Source: Apostichopus japonicus (lineage: Eukaryota > Echinodermata > Holothuroidea > Aspidochirotida > Stichopodidae). Taken from it: a stretch of DNA of 64,000 bases. Where the stretch lies: contig NC_092579.1 in NCBI RefSeq assembly GCF_037975245.1, forward strand, positions 4,488,001 through 4,552,000, in the 5' to 3' direction. Below the pieces are notes generated by a model that saw only the letters and a list, made by a program, of their open reading frames with translations, was not told the DNA's origin and did no database searches. Positions 1 to 64,000 of this stretch are shown here, in pieces (within the stretch, counting starts at the first letter, position 1; each line of letters starts with the position of its first letter). Position numbers and translations under genes: made by a program.

Positions 1-76
1 CTGGAAACTCCTTCAGCACAACCCAAATTATCACATACAGAAAAAAGGTACTTGTGTGACACACTTTTCTTACGTT

Positions 77-999
<923 letters not shown>

Positions 1000-2890
1000 T
1001 TCTTGAGTTCTTTCTTCAATTCTCTCTTGAGTTCTTTCTTTCTTGAGTTTTTGAGTTCTTTCATTCTAGGATTCCTTATTTCTTGAGTTCTTTATTCCAT
1101 ATTTTATTTCTTTCTTGATTTCTTCCCTATTTGAGTTCTACCCTGCTTGGGCTCTTCCCTGCTTGAGTTCTTCCTTGCTTAAGTTCTTCCCTATTTGAGT
1201 TCTTTCCTGCTTGAGTTCTTTCCTGCTTGAGTTCTTCCCTATTTGAGTTCTTCCCTATTTGAGTTCTACCCTGCTTGGGCTCTTCCCTGCTTGAGTTCTT
1301 CCTTGCTTAAGTTCTTCCCTATTTGAGTTCTTTCCTGCTTGAGTTCTTTCCTGCTTGAGTTCTTCCCTGTTTGAGTTCTACCCTGCTTGAGTTCTTCCTT
1401 GCTTAAGTTCTTCCCTATTTGAGTTCTTTCCTGCTTGAGTTCTTCCCTATTTGAGTTCTACCCTGCTTGGGCTCTTCCCTGCTTGAGTTCTTCCTTGCTT
1501 AAGTTCTTCCCTATTTGAGTTCTTTCCTGCTTGAGTTCTACCCTGCTTGGGCTCTTCCCTGCTTGAGTTCTTCCTTGCTTAAGTTCTTCCCTATTTGAGT
1601 TCTTTCCTGCTTGAGTTCTTTCCTGCTTGAGTTCTTCCCTATTTGAGTTCTTCCCTATTTGAGTTCTACCCTGCTTGGGCTCTTCCCTGCTTGAGTTCTT
1701 CCTTGCTTAAGTTCTTCCCTATTTGAGTTCTTTCCTGCTTGAGTTCTTTCCTGCTTGAGTTCTTCCCTGTTTGAGTTCTACCCTGCTTGAGTTCTTCCTT
1801 GCTTAAGTTCTTCCCTATTTGAGTTCTTTCCTGCTTGAGTTCTTCCCTATTTGAGTTCTACCCTGCTTGGGCTCTTCCCTGCTTGAGTTCTTCCTTGCTT
1901 AAGTTCTTCCCTATTTGAGTTCTTTCCTGCTTGAGTTCTTTCCTGCTTGAGTTCTTCCCTATTTGAGTTCTTCCCTATTTGAGTTCTACCCTGCTTGGGC
2001 TCTTCCCTGCTTGAGTTCTTCCTTGCTTAAGTTCTTCCCTATTTGAGTTCTTTCCTGCTTGAGTTCTTTCCTGCTTGAGTTCTTCCCTGTTTGAGTTCTA
2101 CCCTGCTTGAGTTCTTCCTTGCTTAAGTTCTTCCCTATTTGAGTTCTTTCCTGCTTGAGTTCTTCCCTATTTGAGTTCTACCCTGCTTGGGCTCTTCCCT
2201 GCTTGAGTTCTTCCTTGCTTAAGTTCTTCCCTATTTGAGTTCTTTCCTGCTTGAGTTCTTCCCTGTTTGAGTTCTACCCTGCTTGGGCTCTTCCCTGCTT
2301 GAGTTCTTCCTTGCTTAAGTTCTTCCCTATTTGAGTTCTTCCCTGTTTGAGTTCTACCCTGCTTGGGCTCTTCCCTGCTTGAGTTCTTCCTTGCTTAAGT
2401 TCTTCCCTATTTGAGTTCTTCCCTGTTTGAGTTCTTCCCTGTTTGAGTTCTACCCTGCTTGGGCTCTTCCCTGCTTGAGTTCTTCCTTGCTTAAGTTCTT
2501 CCCTATTTGAGTTCTTTCCTGCTTGAGTTCTTTCCTACTTGAGTTCTTTCCTGCTTGAGTTCTCTCCTGCTTGAGTTCTACCCTGCTTGAGTTCTTTCCT
2601 GCTTGAGTTCTTCCCTATTTGAGTTCTTTCCTGCTTGAGTTCTTTCCTACTTGAGTTCTTTCCTGCTTGAGTTCTTTCTTGCTTGAGTTCTTTCCTGCTT
2701 GAGTTATTTCTTAGGTTATTATTTAGTTCTTGATTTCTTTCTTTGGTTCTTTCTTTATTTCTCTATCGAGTTGAGTTCTTTCTTTCTTTATTTTTGGATT
2801 CCCTCTTTATTTCTTTCGTGCGTTCTTTCTTGATTTTTTCTTGAACTCTTTTTTGGTTCTTTCTTGAGTTCTTTCATGAGTGGAGATCTT
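1000..2890. repeat. 16-bp minisatellite with 320-bp higher-order structure
   Basis: The monomer is close to TTGAGTTCTTCCCTGC, varying mainly at the fourth cytosine/thymine and at GC/AT near its end. The core, about 1125-2705, is strictly periodic. The diagnostic variant GAGTTCTACCCTGCTTGGGC starts at 1133, 1261, 1453, 1533, 1661, 1853, 1981, 2173, 2269, 2349 and 2445. All spacings are multiples of 16, and the alternation 128+192 gives a 320-bp (20-monomer) higher-order repeat. Both edges decay into irregular TTCTTTCTTGAG-type sequence. No open frame of note crosses the array, so it is non-coding. Confidence 0.93.
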
Positions 2891-4584
2891 TCTTTAGTTC
2901 TGAAAGAGTAACTTAAGTCAGGATTGTATAGCTTTTTCTATAGCTTTACAATAAAGAAAGATTTCCATGCAATTCATTTGTTTCTTCTTCAAATAAATTA
3001 AATCGAGTTTAATATACTAAACTAAATTAAGTCGCATCTGTCTACCAAAGATGATCACGTTTGTTGCGTTACACAATTATTCAAGGAAATAACTATAAAC
3101 CAGTATTTTTGAAACAACAATTTGTTTTAGTACTTAATTGTTTTAACTGAAAATTTCACCAATTCTAAGACTGAAAATATGTGGATTTGCGTTGTGAAAC
3201 TACCACTGCTCATGTAATAATATATTCAAGATGAGAAGTGCGCATGCATGGGCAAATAATACAAACGAATATCGACATACTTAAACATTTTTAAATATAT
3301 CGATATCGAAAAAAAAATTAAGACCCAAGAAATTTCTCTTATTTTAGTGATTTAAGTTTGGTTTCATATTGGACGTCTTATTGTAGACATCGACAGCGGT
3401 TTTCAGATTATCTATGAAAAGCATTTATTTTAAACTTATGATTAAAAGTTTACGCATGCGTAGTTTTATATAGTATGCATATTTTTTACCAACCAACTGT
3501 AATTTTAATATATATGCACATCCCTACCCCCCCCCCCCTCCACCCTTTTTTCTTGGTCACTGCTTATCCCTTTTCTTAAAAAAAAATTACAGCTACATTG
3601 GCATATTGTGTGATATCAGTCAAAATTATGGTAAAATGCTATGGGTCAACTTGAAGTGGATTTATAAGAAGTCGAAATGAATCATTCATTTTGACTGAAT
3701 ATCACTTGAGTAGTGACATTATACTTTGCGAATTACTAACGCTGAAAAAATTGTAAAAAAAAAAATGCTTATGTCATTTTGCGGTTTGAGGATTATGTTA
3801 TATCATAATAATATGCAAAAGATCCATTTCCTTGCAATTTGCGGTACATTTTAATGAATCACCGTGATTACAAAGATTATCAACTTTACAGTGATTTACA
3901 GTGTTCCATTAAATTTTCTGAAGGATTGAGTGGATAACTATGTTTTCGACAGATGTTTTATAAAACAAGTTGGATTTGTCTGTCTCCCCCTCCCCCTCGC
4001 CTCCCCTCCTCTCCCCCTCCCCATTTGACTTCAATCCTTATTTAAAAACATTGGAAATGATAAACGTATCAAGTAACCTTGTTTTTTTTTCTTTGTTTTT
4101 TTTCTTTGTTTTTTTTCTTTGTTTTTTTTTCTTTGTTTTTTGTTGTTGTTAAATTCAGTTAAGATTTTACGGATATATCACGACATAAGTTTCCCAATAA
4201 TAATACTTTTCTCAATCATATTTCCATATAAAACGAATATTCTTTTGAAAGTAACCGTCCGAAAAGTAGTTTTTATTCCTTTACACATGTTCCTCCCTCA
4301 CCTCCCACCTACCCCTTCGCCCCCCATTTTTTCTGCTGCCAATTTCTGTTTCGATTTTGAATTGTTTGTTGCATAAATGAGTTTATATTAGTTTAATTTT
4401 ACAAATATAGTATCTAAAAAATTACAGGGAAAGTGACTTCATAACGGCAGATAAACTGCCAAAGTTAAGGGCACATTCCGGACAATTGACATGCAATAAA
4501 AATGAATATTTTTCAAAACGAAAGAGCAATCGAATTATTACTTGCGCTCAAAGTTGTCTCTTTTTGTTGAAATTATAAATCTTA

Positions 4585-4589
<5 letters not shown>
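2891..4589. other. AT-rich intergenic sequence
   Basis: No supported gene. It holds a C-rich run near 3525-3545, a CT-rich stretch at 3983-4022, and a T-rich stretch at 4081-4150 made of GTTTTTTTTCTTT units. The short open frames over these tracts are by-products of the low-complexity sequence. Confidence 0.6.

Positions 4590-4678
<89 letters not shown>
4590..4678. repeat. (TA)n microsatellite
   Basis: About 89 bp of pure TA. The open frames that cross it on both strands encode only alternating Ile-Tyr and are not genes. Confidence 0.95.
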
Positions 4679-4679
<1 letters not shown>

Positions 4680-7560
4680 TTTTTACCTTGCAATGTCCCT
4701 CGCGCTAAGTGTCTAATAGAAGCGAGAGCTCCACGTAATAAGTTGATATAGACCTGTCCCATTGGAAGAAATATTATAGGCCTCTTGTTGAGGCAAAACT
4801 TGCTCCTTTGAGATAGTAGGCTTTTTTATCTCGAATATTTCTAATTTGCTTTAAAGCTCTGTTACAAGAACACACTATATTCAATTATGCCATATCCGAA
4901 ATCGGTTAGTAAAACTTATAACAGAAAAAAAAGAAGCCCGCCGATGGATTTAACACGACTCCCGATGGACCTTCTTCGTAATATTTCGCCGTAACGAGCC
5001 GTATGTCATACGAGCAACTCGCCGTCGCATGCTGTTCCACTTGAGCAAGAAGGTGATGGAGTAGCAATGAAACGTTAGGTATCTAGGGACACTTTATCCA
5101 TATTGATCAAAGAGGTTCGAATCAATCATACATTTTCGCCTATATTATTTTTCTTTTCTACAGCGGTAAGTCCTGTAGCGCGAAAACGCTAGAGGCGCGC
5201 AGGCGACGCGCTCCGTTGCGTCACGTCCTCCAACGCGACACAAGAGGAAAGCAAGCATGAATAGACCCAAGAATTTGTTTCAAACTTTAATGAACCAAAG
5301 ATTTGTTTAGTTATATTTCCTAGTTCCCTTCTCTTGGGTAACACAACCTTGACGAAATGGACTTAATTAATGGTTGGGTTTTTTTTGTTGTTTTTGTTTT
5401 TGTGTGTGTTTGTCCTTATTAAGGAATTGAAAATGAGTATGTAAAAGGACATCAATCATTCGGCTATTTCAAGATATTTTTGCCTTTCAACTTGACAAAA
5501 CTGGTTAGGTTGTGTCACGTGACCAAAGGGAGGCCAAAGGGATTTTCCTCAAAAAAAAAAAAAAAAAATTTTAGAGGACAGTTTAAATATAACTGGTGGC
5601 GTACTTGGACATTACCTTTCTGATGTAAATTACCAGCTAGCCTATGTTTCAAATATACGGTATAGGCCTATATTGTACCAGTATTAACTTAGTTTTCATG
5701 GTGATATATCAATGAAATCGATTTAATTCCGGTCCAATGCTTGGGAGTAGTGAGCAACCTAAACGAAGAACAAGTTTCATTTGGTTTTGAAAATTAAATT
5801 TAAAATGGCTCCTTATACTCAACCAGTCATGTTTGTTTCAAATTTGTTTTGTCATCATGGATGTTCGAGAGATATATTTATCCATTTATGACGGTTATAT
5901 TATATGCATAACCTTTTAAATTGCTTAGAAATTAAAAGGGTTTCTAAAAAAAAAAAAAAAATTCTCGAACAGATATTTAAGGTCTCTCTAAAACAATGAA
6001 CAAGAATAAATAAAGGTTTTTTTTTTAAGGGAATTGTATATTTATGGATGAATTTGATTAATGGGCAAATGTTGCACGCAAAACTTCAACGCGAAAAACT
6101 GCAAAATTATAAATCTAACTTGTGATTTGAATTATATATCGTTTGGACTATTAACCAATCAAAACGGACCATTACGTCATAAATAAACGGAAAGTGCAAA
6201 TACGAAATCAGGGGGGCAAAAGAAGCCAAAACCATGAAGTCATTAATGATAGTTACAGGTTAGCAAAATTGATTTTTTTTTTCTGATTAGAGATTAACTA
6301 TTACAATAACAGTTGCCTGCAGCTCTGAAAAACGTTATTTACAGCCTGTCAACAATTGGTTTTGCTGTTTTGAATACTGCAATATCGTTTCTTTAATATG
6401 ATTCAGTTGTAAATGGAATACATCAGATTTCAGAAATATTGAAACAATTTCCTTTTCCAGCCTCAACCCATATTACTCATGAAGTTATCGGTATAATAAA
6501 TATATATGATGGTTGTAAGATCTTTTTTTTAAATGACTTATAGATAAGGAATAAAAAAAATATGTAATGTCCACAACTTCCGACAAAAAGGGAGGATTTA
6601 GTCCTTTATCCAATGTTTATAAATTATAAAGAAGTCAAATAAGAAATAGTCCATTCCGACTGTTTGAAATAACTATAGTTGGTGACCAAGTATTGCCTTA
6701 TTTTCTAGCATATTATTGCTAAAGCTGCAATTATCGATGTACACAAACTGAGAATAATGACTGATGTTTGTAAGAAAGTTGATAACTTTACAAATTTCAT
6801 TAACACTTTTGACAATATACATAATAAATTTACGCCAAATGGTTAACCCTGATAGGAAGATCGCCCCCAAAAAGGCTCACAAAACGTGAATTTGTTGTTG
6901 TAGTTCTGGTGACGTCATTATACTACAAAAGTAAGCGGTTCTGTTTGTGTGATATAACAGTACGACTTATCTGTCTCAATGAAGCAAATTAATTGAATGT
7001 CTATAACTAACTAGTGGAGTATCAGGTATCATGTCAGAAAGCAAGAGATTACGTAAGAATCGAGAACAAGAAACACAGTTTAATTTCTAAATAAAAAAAA
7101 ACGATTGAAATTGATAACATTTTGTAAAAGATTAATGACAGAACATAAAATCTTGTGGTAATTTTTGTAATATAAGATTACAATATATTTGCTTTTATCA
7201 TCTTGCCGATTCTTTGTGGTTATTTGAAAGAAAGTTTGCTTTTTCGGATTTGAACTTGACTGAAGCATTTTGGTCTTTGCAACCTTGAAACTAAATAAAA
7301 AAATGCTTACACAAGTCAATTCAAGTTGTTCGTTATGTAAATATTACGATTTCTACTGCAAGTATCAATCAAAGCCATGACCTCAATTGTTTTTTTTGGT
7401 TGTTTAACAAGACCGATGATAATATCATAACATAAACATAAGTTTATTTAAATTTATTTTTATATCAATGATACAACCAATAATTAAAAAAATTCAATTC
7501 AAACATTGCTTATAAAGAAACAATGTTCTACGCAATGAATCAAATCCATTTTTTATTTCT
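4679..7560. other. Intergenic, no supported gene
   Basis: AT-rich sequence with scattered homopolymer A runs (about 5551, 5946). No exon-like frame with good splice sites and no recognised repeat family was found. Confidence 0.55.
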
Positions 7561-8260
7561 TTGCATTATTATTTAAAAAAATATGGAAATGGAAATTATA
7601 AGCTATCAACTCTAGTTACGTTAGTCATTAAAGAACATACTTTCGCTATTGATCTCGGTGTTGTGTCAACTTTAAAACCATTTCTGGCTCGCAAATATAA
7701 CGTTCGGGTGTTGAAATCCAGTTTTCCTGGCAGCTGGGAATTAAAAGTGAAATGGTCTGTACAGGATACTGTCAACCATATACATTTACTCCTTAAAATG
7801 AACAAATTCTCGCTAATGACAGCGGTGTTATGTAAACTTCTAAACTTCGGGTATAAATAAATGGCTCGTAAATAACGTTCGGGCGTTAATTCCAGCTTTC
7901 CCGGGTTATCAACTAAAAATTGTTTCTGCGTATATACAAACAGTGCAAAGGCGCGCATGTTGCAAGATGTGTGCGGAGTGTTTCTTTTGTCCAGGGTTAT
8001 TGGCACCTCTCGGGGCGATTTGATGCGCGTTGCTACCATCATTGATATGGTTTAACATCATTATCATTATCATCAGCAGTGTTGTCATCAACGTACGGCG
8101 CGAGGGTGATAGCCATGGCCTCAAATTAATTGTCATGTGTGGCTATCTTCGCCCATATAAGAATGCTAATTTTGTTCTTTTCCACTTCAGCGCACGGGTT
8201 TATGAACTAACACCTTTCCGAATGACACCTATTGAAAAGCGTGCATGGTGTGGATAACTT
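7561..8260. other. Overlapping open frames on both strands, coding status unsupported
   Basis: Open frames of 99 codons (plus, 7561-7860) and 148 codons (minus, 7596-8042) overlap on opposite strands. Neither translation shows a domain, a biased composition or a recognisable family. Base composition is more balanced than in the surroundings, which by itself lengthens chance frames. An internal near-repeat is visible: the phrase running from a GGCTCG(C/T)AAATA start through ACGTTCGGG to a TTCC(A/C)G end occurs at about 7686 and again near 7863. I do not call a gene. Confidence 0.3.
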
Positions 8261-10978
8261 GTGTGTATCGTTGCTTAAGATTGGACCGGTAAATTGGTTA
8301 TGACACAGACGATAAAGTAGAAACGAGTTTATGATGCGAGAAAAGCTCTTTTTAAATGTTATACAATGAAAAAGTGCTGTTGTCTCCTGCGGGTGAATTT
8401 AACACCTCTTCTAGGTCCAATGTTTAATATTATATAAAGTGTCTTTACGCACATGTGCTTCGATTCAGAAAACTTAAAATGAATAAATTATAATTAAATA
8501 TATTTGAAGTAGCGTCTTTTCCTGCGATACTATAGAAATGTCAAGTAATGTAACTAGAGAAAAAAAAGGAGAGAAAAAAATAATGAGTGTTAAAATGATG
8601 AATAGACGCAATATTTTGTAATACATGAATGAAAAAAACAATTTCCACCAAAAGTTGGCAAAATCAATTTCATTCGTTTATAGATTCAATGTCAACTTTA
8701 ATATCAAGCGACAGTGTGTCTCGTAAAGGCTCGGCAATACAATATAAAAGAAAGTGTATATCACAAGGCTATTATTGAAAGCGAGACAGAGGTGTGTGAG
8801 GAAGACTTTATCAACTTTAACTGAAGGCTATGGAGTTCATGGGCGAGGGGATCATTATATATCTTGATAAGCAAGGAACTTTACCCTGTTTCTGGAAGTA
8901 CTTAGAAGTACATTTTACGTTGTGAAGATTTTATTGATAGAAAAAGTATATACTTCGTTTTGCTAGACAGCTATAATGATCTTATGTTGGTTGAATATTA
9001 GGATAACAGTAATAGCTACGATAGTTTTATAAAATAATGATGACGTCATCGCCGATAAGTCAAAGCTAATATAAAGTTGGTATCGACCTGTTACTAGAAG
9101 TTTCCGAAAGTATTAGACTGGATCTGACTTTGCATATCATTTCTGAGACATACATGCGCTGGTGGGATGGGGGATGGGTTAGGGGTGGGGTGGGGGTGGG
9201 GGTTGGGGTGGGGGTGTGGTGGTGGTAGGTCTTTGGGTATGGGTTAAACTCAATAACAATGGCTACCAGGAAAGAAATAAGATTCTTAGACGTAAGCAGG
9301 GACACACGACCACAAGTTTTTTTTTTTTAAGATGCTTATCATTTTGGAGGCAATGCGTAACCTTTGAAGGTTGCAAGGCAGAAGCCACAGAGATAGTTCA
9401 GTGTAAAGAACAAAAATATCTGATTAATTTCGACGTTGAAGGCTGCAGTTTCTTTAAGACGCTACCCTACCACATATATATATAGGGGAGAGGTCTAGCC
9501 TGTAAAGCCTACACTTGACGTCAGATTTGGTTATCCAATGTTCACTTTGTAATCCTTTTGGGTTTTATTTTACCCTTGGGAGGCCATTTTAGCTGGTAAA
9601 TAGGTTGGTTTGCCTTACTTTTAGCCTCTTAGGCTCGAGCCCACAGCCTCTTAGATAGTAGGTTTCATTGCTTCTAAAGCCACCTAACAGTACCACTCGC
9701 CCGATCCCTATTGTTATAACGGTCAGTAACATGCTTATATATGTTTTAATCAATTTCATTATTTCCAAATTTTATACAAACATGTAAATTTTCTATTTTG
9801 AGTGTATATTTTGCCAAATGAAATTCATATTTGAAAATAGGTTACGTAACATATGACAGGAGATATCTCATCTGTTAAGTGGACTGTATCATTTTGAATC
9901 ATTAATCTGCTGTTAAAAGAGAGGTTTGATTCAAATTTATTATTCCTACTTTAGCTGATATTCACAGTGCAGCCTATAAATAGACCTGTTGGATATGTAT
10001 TCTTTCATACAGACTTCAAAACAAACTACCTCCATTGTTTAAATCTATAGTAGTTAACATCTAAAAATTAAATACACCAGTCACATTAAATCAATTTCTC
10101 TCGTTGTATTTGATGAGTAGGCTACAATCACATCAGCAGGTCTGCGTTCACTTTCTCTCATTTGTTAATAACCATCTCTTCATATTAAGTGTATTTGATC
10201 ATTTTTGTTATTACCGTATATCATCCATGCTAGTATTTTAGTTATTTGTACTTTTCGTCAATTCTCACGTGAATTCCCATTTGTGTGAAATTCTGCAACA
10301 TATAATTATTGTTATTATTAATACCAGCCTGAGCATTATAGTGTCATTAAATGAAAGCTAAATAGCTCCTGATATATGAACGTTAATTTGGTGGCTAAAA
10401 CAATTCACGCAAACATCGTGCTGTTATGTACCGTTATAATCAAGGCTATGATTGGACAATTGAATGTGATAAGTCATGAATATTCACAAACTGTATATCA
10501 ATTTAAATCAATCTGGATTATCGAAACGTTTGAATTTGTTCTTATTTCAATACATATATATTTTAGAATCGAATAATAGATCTTTACCACAATGAACTGA
10601 AGGAAGTTAATTGAAGTCACAATATAGGCATTATAACCGTGTGTTTAATAAACAATTGGTGCATTAAGATATATAGTATCTTAATATTTTAACTTTGAAT
10701 ATTTTCAGTTTTTTTCTTTAATCAGGCAGTCTTTAAGTTTAAGTGTATTTGTCTATTAATTTATGAATAATGTTACGATTGCATTATAGATTTGTAAATA
10801 TCTTTGTTGTTACACCCGAAGTCAGCAATGCTATTAATCTTGTCCATATCTGCTATATCCATACCATAGCTATTATTGTACACATAACACGGATTTAAAT
10901 TGTACCAGTTCTTCTTATTTTAAAGCAGTTTTAATTTTTATAACATTTCCTTAAACAACCCCATAGTAATGATATATA
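8261..10978. other. Intergenic with a G-rich tract and a possible SINE-like repeat
   Basis: Holds a strongly G-rich tract at 9160-9235 (GGGG runs separated by one or two T), then AT-rich sequence. The stretch 9640-9710 resembles 13190-13260: both share a CTCTTAGAT block, a TTTCAT block and a GCTTTCTAA/GCTTCTAAAG block in the same order. This suggests two diverged copies of one small repeat, perhaps tRNA-derived; confidence in that is low. Confidence 0.4.
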
Positions 10979-11018
10979 AATGTATATATATATATATATC
11001 TATATATATATATATATA

Positions 11019-11107
11019 TAGGGATTTTGCGACGTCATGACAAAATGTGTGTTTGTTTGAGTATATATATAAATATATATATATATATAAACACACACAC
11101 ACACACA

Positions 11108-11141
<34 letters not shown>

Positions 11142-11217
11142 CATATTCATTTCATATATATATATATGTATATACTCAAACGAACACACATTTTGTCATG
11201 ACGTCACAAAATCCCTA
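11019..11217. mobile_element. 195-bp inverted-repeat element (MITE-like) with TA flanks
   Basis: The ends 11021-11066 and 11170-11215 are inverted copies of each other over about 45 bp. Both begin GGGATTTTG, continue with GACGTCATGACAAAATGTG and differ at only two or three positions. The interior is TA/CA microsatellite. Each end is bounded by TA, as expected for a Tc1/mariner-type insertion, but flanking TA tracts make that duplication weak evidence. The whole unit would extrude as a long hairpin. Alternative: an inverted duplication not caused by transposition. Confidence 0.7.
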
Positions 11218-14200
11218 TTTCCCTTGTCGTCAGTATTCAGAAGATGGAAGTTAATTAATCAAGGTATAATCTCCAAGAACTATTCATTTCACAAGCAAGG
11301 TTGTTTCCCATACGATTCTCTTTGATCGTGTGTCTATAGAATGAATTTGACAAACTTCCAAAGACTCCTGCTCTCTCTACCTCTATCTATATGTCCTTTA
11401 CAGCTAAGACGTATACAGCCTTAGATATCCTCGGGATGAATTTCAATTTTTTCCATCATTTTCACTCCAATGCAATTCGCCAATGAATTAACTTTCTATG
11501 ATCTTTTTGCGGATTTCTATATTTTAATCCAATCCGAATTTGTGAAAGAGATTTTTATATCGAATGAGAGCGAAAAAAGAAGAAGAAGAAAAAGTAGAAG
11601 AACAAGAAGAAAGTGAAGAAGAAAAGAACAAGAAGAACTGAAAGAAGATAATTACAAATACTAATTGAATTTGTATATTGCCTTTCCGGCGTTCCAAAGG
11701 GTGATGTATTGTTGTCGATATAATTGTAATGAAACTACCGCATGGTCGCGCCTCCCACGAGACTTGTACAATAGTTACTTTGACGACAAACCTCTCCCTT
11801 GGGAGAACAACAAGAATTCACTCCAAATGCAAATCTGTGTTTTGGGAATTAAATGCCAAAAAAAAAAAAAGGAGAAGGAAAAGAGAAAAAATGAAAAAAG
11901 GAGAATTCACTTTCGTGAAGCAAGTACAAGCATGAACATTTGAAATAAAACGGAGTTAGTAATCTTTCTTATCTTTGTTTCCCGGGGACAAGTTAGTTGA
12001 CAGCAAGTTTGATGTATTGATCTCATTTTCTCTTTTGAGTCAAAAAAAAAGAAAAGAAAATTAAACTCACTTATTGTTTTTCTTTCCTTTTTCTTTCTTT
12101 CTATCTTTATTTTTTGGGCGCAAAACCAAACGTAAAAAAAAATTCGTAGATCTTAATCTTCAGATTTGATAAATGACTACGTTGGAATTGAAAATTGCCT
12201 GAAACTGTATAATTACGTTTTTAATGTTCCCGTGATAATTCTGCTTCTACTTAAGACAATATTTTCAGGGGAAAAGATAAAAAAAATAAAAGAAACAAGA
12301 AAAATAATGAATAAAGTCTTATAAAATATTAAAAAAGTGTCTTCAACTTTGTAGGTAGACAGGGTATAGTCTGAAAGGAAGTTGATATCATCTCTTTGAA
12401 ATGAAATTAAGAATTTATGCAAGAAAGTGGGAGAGAGAGAGAAAGATGAAAATTCAAGATTTACTTATGGAGCAGTACTTTGAAAGGATATAACCGTTCT
12501 AAGGTAAAATAATAAGAATTTCTAATCTAAGAATTCCTTGTTATGTTGGATTACCGTTAATCAGTGTTATATATGGTGATAGATAAAATCATTTCAGGAA
12601 GGAAGGAAATTCGGTGAAATTTTCGAGACGTAGTGTCGATTCATGGCAAAAGTTGGTTATTTTGAAAACCTTTTCATCCGCCCCAATACACCCCCCTTTG
12701 CCCTCACCTTATTGTGCAACGTTTACATAACACATGGGTTTAATTTTTGTTAGTATAAGTTGTACAACAGCCACGTAAAACACGTTAATCTGGATATGCG
12801 GTTGGCTTTGATTGTCGACTGTGAAACTTGAAAATGCACTTTAATGCACTTTACATAACTATCGATAAATAACATCATCTGACCCTCGACGAGAACTGGT
12901 AGTAAATATATAGCTTCTTTTTGCAGTCTTATTATACAATTAACTAACAACCTGATAATTACGGGTATACTAAGAGTTACAGTGTACCCATGGTTAACTG
13001 AGTTCAAGTCTGAGTACAAGGCGGGTATACGTGTACTCAATCCTGCGCTGAAATTTATAAAAGTTAAATTTGAAGGTTTACAGTCTTCATTAAGGTCAAG
13101 GCCGTCTCATACGACTTTACAACAGTTAAACCCCTGGTCATCGTGTATTTCTACTGGACAATCCCCCCTCCCCCCAATCTTACTTTGGCTGGCTGAATCC
13201 AGCTCCTCTTAGATGCTATATTTCATAGCTTTCTAATGCTACCGCCTTCATACATTCGACCATATCACTAGATTATACGATTGAAAGTATAAGGACTCAC
13301 AAAAGGTCTTGATCTTTGTGTTAAGTCAACAGTTATGCCAAACTTTACGAGATATTTACACTAAATTATTGGGAGTTAAGTGTCAATAAACTGACATTTA
13401 ATTGATTTGAATGAAAACCTGAAAGAGCTTTCATTTCATTCCTTAATCACGACAAACTTTTTGATAAATAATTCCAACGGTTGTTAATGACGGTATATCT
13501 TCAGATATAGGCACCAGGGTTATGGCTATACACTTCATTCAATTTTATGGTCTGGATGAAAAGGGTTGGGGAGGGAAATTATCTATTTCCTGCGTCATTG
13601 AATCTTGTAGGTTATTCTTGTTCCTGTAGGCATACTGTTGTTATGTATTAGCACATTCTATATTCACGTTCACTTTTTGTTGTATTTGCATAAATTACAA
13701 AAAAAAAAACTTGCTTTCTCGTCGAGTTACATGAGTGATTAAATCCAACCCGACGATGCCCGTACAGGATAGATAGTTTGAGTCAAGCCCCTTTTATTCT
13801 ATCATGGAGGAAGATACACGAAAGATATGACCTACTTTTTTTTGTCTTTAGTCCGAAAATCTAAACAAAAATCAGTGCATGGTTTGTTTGCGTAGCATAT
13901 GCTGACCGTAGAAGGCAACTTTTTTTTTTTAAGTTTGTCGTTTAACTGTATATATTGTTCTTCGCGTTTTACTTAATTTAAATTGAATTATTCTCTATAA
14001 TTGTCTTATTTATCTGTGTTATTTGTGATCTTCGGCACTGTTGTAGTATTTTTCTCTTTAAATAATTTGTATGGTGTTTCATGTTTCATTGGATGAATTA
14101 TTAAATGCGTTTCTGTACATCATTACATGATATTGATAACTACTTAATGGACAATGGAACATACTGCTGTTCTGACCTACAAACTTGGCTTCAGTCTAAC

Positions 14201-16017
14201 ATACTAGTCTAACGTTAGGCTAGTAAGCCTATACCGTAGATCGGCATAGGACTATGTACATTACAGTATGTTTTTTATTTGTTAACTAGCTTAAAGGTTT
14301 ATGACCTTAGTATGATTATTGACCGTCAACGATTTCAGAATAAGATAACATAACGTTAGCTTATTTTTAGACCAATATGTTACATAAGCACATCTCTATG
14401 GACTATATTGCACAATATATTTATTAAAAAATAATGAGCGACAGAGATTGTTGACGGATGCTGTAGGATTTGAATATCAGATTTGGTTGTAAGATTAACG
14501 GACACTATTTGTAGAATTTCTTGAGAAAAAAAAATCTGGTATCTAATTGGTCTATACATTATCTAGATGTGATAAATTGTCTGATGGGCTCAAAAACGTA
14601 TTTCAAACGTTAACGCATATATTGACAGGTTAGTAAGATTTATTTTACATTGTTTTCACAAATTGTTGTGACAATTTGTTGTTCTGGAGACCGTGTCCAG
14701 AGAGACATTAACTGAGCAAAACAACCGGGAGCAGCGGAAGGACGTGCGATTCGGAGAGACAAAAAAAAACACAGAGAAAGCTACAAAGTTACCTCAAAAC
14801 ATTTCAGCAAAATGTATGATTGGTGTATTTTTTAACAGAAATTTCGGTAGTTGAATGTTTTTCAAGAAAATGGCACATTTAATTCTGCAACAACAGAAAA
14901 CTTTTTTTTAATGAATTTACTTTTTAATTTGTCAACAATAAGGGCACCATTTGCTTACCCATATGGACAAGTAACTTTTGTTACCATTGCGGAGCATTTT
15001 TAATTTACCAAAAAACGGCGCTTTGAGCGTTTTCAGAAAACTGGGAGGCCGTCTGCCCTGTATCCCCACATGGCTTCAACCAGTGCAACCTGAACTGAAT
15101 ATTTGTAAAAAATCAAGTTCAATGAAAGGAAGAGAAACTTAACTCGGACAGGAAGTGTGTATATCTGACAATGTTACTTACAGCGAATCGTTTGACAATT
15201 TACAAAACCATTTCTTTCTCGTTTACTTCATTTGCGAACATTTAATTATAGCTCTGAACTTCATATCCGTTTTAAGGTATAAATATAACACACAATATGT
15301 GCGATCGTTTTTTATTTTTCATTTAACGTGTACGTAATTTGAGTAATCATGAGTTAGTAAAGTTGGTGATACGATAATTCATTTTGACTTGCATGAATAA
15401 TGTATCGCTTAAATCACAATGTCGCGTAACAACCCCGGATGATTCATCACATACATGCAAATTTAAATGTATGTTTGCTCCGGTCATCAATCAGTATCAA
15501 ATCTATAGCAAAGTACATTGAGGGGGTGCGGTGGGGGTGGGGTGAGGGTGCGGTAGGGGTGGAGTGAGAGTTAGGATGACCAAACAACATCCTCCCTTAG
15601 AAAATCAGCATAATAAGTGACTTACGTTTACAAAGGGTGGCCCCCTATTTAGTATGCTTTTGGAAAACCTTGATTTTTGCATTGTTTATAAAGCAACACC
15701 ACTCTTAGTATGGTATGTCATCCCCCTCCTCCACCTTTCCTAATTTTAATGGTATAAAGCTGTCCCATTCATACTTCACTCACAACATATTCGAAAATAT
15801 CACTGTTCGTTCTTGCAGCCTCACGTGAAAGCTATGATCAACCCTGGTACATCTTCATCATAGAAATATTTTCCTTTAGACAGCTTAAACGTTCACTATT
15901 ACAGCGGTGAACGAAACCGACTTTATATCGGATTAAAATCTGTGCAATGGATAGGTTGTTATCTTGATCAACAAGCACAGCGTTGTCCTCTGTAAGCTAT
16001 TCAATGTATTATTGATA
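11218..16017. other. Intergenic, no supported gene
   Basis: Contains a GAA-rich tract at 11573-11645, A-rich and CT-rich runs around 11858-12125, and a G-rich tract at 15519-15570. Open frames over these tracts have no recognisable family. Nothing else stands out. Confidence 0.5.
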
Positions 16018-16413
16018 CTAATCCACAGTAAAGCAGTGAGCTCTCTGCCGAAGATCAGCGATACTACTAATCTTTCTCTCCTCCTGAGCAGCTGTCTGAA
16101 AGCTCATCATTGGCCAGTTGCGAAAAAACATGGCAGACGACATAGATGTCGGTGTTGTCAAGGGAACAGCCAGTCCTGGTGAGATGAAATGGAAAAATGT
16201 TGGCGCTCTACCGTAATTGACTTGTCGTACCACAGCCTTTGTGTCGCAATCAGCAGCACGACTTTGTCGCCTAAGGGTTGTTTTGTCGCCCTCAGTCACG
16301 GGTTTTGGTTGCTGGGATACACGAGTGTCTTTCTTCACTTTCTTCCTGTCACTTTTATCGTCTGATTCCTTCTTCTGTTTGCGCCATTTTGCTCGACGAT
16401 TCTGAAACCACAC
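16018..16413 (-). CDS. UNCX: Homeobox gene exon 3 (recognition helix, basic tail, OAR-like end)
   Basis: Starts with GTGTGGTTTCAG after a CCCCAG acceptor and runs to a TAG at 16020-16018. It encodes the recognition helix, a Lys-rich nuclear-localisation-like stretch, a linker of low complexity and the OAR-like C-terminus. Confidence 0.88.
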   Translation of the reverse strand: MWFQNRRAKWRKQKKESDDKSDRKKVKKDTRVSQQPKPVTEGDKTTLRRQSRAADCDTKAVVRQVNYGRAPTFFHFISPGLAVPLTTPTSMSSAMFFRNWPMMSFQTAAQEERKISSIADLRQRAHCFTVD

Positions 16414-16763
16414 CTGGGGAGAGACAAAGTAGATAATTGCCATATCATATTTGTACAGGCGGTTTTCAGTGCGTTTTTCTTGAATTTTTTCCCACGCCTG
16501 CGGTACGTGACGTGTTTCTTGGCTATTATAACACCCGGCTGTGTAATGAGTAGCGATGGAATTCCGCCCTTAAAAGCCGCTAAATTCACCAGGAAACGAT
16601 ACTCGAAAGCTGCTATTGATGTAATTATTGAATAATGAAGATTGGTGGGGTGATCAAATTATAGGAGCAAAGAGCGACTGATATTAATCATGTTTAAAGA
16701 GGTAGCGCGTAATATATATGTCTATTTCATATATATATATATATATGTGTGTGTGTATATATA

Positions 16764-16795
<32 letters not shown>

Positions 16796-17673
16796 CGTAT
16801 GTATATATATGAATATATATTTATATAATTGAAAATCGTAAATATATATATATATATATAAAATTGTCATGAGTTGGAAAATCCAGAACAGTAACTTCCA
16901 GCCTCCCGGGATTCGACCCAGGGCCTACCGCTTTATAACCACTAGGCTATGGACGCTGATTGTATGTCCAGAGGTTCGAAACCAGTAAGGAAGGTCGTAA
17001 CTCCACTGTAGGCATTTGCCACCTGTATTGAATAATGCTATTTTTGATTTGGTGACATATTTTGCCTTACTCTGGAGAGCAACTTCCTGACGCTAGCCAA
17101 CCCGAAATCATCCCAAAGCCGTTTCTAACTGGTATTTTTTAAAGGAGAAATGGAAAATCATGGCTATGCTGGTATAATCTAGATAATAATGTTATCACAT
17201 CTATGGTAGAAGGCGAGAAGCAAGAACGAACGTCGGTAAGAAAATAATTTCCTCGTGAGTCTCTCGAGTGTATGGGTACCTTCATATTACAGATAGCACC
17301 TTTAAGCTCCTTCCTTCACAGTTGTGTTCTTAGTTTACATTTCAGTTTTGAAGAGGTCTTAAGAGCCTCGCACACGCTACTTGATAATGATAAATGGTTT
17401 TTGATACTTAGCGACAAAGAAATGTGTAATATTATTGATCGTTAAATGGTAATTGACCGTTTCTATTGTTTATTGTACTATTAAAGCAATAATTAAGCTT
17501 ACAATTGAGTTAGTTGTGAAAATATCGAAATTAAATTAAAACACAAAACATGTTAATAAATAATCATAACGAGAAGGTTATAATTAATAACTTCAGTGTC
17601 AGTGGTTGTTTTGTTTTGTTTATATGATGCCCCTTATTAAATAAAGCATATGCTGGCAATGTTCTTTCTTACA

Positions 17674-17720
<47 letters not shown>

Positions 17721-20700
17721 GTATAAGTATATTAGTATATTAAGTATATACTTAATTAAAGTTTACTTTGATGTCAATGCAATACCTGTACTCTAGCTTC
17801 CATGAGGTCTAAGCGCATAGCTAACGCTTCACGCATAAATATATCTGGGTAATGCGTCGTCTGGAACGCTTGTTCTAGTTCTTGTAATTGCCAAGGAGTA
17901 AAGTTTGTTCTCATCCTCATCCGCCTTGGTTTCCTCTTGATTCCACTGTCAGTAGAATCTAAGAAAAATACAACAATTGAAAGGAGAATATTAGAGGGTC
18001 ATGATATATGTCTTACTGCTGGGGAGAGGGAGAGGGGGAAGGGGAGGAGGTGAGAGGTTGGAAAAAGTGTGTGGTTGTTGCTGGGGTTTTTTGGCTGAGG
18101 GAGGGAGGGTTGTTAACTCAACCTCATTGTCAAAGGTTTTCAATTTTTTGTAATCTCTGATTGCCTTTTGCTCTACGTGATTTTATTGGTTTGCCTATAT
18201 AGAAAAACAATATGAGAACCGGGTTTCCAAATTCAGTTCACGAATTAATGAATAAAAATTAAGATTCATCTCAAACGCTTACAGGGTCTACATGGTAGAT
18301 AACAAGTGGGGAATTCCGAGGCATATTGAGCCTAAAATTAGGTGTATCATTGTGTTTACAAGCAAGGATGTGCTAATAAATATTATGGAATTTTGAATAA
18401 ATCCCCTGACTAAACGTTTACACGCGACTGATTCCCATGGAGGCGAGGGACCATGCCCTCCACCGTACACTTATTATACTCCCCCCCCCTCCCCAAAGCC
18501 CACCTCCACCGCAACCTGTATACACACGACTGCCAAGTTGGACTTGAAAAAATGGAGCGTTTCTAATCATCAATTTAGGAACTAAGGAGAACAGACATTT
18601 TCAAGGATCTCATAAGTCTGCTCTGGCGATCGATAATGGATACTACCGCTTTAAGTTTGAGCTTAAAGGGATACCATTACAGATAAATGTTTATTTTGTC
18701 TTTTAATGCGATAAACATGCAAAGAGTTTGTACAAAACCAAACGATAGACCTACGTCATATAAGAGCCTGGAAACCATTTTTATTTGTATTGAGTATCTG
18801 CTCAGTATTTCCTTCTTTAAAATTGATTAAATAATAAAATTTTTTGATGCCTTTCTGTTTGATTTATAGTTATGTTAAAATTATTTCTATTTTTATGCAA
18901 CATACCATCAGTGTTACGTACTGATGAAACCATGATGGTATACTATGAAGAAGAGGTTGGTTTCAAATGAAAACACTATACCTGGTGTAAAATTCTATAT
19001 CTGGGGCGAATTAAACGCTTCCTTTTGTCCTTACAATTGTTGTTCGGCTTGACATTGTGATGCAAGTAGGGTCAAGTGGAGGACAAGAGGACATGCAATG
19101 TGTCCGGTGGGGAGGCGAAAGGGGGTGGGGGGGGGGGTTTGGGCATTGGCAAATAGTAAGCATTTGGGATATTACCTGTATATACAGGGAAGATATCTCC
19201 GTGTTTCTAATTGAGCGCTTACATGGTGTTTTTCATACAAATATACATATGCCAATATTGTCCTAAAAATGATAGGAATAACAACATAAGTTACATAACG
19301 GATATCTTCTGCAATATACCTTGATTCACTGCAAAACTCTAGCGACTTAATAATGGAAGATGTTTAGATTTTATTTCTTCCAGTTATCTGCCATTTTTCA
19401 TTTTATCCCAATAACCATGGGCAATAAAGCATCGACCTACACTTTCTCGACAATTTTACAACTGACACAATAAAGCGAACAGGGTGGTAGTTTTATCAAA
19501 AGAATACATTCTACTCAAGTGTTTTCTTCTTTTTTTTACCCAAATGAAACATAATGACCAAATAGTCTTTTTCATTTATTTCTAAAAATTTCGTCGCCCA
19601 AATTCTGTTATTTTTATTAAGCACAATTAAAATCCATATTTGAGAATTTCAACAAATGTAAAAAAGATGATGCTTTATTTAATTTAAATGAAATTTGATT
19701 GGTTAAATCTAAGAAACTACATCGCTAGGGTATAGTTTAGTATCAAATAACCTAAAAATGATTTTAATAAGCAAAAAGGGGAAAGAAACTGAAGTATAGG
19801 GAACAATTTTTTCAACAAACTTTGGTCAAAACCTGACTAGGAAATTATGGGGAAAAAACGAAAGTGAGGGTATATTTAAATTTTCTTAAAATTGACTAAC
19901 TAAAGAAAAAAGCTTTCTAAAAAAATTTCCATGTGTTCACGGCAAGAATTTAAATAAATACGATATAACTATCGCGTATGGGATCACAATTTTTAACGCA
20001 AAAATGACACAAATTAAACTATATAGAATTGAAACGTTATTTAAAGAAAGCAATCACGAATTTAGGGCAGAAACCTGTATGTATGCTGCCATTTGAAGAG
20101 GGGGGGGGGTGGGGGTCAATTATTATAATTCCACAAAAATATATTTCTTTTTGAAAAGAATTCAACTTGAAGTACAACATTGTGAATAAACAGTTATATG
20201 GGTTCGAAATAAGAAACAAACGGGTAATGGGTGAATTGAGGGAGCGGGGGGAGGGGTGAGGGAGGGGTGTGAAGTCGAGGAATGAGATAGCAGGAGAGAA
20301 TACACATTTGAAACCTGTTGACCAAAGTGTTTCATGCCGGTTGCTTTCATATGCTATTAAGTTGACTTTTGTAATAAGGTAATCTATATGCGTAGACAAT
20401 AATGATAGAGTACAAAACAAAAGCCACCTTACAAAATTAGAACGCTATCATAAAGTAAAAGTCAAAGAAGTTTATGCAGTATTTTTGTATTAAATGTTAG
20501 GAATCATAGTACTGTATATTTCATATAGGGAAGGGGTTGGGGTTGAACTGAGGGGGGGGGGGTAAATGCACTTGTTAATACTTACCAGGATCGACAGGGG
20601 TAGTAAATGGTCCAGGTCTGCTCTGAAGGGTTTCCTCTTCACCTCCATTTTCACCCTCAAGACCGAGTAAACAATGAATTGTAAAATTTGAAATCGATCG

Positions 20701-20721
20701 AGATTCCTCCATTGTTGTCAT
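16018..20721 (-). CDS. UNCX: UNC-4/UNCX-like paired-type homeobox transcription factor
   Basis: Three coding exons on the minus strand: 20721-20586 (136 nt), 17958-17786 (173 nt) and 16413-16018 (396 nt). The frame stays open across GT-AG junctions (donors GTAAG and GTATTG; acceptors TTCTTAG and TCCCCAG) and gives 234 residues. The homeodomain covers about residues 58-117, with RTNFTPWQ in helix 1, [15 protein letters not shown] in helix 2, and [11 protein letters not shown] in helix 3 with Gln at position 50 and Asn at 51. TNFT-W and FMREALA are UNC-4 family signatures. Residues 11-21 ([11 protein letters not shown]) resemble an eh1/octapeptide Groucho-binding motif. The last 20 residues ([11 protein letters not shown]) resemble an OAR tail, known from ARX, RAX and relatives. 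UNC-4 proteins repress transcription and specify neurons and mesoderm. At 234 residues it is shorter than vertebrate UNCX. The start is the first ATG in exon 1; another lies three codons on. ARX-like is the alternative family. Confidence 0.85.
16729..16862. repeat. (TA)n/(GT)n compound microsatellite in homeobox intron 2
   Basis: TA tracts with a short GT block; the end nearest 16862 forms the tail of the adjacent SINE. Confidence 0.9.
16843..16958 (-). mobile_element. tRNA-derived SINE ending in (TA)n
   Basis: Read on the minus strand, an A-box-like TAGCCTAGTGGTTA (16949-16936) is followed by a B-box GGGTCGAATCCC (16919-16908). A short unrelated body and a TA tail come next. The spacing and box sequences fit an RNA polymerase III promoter of a tRNA-derived SINE. 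It lies in intron 2 of the homeobox gene, on the same strand. The flanks were not resolved well enough to name a target duplication. Confidence 0.75.
17677..17718. repeat. (TA)n microsatellite
   Basis: Pure TA run close to the 3' side of homeobox exon 2, within intron 2. Confidence 0.95.
17786..17958 (-). CDS. UNCX: Homeobox gene exon 2 (homeodomain helices 1-2)
   Basis: Begins after TTAG and ends in GTACAG before GTATTG. It encodes a basic segment and the homeodomain up to the RVQ that opens helix 3. An intron between RVQ and VWFQN (homeodomain positions 46/47) is a common position in paired-like homeobox genes. Confidence 0.9.
20586..20721 (-). CDS. UNCX: Homeobox gene exon 1 (eh1-like motif)
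   Basis: Encodes the first 45 residues plus one base of the next codon. It contains the FTIHCLLGL eh1-like stretch followed by an acidic, Gly/Glu-rich linker. It ends at donor GTAAG (20585-20581). Confidence 0.8.
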
Positions 20722-21774
20722 GATAAGTCCAGAATCAAAAATGATTATAAATGCTTCCTTTTAATATTGTCAAGTTCTTCTTTCCAAAGTATTCAAATTT
20801 TCCGTTAGTTTTGATGATCAAATATATTAAAAAGAGTATACATGGGCGTGATATATATATATAAATATTACAACATTAATTTTATAAGATAAGCAAATAT
20901 TGATGCATCACCAGTAACCAAGCCCACATGATGTTCTAGAAATTGTATCGATTGTCCTCATAAAATGTCAATATTTCTTTGAAATATTTTGTAAAAATTA
21001 TTTTTTTACTATTAATTCTGTAGCTTCCTATACCACGTTGAACTGTCACGTAAACTCTATCGGCAGCGAGTGTTGTTTCGAGCTGTTTTTGCCTTCCTTT
21101 TGTACTTCTGATATCTCAGTAACCGATTAAAATATGGACGACTTTTAATTAAGAGAGTTTGTAAAGGATCAAGTTCTTATATCAACATGTACAACTTTGA
21201 AACCGAAACTTTGAAGCAGGGCACTCCAATAGGAGCCGCCAGCCAAAGTTCGTTGCTATGTAGTTGTGCGCATGCGCACTTTCAACAGAGATGGAAGAAT
21301 GTCCCGTACAAACGATGGATGGTTGTTTGTTTACATTGTAATATATCAAAGAATTTATCAGACTATGACAACGTTTTTTTTTCTCCATTTTGAAGAGGCC
21401 GTTAAATTGAACAATTAATGGCTATATAATTGCCTCAGAAATGACAAGTTATTTTAATGTAATAACGGGGTAAACTAGGAATAACTTAGTTTTGATGAGA
21501 TTTCAAGATAAGTTCGAGGAAGCTGTCTGTTTTAACTAATCATAACATTTCCCACTCACAGTTATGAAGAAGATGCAGTGTAGACTTAAATGGGAATGGA
21601 GAAGGTGCAACAACCACCAAAAAAAAAAAAAAACACCAAAGAAACATTAAATAAAGTCACGTTTTGTTTTTAAATTAAGCACATGGTTTCTACAAAAAAA
21701 GGCTTATTTTAGCTGTGTATACTACAGTAAAATGACAGAAGTTACTGGTAAGGGTTATCGATATTTGACACGGG
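20722..21774. other. Region upstream of the homeobox gene
   Basis: Expected to hold the 5' UTR and promoter of the minus-strand homeobox gene. No unambiguous TATA element or initiator could be assigned. Short frames at 21182-21393 overlap on both strands and look like chance. Confidence 0.4.
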
Positions 21775-22165
21775 TGGGTGTATGTGCGTTTGTTTTTCTA
21801 TCTGACTGAGGACTTGAACAAAAGAATTCCAGGTCCTTGGTTGTGATTTCTAAAGAATCACCACGTCCTCGGAAGAATTTCTATTGTATGGGGTATTGTT
21901 AAGGTTAGGGTACGTGGATTTGAACAATGGAAAATACAATGGGGTCCTCGGTTGGAATGTAAAACCAACATGTGTGTGTGCGTGCGTGTTTGTGCACTTG
22001 TCTTTGTATTCTGAATAAGGACTTGAACAAAGTAACTCCAAGTCCTCAGACCAAATTCGTCCTCACAACAATTCTATTGTTAATGGGTATCGTTAAGGTT
22101 AGGGTCCGTGGATTCGAACAATGAAAATATAAAGAAAAACAAATCGGTACCTAAGTCTGAATGTT
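21775..22165. repeat. Diverged tandem duplication, about 195-bp unit
   Basis: Two units, about 21775-21970 and 21971-22165, share in the same order a GAGGACTTGAACAAA-like block, a GTCCTC block, TTCTATTGT, GTTAAGGTTAGGGT and GTGGATT(T/C)GAACAATG. The divergence shows it is not recent. Confidence 0.8.
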
Positions 22166-22404
22166 AACGTTAAGATCACCATTTTATGGCATATTTTTTT
22201 AATTATTATTATTATTCCTTTACGGTTACTACGGTACTTACATTAAGGATAAAATCGAACAAAACGACACACCTTCCTAATTTCCAAGAAGTTGCAAAAT
22301 TGATTCTTTTAAGCAAAATGTGTCCAACTAATAAGCCGTAATGCTTCAGGAATTTGGTAACGGACATACGGTGTTACAAAAACATGTTAAAAATGAATTT
22401 AGAA

Positions 22405-22633
22405 GAATGTATGTATGTGTGTAAGTATGTATTTTAGATCCTCCTGCAAGCAGGAACTCGCGAAGAAGCCATGATTGGCTTATAAAAGCCGCAAGCTGAC
22501 CGAAGTCAGTCTCATACATTCATATTTAACGTCCATGATTATGAATTGTCAACAACTCTGTAACTGGAGTGACTCGAACTGGGGACCTTATGATTGGAAG
22601 ACACCGGCGTTAGCCACTGAGCTAACACTCCAG
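22405..22633 (-). mobile_element. SINE with a tRNA-Gly-like head
   Basis: On the minus strand, 22633-22564 folds roughly like a tRNA. Complementary ends CTGGAGTG and CACTCCAG form the acceptor stem. TTAGCTCAGTGGCTAA serves as D arm and A box, CTTCCAA as a Gly(TCC)-like anticodon loop, and GTTCGAGTC as B box. The anticodon and T stems do not pair properly, so it is not a working tRNA gene. About 150 bp of unrelated body and a TA/GT-rich tail follow, as in tRNA-derived SINEs. Confidence 0.7.
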
Positions 22634-23699
22634 AAATGACAACATTAATGAATTTACATCTGATTCCAGCATATTTTGCAGTAAGCTTTGCGCAAAGTGA
22701 TGACTCTTGTGATGAATTTAATGTATATAATACATTAATACACTGCGTTCAATAAAAGTGCGCTATTTGGGTCGGCGGGTCGAGGGGAGGGGAGGGTGGG
22801 GGAGGTGGAAGAGGGTATAACATAATATGATAATTGAGGAGTGAAACTCGGCCAAACAGCTTACTGGGAAAATAAAAGCATGCATTTGTCTTCTTCCAAA
22901 TAAGATGAACTTTAAATGGGTTGATACTTTTTAAAATGTTGAAAATATCGAAAGTTAGGAATCTTATTCCGTAGTCATTTGTCAACAACCAACATAATCA
23001 TTGTTACGAGTATAATACATGAGTGGAAGCGGGATAATATATTCATTTTTTAATTTCATTTGATAATCTTGACTATAACTCAAGAGTGAGCGAATTACTT
23101 CATAATTGCTATATACAGATTGCAATGAGTGAGAAGGTTCATCGAATGTCGGCCATTTCCGGTCCTATAGAGTTGGGTGGATGGATCGAGTGACGTTATA
23201 ATGCAGGAATTCAATATAGGGATGAACGAAGGGCGGAAGGGGTGGGGATTTTGTAGGGGTTGGCGGGCGGGGGGGGGGTTGGAAGGTCAAGCTCGGTTCA
23301 TTTATATACGAATACATATAGGTTATGCCTCTACCGATATGACTGATATAATGACGGGGATTCAATTCATAGGGGTAAAGGAAACGGATGAGGACACGTC
23401 CATAACTGTGGAAACAATGCCAAAGTTTTATCAGTGTTAAACCCAATTGAAGCATCATGATAAAATCGCTTAAAATGGTCCTTTTTATAAATGCACTTAA
23501 CAATGTAATCCTGGTTCTATCCTTCGAAGTTATTCTCTTTTGAAAAATGTTCAAATTAGAAGATTTAAATGTATCGGTGAAATCAACAAGTTTGAGTTTG
23601 CCAATAAACTGCTTGTCGATGTTAGAACGTATAAGTGGCCATTATTTGAAGTTTTTAGCGTATTTACAGATGACATATCACTCTCCCCTCTCCGCAAAG
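22634..23699. other. Intergenic, no supported gene
   Basis: AT-rich sequence with G-rich tracts at 22776-22816 and 23227-23285. Open frames over these tracts have no recognisable features. Confidence 0.5.
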
Positions 23700-23935
23700 A
23701 CATAATCTCCAAGAGTAAAACGTCCCCTCCTCATCCCATCCCATCCCATCCCTCACCCACCCCCTCCTCTCAAAAACATAATCTCCAAGAGTAAACGTCC
23801 CCTCCCCATCCCATCCCTCACCCACCCCCACCCCCAATAAAAATATTCTCCAAGAGTTCAACGTCTCCTCCCCACCCAATCACATCCCACCCCTCACCCC
23901 CCCGCCCACCCCAATAAAAAATCTCCAAGAATTAT
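23700..23935. repeat. C-rich minisatellite, 65-75-bp unit
   Basis: Three full units and the start of a fourth. Each opens with AT(A)ATCTCCAAGAGT(T)(A/C)AA and CGTC(C/T)CCTCC, then continues through CATCCCA/CACCCA runs to (T)AATAAAA or CAAAAAC. One strand is almost free of G. Confidence 0.85.
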
Positions 23936-25524
23936 GAACAATAATCGGTCATGCTGCATACGTGAGATGGTTCGAATATTTGTGACCACTCGTCTATACC
24001 TCATTCTTTTCCCCCTCTTGCGTGACTGTTAATATTTCTTCTTTTTTTATTTCGTACTATATGATTTATTTAAGAAGTAGAGCTTTCACTTTCCCACGAA
24101 TCTCAAGTGAGTCATTAGAGCGACTCAGCGTGCTTGATATATAGATATATATATATATATATATGACGATTTGTCTGCATACTTCGAAAATGAAATTACA
24201 AAAACCCGAAGTGCGAATATTTCTCTCTCTCAGTCTTTTTCCAGATACATAATTGTAGACACGTGAAGATGACACACAAGTTAATCTTCTAATCAGGCAC
24301 GTTCTGAAAACATTACAGTAATATGAGTACGCCTAATGGCCTGGAGTTGAAGGCTGGCTGGTGAGAGAAGAGTCGGCGGTTTATGTATATCGGGGCCTCA
24401 TTAAACTATTACAGAAACTAAGTGGAACAGTGGGAGGATCATGAGTCGGCAAAGAATGTCAGTTTTTGTTTATTTCTTATGAAATTGAAGAAATAGAATT
24501 CGGTCTTCCCACGCTCTAATAGATCATTAATTCACGTTGTTCAATTGTTGGCATTTCTTTTTAGCTTTGAGTTGTCAAGTAAAGTTGTCAACGTTTCAAT
24601 CGAGAACAAGTTTGACATGAGCATAACCACTGGCGGATCCAGGACCTTTGTTTGGGAGGGGCCAAAGTGGCATTAGAGTGATATGGGGGAGGGGTCTAAG
24701 GGGAGGGGGTGCCCCCTCCCCTTTGGAAAATTTTCTATTGCTGAATGCCCTCAGATGCAATTTGGTGCGACAAAAGTGTACAATGGTGATGTTAATTTAC
24801 TTCTAAAAAAAATGTTTTCCAGGTGTAATTTTCTAAAATATTTATAAAACAAAGTTGGGATCATCTTTCTGAAGAAATTTTATTTCTCATAGGTTATAGA
24901 TTTCTTACAACAAGCCTGTAACTGCAAAATGGTGTTAAACTGTAAATCCTCATGCTCATACATTTACATAGCTCCCAACTCTTGAGAAGGCAAGTGCTGG
25001 TCCATGCCACGAATCGCCGTCCTGGGGGAGGGGTATAAGGGGAGGGGGTGTCCCCCTCCCCTTTTGATTTTTTTTTTTGGAATCCTGGTGATGCCTACAT
25101 GTAAAATGGTGGCACTTAGAAAGGCTTTTGTCACCCAAAATTTTCTGAGAAATATGCATTTTTTTGTGTGTAACATCAATAAATTGAATAGTAGGTGATA
25201 ATTCATTCTTTCCCGTGGCATGAAAATGTTCGCTGCTCGCCCCAATGAAAAGAACTATAGGCTAATTTGAGGTTCAAATGATGCTGTAAAGGAGGTTTTA
25301 TACTCTATTATGCTAAATGCTAAAGAAATGATGGTTGCTAAGTCAAAATTTGATGCATTTTTTTTTATGTATACTTGACAATTACAATGCGTTTTTTTTT
25401 CGGACGCTTGTGCGGGTCAGCGGGTTTGGGTGTTAGAATGCGGGTCTAATTCCAGCGAATTGCGGGTCAGTTGGGAGCTCTGCATTTAATTTTAAACCAG
25501 AAAACGAAAAGGTTTAGACTAGTC

Positions 25525-26613
25525 CAGGCGCGGCGAAACGGAAAAATTATTGAGGGGGGGGGGGGCTAATGTGTGTAGACTATCTAAGCGGAGCGCCACC
25601 ATCGGTTGGCGCGGAGCGTACAATAAAATTTTAGGTTTTTTCAAACCCCCAGATGGCCGGAAACGGCACTTCCTGAGTGTTTTATGCTGCGAATACCTAG
25701 CCTTAAAATATGGGTCTCAAGCCTGCAATTTCTCAGATTGCATGAGAAAGTCTGTAAAAACATTGTAATTTGTATATTCGATGGTGTTGTAAGAGAGTAG
25801 CTATTACTCGTAGTGTACTCGCAAAGACGTTTTTGAGTGTAGTAAGGGCAGTGGCGGAGCTAGGGGTATTGGTCGGGGGGGGGGGCACTTTCGACACTAT
25901 CTAAGCGGAGCGCCACCACAGGTTGGCGCGGAGCGTACAGAAAATTTTTGAGTAAAGATACTCTATAGATTGCAGGAAATGACCCATTCCGGGCCTTGCT
26001 AATTTGCAGATAAACGGAGAATAAATAGGTGTCATTGCCATTTTGTCGGAAAATTACACCAACAGAATATGACAAATGTCAATAGGTAGATGAGAGCGCA
26101 ATAAAATAGTCAATAATCGCGAATAAGTAAAAAGTAGTGAAAAGCTGAAAAGGGCGCCAGCAGTCCCTTCGAGTCCGTCGGGGGGGGGGGGGGGTTGCAT
26201 CCGCCCCCTGATCGTATGGACGCTCCGCCACTGAGTAAGTGGATGTTGGAGAACTGGCTGAAATGAGGCAAGTCATTGTCCTAAGAGGAAGTTGTGTTGC
26301 GCTTTCCGGTATACTCACACTCACTGCTTCCACTTTTCACGGGGCGTGAAGACGCGGTTGGGGTGAAAATGTGGTCTATAGCCAGGGGACGGGCCGAGGG
26401 TCCCCCAGCATTTACTAAAATTATTACACCTATATAGTATACGTGTGCATCGTACAGATCGACAAGTATGCATTGAAAAATGGGCAGATGCACGTTTCGG
26501 AGCCTTGGTAAACATTGGGGGGGGGGGGCTTATCATGCATTTGCCCCCTCAACTTTTGCATTGGGGGGGCTAGAACCCCCCAAGCCCCCCCCCCCCCGGT
26601 TCCGCCGCCACTG
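25525..26613. mobile_element. hAT-like MITE, middle of the nest
   Basis: Left end CAGGCGCGGCGAAAC, right end complement CAGTGGCGGCGGAAC. It is flanked by the exact 8-bp duplication GACTAGTC (25517-25524 and 26614-26621). The interior carries an AAGCGGAGCGCCACCA block followed by GGTTGGCGCGGAGCGTAC, which recurs in the inner element and at about 49180-49215. Confidence 0.85.
25849..26233. mobile_element. hAT-like MITE, innermost of the nest (385 bp)
   Basis: Perfect terminal repeats CAGTGGCGGAGC and GCTCCGCCACTG. The flanks AGTAAGGG (25841-25848) and AGTAAGTG (26234-26241) match at 7 of 8 positions, as expected for a slightly decayed target duplication. It shares its internal GGAGCGCCACCA block with the middle element, so a related element inserted into its own family member. 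Confidence 0.88.
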
Positions 26614-26759
26614 GACTAGTCTACCACTGCTATTCCTCTCGATTTTTTTAATTTCCAATCATATGATTTAGCGGATGTTCGGAAACACTTTTGGCTCACC
26701 TTTGGGGGGGAGGCCATGGCCCCCCTTGGCCCCCCCTTGGATCCGCCAGTGAGCATAAC

Positions 26760-28894
26760 CATCACATAGTTGTTTATGATGCATCCATAGACCAAATTTA
26801 CTATCAGAAACTTGAACATAAGTCACCATTAGCCTGTCTACAAGTCTTTACGTTAGCTGATGATGATTTAATCAAACAATTGATTTGGCGATAAAACAAT
26901 TGCCCATAAAAAATATTTAAAATAATAAAAAAAGTATGGGAACCTTATGGTTGAGGGCGTATTAAAGTTGCACACTGTATCTGTGTCTGTTTATAAAACA
27001 TAGCTGTGTTCATGTTGACAAACAAAACATTAATTAACTCATTCTTTTGGGGAAAAAAGGCTATTTCCGGTGAAAGGAAATACATTCTCATGATAATGTG
27101 GATTGTAAAGGGAACCTGTTACAAATGAAGGAGATGATTAAGGCCGTTATCATAGGCATTAAGTTAGTGGAAATGAGCCGAGAGCTTTAGTATTTAAAAT
27201 ACAATCATTTGAACTATTCCCCCGCAAGAAATCTCAAACCATGCACCAAAAACCAAACTGTATCGCACCTATAGAACCTTACACATGAATCTGAACAAAA
27301 TATAAAGAAATCGCTACCTGGGGACGAGAGAACAGCCACAAAAAAAAAACAAAAAAAAAAACAGAAAACTGCGTTGATCCACTATTCTGTAGTACAAGAC
27401 ACAGAGAGACTGTTCAAAATAATTCACATCGATGGAAACAAGTGAAGGTGAAATTAATTGGCAAAACGCTCGTACTCAAAGGCGGAAACCAGTCAAAACG
27501 TGTATCAATTCTCGCGAAATTGATTGTAATGGAGTTGATTCTATTGGTATCCGAATTTGATTGAAAAGATATAGCAGGTTTATGATAATTTAAGTGAATA
27601 AAATGTTTCCTATTTCCCCCTCACTAACAAAGTTCACGACGATTCTAACGATATTGGAATTAAATCAACTATAAATAATAAAGCCATAATTTTGAAGGAA
27701 ACATAGAGGATGGGAAGAGCTTGAAATTGATTAAAAACGGCAGCTGAGAAGAAATTGTTTTGTACTTGTTAATGGTGTAGTAATTATTTCAAATTAATTA
27801 CTTTCACGAACAATAGACTGAACAAGTATAATAAAATAGAATGAGAACCAAATCTCTCGTGACATGATTGGTGGTGGATAAAAAACTTGGTGGTTTTGTT
27901 AAATCAAACAACAGAATTAAAATAGCGTGTGGAAACTGCATGGATGAAATAAAACTCTCAAATCAAAGACGTCGCAGTTTAAGATGTCCATTGTAGAGAT
28001 TTATTTGTATTCAACATTAACAGAGCTTTATCACAACGTTATGCTTATGAATAAACATAATGTGAACAAAATAGCGCTCTTGCTTTTATACTAGCACAAG
28101 AGAATGTTTACCACGATATCGAAACATCTATAATAAACCAGTTACGCATGTCACTAAACATTGCATTTACATTGCATTTGCATAATAAAGTAACATAAGT
28201 TTTTACAATGCTACCCTAACAAGCAAACGAACGCGGGAGCGAGCAGAAGAGAAAAATGTAAATGTAAAATAATGTAAAAAGAGGAGATTTTCGTGAAGCA
28301 ACTTTTATATATACATTTTGTTATTAACATAAAAACTATATGGTTTGAAAGAGACTATGCGAGGCACAAGATCAGTATAAATAGGCTTTGTTTTTGAACA
28401 ATAGAACCGAAATTGTCCTTCAGACACACACTGCACGTTAACAATACGTTTACTTTAAATTTTGAATATTTACCCTTAATTTCTTTTTCCTATTTGGCTA
28501 GACTATAATGTTATACCAAACAGGCCATCCGTTTCAGCTCCACTCAGCAATGCCAAACTTATAATGCGGAAAACATTCAGTACTTTGTCTTTTTGAACAC
28601 ATCCAGGAAAACTAAGTTTTGGCACGCGAGATTGACTGTTATTTATATATGCAACTTAAAGTTAACTATTTGACATTCATTATTTATAACAAACAAAAGC
28701 GAATTGATTAAAATTTACAATAAAGGCAGCCTACGTCATCATCCAATTTCTGTTAGAGCAGCATTCCAACCATTCGACATATTCTGAATTTTTGAAAACT
28801 AAAAAAACGTAAGGTACATTGAAATATGATTTGGGTCGTCTGTGGCGGTACCATGCCGGTGTAAGAAGTATTTAATTTGCAAATTATTTAGGTG
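26760..28894. other. Intergenic, no supported gene
   Basis: AT-rich sequence with no exon-like frame, recognised repeat or RNA gene. Confidence 0.55.
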
Positions 28895-30619
28895 GGAGGG
28901 GGCAGGCACGCTACCGTCCTACCTTCAAATCCGGAATGTTCAACATACGACCCTTATGTGCTTTATAGCGCTTTTCTCTATAAAATACATGTACGATAAT
29001 GTGAAGTCATTGTTGAAACAATTATGGAGATTTGCCGCTTGTTAGGGGAGAATGTCGCATAGCGCTCTCAATTATATTCAAACGAGTTTTGTTTTGAAAG
29101 TGAGACACCAGTTAATGCTCTTCGGACTCGTTTTTGAGCATGTAGTGTGTTGCTATGGTTGTGTGTACGTTCTTTAATAATGTTATCATAATTTGTAAGA
29201 AAAATAACCATAGATAGAAACTCAGCCTGTGCACGAAAACCAAACCACCTGATCTCATAGGCAGAGAAGCGACCCGTTTGGTTTTACCGAGGTGAGTCCA
29301 TGTTACAGTAAATATTATACAATGCATTTGTTTGTCCTTTGAAGTGTGCTCCAATTGGTCGATTCAGGAAACATGATACGGTGGCCCACTAAAGACATAG
29401 TAGAGTACATATTAATGTCCTTTGCTAATGACGTAATAATTCACCGGATCCCGATTGGGCCACCGTACGTAACAGACGGCCCTGGAGGCAGTTGACCAGC
29501 TGTTAGAACGTGTTGCAATGCTGGAACACCTCAAAATATAATCGTTTGCACACACTATTAGTACTGATCCTGTAAATGCTGGATTGAAATTGAGATTGGG
29601 CTTTACGTGATGGGGTGGGGCGGGAATCAGGGGATACAATCCCGGAAACAGGGGTCAATTTGGGGACCCGGGAAAATAAGGAGAGAATTGGTAACATGGG
29701 ATAAAGAATCATATAATCTAAATATTCTAATATTCTGAAGGACATAATGGGCCTCGGAACCTGAAAATAGCACTCGAACCCTATGATTTGTGAGTTTTTT
29801 TCACAACCTGCATGAATTATTTCTAATTATTGGCAAGGATGGATAGATTGTCTCATATCACCCTATTGTCTGTAATGTTGGTATATAGACAATGTACCTG
29901 CCAGCTGTCGCTACTCTATATACCAATTCTTTGGAGAATTCTTTATCATTCTAGGACCTCTTTTTTTCTTGCTAGATCATCGTGGATAATGCGATGTTTC
30001 AACAAAGATGTCTTAAAGCTTTATTTATTTTTAAAAAGATAATCAAACGGGGGAAACATTGATACAGTTATCAACAAATTTATATTGCAACCATGAGTTA
30101 TTAGCCTTATTGATTTTCTTATGAGTGACTTCTGCAAGAATGAAAGTCCTGTGTCCTACCATACAAGTATGAGTTATTCTAAACTTTAAACTGATGAAGA
30201 CCCCAGCTAACCATTTGGATTCACAATGCCTTGCAAAGTGTAACCACAGGTTCCACAAAACATAAAGAAGACAGTTACATGAATCAGAAATTGCATTTTT
30301 ACTTGTATTAATTGAGTATCTTTATACATGATCAGAGAAAGCAAAGCAAGAATGGAGATAAATTTTAATGTAAGAATGAAAGGAAATTAAAGTACCAGGA
30401 AGCTTTAATATTTTTTAAATAACTGAAAATGATAAGAATTACAATAAAAAAAGGGAAAAGGAAAATTATATTAATATATTTTAAAAATAATTCTTCTAGA
30501 AGGAATAGTCGCTAATTGGTAGGACCAAGTAAACAATGGTTACTTTCTGTCAAATTTGTTTGTTGTCTTAAGTCAAGGAGAGGTGAATCATTGGACTAAA
30601 AATCTTGACTACATGAACA

Positions 30620-30690
30620 GAACAGAATTCGAACCAATGACATCGCCCTTATGTTGGCTGCTTTATACAACTGAGCTTATTCTAGAAAGC
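30620..30690 (-). repeat. tRNA-like (SINE head) remnant in unit A
   Basis: On the minus strand an AGCTCAGTTGTATAA stretch lies about 40 bp before GGTTCGAATTC, giving A-box and B-box spacing. The counterpart in unit B (about 41155-41320) has an additional body segment missing here. Confidence 0.5.
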
Positions 30691-32709
30691 AAATGGATAC
30701 AAATTTATATACGGATTGACTTGGTACCAGTTATAATTTTCAAATAAAGAACATTTAATTAATTATTTGTTTTGGATTTGTACATAATTGATCCTATTCA
30801 TACATTTTATATAACTTATAATCATGGAATAGATGAATTGAAATTGAAGACACAAAGAGATCAAGAAACAGGAAACCAAAACCAACTGAAAATAGGAAGA
30901 TGGAAGTAGAGAATTTAAGAATAAAAACAGGAGTATTATAGCGTGTTGTCCAACTCCTCATGTCACAGACTGCTTGATGAAATCATCGTCAAGATGTTTA
31001 ATTAATAGCAAGTCTCCCATAAAACACTTCGAAATGTTATGTCAATGTTACTAACACACTGTGGAATACAGTCAGGTAAATGATTTGATTTTAACGTGTT
31101 ACTCTAATACATTAATAGATTGAAAATTCCCTATGATATATTTAGTAGCACTAAATTGATTGGAACAACACTTAGTAGACTATAAACTATCATTAAACTA
31201 AATTTTCTTACATGATCACATACTTTCTAATTAGTGGTAAAATTTCATCACCATGTAACTAATTAACTTTGATTTATCTTTCATTTTCCTAACTTAATAC
31301 TTACGGTACTCATTCAGATTGAAATTTCAATCTATGCAATGACAGTTGTTAAATTATCACTTATTAAGTATACGTAGGTAGGAAGTCATATCTAAGAAAT
31401 GCCCAGTGTCCGTCAAACGCTGTTAAGTCTATGTTAGTTTGATTCTCTCTTAAGTGTCGTCATTATGACGTCATCATCTTGTCTTACATTTTTAATTTAG
31501 CCTGTCCCAACATAATGACATGAAGAAATTGAATAAGAAATAGTTAGGATAAATTCAGGAATTATGTTCTGGTTTTTCTCAGGTCTGATGTTATGTAGAC
31601 TTTAAAAATGTGCCAGATTAATCACTACATTACAAGAATATATGACATATATGCCGTAAATATGTTTTATGTTATATAGTTTTCCAACTATGAAAATTGA
31701 TGAAGTAAAATGGAATATATGTTAGCATATTCACTACGACATGTGAGATGAATTTCTTAAACTAATATTGTGTCATATGATTAAAACAATAGATGCATTT
31801 TATAGAGGAACTTCTTTCGCAAACAAACAGATTCAAACAAATGCAAATGCGTATTCCATCCTCCCATATACTTTTACAGTATGAGTCAAAAAGAATAATA
31901 ACCACGCTTTTCTCGTAGAGTACGCATGTATCCTATAGTGATATGTAATGCCTATAGTGATAAATGTTATGCCTACCGTACTTTCCATTCAATAGATGGA
32001 TTCAGCTTATTGATTAGTTGCTTGCAATTTATGGATTTACAGTAAAATGACACATTCTTGGCAGACATTTTGTCTTATTTTAATTGAGGGTAATATAAAA
32101 AGTATCAACATATTGAGAAGATATTTCCCCTCAAGCAACAAAGAACACAAGATATTATCGAAATTAAGACTAACCAATATGAAACTGCAGGAAATTTCTC
32201 CATTATTACAAAGTTGTCAAAATGTCTGATTATTCATGATGAAATATGAAGGAAAATTATTTGAAAGTATCATTTATGTCAAGCGAAGTCTCATCGATAA
32301 ACGTAAAACTAAGAAGCTAAAACTCTCCGTTGTTGTTATTTTTTTTAATACAAAACGCATGTGTTATACCTAGTTTCTATCAGTTCTTCACGTCAAAAAC
32401 CTACGACCAATAAATGCGCAATTACAGCTAAAGCTGCTTATTATCACTTTTGACGATATTGGAATCTCCTTTTAATACCACCTTCATGAGCCGAAATATC
32501 ATGAAATTTTTACATTAACCAATACTTTCATTTAATTCAATTATGTTATGATGTGACCGCTGTGTTTCAGTCCTAAGTTAAGGCCAGAGAAATAAACAAC
32601 GAAAGCTAACTATGTTATAAAATTATACAATAGTTTTAATACCATGAAGAGTTTCTCATTTATCCCGTCTGACAGAAAGGAACGACAGACCCATCACGAT
32701 TTGACATAT

Positions 32710-34122
32710 TTAATCCTTAATGTTTACCTGGAATAATTGAAACTGAAGTTGTCTAATTTTTACATGTCCATCTGGAATATTGGAGTAATACTTTTTAAGG
32801 TTTTTTGTAGCCTCAGTCAAGTATCCCCACTTTCCTGTGATTCTATTTTCCAGCTCGCCTGGTCTTTCCTTCAGTATTTTCACACAAGACTTAAATATTT
32901 CTTCACAAATCGACGCAGCTTTCTCCGTGACTCTGCGGCCACTATTGGACTTCACTAAGTGCTGGACATACCAGTGCTGTGCCTCTAAGCGATCTTGTAA
33001 AGATGACTCGAATCTTTTAATCGCCTCCAGATAGGTTGCCTCTGCTCTATCGTATTCTCTCAACTTGTGATGAGCCCAGGCCTTATGGACAAACGCATAA
33101 AAATGTCCAGGCTCCTTTGCGAGGCATTTGTCGATGTTTCTCATCTCAGCTCGAAGATACCTGTACTTGTCATCATTATTATTACTCTGCTTTGCAAGTT
33201 GACTATATATCAGAGATTTTTGGAAGAATATGTCTGATCTAGGCGTCTTCAACTTTTCACCCTTTTGTAACACATCCAGTGCATTTTGAAGCTCGTTTTG
33301 CCTACGATAAAAACGAGCTTTGACGAGAATCACTTGACACGATTCGTCCCTAGCTTCTTCAATCAGTCGCCTCGCCTCATTGCTTCTCTCTGGAATTTTT
33401 ATCAAAACTGACGCCATATCACACCGAGCAGCGTCATTTGTTGGATCTAGCTCGATAGCCTTCTCATAGTATTTAATTTCCTCGTCCATTCCATCGTACC
33501 GGTCGGTGGCGCTCTTGGTATGTTTGCGAGCGAACCGTCCGACCAATTCACCACATGTGTGATACCAAGATGCTTTGGATTGGATTACTTCTGTCGCTCT
33601 TTTGTATCTTTGCAGTGCTTCTTGACATCTAGTGAGCCCAAGACGGGCCAGAGCAAATCCCTCTATTACATAAATGTAAGCATGAAGCTCCTCTGACTGC
33701 GCTGTTGGCTTCGCCAACCAATTTTCCGTCAGCGTTTTGAGAAGCATTTCTCGTTCATCATTCGGCGCCGCGGAGCCACTCTGCTTGAATTTCTCCAGGA
33801 GCCAAAGGCGGTTTGCCGACGACACTGTTAGACAAGCCTGTCGCTCTTGGTTATCGTCAAGTTCACGGGCCTCCTCTTCCGCCTGAAGAAAGAATTCACG
33901 AGCCTTCACCGGGTTAAGGTTCACTTCTTTGAACTTCTGGGAGACCTCTATGTACCCTCGAAAAAGCAGGAGGTCACATACTGAATCTCTCCAACCTACC
34001 TCGTCCCTCGTTTCAAGTTTACTGTCGAGTTTGTTCACAATTGTTTCGTAATCCACGGTACAGTCCTTCTCTAGCTGCCAATTAAAGTGGCAGGGGACCT
34101 GTTTCCACCAATCTGAATCCAT
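32710..34122 (-). CDS. IFIT-like: IFIT-like tetratricopeptide protein, copy A
   Basis: 470-residue frame read from ATG 34122; the frame is open 20 codons further, but a TTTTCAAG splice acceptor ends at 34158. The ATG sits in a strong context (AAGATGG). IFITs are about 470-490 residues, with nearly all coding sequence in one exon after a short first exon, as here. CHFNW (residues 11-15) matches the N-terminal CHFTW of vertebrate IFITs. YYEKAIELDPTNDAARCDMA (about 216-235) and RFYRRQNELQNALDVLQKG (about 267-285) are TPR helices; KFYRRKG with KALELLKKAL sits at the same place in human IFIT1. A further TPR is KAWAHHKLREYDRAEATYLEAI. Vertebrate IFITs are cytosolic antiviral proteins that bind non-self 5' RNA ends; RNA binding here is inferred. 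No signal peptide or membrane segment. It shares 95% identity with copy B. Alternative: another superhelical TPR family. Confidence 0.85.
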   Translation of the reverse strand: MDSDWWKQVPCHFNWQLEKDCTVDYETIVNKLDSKLETRDEVGWRDSVCDLLLFRGYIEVSQKFKEVNLNPVKAREFFLQAEEEARELDDNQERQACLTVSSANRLWLLEKFKQSGSAAPNDEREMLLKTLTENWLAKPTAQSEELHAYIYVIEGFALARLGLTRCQEALQRYKRATEVIQSKASWYHTCGELVGRFARKHTKSATDRYDGMDEEIKYYEKAIELDPTNDAARCDMASVLIKIPERSNEARRLIEEARDESCQVILVKARFYRRQNELQNALDVLQKGEKLKTPRSDIFFQKSLIYSQLAKQSNNNDDKYRYLRAEMRNIDKCLAKEPGHFYAFVHKAWAHHKLREYDRAEATYLEAIKRFESSLQDRLEAQHWYVQHLVKSNSGRRVTEKAASICEEIFKSCVKILKERPGELENRITGKWGYLTEATKNLKKYYSNIPDGHVKIRQLQFQLFQVNIKD

Positions 34123-34529
34123 CTTGGTCGTACTTTTGCGCTTCCGTGTAATCGATCCTTGAAAAGGTAATAGAAGAAACATACAATGTTATAAGCGATT
34201 TTCATTGAAATGAGCTATTCAGACTAACTCACAGAAACAAAAACAAAAGGAAGAATGGGCAGAAAACGGATGGATGGATGGATGGGTGAATGGCCAACAA
34301 GATCTCGGATCCTTTGTTTTGAAGCAGAAGTTACAATGAATATCTGTCAGCCCAAGAAAAAGGAATAGAACTCAAATTCCTAGCATGATTTCGCACCTAA
34401 TTTTTAGTGCATTACAAAGGTAACATCACAATGATAAACGGTATGTTACTCTACGCTACATTTTATTGAAATCATGTATTTTTATGTAATGTTTAGTAAA
34501 TTGATGCAATAAAAATTAAATCAACCTAC

Positions 34530-34605
34530 CGAAAACTTGGAGATGATCTTGATCTTGATCGCTATTGATATGCAGAGTATGCGAACGACTTCAAGCAACA
34601 ATTGC
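34530..34605 (-). other. Predicted non-coding first exon of IFIT-like copy A
   Basis: A donor-like GTAGGT starts at 34529, followed 372 bp downstream by the acceptor at 34158. A TATATATG at 34642-34635 would place transcription start near 34605. The exon has no ATG, so translation would begin in the main exon. The same arrangement is kept in copy B (donor after 45097, TATA at 45209-45202). This is a prediction only. Confidence 0.4.
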
Positions 34606-34671
34606 TAATAAATTGTTATATGGATATACTGCAACATATATAGTCCTTTATTTCGTAATTCTAAAATGACG

Positions 34672-34681
34672 GGGTAATTCC
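34672..34681. promoter_or_regulatory. kappaB-like decamer upstream of IFIT-like copy A
   Basis: GGGTAATTCC, about 30 bp upstream of the candidate TATA box. It departs from the GGGRNNYYCC consensus at one position. It is retained at 45239-45248 upstream of copy B, although the duplication is recent enough that conservation alone says little. Confidence 0.3.
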
Positions 34682-35076
34682 TACTAACTAATTATTGATA
34701 TTTATTTGTTTTCACGTTATCATCATAGATTGTTATAACCTCTATTGACATTGTTAATTATCATGTCAAGTATTACTTGATTACCCTTCGTGATACGAAA
34801 AATCAAAGAACGAAGTTCAAAGCACCTCCTTAACAATACAATATAGATCAAAATACCAAACCTATTCGGCACATTGGTAATATCTAATTACATGCAAAAC
34901 ATAGTGATAATTACTTTTTGTTCACAAGTTTAGAGTGCACATGAGCTGAAGAAGGCAGTATATGCACTTTTTCGTTTTGCATTTGTTCGTTTTGCATCAG
35001 TCATTACGCACAGCTTAATTAACGTTATTTTAAATCACCCAACTCTTACAATTTATTACCAGGTTATACCACGTAC

Positions 35077-35079
<3 letters not shown>

Positions 35080-35136
<57 letters not shown>

Positions 35137-35143
35137 ATATATA
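35080..35143. repeat. (TA)n microsatellite at the Penelope 3' end
   Basis: TA run ending directly at the element. With 38671-38712 it forms the two halves of the insertion site. Confidence 0.9.
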
Positions 35144-35527
35144 GGAATAACGGAAAAAACTGTTAAACAACTATGCTGCATTTAGAGAAAGGCTGGATCT
35201 CGAGTGAGATACAATAATTGAATTAAGTAAGTGATTGGAAGTAAAACAGCCAATGTTTGGTTTTTGCAGAGCTTTCGAGCAAAACTAGCTCTTCTTCAGT
35301 GCATGATCACCGAAAGTGACAAGGAGTAGCAGGAATTGAAACTGTTTTATAGAGAAGATGTCGGCATGGTTGTAAAGGCAAAGCGACTTACTGATTTCTG
35401 CTGAATAGAGCAGAAGTATTAGAAATTCGGATTATTTTAATCCGCGTCGGATTATTTTAATCCGATTCCGTCGTAATTGTAAAGGAATTGTTTTGGTTTA
35501 TCTGGGACGGCAAATCGTTTCTGATGT
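35141..35527 (-). repeat. Penelope pseudo-LTR, 3' copy
   Basis: Contains the C-terminal codons and stop (35457) of the element protein, a duplicated ATTCGGATTATTTTAATCCG-like palindrome around 35424-35464, and a degenerate hammerhead motif at 35267-35303. Confidence 0.9.
35267..35303 (-). ncRNA. Degenerate hammerhead-ribozyme motif in the pseudo-LTR
   Basis: On the minus strand: TGCA, CTGAAGA, A, GAGC-TAGTTTT-GCTC (stem II, 4 bp), GAAA, GC, TC, TGCA. The two TGCA strands pair as stem I, and GC would be a minimal palindromic stem III. The box CTGAAGA differs from canonical CTGATGA at one core base, so cleavage may be weak or absent. The same motif is at 38411-38447 in the other repeat. Hammerheads in Penelope-like repeats are established knowledge. 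Confidence 0.6.
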
Positions 35528-38258
35528 TTAAGCCGAATGGTGCCGTGGTCTTTAGGTTTAGTTCCCAGAAATTTTCTTTCGCTTTCCTAGATTTATCTGT
35601 CCAAGAATCGTTCTGGTCAATGGCAATAACACGCAAATTCTCAATTGAATGATTTTGGAGATTGAAGTGATTTGCAACGGGTTGGTGGATCTTTTTTGTT
35701 TTGATCGCCGATCTATGTTGTGTCATTCTCATTCTAAGAGTGTTTTTTGACTCTCCAATGTATTGTAAGTTACAAATATTGCAGTAGATGAGGTAAATGA
35801 CATTTTTGGATAGGCAGTTAATTTTGTGCCGAATTTGGAACGTGCGTTTGGTTTGGTTGCTCTGAAAGGCCCCGGTCGAATCGACAAGTAAGCACGTTTT
35901 GCAATTTTGTGTACAGGGCGATGATCCTGTAGTTTCTGTTTTGCTTTCCCCTAATGGGGTGTCATCCCGAAAGGATGCCCGAACTAAGATATCCCGTAGG
36001 TTGCTGGGTCTTTTAAAAGCGATGACAGGTAATTCTGGGAATACTGATTTCAGGCGTTCGGTGCCTTGAAGTAGGTGAAAATTCTTCTGAATGATATTAG
36101 CCAGTGGTGGGAGACCAGGGTGGAATTCAGTAACCAATGGTACCCTTTTGGAACTGGTTTGACGAGTTTTGTACGTCAATGTTTCGGTACGGGGTTTGCT
36201 TTTAGCCTTTTTGATGGCATTTTCAATAGTACCCCGAAAATACTGTCTGTTTAGGAGGTGTTGTGACAGTTCTTTAGTGCGTGAATCAAAATCGACTTCA
36301 GAGGAGCAAATGCGTCGAATGCGCAACGCTTGACTGTACGGAATATTTCTGGTGCAGTGACGTGGATGGCAACTGCTTGGTAAGAGGTAATTGTGCTTGT
36401 TCGTGGGTTTATTGAACAAGTCTGTTTTGAGTGAACCATTTTGTAGGGTCACGGTGGTGTCCAGAAAGTGAACGCCATGTCCAGAAAAATCAGCAGTGAA
36501 TTTGATAGTGTGATGAAACGAGTTTATGTCATCAATGAAGAGTTTTAGATTAGCCTCACCATGGGTCCATATCATAAAGATATCGTCAATGTAACGTAAC
36601 CACGTGTGTGGTTTCAAGTTTTGTCGAGATAAAAATTCTTTCTCGAGGTTTCCCATAAAGATGTTGGCAAAAGACGGTGCCATTTTGGTACCCATTGCGG
36701 TGCCATGAATTTGGAGGTAGTGTTTGTTGCCAAATACCAGATTATTGTTGGTCAAGATAAGTTGCATTAATTCGGCCAATTCTTTCTTCGTGGGGGTTTT
36801 GCCACGTATCGGTTTGAATGCTTTTGTGCAGGCCGAAATGCCCTCTTCGTTAGGGATATTTGTGTATAACGAAGACACATCCAAGGTTACTAACAGAGAA
36901 GATAAGGGAAGATTTTTTATTTCCCCAATTTTCCGGATGAAATCCGTAGTGTCCTGCACATAGGACGGTAGGGCCGAAACGAGAGGTTGGATGAGGAGAT
37001 CCACGAATTTGGAAATTTTTTCAGTGGCTGTGCCATTACCCGATATTATGGGCCTCCCGGGATTGCCTTCTTTGTGAATTTTAGGCAGAAAATAAAAGCG
37101 ACCAGGTTTTGGGTCGTTTTCCAGGAGGTTTTGGCCTAACTTGCGGTCAATGGAACCGTTAGAGACTATCTTTTGGATGACTCTTTTCACGTTTTGTGTG
37201 ATTTCTTGAGTGGGATCAGAATCCAGGAGTTTGTAGTGTTGAGGGTTGCCGAGTAGTCTGTTGGCTTCCTCTCTGTAGAATTGTTTGCCCATAGCGACAA
37301 TTGCAGAACCCTTGTCGGCTGGCTTGATGACAATGTCATCGCGCTTCCGCAGTTCATGAATGGCCTGTCTCTCAGTTTTGTTGAGATTGTCGCGGAAGTC
37401 TGGGGCGGAGGTGTGTGTTTTGACATCCTCTTCAATGGCCGAAATAAATTATTCAAGAGGCGCACAATGGGCCTTGGGTGGATTCCACGAGCTTTTTGGC
37501 TTAAAATTGGAATGCAAGTCGTTGGTTTCTTGCGTGGTGTTATTGCCATTTTCGTCGGCAAAAAATTCACGGAGACGTAAGCGTCGATAGAACAGATTTA
37601 GGTCAAGAGAAAGTTTCTGAGCGTTTACTTGCCGTGGTTTAGGGCAAAAATTTAGACCTTTGGAGAGTAGGTTTGTTTCTCCTGCCGAGAGTTGGCAATC
37701 AATGGTAACAACTGCACTTTTGGTGGTGTTGCATGCGGTCTGTATCTCTTTCCGACGGAATCTGCGAGACCTGGTTCTTTTTGAGGTTTCAAGTTGGGTT
37801 TCACCAGAAGACTTAACTCTTTGCGTGACATTATCCCTCTTCAATTTGTGACATTGTCTTGAAGCTAGGGTATGTGAGAGGTTCAAGCAAATTTTGGAGA
37901 TGGAGTCAAGCTTTCTTTCGAACTCGTTCTTTGGGAGTTCTTTTTGCAGTTTTCTGGTTTTGGAATCAATTTGCTGGCTAAGTTCGTGAATTGTTTTGCG
38001 ACAAATACTTATTTGCACAGCCATTAATTCAAGCGAAGCATTCTTAAGGATGCCTTTCCAATTGGCAAAGCTGTCGCTGTCAGAAAGTGGTAAACCAGCA
38101 CGGACCTTGATTTTAAGTCCTTTTGGTACCGTTTTGTTTTTACGGTATAGTCTGTAGTTGGAAAGATGATGCCGATACCTAACCCGTTTTTCGGAAAGGC
38201 GTCGAAGCGTTTTCAAAGTTTCAAAGATGCTCTCCATTTTGAAGCATAGTTGGATCAA
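35457..38258 (-). pseudogene. Penelope reverse transcriptase/GIY-YIG protein with one in-frame stop
   Basis: One continuous frame of about 933 codons from ATG 38258 (a second ATG is seven codons on) to a stop at 35457. The only interruption is a TAA at 37451-37449. Upstream of it lie a basic N-terminal region and the LSKGLNFCPKP and FYRRLRLREFF blocks typical of the family. Downstream come KPADKGSAIV, FYFLPKIHK, LDVSSLYTNIP, GTAMGTKMAPSFANIFMG and the RT active site YIDD. The C-terminal nuclease has IYLIYCNICNLQYIGES (GIY-YIG) with a nearby Cys pair. The protein would copy RNA into DNA primed at nicked target DNA. The stop could be a true mutation, an assembly error or a recoded codon. Confidence 0.9.
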
Positions 38259-38284
38259 TTAGATACCAACAGTGAAAGATATAG

Positions 38285-38668
38285 ATAGGAATAACGGAAA
38301 AAACTGTTAAACAACTATGCTGCATTTAGAGAAAGGCTGGATCTCGAGTGAGATACAATAATTGAATTAAGTAAGTGATTGGAAGTAAAACAGCCAATGT
38401 TTGGTTTTTGCAGAGCTTTCGAGCAAAACTAGCTCTTCTTCAGTGCATGATCACCGAAAGTGACAAGGAGTAGCAGGAATTGAAACTGTTTTATAGAGAA
38501 GATGTCGGCATGGTTGTAAAGGCAAAGCGACTTACTGATTTCTGCTGAATAGAGCAGAAGTATTAGAAATTCGGATTATTTTAATCCGCGTCGGATTATT
38601 TTAATCCGATTCCGTCGTAATTGTAAAGGAATTGTTTTGGTTTATCTGGGACGGCAAATCGTTTCTGA

Positions 38669-38671
<3 letters not shown>
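38285..38671 (-). repeat. Penelope pseudo-LTR, 5' copy (truncated)
   Basis: Identical to 35141-35527 by eye, including the C-terminal codons of the element protein and the degenerate hammerhead at 38411-38447. It stops abruptly at a TA tract. Confidence 0.9.

Positions 38672-38712
<41 letters not shown>
38671..38712. repeat. (TA)n microsatellite between SINE and Penelope element
   Basis: TA run with one CA interruption, joining the 3' tail of the SINE to the 5' end of the Penelope element. Confidence 0.9.
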
Positions 38713-38713
38713 G

Positions 38714-38850
38714 TAAATAAATAAAGAATAACACACCAGAAAAATTCAACTTCACGACCGGTTTCGTCCTTCTGGGACTCATCAGGCGAAGGTAATAATC
38801 GAACCCCGGATCTCACGAACCGAAGTCCGTACCACTCGACCACATGTACA
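38714..38850 (-). mobile_element. tRNA-derived SINE carrying a hammerhead body
   Basis: Minus strand, in order: A-box-like TGGTCGAGTGGT (38842-38831; type II tRNA Leu/Ser style), B-box GGTTCGATT (38805-38797), the hammerhead at 38791-38750, a TTTTTCTGGTGTG segment, and an ATTCTTTATTTATTTAC tail running into (TA)n. The order head, body, AT-rich tail is that of a SINE. The 5' limit is approximate and no target duplication could be fixed because the tail is interrupted by the Penelope element. Confidence 0.72.
38750..38791 (-). ncRNA. Hammerhead ribozyme, canonical core
   Basis: Minus strand. Stem I strands CTTCGC (38791-38786) and GTGAAG (38755-38750) pair over 6 bp including one G-U. CTGATGA (38785-38779) is the first core box. 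Stem II is GTCC/GGAC around a CAGAA loop, followed by GAAA (38765-38762). A palindromic CCGG forms a minimal stem III, and TC precedes the predicted cleavage point between 38756 and 38755. All conserved core bases are present. The loopless stem III suggests it acts as a dimer, as reported for retrotransposon hammerheads. Activity is inferred. Confidence 0.85.
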
Positions 38851-38899
38851 GTGATTCCACTGGTGTGTGATGCGTATAAATAGGCTTTATATAACTGTC

Positions 38900-39440
38900 A
38901 GTTAAACAAAGCCAATTTATAACTTGGCGACTAACATTTCTAAGTCGCATGAATTCGCCTATTTCCAGTAATTGATAGGCCTAATTAGAACGATAAGCAT
39001 CAATTAGATAATTCTCTTGAACGACCACCGGTCTTCTTGATCTGAATGGGTGGCAAGCAGTAGTTAGTCCATAAATTGTACCTTTCGTGAAACAGTTCAA
39101 CAAAAGCTACGCTTAAACATATTTGCCTCAGTGATATTAAGGTTTGGACGGCCTAAATCATTCTCTATTTCTCTCTTTGTTCAAATAAAATCGCTATCTC
39201 TAATTATTTCAAACAAGTAAGTATTCTTACGAAAAATACATACATACACTACTAAACTCTCAAACTTATAACGATCAATATCAAGTATAGCGTAAAAACT
39301 CTTTTTTTATGTGCGATCCAAATCAGACTAAAACTATTTCCCAGACAGTTCTAAATCTTTCTAACCCCGCCTTAGCAGTAACATAAACAGTTTTCTTTCA
39401 TGAATAGCAGTTAAAAGTGCAGCAACGCTGCAGAAGGGGG
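38900..39440. repeat. Spacer repeat upstream of unit B, copied at 46500-47020
   Basis: Shares long blocks with 46517-47018, for example TTATAACTTGGCGACTAA, ACACCGGTCTTCCTGATC-type sequence and AGTGCAGCAACGCTGCAGAAG, in the same order and orientation. It reveals the tandem-array period. Confidence 0.85.
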
Positions 39441-41154
39441 CAGGAGGGGGCAGGCACAACACCGCCATATACCTTCAGATCCGGAATGTTCAACAAACGA
39501 CCCTTATGTGCTTTATAGCAATTTTTCTCTTAAAATAAATGTACGATAAGGTGAAGTCATTGTTGAAACAATTATGAAGATTTGATGCCTATTAGGAGAG
39601 GATGTCGCATAGCGCTCTCATTTATATTCAAACGAGTTTTGTTTTGAAAGGGGGACACCAGTTAATGCTCTACGGACTTGTTTATGAGCTTATAGTGTGT
39701 TGTTATCTTTGTGTGTACGTTCTTTAATAATGTTATCATAATTTAAAAGAAAATAACCCTCGATAGAACCTCAGCCTGTGCACGAGAACGAAACCATTTG
39801 ATATAATAGACAGAGAAGCGACCCGTTTGGTTTCACCCATGTGAGTCCATGTTATAGTAAATATTATACAATGCATTTGTTTGTCCTTTGAAATGTACTC
39901 CAATTGGTCAATTCAGGAAACATGCTACGGTGGCCTACTAGAGTCATAGTAGAGTACATATTAATGTCCTTTGCTAATGATGTAATAATTCACCAGATCC
40001 CGATTGGGCCACCGTACGTAACAGACGGCCCTGGAGGCAGTTGACTAGCTGTTAGAACCTGTTGCAATGCTGGAACACCTCTACATAGGCTATAGTCGTT
40101 TACACACACTATTAGTACTGATCCTGTAAATGCTTGATTGAAATTGAGATTGGGCTTTACGTGATGGGGGCGGGGGTGGGAGTCAGAGGATACAATCCCG
40201 GAAACAGGGGTCAATTCGGGGACCCGGGAAAATAAAGAGAGAATTGGTAACATGGGATAAAGAATCATATAATCTAAATATTCTAATATTCTGAAGGATA
40301 TAATGGGCCTCGGAACCTGAAAATAGCTCTCGAACCCTATGATTTGTGATTTTTTCACAACCTGCATGAATTATTTCTAATAATTGGCAAGGATGGATAG
40401 ATTGTCTCATATCACCCTATTGTCTGTAATGTTGGTTTATAGGCACTGTACCTACCAGCCCTCGCTACTCTATATACCAATTCTTTGGAGAATTCTTTAT
40501 CATTCTAGGACCTCTTTTCTTTTGCTAGATCATCGTGGATAATGCAATGTTTCAACATAGATGTTTTAAAGCTTTATTTATTTTTAAAAAGTTATTCAAA
40601 CGGGGAAACATTGATGCAGTTATCAACAGATTTATATTGCAACCATGAATTATTAGCCTTATTGATTTTCTAATGAGTGACTTCTGCAAGAAAGAAAATT
40701 CTGTGTCCTACCAGACAAGTATGAGTTATTCTAAACTTTAAACTGATGAAGACCCCAGCTAACCATTTGGATCCACAATGCCTTGCAAAGTGTAGCCACA
40801 GGTTCCACAAAACATAAAGAAGACAATTACATGAATCAGAAATAGCATTTTTACTTGTATTAATTGATTTTCTTTATACATGATCAGAGAAAGCAAAGCA
40901 AGAATGGAGATAAATTTTAATGTAAGAATGAAAGGAAATTAAAGTACCAGGAAGCTTTAATATCTTTTAAATAACTGAAAATGATAAGAATTACAATAAA
41001 AAAAGGGAAAAGGAAAATTATATTAATATATTTTAAAAATAATTCTTCTTGTAGGAATAGTCGCTAATTGGTAGGACCAAGAAAACAATGGTTACTTTCT
41101 ATCAAATTTGTTTGTTGTCTTAAGTCAAGGAGAGGTGAATCATTAGACTAAATA

Positions 41155-41320
41155 TCTTAACTTTATCACCTCCATTTCTTTTTTTCTTCCATGTAAGTAA
41201 ATTTCGAAACGGTGAACTGATTGCAAAGAAAAAAGAGAAAATTGGCTACTGAAGAATTCGAACCGAATGACATCGCCGTTAATGGCTGCTTTATACAACT
41301 GAGCTTATTCTAGAGAGCGA
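41155..41320 (-). repeat. tRNA-like (SINE) remnant in unit B
   Basis: A-box-like AGCTCAGTTGTATAA and B-box-like GGTTCGAATTC on the minus strand, followed by a body ending in an AAGAAAAAAAGAAATGG-type segment. About 70 bp more is retained here than in unit A. Confidence 0.5.
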
Positions 41321-43282
41321 ATGGAAACACATTTCTATACAGATTGACTTGGTACCAGTTATAATTGTCAAATCAAGAACATTTAATTAATTATTTGTTT
41401 TTCATTTGTATATTATTGATCCTCATGATAAATTTTCTATAATTTATAATCATAGAATAAATGAATTGGAATTGAAATTGAAGACACAAAGAAACAGGAA
41501 ACCAAAACCCAATGAAAATAGGAAGATGGAAGAAGAGGATTAAAGAATAGAAAACAGAATATAGCGTGTTGTCCAATTCCTCTTGTCATAGACCTGCTTG
41601 ATGAAGCCATCGTCAAAATGTTTAATCGATAGCAAGTCTCCCATAAAATATTTCGAAATGTTGTGTCAATGAAACTAACACACTGTGGAATACAGTCTGG
41701 TAAATATATTTGATTTTAACACTCTAATACATTAGTAGATAGAAAATTCCCTATAATATATTTAGTGGCACAAAATTAATTGGAACAACACTAAGTAGAC
41801 AATAAACTATAATTAAACAAAATTTCTTACATTATCACATACTTTCTAATGAGTAGTAAATAAATGTCATCACCATGTAACTAATTAACTTTGATATATC
41901 TTTTATTTTCCTAACCTAATACTTACTCATTAGATTGAAATTTCAATCTATGCAATGACAGTTATCAATTATCACTTATTAAGTATACCTTCTTGGAGTA
42001 TAAAATGCCCAGTGTCCGTGAAACGCTGTTGGAGAGTCCATGTTAGCTTGATTCTCTCTTAAGTGTCGTCATTATGACGTCATTACCTTGTTTTACATGT
42101 TTAATGTAGCCTGTCCCAACATAATGACATGAATAAATTGATAAAGAAGTAGTTAGGATAAATTCTGGCGTTATATTCCGGTCTTTCTCAGGCCTGACGT
42201 GCTCTAGACTTTAATCAATGTGATTAAACCAGATTAATTACTACATAACATGAACATATAACAAATATGCTGTAAATCTGTTATATGTTTTATAGTTTTC
42301 CAAAATATGAAAATTGGGCAAGTAAAATGGAATATATGTAAGCATATTCACAACGACATGTCAGATGACTTTCTTAAACTAATTTTGTGTCTTATGATTA
42401 AAACAATGGTTGCATTTTATAGAGGAACTATTTTCGCAATCAAACAGATTTGAACAAATACAAACGCGTATCCCATCCTCCCATACACTTTTACAGTATG
42501 AGTCAACAAAAAATGTAATAACCACGCTTTTCTCGTAGAGTACGCATGCATCCTATAGTGATATGTAATGCCTATAGTGATAAATGTTATGCCTACCGTA
42601 CTTTCCATTCAATAGATGGATTCAGGTTATTGATTAGGTGCTTGCAATTTATGGATTTACAGTAAAATGACACATTCTTGGCAGACATTTCGTCTTATTT
42701 TAAATGTGGGTAACATAAAAGGTATAACCTGTCGAGAAGATATTCACGCTTCAAACAACAAAGAACATAAAATATTATCGAAATTAAGACTAACCAATAT
42801 TATTCTGCAAGACATTTCTCCATTTTTACAAAGTTGTCAAAATGTCTGATTATTCATGATGAAATATGAAAGAACATTACTTGAGAGTATCAGTTATGTC
42901 AAGCAAAGTCTTATCGATAAACGTAAAACTAAGGAGCTAAAACTCTCTGTTATTATTATTATTTTTATTTTCATACAAAACGCATGTGTAATACCTAGTT
43001 TCTATCAGTTCTTCATGTCGACAAACTACGACCAATAAATGCGCAAAAAACCCTTCATGAGCCGAAATATCAAGAAATTGTTACATCCACCAATACCTTC
43101 ATTTAAATCAATTATTTTATGATGTGACCGCTTGTGTTTCAGTCCTAAGTTAAGGCCAGAGAAATAGCAACGAAAGCTAACTGGTTACAAAATCATACAA
43201 TAGTTTTAATACCAAGCAGAGTTTTTCCTAATTTATACCGTCTGACAGAAAGGAACGACAGACCCATCACGATTTGACATAT

Positions 43283-44695
43283 TTAATCCTTAATGTTTAC
43301 CTGGAATAATTGAAACTGAAGTTGTCTAATTTTTACATGTCCATCTGGAATATTGGAGTAATACTTTTTAAGGTTTTTTGTAGCCTCAGTCAAGTATCCC
43401 CACTTTCCTGTGATTCTATTTTCCAGCTCGCCTGGTCTTTCCTTCAGTATTTTCACACAAGAATGAAATATTTCTTCACAAATCGATGCAGCTTTCTCCG
43501 TGACTCTGCGGCCACTATTCGACTTCACTAAGTGCTGGACATACCAGTGCTGTGCCTGCAAGTGATCTTGTAAAGATGACTTGAATCTTTCAATCGCCTC
43601 CAGATAGGTTGCCTCTGCTCTATCGTATTCTCTCAACTTGTGATGAGCCCAGGCCTTATAGACAAACGCATAAAAATGTCCAGGCTCCTTTGCGAGGCAT
43701 TTGTCGATGTTACTCATCTCATCTCGAAGATACCTGTACTTGTCATCATTATTATTACTCTGCTTTGCAAGTTGACTATATATCAGAGATTTTTGGAAGA
43801 ATATGTCTGATCTAGGCGTCTTCAACTCTTCACCCTTTTGTAACACATCCAGTGCTTTTTGAAGCTCGTTTTGCCAACGATAAAAACGAGCTTTGACGAG
43901 AATCACTTGACACGATTCGTCGCTAGCTTCTTCAATCAGTCGCCTCGCCTCATTGCTTCTCTCTGGAATTTTTCGCAAAACTAACGCCATATCACACCGG
44001 GCAGCGTCATTTGTTGGATCTAGCTCGATAGCCTTCTCATAGTATTTAATTTCCTCGTCCATTTCATCGTACCGGTCGGCGTTGCTCTTTTCACCTTTGC
44101 GAGCGAACCGTCCGACCAATCCACCACATGTGTGATACCAAGATGCTTTGGATTGGATTACTTCTGTCGCTCTTTTGTATCTTTGCAGTGCTTCTTGACA
44201 TCTAGTGAGCCCAAGACGGGCCAGAGCAAATCCCTCTATTACATAAATGTAAGCATGAAGCTCCTCTGACTGTGCTGTTGGCTTTGCCAACCAATTTTCC
44301 GTCAGCGTTTTGAGAAGCATTTCTCGTTCATCATTCGGCGCCGCCGAGCCACTCTGCCTGAAGTTCTCCAGGAGCCAAAGGCGGTTTGCCGACGACACTG
44401 TTAGACAAGCCTGTCGCTCTTGGTTATCGTCAAGTTCACGGGCCTCCTCTTCCGCCTGAAGAAAGAATTCACGAGCCTTCACCGGGTTAAGGTTCACTTC
44501 TTTGAACTTCGGGAAGACCTCTATGTACCCTCGAAAAAGCAGGAGGTCACATACTGAATCTCTCCAACCTACCTCGTCCCTCGTTTCAAGTTTACTGTCC
44601 AGTTTGTTCACAATTGTTTTGTAATCCACGGTACAGTCCTTCTCTAGCTGCCAATTAAAGTGGCAGGGGACCTGTTTCCACCAATCTGAATCCAT
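43283..44695 (-). CDS. IFIT-like: IFIT-like tetratricopeptide protein, copy B
   Basis: 470 residues from ATG 44695, uninterrupted. The acceptor TTTTCAAG before the main exon and the AAGATGG start context match copy A. It carries the same CHFNW motif and TPR helices. By hand I count about 25 amino-acid differences from copy A but only about eight silent ones. They cluster at residues about 196-208 (HTKSAT versus GEKSNA) and on helices facing the repeat groove, including FYRRQ to FYRWQ near residue 270. Vertebrate IFITs bind RNA through a groove formed by these helices, so the two copies may differ in ligand preference; this is inference. A shared upstream region suggests similar regulation. 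Confidence 0.85.
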   Translation of the reverse strand: MDSDWWKQVPCHFNWQLEKDCTVDYKTIVNKLDSKLETRDEVGWRDSVCDLLLFRGYIEVFPKFKEVNLNPVKAREFFLQAEEEARELDDNQERQACLTVSSANRLWLLENFRQSGSAAPNDEREMLLKTLTENWLAKPTAQSEELHAYIYVIEGFALARLGLTRCQEALQRYKRATEVIQSKASWYHTCGGLVGRFARKGEKSNADRYDEMDEEIKYYEKAIELDPTNDAARCDMALVLRKIPERSNEARRLIEEASDESCQVILVKARFYRWQNELQKALDVLQKGEELKTPRSDIFFQKSLIYSQLAKQSNNNDDKYRYLRDEMSNIDKCLAKEPGHFYAFVYKAWAHHKLREYDRAEATYLEAIERFKSSLQDHLQAQHWYVQHLVKSNSGRRVTEKAASICEEIFHSCVKILKERPGELENRITGKWGYLTEATKNLKKYYSNIPDGHVKIRQLQFQLFQVNIKD

Positions 44696-45238
44696 CTTGG
44701 TCGTACTTTTGCGCTTCCGTGTAATCGATCCTTGAAAAGGTAATAGAAGAAACATACAGTGTTATAAGCGATTTTCATTGAAATGAGCTATTCAGACTAA
44801 CTCACAGAAACAAAAACAAAAGGAAGAATGGGCAGAAAACGGATGGATGGTGAATGGCTAACAAGATTTCGGATTTTTTTGTTGAAGAAGAAGTTACAAT
44901 GAATATCTGTCAGCCCAACAAAAAGGAATAGAACTCAAATTCCTAGCATGATTTCGCACCTAGTGCATTTTAGTGCATTACAAGGGTAACATCACAATGA
45001 TAAACGGTATGTTACTCTACGCTACATTTTATTGAAATTATGTATTTTTATGTTATGTTTAGTAAACTGATGCTATACAATATTAAATAAACCTACAGAA
45101 AACTTGGAGATGATCTTGATCTTGATCGCTATTGATATGCAGAGTATGCGAACGACTTCAAGCAACAATTGCTAATAAATTGTTATATGGATACACCGCA
45201 ACATATATACTCTTATTTTTCGTAATTCTAAAATGACG

Positions 45239-45248
45239 GGGTAATTCC
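45239..45248. promoter_or_regulatory. kappaB-like decamer upstream of IFIT-like copy B
   Basis: GGGTAATTCC about 30 bp upstream of a TATATATG (45209-45202), the same layout as in copy A. Possible immune-response element; unproven. Confidence 0.3.
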
Positions 45249-45749
45249 TACTAACTAATTAGTAATATTTATTTGTTTTCACGTTATCACCATAGATTGT
45301 TATAACCTCTATTGACATTGTTAATTATCATGTCAAGTATTACTTGATTACCCTTCGTGATACGAAAAATCAAAGAACGAAGTTCAAGGCATCTCCTTAA
45401 CAATACAATATGGATCAAAATACCAAACATATTCGGCACATTGGTAGTATCTAATTGCATGAAAAACAAAGTGCTAATTACTTTCTGTTCACAAGTTTAG
45501 AGTGCACATGAGCTGAGGAAGGCACTATATACACACCAACCATTTGTTCAAGATAAATCATGATAACGGCATGATAACATCAGAGCTCTCTGGCCTTACA
45601 TGATGACACATTTAACCCGTTTTACAAATGCAAATACAATTGTTTCAAGGGTAAGTGGTGCTGAAAGTCATCCACGGATGATCTGTATAGTAGATGTGAA
45701 TATGTTTCGGTTTAACTGTTGGAAATTTATAAATCAATGGCAGGATACA

Positions 45750-45778
45750 TATATATGTATATATATATGTATATATAA

Positions 45779-45809
<31 letters not shown>

Positions 45810-45856
45810 ACATAACATAACAATTAATATTTATATAGCGCTATTCCATCTAGATC

Positions 45857-45951
<95 letters not shown>

Positions 45952-45962
45952 GGTGTGCCTGG

Positions 45963-45995
<33 letters not shown>
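45750..45995. repeat. Compound (TA)n/(GT)n microsatellite
   Basis: Three TA tracts separated by a TTTATATAGCGCTATTCC segment (about 45830-45848) and a GT-rich block (45932-45968). Confidence 0.93.
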
Positions 45996-46499
45996 CCACA
46001 TCATTGAAGTATACTGGATACAGATTTTGAGGGAAACAAACATACTTTTGTCAATGTTCAGCTACGAAATCATATCTTCATGGTTTCTTCAAGTTAAGCT
46101 TGAGTACAACACAACTTCCTACTTTTATAAATGTCTACAAGGACCTTATGTTTCTATCCCCAGTATTATATTCTGTAAAGTGATTATTTAACTAATTAAT
46201 TTATCAGTAGTTTTCTCTCTTTGAGAGAATAGTCCATCAGACATGACTTTGAAGTAATCACCCTTTCTAACATGTCAATTTCTCAATGTATTCAAGAACT
46301 CTCCTTACTTTTGTTTCTACTTTGCCAGCGTGTCTGTCACAGACAAAATGGCAACAAAGTGATACAGTATAAGAACTTTAACCGGCAATGCTGAAACACT
46401 AGTACTCTCGTAATATAATATTAGTTATCACATTACATTATCAATCTTTGGTTTTGAGACAATTTGTCTTTACTTAAAACACATAAATCAGTTTGCTCG

Positions 46500-47020
46500 T
46501 ATTCTATCGGTAGCGATTATAACTTGGCGACTAAGGTTTCTAAGTCGCAATGAATTCACCTATTTCCAGTAATTAACATGCCTAATAAGAAAGATCAGTA
46601 TCAATTGGGTAATTCTCGTGAACGAACACCGGTCTTCCTGATCTGAATGGGTGACAAGCAGTTATTTCTTATAGATATATTTTTTTTATAGATATATTTC
46701 AAACAAGTAAGTTTTCTTACCAAAAATACATAAAACGTTCTCGAATCTCACAAGATTCAAAACAGTCGTCTTTCGAAGATTTCACTCGTCAGCTTGTCGC
46801 CAATCTCGTCTTCTAATTCTGATATCACTCTTAAACTCTCAAACTTATAACGATCAATATCAAATAAAGCGTATAAACTCCTTTTTATTATGGGCGACCC
46901 AAATCAGACTAAAACATTTTCGCAGACAGTTCTAAATCTTTCTTACCCGCCTTAACAGTAACATAAACATTTAACTTTCATGAATTTTAATTAAAAAGTG
47001 CAGCAACGCTGCAGAAGCTC
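46500..47020. repeat. Remnant of a third duplication unit
   Basis: Matches 38900-39440, the sequence immediately preceding unit B. Its position after unit B is where the next unit of a tandem array should begin. Downstream of 47020 the similarity to unit B stops, so no third IFIT-like gene follows in this window. Confidence 0.8.
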
Positions 47021-48389
47021 AGCCCAAGCTTCTATTTGAGAAAGTTGTTGTGATTGACAATATTTCTGAGCCGTTTTATCCATTTGTTCGTGCGACAAAT
47101 ATAAGACATATGCGTGATAACGATGTCATTTCCTTTCCTCCCATCTCCCTTTTTTTTCTTGGCATTTATATGCTCCTCTTTAGCAGACATAGTTTGTTAC
47201 AATGTTAGAAAGTTGTATTCATTCAAAGTGGGAAAACTGTCCCGAAATTATTTTATGCAATAGATCATTATACTTATTTACTAGGGATAAACTATGACCC
47301 ATCGCAAAAACAAAGAACCTACAGTTTATCAAATCCGTAGTTTTCATTTATACAATGATAGAACAAAAACTTTAAAAAAAAATATTCCTCTGCTAAATCT
47401 GCTTTAATGTTGTGGATATCACGTTTGAATTGTGCTGACCCAAATTTGCTCACGACAATTGCACCCATACAATAATAGAACGACCTGAAACTTGTTTACA
47501 ATCGACGAACCACAGAGAATCGTTATAGAGCAGAAATCGGAATCGGCTTCAACAATGCTGGTCATTCTCAAATGTGTTCTCCACACACAAACTGTTTAAA
47601 AGTTCAAATTAAAAATCTGCCAAGTAGGTCCCTTACAGAGATGACATCGAATTACATAGCAAGCCTACAGAACAAATAAATATTTGACTTGATCAAGTAT
47701 CACTCGGGTGGAATTATTTTAAAAAAAATAAACGAGAAATTTAAGATGGAAGACATATTTGCTACTCACTCCAAACACATATTAGTCATGAATACTATAA
47801 AGTTGAAAAACAAATTTCATGATCATTGCATATGTAGCCAACGTGTCATCATAACTGAAAACTATACAGAAGGCCCTGTTTTGGGCCTTCGCATGACGAC
47901 AATGTTTATACCTGAACAATTTTGGTTCACCACCATTCACATCCACAACATTTCAGCAGATGTTAGACCAAAGCTCTAGGAGGAGTATAGCATATTTTAG
48001 GTTTTCAGAAAATGACCTCTCGTGACCTCAAATAACCTTCAAATTGATAAAATATGATCGTTTGTATGAAAAGTTAACTCACACAAACCTCTCACTTTAT
48101 GGACGTCACTGAAACATATGGTTTAGAAGCTGAACAGATTAATATCTTTTCAGACTTGAGTTAGTCTGGAGTTTCCTGCTTAAAACTTGGAAAATGGTAC
48201 ACGAATAACGAAGGTTTAATTTACACAACTTTTCTGTTTAATTATGTATCACCATTTGACTAAATCATATACAGAGGTAACTATTGAATATACACTGTAC
48301 ACACAGGACAACAAGTTCTAGATTTGCCCTTCTTAGGAGAATGAAATCACTTTTAAATTAGCCTATACTAATAATTCAATCTTATTCCA
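47021..48389. other. Intergenic, no supported gene
   Basis: A 96-codon open frame at 47689-47979 has no recognisable family and no splice-site support. Otherwise AT-rich unique-looking sequence. Confidence 0.5.
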
Positions 48390-48720
48390 TAAGGTCGATA
48401 TTTTACCATTTTTAGATTATTGTTGTCTCGTATGGGGAGCGTGCACTGCTGAGAGCAAGGAAAGAACTTTAAAGTTACAGAAGAGTGCTGCAAGGATAAT
48501 TTTAAATGCTCCTTACCATGACAGATCGAACTTGCTATTTGATGAATTAGGATGGAAGACTTTTGATAGATATACAAAACAAAAGAACAGTGATAATGGT
48601 ATACAAAATTATAAATGACCTTAACCGATGTTACAAGAATTATTTACCCCGATAACGGAATTCCATAACCAATTGCTAAGATCCTCGTCGTCTAAGAAGG
48701 TCTTTATCACAGGGGACATA
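48390..48720 (+). pseudogene. Decayed non-LTR (LINE) reverse-transcriptase C-terminus
   Basis: The plus-strand translation reads CCLVWGACTAESKERTLKLQ, then KSAARIILNAPYHDRSNLLF, DELGW, and after frame changes VYKIINDL and LQELFTPITEFHNQLLRSSS. The series (VWG, LQ.RAARII, ELGW, YK..N) is the usual C-terminal tail of many LINE polymerases. At least two frameshifts occur between 48560 and 48630. Only this tail is present, as in 5'-truncated LINE copies. Confidence 0.8.
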
Positions 48721-48774
48721 CTGAATACCATCGACAGGCGCGTATCCAGGGGGCGTTGGGGCGCGCGCCACCCG

Positions 48775-48920
48775 GGTAACAAAAGGAAGAGAGGAAAAAA
48801 GGAAAGAAGAAAAAGGGAAAAAGAGGGAAAAAAGAGGAGGAAGCGAGTAAGGAAGGGAAAAGAAAAAGAAAAAGAAAGAACGAGAAAGAAAGGAGAAAAA
48901 GAGGGAGTAGAAGAAAAGCG
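48775..48920. repeat. Homopurine (GA-rich) tract
   Basis: About 145 bp almost purely A and G on the plus strand; prone to triplex (H-DNA) formation. Open frames across it are low-complexity Lys/Arg/Glu and not genes. Confidence 0.8.
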
Positions 48921-48989
48921 CCACGACACTGGGAAGGGAAAGAGGATCAGTGACATAATTACAGCGCTATGATCCCTTATATACACAGG

Positions 48990-49095
48990 GTAGCCCGTGA
49001 CGGATCGAGGATTTCGGAAGGGGCGAGTGCCTCACCCTAACCCTTAAACAAACAACTCCTTTTTTTACGGTTCCATTTTTCTTCTATCACCAATG

Positions 49096-49143
<48 letters not shown>

Positions 49144-49275
49144 CTGCTCAACCAGTAGGAATTCCCGTGACTACCTTAGTATCAAAGCGGAGCGCCATCA
49201 TTGGTTGGCGCGCAGCGTTGACGAAAAATTCTGGTTTGATAGCCCCACAGATAACCGGAAATGGCACTTCTTGGG
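48990..49275. mobile_element. Diverged hAT-like MITE fragment
   Basis: GTGACGGATCGAGGA near 48998 resembles the outer-element terminus at 24628. The block AAAGCGGAGCGCCATCATTG (from about 49180) with GGTTGGCGCGCAGCG, then ACCGGAAATGGCACTTC, resembles 25585-25680. No right terminus was found, and a (TA)n tract has expanded inside. Confidence 0.6.
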
Positions 49276-49279
49276 CTAG

Positions 49280-50155
49280 AAAATGACCAACCAGATGTAC
49301 ACTTTTGCCTGAGAACCAAGTTTTTTCCAATAGTTTATATTTCATCTATAACCTTTTTCAAGATTGTTACCAGTCACACATTATGTTCGACCTCATCGCA
49401 TCTCCTGTGGATAATTGCTTTGTAATTCTACGTAACGGCCCAAAATAACAGTCAGCCCCACTTTTCAAGGTTTTAAGCCCATTATTTGTTCAGAATTTGA
49501 GTAAAAAATTCACTTCAAAACATACCCACTATGTCGCACAAAATTTCAACTATGAAAAAACAATATAGAAAAAGGACCGGTCAAAATTGCACGAGTAGAG
49601 GGAAGTATGATTAAGAATGTTGGTCAGGGAATTTTCATAAATTCAGACACAGTTAATTTATTGGTGTACAAATATTAAAACCTCTAATAACGGCTACTAT
49701 AAAACTTCGATATCATAAGTGGAAATTCCTAAAGGGGGGGGGGGGGGGGAGGTCTCACCCTTACATACGTACGTACTTATACCCATACACAAGAGATGTA
49801 CAGACAATATGATAATAATCATTATTGAAAACATGCTATACGGTCACAGGTCACAGAAACGACCACGAAGAGTCAATTACCTCAAGCAGCATGTGTTGGA
49901 TGAAGTTTTAGCCACCGCTAAATATGATTTGGATAAATAATCTCACGCATTATTTTCTATTTATAGCCACAAAAAACCATGCCACCAAATATTGGGGGGG
50001 TATTCGATACTATATCCCCCACCTAAAATATTGGGGGGACATCCCCCCCCCCCATGATCGCCGTCCATGCTTCTTGAGATTGTTCTAATCTGCATGAAAA
50101 CGCGCTCCCCACAACCCTACACCCCACCCCTCTAATCGCTTCCCGATGAGTAAAT
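49280..50155. other. Intergenic, no supported gene
   Basis: Holds a G run at 49734-49750 and a symmetric ATATTGGGGGG/CCCCCC region at 49990-50053 that could fold on itself. No gene. Confidence 0.5.
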
Positions 50156-50158
50156 GAC

Positions 50159-50440
50159 CTTCCCAACCTCGTGTGAATCCTCAGATTTAAAGAAGGAAAC
50201 AACTGTGCCATTGTACAAGTGCTTCCAAGTTGTACTATAGTATGTTGTTCCTTCTTTTTATTTCATTCCAGTATACATATAAAAGAATTCTTACGCTCAT
50301 AGGCACATTCATAATATCCAACCCAACCTCGTGTGAATCCTCAGATTTAAAGAAGGAAATAACTGTGCCATTGTTCAAGTGTTTCGAAGTTGTATTATAG
50401 TATGTTGTTCCTTCTTTTTATTTCATTCCAGTATACATAA
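50159..50440. repeat. Tandem duplication, 162-bp period
   Basis: About 120 bp beginning CCAACCTCGTGTGAATCCTC at about 50163 recurs at 50325 with about 95% identity, ending TTTCATTCCAGTATACATA in both. Confidence 0.9.
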
Positions 50441-50510
50441 AAAAATACAGAGAGGAGTCATATAATACCTCAACAAGGAGAATAACTAATATAAAAGGTG
50501 ATTTGTTTTT

Positions 50511-50706
50511 TTAAGATGACAGGATATCATATCAAATACATTTACACATACAAAAAGTTAATATATAAAACGATATAACATACAGACTACAGCAAACAGT
50601 CCAAGAAAAACTAATATTAAAGGGGAAAAATGTTAAGATGATAGGATATCCTATAAAATACATCTACACATACAAAAGTTAATACATAAAACGATATAAC
50701 AAACAG
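50511..50706. repeat. Second tandem duplication, about 122-bp offset
   Basis: TTAAGATGA(C/T)AGGATATC through AAAACGATATAACA occurs at 50511-50583 and 50633-50705. Together with the 162-bp pair upstream this is a locally repeat-prone stretch. Confidence 0.85.
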
Positions 50707-51925
50707 GCTATATATACAACAAACATTATAAGTGCTCGGTTGGAATGTATAATGCTACAAAGCAGCACGGTAAATAAATGCGTTTCTGTTAACTTACGTT
50801 CGGTATTTTGTGGGGATTTCTTAGATTTCTGCTCGATTTGTGCAGGAGACTTCTTATTACAGTATACAAAGGGTGATTCTGATCACTGTAATTCTTATTA
50901 GCCATTCTTGTAAACCCAGTTCTTGCAGCAGCATTTACTTCTTCTAAAAGTATATTGTAATCTAAATTAGTTATAGCTGATGTGTATTTAAGAAACTTCA
51001 TTCTTCTTTCTTTGCTTTTTTTGCAATATAAAATGGTACCAGACAGGCACTGCATAGATCACATGTCCCAGGGTAGAATAATAGTATTGACAACATTTTT
51101 CGTAGCATTTTGGTGAAAGAAAGACACAACGTACGCTACACTAGATACTATTTAATATACTTTTTTAATACCCTGATGCTTTGCAAGAAAAGGTCAATAT
51201 GTCGTCGCTGTATACTCCCTTAGTCCTCAGTTTTTGAGGTTCCAGCCACCTCAGATCCCTCAATAATAATACGTTGCGATCTTGATAGAATGTGACCATG
51301 TTTTATTTTCAAAAACAAATTTCCTTTATTTTTGGGGGGTTACACAATTAAGTCTTGCGGTCATATGTTGGAACTATATGTCATTTACAGAACACAGAAA
51401 AATTCATTGGTCAGTTTCAACAGAGATCTTAGGAATTGTGCATGATACAGCAGTATCATTGGCATATTTTGTCACAGAAATGTGTGAATTTGACCTATTT
51501 CATAAGTATATACTCTCTTAAAATGATAGACTGAATTTTCCAGTGTAAAGTGCGATTGAAATTTTTTTCAGTGCATAAGACTGAGTTTAGACTGAAAACC
51601 AGTCCAAATAGTATGAAGAGTCCGTTGCACAGCTCAGTCTGTGTTTACACTGAACGTAATATCCAATCATATCGTTCAATTTTGTCACGGGATTGCGTCG
51701 ATTTCAGTCGTTCTGTTCCACTGAAATGACGTCCAATCAGAAATGTAATACATGATCACGTGATCTTGATATTTGCATTATTACAATAGCTGAGCGGCGA
51801 CCGCGACCGCTAGCGCATTGCATGCAGGCAGGGAAATGCACACTGTACATACGCACGTAACTACGGTGGGTAAGTACTCGTACGTGACACGTAGTACACT
51901 AGTACTAGTACTTGGACGTTGCAAA

Positions 51926-54900
51926 ATGGCAGAATCGTTAAGAACGTTTCTTACGAAGAAAGGCTTCGATGAGGAAATCCTTACGCAGTTTGAGGGTATT
52001 TTATTCTTTTGTTTAGTTAATATAAAATGTAAGCAGGCACAGTCGTGTGGCTTAGCCTGCGTGTATATTACATTTGTAGTTTGGAACACTGAACATGATG
52101 TTGACTGGAGGTAGGCCTAGTAAGTTAGGCCTAGTAACAGTAACATAGGCTCACTGGTTAGCAAGAATTAGGGGCCTACTGTACATAGTAACTAAGTTAG
52201 ACATAGACTCAAGACTGTCAAGTTCGTCCTAACGTTACTCCTGGCATAGCCTAGGCAATTAAACGTAGCATAGACAAACTGTTTTCGATTGTTCTGTCTT
52301 GGCATATACTCTAATAATTTTTTTTGTGTATGCACGAAGTAACGTGAAAGACTGAACTCGATTGAAGCACTCCCACCAAGATAATCGACAACCAGAGACT
52401 AGCTAGGCGATTATCTTGTTATGCAGCCCGGAAAAGTTGCAAAAAAAATAAACCTTGCTTTGCATAATAAAATATTAAAAGAGTTTGTCGTATTTGTCAG
52501 AGACTGTGAAGTTTGTTACACAGCATATCTACGGCTCTGGTATGTTATATTACTAGACTGCAACCAGCGTGTTTTTATCTGCGTTTTGAGCTAGACATTT
52601 GATATGCATTGTTGCTCTGCATAAGGCGATTCATTGTTCAAATAAATCTGTGCACATTTCAAATTTCGTTGCGTTAGACATGTGTAGTCAGGCGTCGTAT
52701 ATTTGAGGCGATTGTGCATCATTCATTGCTGTTTACAGTGACTGTAAAATATTACAATAGTCTACCTGGGGAGAGAGCAGTCGGACAAAAAAATAAGGCC
52801 GTGGCTATTCTTACGACTAGTCGTAACAATTATTTATAAACTATTCTTAAGACATCGGCGAATTCATGCGAATTCAAAGTAAATAAAGCAACTTCGCATG
52901 AAGTAGGGGTAACCCTAACCCTAACTCTAACCCTCAATCCAACCCTAACCCTAACCGGAAATTATTGTTACTCCTGGTCGTAAAAATAGTACTCCTAGTC
53001 GTAAAAATAGCAACTGCGCATGCGCAAAAGGGAATTATTGTTACAACTAGTCGTAAGAATAGCCACTTTGAAAAAATAATTTTCATTTCCCACGCAGAAA
53101 TTATATATACAGTCGCAACTCGTTCAAATGGTGAAAAATAATCACATAATTAAATGACTGCAAGTATTGTTTCATTGCTTTTTTGAATGATAAGTTTGGT
53201 GTAGGAATAGAACCCCAAAGTACAATGGTTTAATTTGCCCAAAAGTCAATAAACTTATAAAGGAAAAAATATGACTACACGCACGTAGAATACTGCAGTA
53301 GCTGTGCATAGACATGTACTATACTCAGGGATGTAAGTCTTCCGGATTTTTACGGAAATCCGTTTTTTTTTTTAATTCCAATAAGTCTTCCGTATTTTTA
53401 CGGAAATCCGTTTTTTTTTAATTCCAATAAAGTTTCACAAAATTGTTCGAATATCAAAGACACAACGCCGCAAAAATGCCTGGCCCGTTGCAGCAAGCTA
53501 ACTTCAATTTTCACTCATCGATCACTCAAAATACTATTTCCAGTTTCGCATCATCGCATTGCACTGTACAACATTGTGCCATGTGAATATCGTTGCGTAC
53601 GTGCGAACTTCAAATCGCTATAGCTCATTTCTGTCGTTGAAAAACCTTGCCTAATTCATGTTGATTGGACTGCTAATTAATATCTTCGTAACTGCTGGTG
53701 CTCGACATAAGTTTTGGAATTAACGCTTGTGATATTTGTGAGCGGCGGAAATCTACGGGATACGCATATGAAAGTCGATATTTGTGATCGCATTCGAATG
53801 TGAGACTGTTTTTTATTCCGTAGTTCGCTGCGACGTATTCGTAACTTTGAGCTAGCCTAACATAACGATAGTGTGTAAGTACAGTAGTACTGTAAGAACT
53901 AGGGGTAGGATGTGTTAGCGCTAATACTTCTAAGCTAGCCTAACATACAGTAACGATAGTGTGTAAGTAGTCAGAGCTATGAGTAGGATGTGTTAGGACG
54001 GCATTCACCTGGGGTCTCCGAATATTTTTGGGCTGCACTTACATCCCTGTATACTAACAATACTATAGTGTGTGTGCACGCGAACGTTGTTCTTTACACT
54101 GAACTGTGTACAACATGATACCAGCGCGCTTGTATGTACTAGCCTATGTAGTGTAGGAAACGAGCTCACCTGGTCCGCCATTCGTATGCGTTACCAAGCT
54201 CATTATAACTTGTAATGAGCAGACGCACACGCACGCGGGTTTCATTATATAATCATAGGGTGTGTATTTGCAATTCATGAGCGTTACGTCAGCTAATGTT
54301 CATTGCGTTCGTGTACACAATCTGTGTTGTTTCATGACCGCATTTAGGTTGCGAGGATGCGCGTCGGTTTTGAGCACAGTGTGGAGATATGGTAATGCTC
54401 AAAATCAGGTGAAAAGCGCTCGCAAATTTGTCTATAACTTGGGAACCAGTGAGTGGTATTGCATGAAACTTGTAATTAGATAGTATTTTATAAGCTTTGT
54501 ACTGGTACACATTATTGCGACACTATTGTTTTCAAGATCCTAACCATCATCCCTAGAGTCAGTAGAGGTATGTGAAACAAAACATGACACCTTGTAATGT
54601 AATCCAGTTACTTTTCTTCTCTTCATTTATCGTGTGTTCTGCAGAATTAAGTTTGTGTATAACGAAATACTTGCTTCCACCATACTATGATATTCGTTAA
54701 TAGTAGGCCGACATAGAATACAATTGTTAAGAATATATATGGCTATTCCTCCTATAACTCCTATAGTATATGGACTAGGCTAGCTACAAGTTAGGCTAAT
54801 CTAACACATAGCAAGTACCTAGTCTGTTTAAGAATATTCAGCATTGTAATAAATAGGCCATCCATGTCTATGACTTAATGACCAGCTTTACAGCGACAAC

Positions 54901-57900
54901 CACTAGCTTGTGATTGTATGGGTTTAACAAAGTATTTTGCACAAACCAATATTAAAATTCCATATTAAATTATATTGTATCAATCTTCAGTTTCATTGGT
55001 GTAGGCTGCAAATTACTCGGTGAAGCTGCCAGAAAACAGTGTGTGATTCGCTCATACTGATCATGCTGCTTTGATGTATAGGGAACTATCAAAAAAAGAA
55101 AATATATTTTAAAGGGCTCACAATTTGTGTTTTCACGTTCTTGCACAACACAATGTAGCAATATACCTACACTTACACACTGTGATACATCAATATATAC
55201 CAGCAACCACTACCCATTTCTCTTTTTTTTTAGAATGCAGTCAACTTGACAAGATGTTTTGGTAACTTGTGACCTAACCGTACTAGAATGCACTAGAAAA
55301 TGGGATTTATTTGTTTCAAGTGTGGACAACATATAAGTGGGAGGACAAGAGAATTAGGATATCATCTTCATGCATTTCACACAGTTGTAGGCTCAGGTGA
55401 TCACCTAACTTGTGGACAAGATGGATGCATGAAGACATTCACCATAATTAATTCCTACTTGAGTCACATAAGGCATGAACATGCACCGCATCAGAATGAA
55501 CAGATTGTTGGGAATAATTTAAATGAAAATAACCGGCATAATGATGTCAATCATGAAATTGACGATTTACCCGAACCAGAATTTGAAGAGAATGACATTT
55601 TTCAAGAAATGGAACCTGAAGTTAATGGACATGCTTTGGACTACCTAGAAGGTTTTGATCATGAATCACTAAAGAAGCTAGCCGTTCATTTGATTATAAA
55701 GTTGAGGTCTACCTGTTCAATTTCATTCTCATCAATACAAACAATTATTAGTGGTACAAGCGATATGTTTAGATATGCAGTTTCCTCTCTACAGCAGGAT
55801 ATGTTGCGCTTAATGGAAACACATGGAGTAGATATCAATGCCCCAGATGTAGGTAACCTTTGTGCAAAATTTAACTTGTTTGAAAATCCGTATGCTGGTA
55901 TCGAAACAGAAAGAAAACAGGCTACATACATGGTCGAAAACTTAATGTTGGTCAAACCAATTCAGATTGCTTTAGGAACACGGTTTGAACAAGCAGTTGA
56001 ACGGAAAACTGGTGAAATTGTACAGAAGGTAGTAACTGACAGCTTTCAATATATTCCTGTTGCTGAAGTTATTAAACTTATTTTGAGTCAACCTATTGTT
56101 AGAGAGTTGATTGAAAATGAAGAACACTCTCCTGAAAATTTTCTCCGAGGTTTTCAGGATGGCACACTATACAAACAATCTGGATTTTTTAAGGAACATC
56201 CATGTGCTCTACGTTTACAGCTATATTATGATGATGTAGAGGTAACAAATCCACTTGGCAGTAAAACTGGTGTTCATAAACTGGCTATGTTTTATTATTC
56301 AATCCAAAATCTACCAAGGCGTTTCAATTGTACAGCAAGTAGCATTCATTTGCTGGCCGCTTGTTATTACCAGGATGTGGCAAAATATGGCTTTGAGCCA
56401 ATTTTGGCACCATTTATTGAAGAAATGAAACACTTTGAAAGTGATGATGGTGTTCAGCTTATGATTGATGGAAGAATGATCAATATTCATGGAAGTTTGG
56501 TGTCATATAGTGCAGACTCATTGGCAGCACATGCATTACTTGGTTTCATGAGCCCCTCTGCTAATAAGCTTTGCAGGTTATGTTATGCCTCACGTGATGA
56601 TATTCAGAACTATTTTCTTGAAGATGATTTTGAGTTGAGAACAATTGATAGTCATGATTTAGATGCAGAAGAAGCTTCTCGACAAGGATTCAGAGACCCA
56701 AGAACTGGTGTAAGAAGCTATTGTCCTCTAAACACCTTGCGAAATTTTCACAGTGCTACCAACTTTAACTTAGACATCATGCATGATATGCTGGAAGGTG
56801 TATGCCCTTATGAAATTAAGTTATTGCTCCACCAGTTTATTTATGTGGATCATTTTATAACTGTAGAAGACTTCAATCAGCGATTGAAGGCATTTCATTT
56901 TCCTTTCAATGATAGAAAGAATAAGCCATCGGCAGTAATGCCTGACCGCCTTCGAAATATTGCAGACCACAAGTTAGGGCAAAAGGCAGTGCAGATGTGG
57001 TGCTTAACTAGAATGCTTCCTCTTCTCATTGGCAGTAGAGTTCCTTACAACAATGAATACTATGAATTGCTTTTGCTATTACTTCGATGCATGGATATTA
57101 TTTTTGCTCCTGTAATCTCCACCTCTCATACCGTTTATCTGAAACATCTAATAATGGAACATCACGCTCAGTTCAAGTTGAAATTTCCAGGGCAACGTTT
57201 TATCAACAAACAACATCATATGGTTCATTATCCTACTTGCATAAGAATGTCTGGACCTCTGACTACACTTCAGTGTCTCAAATATGAGATGAAGCACTCA
57301 TTTAGTAAGAAGATTGCTGCCATTAACTGCAACTTCAAGAATATATGCCAATCAGTCACTCTAAAGCATCAGATTATGCAATGTGCTGTATGGTCTGGCA
57401 GTGGTCTACGCCTTGACTTTGAATGTGCTGGAGGAAATTTAACTTCCATTGATTCACTAGCAGGAAGCAGGGTTATTGCAGAGCATCTACAAGTTGCTGA
57501 AGATACAGAAATATTTGAAGCACGTCAAGTGTCACTTTTTGGTACAGACTATAAGCCAAAATTATTTCTAGCAACAGATATGGTCGAGGACATACCACAA
57601 TTTGGTCGTATTTGTAGCATTTTGGTTCGTGCACAGACACCTGAATCTGTTTACTTTGTAGTCCAGAAGTGGCGAAACAAAGGATTTTCCCCTCACTTTC
57701 ATGCCTATGCAGTGACAAATTTGGACAACCCAGAATTCTCCATCGTACAGCTTGAGTCTCTCTTAGATTTCCATCCTCTGTCAGGATTAACCTCATATGA
57801 ACAACATTCACCACTTTATCTGTGTCCGAGATACACCCTCAGTCAGAATAATTGAAGGTATATCAATAGTTTCTCTCTTTATTTCTAAACACAATAGTTG

Positions 57901-60900
57901 CAATTTATACACATGCTTAAAAAATGCTAAATGAGTTCTGTAGAATTGGTTTTTAATCCCCCAAGTTTTAATACACAAGTGCACTTGTCTTGCATAAGTC
58001 TCACGTCTTGCTAGTTGCTTTAAAAAATATCAAATTAACATATTTTCCCTGCACTAGTGATTATAGTATTTAACATTCATATTTGGGTAAAGCAGTGTAA
58101 AAAAGGAGAAATGATTAAAAGATTTCACATCAGTTATCAAAAGATCAAACCATGTTTGCTATCAAAACAGACTTCCTTTGTTGATAACATAACCAACTTT
58201 TGTGGTGAGCTGTTTTTCCCCACCATTAGCTGCTGCAAAGACAACCTTTTTAATGTGAATTGTGTGCAACATAGAAATTATCTTCTGTAGAAACTTATGC
58301 CGCATGTGTCTGCATTCTTCTTGTTTCAAGCTTCACCTAATTTTAACATTTTGCACTTCCACTTGTAGAAAATGATGTTGACATGGAGGTTTTTGGAAGC
58401 ATGTCTGAAGAAGATCTCAAAGAAATTGGAATAACATCATTTGGAGTACGAAGGAAGCTATAAATAGCCATTCAACAATGTAAGACAGATAAGGAAGAGG
58501 TAATGTGTGTATTTCGTTAATTGATTTTTTTTTGGGGGGGGGGGGGTGGGGGAATCACTACAGGTAATTTAGTCCCTTTAGAGTCCACACTCTTGACTTT
58601 GAGAAAGTAAGAGGTTGAAAGTCTTTGAAGACTCTACAAGCCTTCCTAATCCAAATCATCAAAAATATATCTCTTTCCTCAGAAATATGCAATTGATATT
58701 AAATGCATTTAATTGCCATGTAAGGTACTTGCTGTGTTAAACATATGTAAACATTATCACATATTCTATTACTGGTCCATGGCATTCAATCTGCACTTAC
58801 ATATGGAGACCACAAATCTATTACTGGTATGATATTTTCTACTCTTGATGGATTGCCTACAAGTTTGTGTATTCTTCCTTCTTACTTTCAGAATACCTAT
58901 TAACCATCTTTTTTTTTCTTTTCAAAAGGATCATTTCTTTTGTTGTAAGGATTCAGAGCCATCTGATCTTGACTCAAGCTCTGTCTCACAATGGGATCCA
59001 CAGGAAGAAGCATCTGTGTCAGGAAGTGGTCCTTCTGCAAGTTCTACTCCATGTAAGAAGATGAGGTCTGTGTCCCCAATCATGGTAAGTCCAGTTCTCA
59101 CTTACTTTACATTTGCATTATTTAGTTTTAAACTGATTGGAAACATTGTGCCTGCAAAGCCCCTGTATATAACTCCATTTTGACGTAATGGTTTTGCACT
59201 GAAATTCTAAGGAAAAAATAAAACAGAGGGCCTTAAAGCCTCAAGGGGTGCCAAGTACAGCTCTTTTAACGAGATGCATATATACATTGGTAATGAGTGA
59301 AATGTTTAGGTATTTTGCACATTGGTCCAATTAATGAATTCTTAAAGGAAACACTCTCTGGAAGATTCACTACATGCAAGACAGGTCTGCAGTGCTTTCA
59401 AACCTCTGAAACCAGAATAGAGTGGCAATTAACTGAAGTAATGAGTAGTGATAGTATAAATGCTATACAACCAGTGTGTGATTAATAACATTTATTAATT
59501 TAGAACCAGGTAGCCTATTCAAGGTCAATTTGTTTGTGTCCTTTTTTGCTCAGAATGTGGCTGCTACTGATAGGTAAACATTAACCAGATGCATCTTGAT
59601 TTCATTCTCTTTTAGAACTTTGGTCTGAAAGAAATGATGCTTAAACATTCTGAAGGAAAAGTTTTGGCCAAACAATTAGAGGATGCTGAAGTTTTGACAG
59701 ATCAGTGTAGAAGAACACTAATACGCTTGACGGTAGCTTGCCTTATAGAAAAGACTGGTGACCTGTAAGTAGTATTAGATCAGTATCTTTGAGATACTGT
59801 TATGCCAGTGGCCAACTCTTTTCAGTATGAGGACCCTCTGTAACACTGCTAAGCATTGAGAAGCTAGTTTAACTTTTCATATTTTCTATATGTTGCAAGA
59901 TAAAACTACTTTTTTAATGGAGTTCCTTCAGTGTCTGCAAAATCGATTGCCTCAAATTTGATCTAGGAATCTTTGGTTTCTTCAATAGGTATCCATCATC
60001 AGAGCAAAAAACACTACTGGCAAAAGAAATCATTGCAACATTTCCATCGGTTAAAGACACTACACAGGGAATGAAAGGTTATGTAAGTATTTTACTTTGC
60101 AAACTTCTGTAGGAATTGAGAACATCAACGATTTGCTATGCCTTTAGCAGGTGCACCTCTCCCCCATCCCCTACCTGCTGCCACTTACTATATTGCCCAT
60201 GAAGAAATTATGTGACACTTCAGGCAAGACTTCTGAACTTGAAACATTCTCAGTTATAAATTAGACTTCATGACAAGGTTGAAGGCTTTCAAAGGCTGCA
60301 CTAGTGCAAAGAACTTCACTGTGGCTCCTGAAATATTTAGAAAGAGGGAAACCATCAGCTGCAAGTGGTGTGTCAATATCAAATATTTGTAATAATCAAA
60401 TGACAAATACTAGTAACACCTGACGGTTTTATGTAATTTAAAGATGGTTTGATTGAAAGTTTCTTTGTATGTTGTGTTTTCACCATATGTCATACCAACA
60501 GTATTGCTATATTAATTGAAAATATAAGTATACAAGTTTATATCATACTCAATCATAATATTATTTCAGTTGAATGATTAATTTTAATATCATAGAAGGT
60601 GTGACGTTTCCATTTGGAAAGTTTCTCTCTTATTTTCAAAGACCATTGAAGTCACTAAAATACATTGACATTGATTCCTTTGTTGATTTTTTTCACTGTG
60701 GCAAGTAAATTGCTACATAAAACAATAGCATGTCTACATGTGTTCCTTGTATACTCTAGGAACAGTTTTATGCAAATGGTCAGGGATTCATAGAATATCG
60801 TCTGAAGAACCTACGATCAACTCGACCAAAGGAGGAGAAGAGAAGGACAAGAAAAAGACAACCCTCGAGTCAACCATTGCCAGCTGAAGAAGAGGAAGAT

Positions 60901-63389
60901 CATTCAAATGATCAAGAGCTTGCTGAAATGGTATATATTTTACTTTAAGTGTTAGAACTCATCCTATATGCTGGTTGAAGTAGATATTGTGCAATAATTA
61001 GAGTATTTAAAGATCTACTGTATTGACCCTAGATATAGCATGTATCACTAAAACAATTCTTGCGGTTATGTTATCGACCTGCCATGGTCACAAAACTTTC
61101 CTAATTTGGGCCAATACAGCATATCTTTAAGAAGGGTCCACCGAAGTTCCTACAGTTAGTCCGAAGTACAATAATATGCAAATGTAATAATTTGTTGAAA
61201 ACCAGAGATTGCGTCAAGAAGCTTTATGTACTATTAGTTCGCAAATTAAATGTACTTTTTAAGAAAAGTCATCCAAGAAAGAACCTGGGCACGAAACTGA
61301 AACAAACGGTGCAACCGCCATGGCAACATTTGCCAAATGACTAACCTCTTGACCCCAGTCCCCCTACATTGGGATCAGTGGACTGTGATCACAAGTAATT
61401 AGTGAGTTCTCATCTGTTCTCATAGAGTTTACAATTTAAATGTATGTTATATTGGGCCCAAATATGATCACCAGCTGGTCAAACTTCTTAAACTATTTTG
61501 ATTAACACCCTTTAGGAAACTTACCTCACTGAGACAGTCAGTCATCTTAGGTTCATTTAGAACGTCTGAGAAAAATTTGGATAGAAAAGATCTCCAGGAA
61601 ACTACATTATGAAAACCTCTAGCAATTAGCTCTTGCTATTGTTTCTGGTCAATACAGACTCCCTTTAATTTCTCGAGGTTACTTTGGTATCATTGGGGCC
61701 AAAACAGCAGATTTGCAAAAAGGGTACTCCAAATTTCCCACAGTTAGTCCTAAGTACAAGAATATTGCAATAAAACAATTTTTTGAAAACCAGAGATTGC
61801 ATCAATTTACATACTATTTGTTCACAATTTCAATTTCTCCAGGTTAATTGGATGAAGTACACACCTCCTTTGCAAGACAACAAGAACAGGCACAGAGAGA
61901 CATTCAAGGATACATTTACCTATAGGAGGAGGATGTTAGGTCAGCAGAATCTCACCATTACAGAAATGCTGAAACAGTTCCCGAGAATGCAAGACATGCC
62001 TGAGTTGGTAATTAATTACAATTGATTTGCACTACATTGTTTAATGAGTATCAACATAATTGGAGAATGCAGAAATATTGATGAACTGACTTAAAATAGC
62101 AGCCGGTCTTTATGGAGTTATTTAAAAGGCAATTTTAAGTAGTAAAACTTGCTTTAATGCCATTTTGGCCTTTGAGAATGTGAGTGATGGTGGCCTGTAT
62201 AATATTCAAACTACTATGGAGCCAAAACTAGTTTTGTGTACTACAGTGCTCAGATAACTGAGTTGCTGAGTAACTAAGTTGTAACTTAGAGTAGCCTCTT
62301 GGAATGGGTATGCTGTACCACAACAATATGTCCAGAGGGCCATGCCATGAAAGGAGCATCAGCACATCATCAGTGTAATGCTATAAGCCTCAAACAGTTC
62401 TTGACTCTTTAAACCTGCACTGCTCAGACCACCAGGCCAATGCCCTAATCACCATAACTCTCACTAATGCAACCAAATGTCCCAAGAAATAATAAGTTAA
62501 ATGTATGTATTTAAACTGTATTTTGAAGTAGGAAATACTTGACAATGCTTCTTTTGTTATGAAAGGTTTATCACGCCAGACACATTCAGTAGTCTATTAA
62601 GGTCCCATGAGCACAATTCAGGTCCACTGAATGCCACTTGGCTCCTGCTTTTAAAAGCACCCATTGGTCATGGTCGAGAATCATGTGGTTCACTCACATC
62701 CGGTAAATGGAACATAAAACGACTGACCCCGGAGCAGGATGGGATCAGCTACCCTTAATCGCAATATCATGAGTGCCCAAGTCAAGTTTTGCTGGTTCCA
62801 CATGACAATAACAGTCTCTCTTGTTTTTTTCCTTTCAGATCAATGTAGAATTTGACTTAATGTATCCTGAAAAATCCCAGAATTTCCTGACTAAATGGGA
62901 TGCCTACTTCAAGAAGCGTATCATAGCTGTAGGAAAGAAGTTTTCAACAGCTGTGGCCTTGCTAATCAATTCTTTTGATGAGTGTGACAGTAAGTTTGAT
63001 CATTTTTGTTCAAGTATGTTGGGGTAGTAGGTTTGACGTAAGTCTGTCCTATGGATTGGTGTGTTCATTCAGAGAATAATGCCTACATTAGAAAGAAAGA
63101 CTGCCTTAAGCTCTTGGAATTTTTAGATGTGCCCTTTAATTAGTTAATTAGAGAGGCACTGTAAAAGTTGTGGGAGGTGGATGGGAAATCTCCATACCAT
63201 TTGACCTATGGTGCATTTCTGTGATGTTCTAATTCTTTGATATTGTTTCTTTTCATTTTAGAAGACATCTGTGCAATATCTGCTCTTATCTACATGTTGC
63301 ACAGATCTGTCAACATGAAGAGGTCCAGTTATGGGAAGCTGGCAACTAGTAGATCTGGAGCTGTCCTGTACTTTATACAGAATATACCT
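51926..63389 (+). CDS. SAMD3-like: SAMD3-like gene, nine exons, 3' end outside window
   Basis: Exons: 51926-51995, 58369-58499, 58929-59084, 59616-59764, 59989-60082, 60760-60930, 61843-62007, 62839-62989, 63262-63389, all with GT-AG borders and consistent phase (405 codons). An alternative acceptor at 58949 shortens exon 3 by seven codons. Exons 1-2 encode a SAM domain (FLTKKGFDEEILTQF then VFGSMSEEDLKEIGITSFGV). Exons 4-6 encode CLIEKTGDLYPSSEQKTLLA, IIATFPSVKD and FIEYRLKNL, typical of SAMD3-like proteins, then a Lys/Arg-rich stretch and an acidic one. Exons 7-9 hold RHRETFKDTFTYRRRML and LYPEK-type helices. SAM domains mediate protein or RNA contacts; the function of this family is not known to me. 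A TAA at 58461-58463 interrupts the SAM domain, so the gene may be a pseudogene, polymorphic or misassembled. Intron 1 hosts an intact 851-codon gene. Confidence 0.78.
52801..53066. mobile_element. 266-bp MITE with internal telomere-type repeats
   Basis: Ends are inverted copies over about 33 bp: GTGGCTATTCTTACGACTAG at the left and its complement at the right with one mismatch further in. The interior at 52909-52957 has (C)CCTAAC units, including TAACCCTAACCCTAAC. No clear target duplication was seen. It lies in SAMD3-like intron 1. Confidence 0.75.
53326..54049. mobile_element. 724-bp non-autonomous DNA transposon
   Basis: 13-bp terminal inverted repeats CAGGGATGTAAGT at both ends, flanked by TATACT (53320-53325 and 54050-54055). 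CAGGG termini are common in hAT elements, but the duplication reads as 6 bp rather than 8. The interior has two tandem hairpin units near 53338-53428 and a direct repeat with the AACGATAGTGTGTAAGTA block near 53865-53995. No transposase frame. Confidence 0.7.
55300..57855 (+). CDS. C2H2 zinc-finger, transposase-like protein (851 aa)
   Basis: Single uninterrupted exon. A TTTTTTTTTAG acceptor at 55222-55233 suggests a spliced 5' UTR; the ATG follows 66 bp later. Two N-terminal C2H2 fingers: C-x2-C...H-x4-H at residues about 4-26 and C-x4-C-x12-H-x4-H at about 38-60. An acidic linker follows. The middle has PLGSKTGVHKLAMFYYSIQN, IDGRM (about 387-391), an SLAAHALLGF segment ahead of CRLCYA (about 425), and DIMHDMLEGV (about 492-501). 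This order (DG, CxxC, DxMH) resembles CACTA/EnSpm-type transposase cores and a widespread animal family of transposon-derived proteins. It would act in the nucleus on DNA. It sits in SAMD3-like intron 1 on the same strand. Full length and intact, hence either a young transposon gene or a domesticated one. No terminal repeats were identified. Confidence 0.75.
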   Translation: MGFICFKCGQHISGRTRELGYHLHAFHTVVGSGDHLTCGQDGCMKTFTIINSYLSHIRHEHAPHQNEQIVGNNLNENNRHNDVNHEIDDLPEPEFEENDIFQEMEPEVNGHALDYLEGFDHESLKKLAVHLIIKLRSTCSISFSSIQTIISGTSDMFRYAVSSLQQDMLRLMETHGVDINAPDVGNLCAKFNLFENPYAGIETERKQATYMVENLMLVKPIQIALGTRFEQAVERKTGEIVQKVVTDSFQYIPVAEVIKLILSQPIVRELIENEEHSPENFLRGFQDGTLYKQSGFFKEHPCALRLQLYYDDVEVTNPLGSKTGVHKLAMFYYSIQNLPRRFNCTASSIHLLAACYYQDVAKYGFEPILAPFIEEMKHFESDDGVQLMIDGRMINIHGSLVSYSADSLAAHALLGFMSPSANKLCRLCYASRDDIQNYFLEDDFELRTIDSHDLDAEEASRQGFRDPRTGVRSYCPLNTLRNFHSATNFNLDIMHDMLEGVCPYEIKLLLHQFIYVDHFITVEDFNQRLKAFHFPFNDRKNKPSAVMPDRLRNIADHKLGQKAVQMWCLTRMLPLLIGSRVPYNNEYYELLLLLLRCMDIIFAPVISTSHTVYLKHLIMEHHAQFKLKFPGQRFINKQHHMVHYPTCIRMSGPLTTLQCLKYEMKHSFSKKIAAINCNFKNICQSVTLKHQIMQCAVWSGSGLRLDFECAGGNLTSIDSLAGSRVIAEHLQVAEDTEIFEARQVSLFGTDYKPKLFLATDMVEDIPQFGRICSILVRAQTPESVYFVVQKWRNKGFSPHFHAYAVTNLDNPEFSIVQLESLLDFHPLSGLTSYEQHSPLYLCPRYTLSQNN
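58369..58499 (+). CDS. SAMD3-like: SAMD3-like exon 2 with in-frame TAA
   Basis: Phase-1 exon completing the SAM domain. Codons for RRKL are followed by TAA and then IAIQQCKTDKEE, where SAM domains usually have a Leu. A change from TTA to TAA would explain it. Both flanking parts stay in the same frame, and splice sites (TTGTAG and GTAATG) are good, so only one base is at odds with a working gene. Confidence 0.75.
61096..61838. repeat. Diverged duplication inside SAMD3-like intron 6
   Basis: About 145 bp at 61096-61245 and again at 61693-61838 share TTGGG(G)CCAA-ACAGCA, CAGTTAGTCC, AAGTACAA and GAAAACCAGAGATTGC in order. The second copy ends at the exon 7 acceptor (61842). Confidence 0.75.
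62385..62465 (-). repeat. Possible tRNA-like SINE head in SAMD3-like intron 7
   Basis: The minus strand reads GGTGATTAGGGCATTGGCC, then GGTGGTCTGAGC and GCAGGTTTAAAG, a spacing that loosely recalls A and B boxes. Weak evidence. Confidence 0.3.
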
Positions 63390-64000
63390 GTAAGTAAAAC
63401 CTGTAATGAATTAATGGATATTTACAAGGGGCCACTGAAAAACCATGCAAATAAGTGATGCTTTCATCACACTGTTAATAGTAATACCAGTATCCAACCT
63501 ACCCATAGTGCTGATATCATCCCCCATAGTCTGCAATAACATCTTTCCAATTGTGTATTTCTTTCTAAACATGTTTGCTAATACATAAAGTAGCACCAAT
63601 GAGACCGTTGCTTTGTTATATATATCACTGAGTATGGTACAGTGTGGCCTTCAATACATGCACACTGGGACTCAGAAAATGCAAACACTGGCATATATGT
63701 GAATTAAGGCCGGATTTGTTTTGATCTGATCTTGTTTAATTGTTCACATTTGCCAAACAGCCTAAATGTTGACAATAAAGTGCAGTATATGTGAAAGTGT
63801 GATTATAGGCTTACTGTGAGCAAAGGAAGAGACAATTTGGTGTCTTGACACAACATGTGACCTAACGATCTTGTCAGCATTGAAACCTCATCACAATACA
63901 TATTTTTTTTTTTTAAAATGTACTAGCATTCTAAACCAAGAAAATGCCATCCATGATAGGTTCGGCTATCCCTTGCTTATTATTATTATTATTATTGGTA
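63390..64000 (+). other. Intron 9 of the SAMD3-like gene (runs out of window)
   Basis: Follows donor GTAAGT at 63390. No further exon recognised before the window ends in an (ATT)n run at 63978-63996. Confidence 0.6.

Follow-up and report, generated by a model that had tools for sequence, protein, structure and literature searches.

A probable hammerhead retrozyme in the sea cucumber Apostichopus japonicus with ends resembling those of Penelope-like elements

The best described relatives of the element reported here are the metazoan non-LTR retrozymes (Cervera and de la Pena 2020, PMC7229834), which, in the portion of that article available, are likewise non-coding, low-GC tandem units of ~170-400 nt with a type I hammerhead. 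One axolotl class from the same portion shares a very short helix III with a palindromic tetraloop; hammerheads of this class, with a single-pair helix III, are described as poor alone and better as dimers. The sea cucumber element differs in having A and B boxes upstream of the hammerhead and in occurring mostly as truncated single insertions in (TA)n, and circular RNA, shown for the published retrozymes, is a putative product here. The terms polymerase III, SINE, tRNA-derived and A box or box B are absent from the main text of PMC7229834. A tRNA-like part combined with a hammerhead is, however, already known from schistosomes, where Sm-alpha and Sj-alpha (PMC2770079, PMC8490949, PMC4918200; accessible text) are likewise short dispersed elements with tRNA-related sequence and a type I hammerhead, so a hammerhead within a tRNA-headed element has a precedent. 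According to the same texts, Sm-alpha is called tRNA-Gln-derived, its tRNA part being seen by tRNAscan-SE, whereas no tRNA is recognised in the sea cucumber head; Sm-alpha has >10,000 copies (about 38,500 hammerhead matches) compared to hundreds by exact patterns here, the two elements being likened by description.

Penelope-like elements provide a second point of reference. In the available text of PMC3846280 and PMC11167929 they share with our element AT-rich ends, a ~31-bp 3' extension on the inverted copy, head-to-head copies and partial tandems, while the retrozyme differs from them by having no protein and a type I hammerhead of canonical size instead of the minimal form. Inverted pseudo-LTRs, simple AT-rich targets and a 31-bp tail that is not always present are reported for Penelope insertions (PMC3846280, in part), and for an anole Penelope element reverse transcription from two internal sites and cutting of AT-rich DNA are reported (PMC11167929, in part). 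As candidates likely to move retrozymes, the literature names Penelope-like elements, and according to one paper the repeats lack any conserved motif that would reveal their partner (PMC7761336, accessible portion). Helenus and related TRIMs (PMC10886601, accessible portion) are likewise short non-autonomous retroelements with internal tRNA-type A and B boxes, but they are LTR elements with PBS and PPT, whereas the sea cucumber element is filed as non-LTR; hammerhead appears once in that portion, within a cited title.

The window, i.e. the entire 64,000-nt stretch of A. japonicus DNA analysed here (GCF_037975245.1, NC_092579.1, positions 4,488,001 to 4,552,000), contains a real hammerhead with a complete core (Table 1). 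In keeping with this host, a 23-letter Notch primer of A. japonicus (PMC13164408) has a single exact match in the genome and 0 for the control. Rfam assigns the hammerhead to RF00163 (Hammerhead_1) with 36.2 bits against a gathering score of 34 and an E-value of 2.1e-5, while RF02275 (HH9) reached 37.2 bits in the window, below its 52-bit gathering score. CUGANGA, GAAA and UH are all in place and the three helices open at stem I, as in type I hammerheads, with helix III consisting of a single A-U pair capped by the palindromic CCGG. The sequence-only reading had the coordinates and the motif right, including all core boxes, stems I and II and the CCGG, and requires one addition, namely that the ribozyme is on the minus strand. 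Of the 45 aligned copies, between 39 and 45 can form stems I and II; these copies come from loci chosen with the core and show no clear double-sided covariation in the two stems. Origin as a chance motif is ruled out by the Rfam score together with a genome-wide control, in which the strict pattern CTGATGAGTCC N2-14 GGACGAAAC was found 336 times and the reversed pattern 0 times.

Table 1 Features of the retrozyme copy and the adjoining Penelope-like element in the window
Feature	Position	Strand	Basis and remarks
Retrozyme copy (L009), 5' truncation at unit ~199 and 3' end at ~49	38692..38905	-	mapping; 3' limit approximate, merges with (TA)n
Outer-stem 5' arm ACACACCAG	38860..38868	-	sequence; would enclose boxes and hammerhead
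A-box-like motif TGGTCGAGTGG	38832..38842	-	sequence; exact in 26/42 loci
B-box-like motif, worn GGTTCGATTAT	38795..38805	-	sequence; GGTTCGATTCC in 34/42 loci
Type I hammerhead, complete core	38750..38791	-	Rfam RF00163 36.2 bits, sequence, fold
Stem I 5' arm CTTCGC	38791-38786	-	sequence
Core CTGATGA	38785-38779	-	sequence
Stem II GTCC / loop CAGAA / GGAC	38778-38766	-	sequence
Core GAAA	38765-38762	-	sequence
Palindromic CCGG	38761-38758	-	sequence
TC	38757-38756	-	sequence
Predicted cut	between 38756 and 38755	-	sequence
Stem I 3' arm GTGAAG	38755-38750	-	sequence
T5 run just past hammerhead, possible Pol III stop	38740..38744	-	sequence
Outer-stem 3' arm CTGGTGTGT	38731..38739	-	sequence, fold
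(TA)n tract, 3' end of retrozyme copy, abuts Penelope-like element	38671..38712 (about)		sequence
Penelope-like element with pseudo-LTRs, neighbour and not part of the retrozyme	35141..38670	-	sequence, domains
Penelope-like ORF, RT and GIY-YIG	35457..37448	-	RVT_1 E 1.1e-11, GIY-YIG E 2.2e-5

The hammerhead belongs to a dispersed family. Its association with an upstream B box, noted before for this single locus, recurs in the genome, with 322 matches to B-box motif plus hammerhead against 1 in the control, a few of them overlaps or chance matches such as L047. The lack of further genomic copies, which the sequence-only reading had named as its own refutation, therefore does not apply. The exact B-box pattern accompanies 62 of the first 99 strict hammerheads, and 16 of the remaining 37 were checked; all 16 match the retrozyme unit but have an altered B box or are truncated on the 5' side. 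When 221 nt of the window copy served as DNA query, the 40 of 1086 candidates that were scored were 86-89% identical, the window itself excluded. Conservation of the core in loci chosen by the core was set aside as selection-biased, and a pattern of B box and 3' stem that leaves the hammerhead free was used instead, yielding 227 genome matches and 0 in the control. Among the 100 of these flank-chosen matches listed, 69 keep the core in full and 31 have it broken, and the cut site reads TC in 87, TT in 12 and otherwise in 1. No excess conservation of the core was detected in these listed copies (mutation 0.033 compared to 0.039 elsewhere), and given this small difference, single copies appear to accumulate mutations freely.

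The unit measures ~330-355 nt, and the natural dimer L020, from which the reference unit was taken, gives 349 nt. Numbered from the cut site at 0, this 349-nt unit has the T run at 11-15, a first 3' end site near 49 and a second near 84, a GC hairpin at 151-163, the outer-stem arm from 236, the A box at 256, the B box at 299 and the hammerhead core at 319. It is 41% GC and has no long frame, a doubled unit containing at most 84 open codons in a row. Head-to-tail hammerhead pairs one unit apart yielded 27 spacings including one trimer (control 0), from which unit lengths of about 329-354 nt follow, the pattern itself allowing about 328-358; some of the spacings are segmental duplicates. In being a non-coding, low-GC unit in the ~170-400-nt range with a type I hammerhead and tandem copies, the element has the sequence features of metazoan non-LTR retrozymes. 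The predicted circular fold of the unit reaches -91.8, while 60 mononucleotide shuffles, which form a weak control, average -78.1 (sd 4.5). L020 is the sole locus in which units are more identical to each other than the best between-locus value; within-locus identity is lower than between loci in L043 and about equal in the other loci with enough overlap. The locus counts draw on 60 loci (L009-L068), from which eight duplicates (L016, L036, L044, L045, L046, L048, L051 and L063) were removed, while L021 was left out as the orientation step required CTGATGAG, L047 was left out as a chance pattern match, and L001-L008, found with a loose pattern, are outside all counts.

Directly 5' of the hammerhead, A and B box motifs are present as the sequence-only reading described, although the copy it was based on is worn, with two changes in the B box and an A-to-B distance of 37 nt, compared to 43 nt in 18 of the 21 loci with both boxes exact. 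As both are exact in 21 of 42 loci, the element has the tRNA-like spacing expected of a tRNA-derived SINE. The ten pairs of the outer stem form in between 29/43 and 45/45 aligned copies, across which no clear double-sided covariation was seen, and a run of at least four T lies no more than 20 nt past the hammerhead in 41/43 loci. No tRNA was recognised in the retrozyme head by Rfam (3 loci, E up to 1) or by ARAGORN (window and 12 loci). The retrozyme A box is one letter apart from that of tRNA-like sequences in the same genome, which we take to be of Leu/Ser type; these were considered as parent tRNA and rejected, their A-to-B distance being ~10 nt longer than in the retrozyme, and no parent is named. 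A short Pol III RNA, distinct from the mobile one, may arise from the boxes. On C13, tRNA-like sequences that have the A box TGGCCGAGTGG and a long A-to-B distance are densely arrayed at about 12.69 Mb and 14.81-14.83 Mb. ARAGORN also called a tRNA-Cys in the flank of L052 (2345-2424, minus strand) and a tRNA-Phe in that of L067 (1687-1760, minus strand), and CCTCCACCGGGATTCGAACC stretches resembling these calls recur beside several retrozyme loci, perhaps as a separate tRNA-derived SINE.

The ends of the copies hint at the class of enzyme that inserts them. The 5' ends of 55 mapped forward copies are scattered over unit 2-340. In 38 of these copies the A box is preceded by 57-254 nt of unit sequence, only 4 begin close to a Pol III-type start (unit 240-262) and a single one begins at the cut site. 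Seventeen of the 55 fall at unit 168-199 (p = 5e-6 against an even spread, for an interval picked post hoc), immediately 3' of the GC hairpin, where a reverse transcriptase may halt. At the other end, 35/55 forward copies terminate at unit 45-52 and every one of these runs straight into (TA)n, while 9 end at 72-86 (4 of them in (TA)n) and 11 elsewhere (3 in (TA)n); as a background, 81/5574 of the 20-mers in these loci are (TA)-like. What had been read as an AT-rich tail in the window is indeed AT-rich, but is actually a (TA)n microsatellite with a Penelope-like element against it. The inverted stretches number 17, of which 7 terminate at 72-86, without exception in (TA)n, one terminates at 49 and 9 at neither site. 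Fifteen of the inverted stretches adjoin a forward copy, and seven such loci (L012, L015, L018, L020, L027, L030 and L031) end at 49 on the forward and at 72-84 on the inverted copy, 23-35 nt apart, with (TA)n outside each. Hence 7 of 15 inverted pairs display the combination expected of a Penelope mobiliser, an optional ~31-bp 3' extension on the inverted copy in an AT-rich target. This double end signature in (TA)n is apparently new.

The counts at the two sites depend in part on sampling. L009-L038 (set A) were found with a query containing the TA tail, and 28/29 of their copies end at the first site; the excess there is therefore partly a product of the search. In the pattern-chosen loci, the first site accounts for 7 forward ends, the second for 9 and other positions for 10, and the contrast between forward and inverted ends (49 versus 84) has p 5.6e-4 with all loci and 0.19 with the pattern-chosen forward set only. 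The existence of two preferred end sites is less affected by this bias. With a laxer mapping most forward copies seemed to end at 84, but this mapping extended across the TA repeat; it was judged spurious, and the stricter mapping was used. Thirteen of the 55 copies are longer than one unit, a length that either a circular template or a multimeric transcript would account for. A strict genome pattern for 3' ends at the hammerhead cut gave 0 matches, as did a control-position pattern. In one duplicated insertion (L090/L091) the end coincides exactly with the predicted cut site, and a TA-rich repeat comes next.

The Penelope-like element that abuts the window copy has pseudo-LTRs identical over 300 nt (35135-35434 and 38279-38578), and an in-frame stop divides its ORF from a 269-aa frame at 37449-38258 (minus strand). 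Its family looks young, judging from the best 26 of 68 protein matches listed, which are 99-100% identical. In several other genomic copies the frame stays open for at least 933 aa, and one pair of copies in head-to-head inverted arrangement can be seen (C8). All 20 pseudo-LTR ends examined run from GTTATTCCTAT into (TA)n; they were picked among the 40 top-ranking hits of a query ending in CTATAT, and about 19 are independent (L075 and L076 look duplicate). For the 5' ends, 11/12 regions gave no match and one held an inverted copy. A 3' sequence common to the retrozyme and this neighbour, suggested by eye, was rejected, as 711/1000 shuffles equalled it; similarity of the 3' region to the retrozyme is thus not significant for the window's family. 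Both pseudo-LTRs hold a stretch TGCACTGAAGA..GCTCGAAAGCTCTGCA (38447-38409 and 35303-35265, minus strand), which by eye resembles a minimal hammerhead, with CTGAAGA, GAAA, a palindromic AGCT and a self-complementary TGCA stem; Rfam reported no hammerhead in it at E up to 10. Elsewhere in the window, near-identical 492-aa stop-to-stop frames with TPR repeats (32710-34188 and 43283-44761, minus strand) represent a recent gene duplication, and an 852-aa stop-to-stop frame (55297-57855, plus strand), with no Pfam match at E up to 0.001, is by eye transposon-like with a zinc-finger-like start.

With moderate confidence, we propose that the window feature is a worn, 5'-truncated, non-autonomous metazoan non-LTR retrozyme with degenerate A and B boxes, whose hammerhead-processed RNA is mobilised in a Penelope-type manner. 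Read-through or multimeric transcripts would be cut by the hammerhead, which probably acts as a dimer because its helix III is so short, and a unit-length RNA would result, which a host ligase may circularise. A reverse transcriptase of the Penelope type, equipped with a GIY-YIG endonuclease, would then open (TA)n DNA and begin to reverse-transcribe the RNA at either of two preferred positions (unit ~49 or ~84), and priming from both DNA strands would generate the head-to-head inverted copy. Cleavage, circles, the Penelope enzymes and the role of the boxes are all steps that we infer. For the enzymology we offer a more tentative model, in which a Penelope-type reverse transcriptase and endonuclease, provided in trans, might open both strands of (TA)n and use two start sites ~33 nt apart, one per strand, leaving inverted copies behind. 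The double retrozyme ends resemble the optional ~31-bp 'tail' of Penelope-like elements, and as the 3' region of the window's Penelope element has no significant similarity to the retrozyme, they suggest an enzyme class and not a family.

The sequence-only reading had placed the hammerhead in a tRNA-derived SINE, in which a Pol III transcript from the element's own A and B boxes would be the self-cleaving, mobile RNA. This fits the 322 joint matches of B box and hammerhead, the 43-nt spacing in 18/21 loci with both boxes exact, an A box one letter off the genome's tRNA-like sequences and the precedent of Sm-alpha. However, the boxes are mid-unit and not at the element's 5' end, upstream starts (38/55) far exceed those near a Pol III-type start (4), and the head was not recognisable as a tRNA with Rfam at 3 loci or ARAGORN at the window and 12 loci. 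Moreover, a Pol III transcript should end at the T run past the hammerhead (41/43 loci), yet copies continue to unit ~49 or ~84. Copies thus reach past the Pol III transcript on both sides, a behaviour unlike that of a conventional tRNA SINE, and we consider this origin of the mobile RNA improbable. A satellite-like repeat spread by DNA recombination only, with the hammerhead as a relic, would account for head-to-tail units, for segmental duplicates such as L043-L046 and for the broken core in 31 of the 100 flank-chosen matches listed, but retrotransposition typically produces dispersed copies that share fixed 3' ends in (TA)n, vary in their 5' ends and have inverted neighbours, leaving this explanation very improbable.

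Two further explanations concern the partner. Pasting of the retrozyme by a (TA)n-targeting LINE-type enzyme, with inverted copies arising through twin priming, is unlikely in our view, but the most serious of the alternatives, as target-primed copying by a LINE would also yield single copies with (TA)n junctions, one constant 3' end and variable 5' truncation, and the neighbouring Penelope family shares no common 3' sequence. Targeting of (TA)n alone is not unique to Penelope elements. Against a LINE-type enzyme stand the two 3' ends ~33 nt apart, the longer being on the inverted copy (7 loci) as described for Penelope, and the 13/55 copies that exceed one round. That the hammerhead is instead part of the Penelope-like element itself, within a pseudo-LTR, has next to no likelihood: it adjoins the pseudo-LTR, and Penelope elements elsewhere carry minimal hammerheads at that place (accessible text of PMC11167929 and PMC7761336), but the retrozyme stretch is located outside both pseudo-LTR copies, which contradicts such an arrangement, and among the retrozyme loci used pseudo-LTR sequence accompanies only L009 (the window), L043 and L052.

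A literature search covering few subscription papers found no earlier report of a hammerhead ribozyme in A. japonicus, and the host group is apparently new for hammerhead retrozymes as far as this literature goes. The element adds a second case, besides the schistosomes, of Pol III-type boxes and a hammerhead travelling together. Its end signature makes the reverse transcriptase partner of a retrozyme testable in an animal with a chromosome-level genome, and if the model of Penelope-type enzymes acting in trans is true, the enzyme class that moves metazoan retrozymes would be settled for one species.
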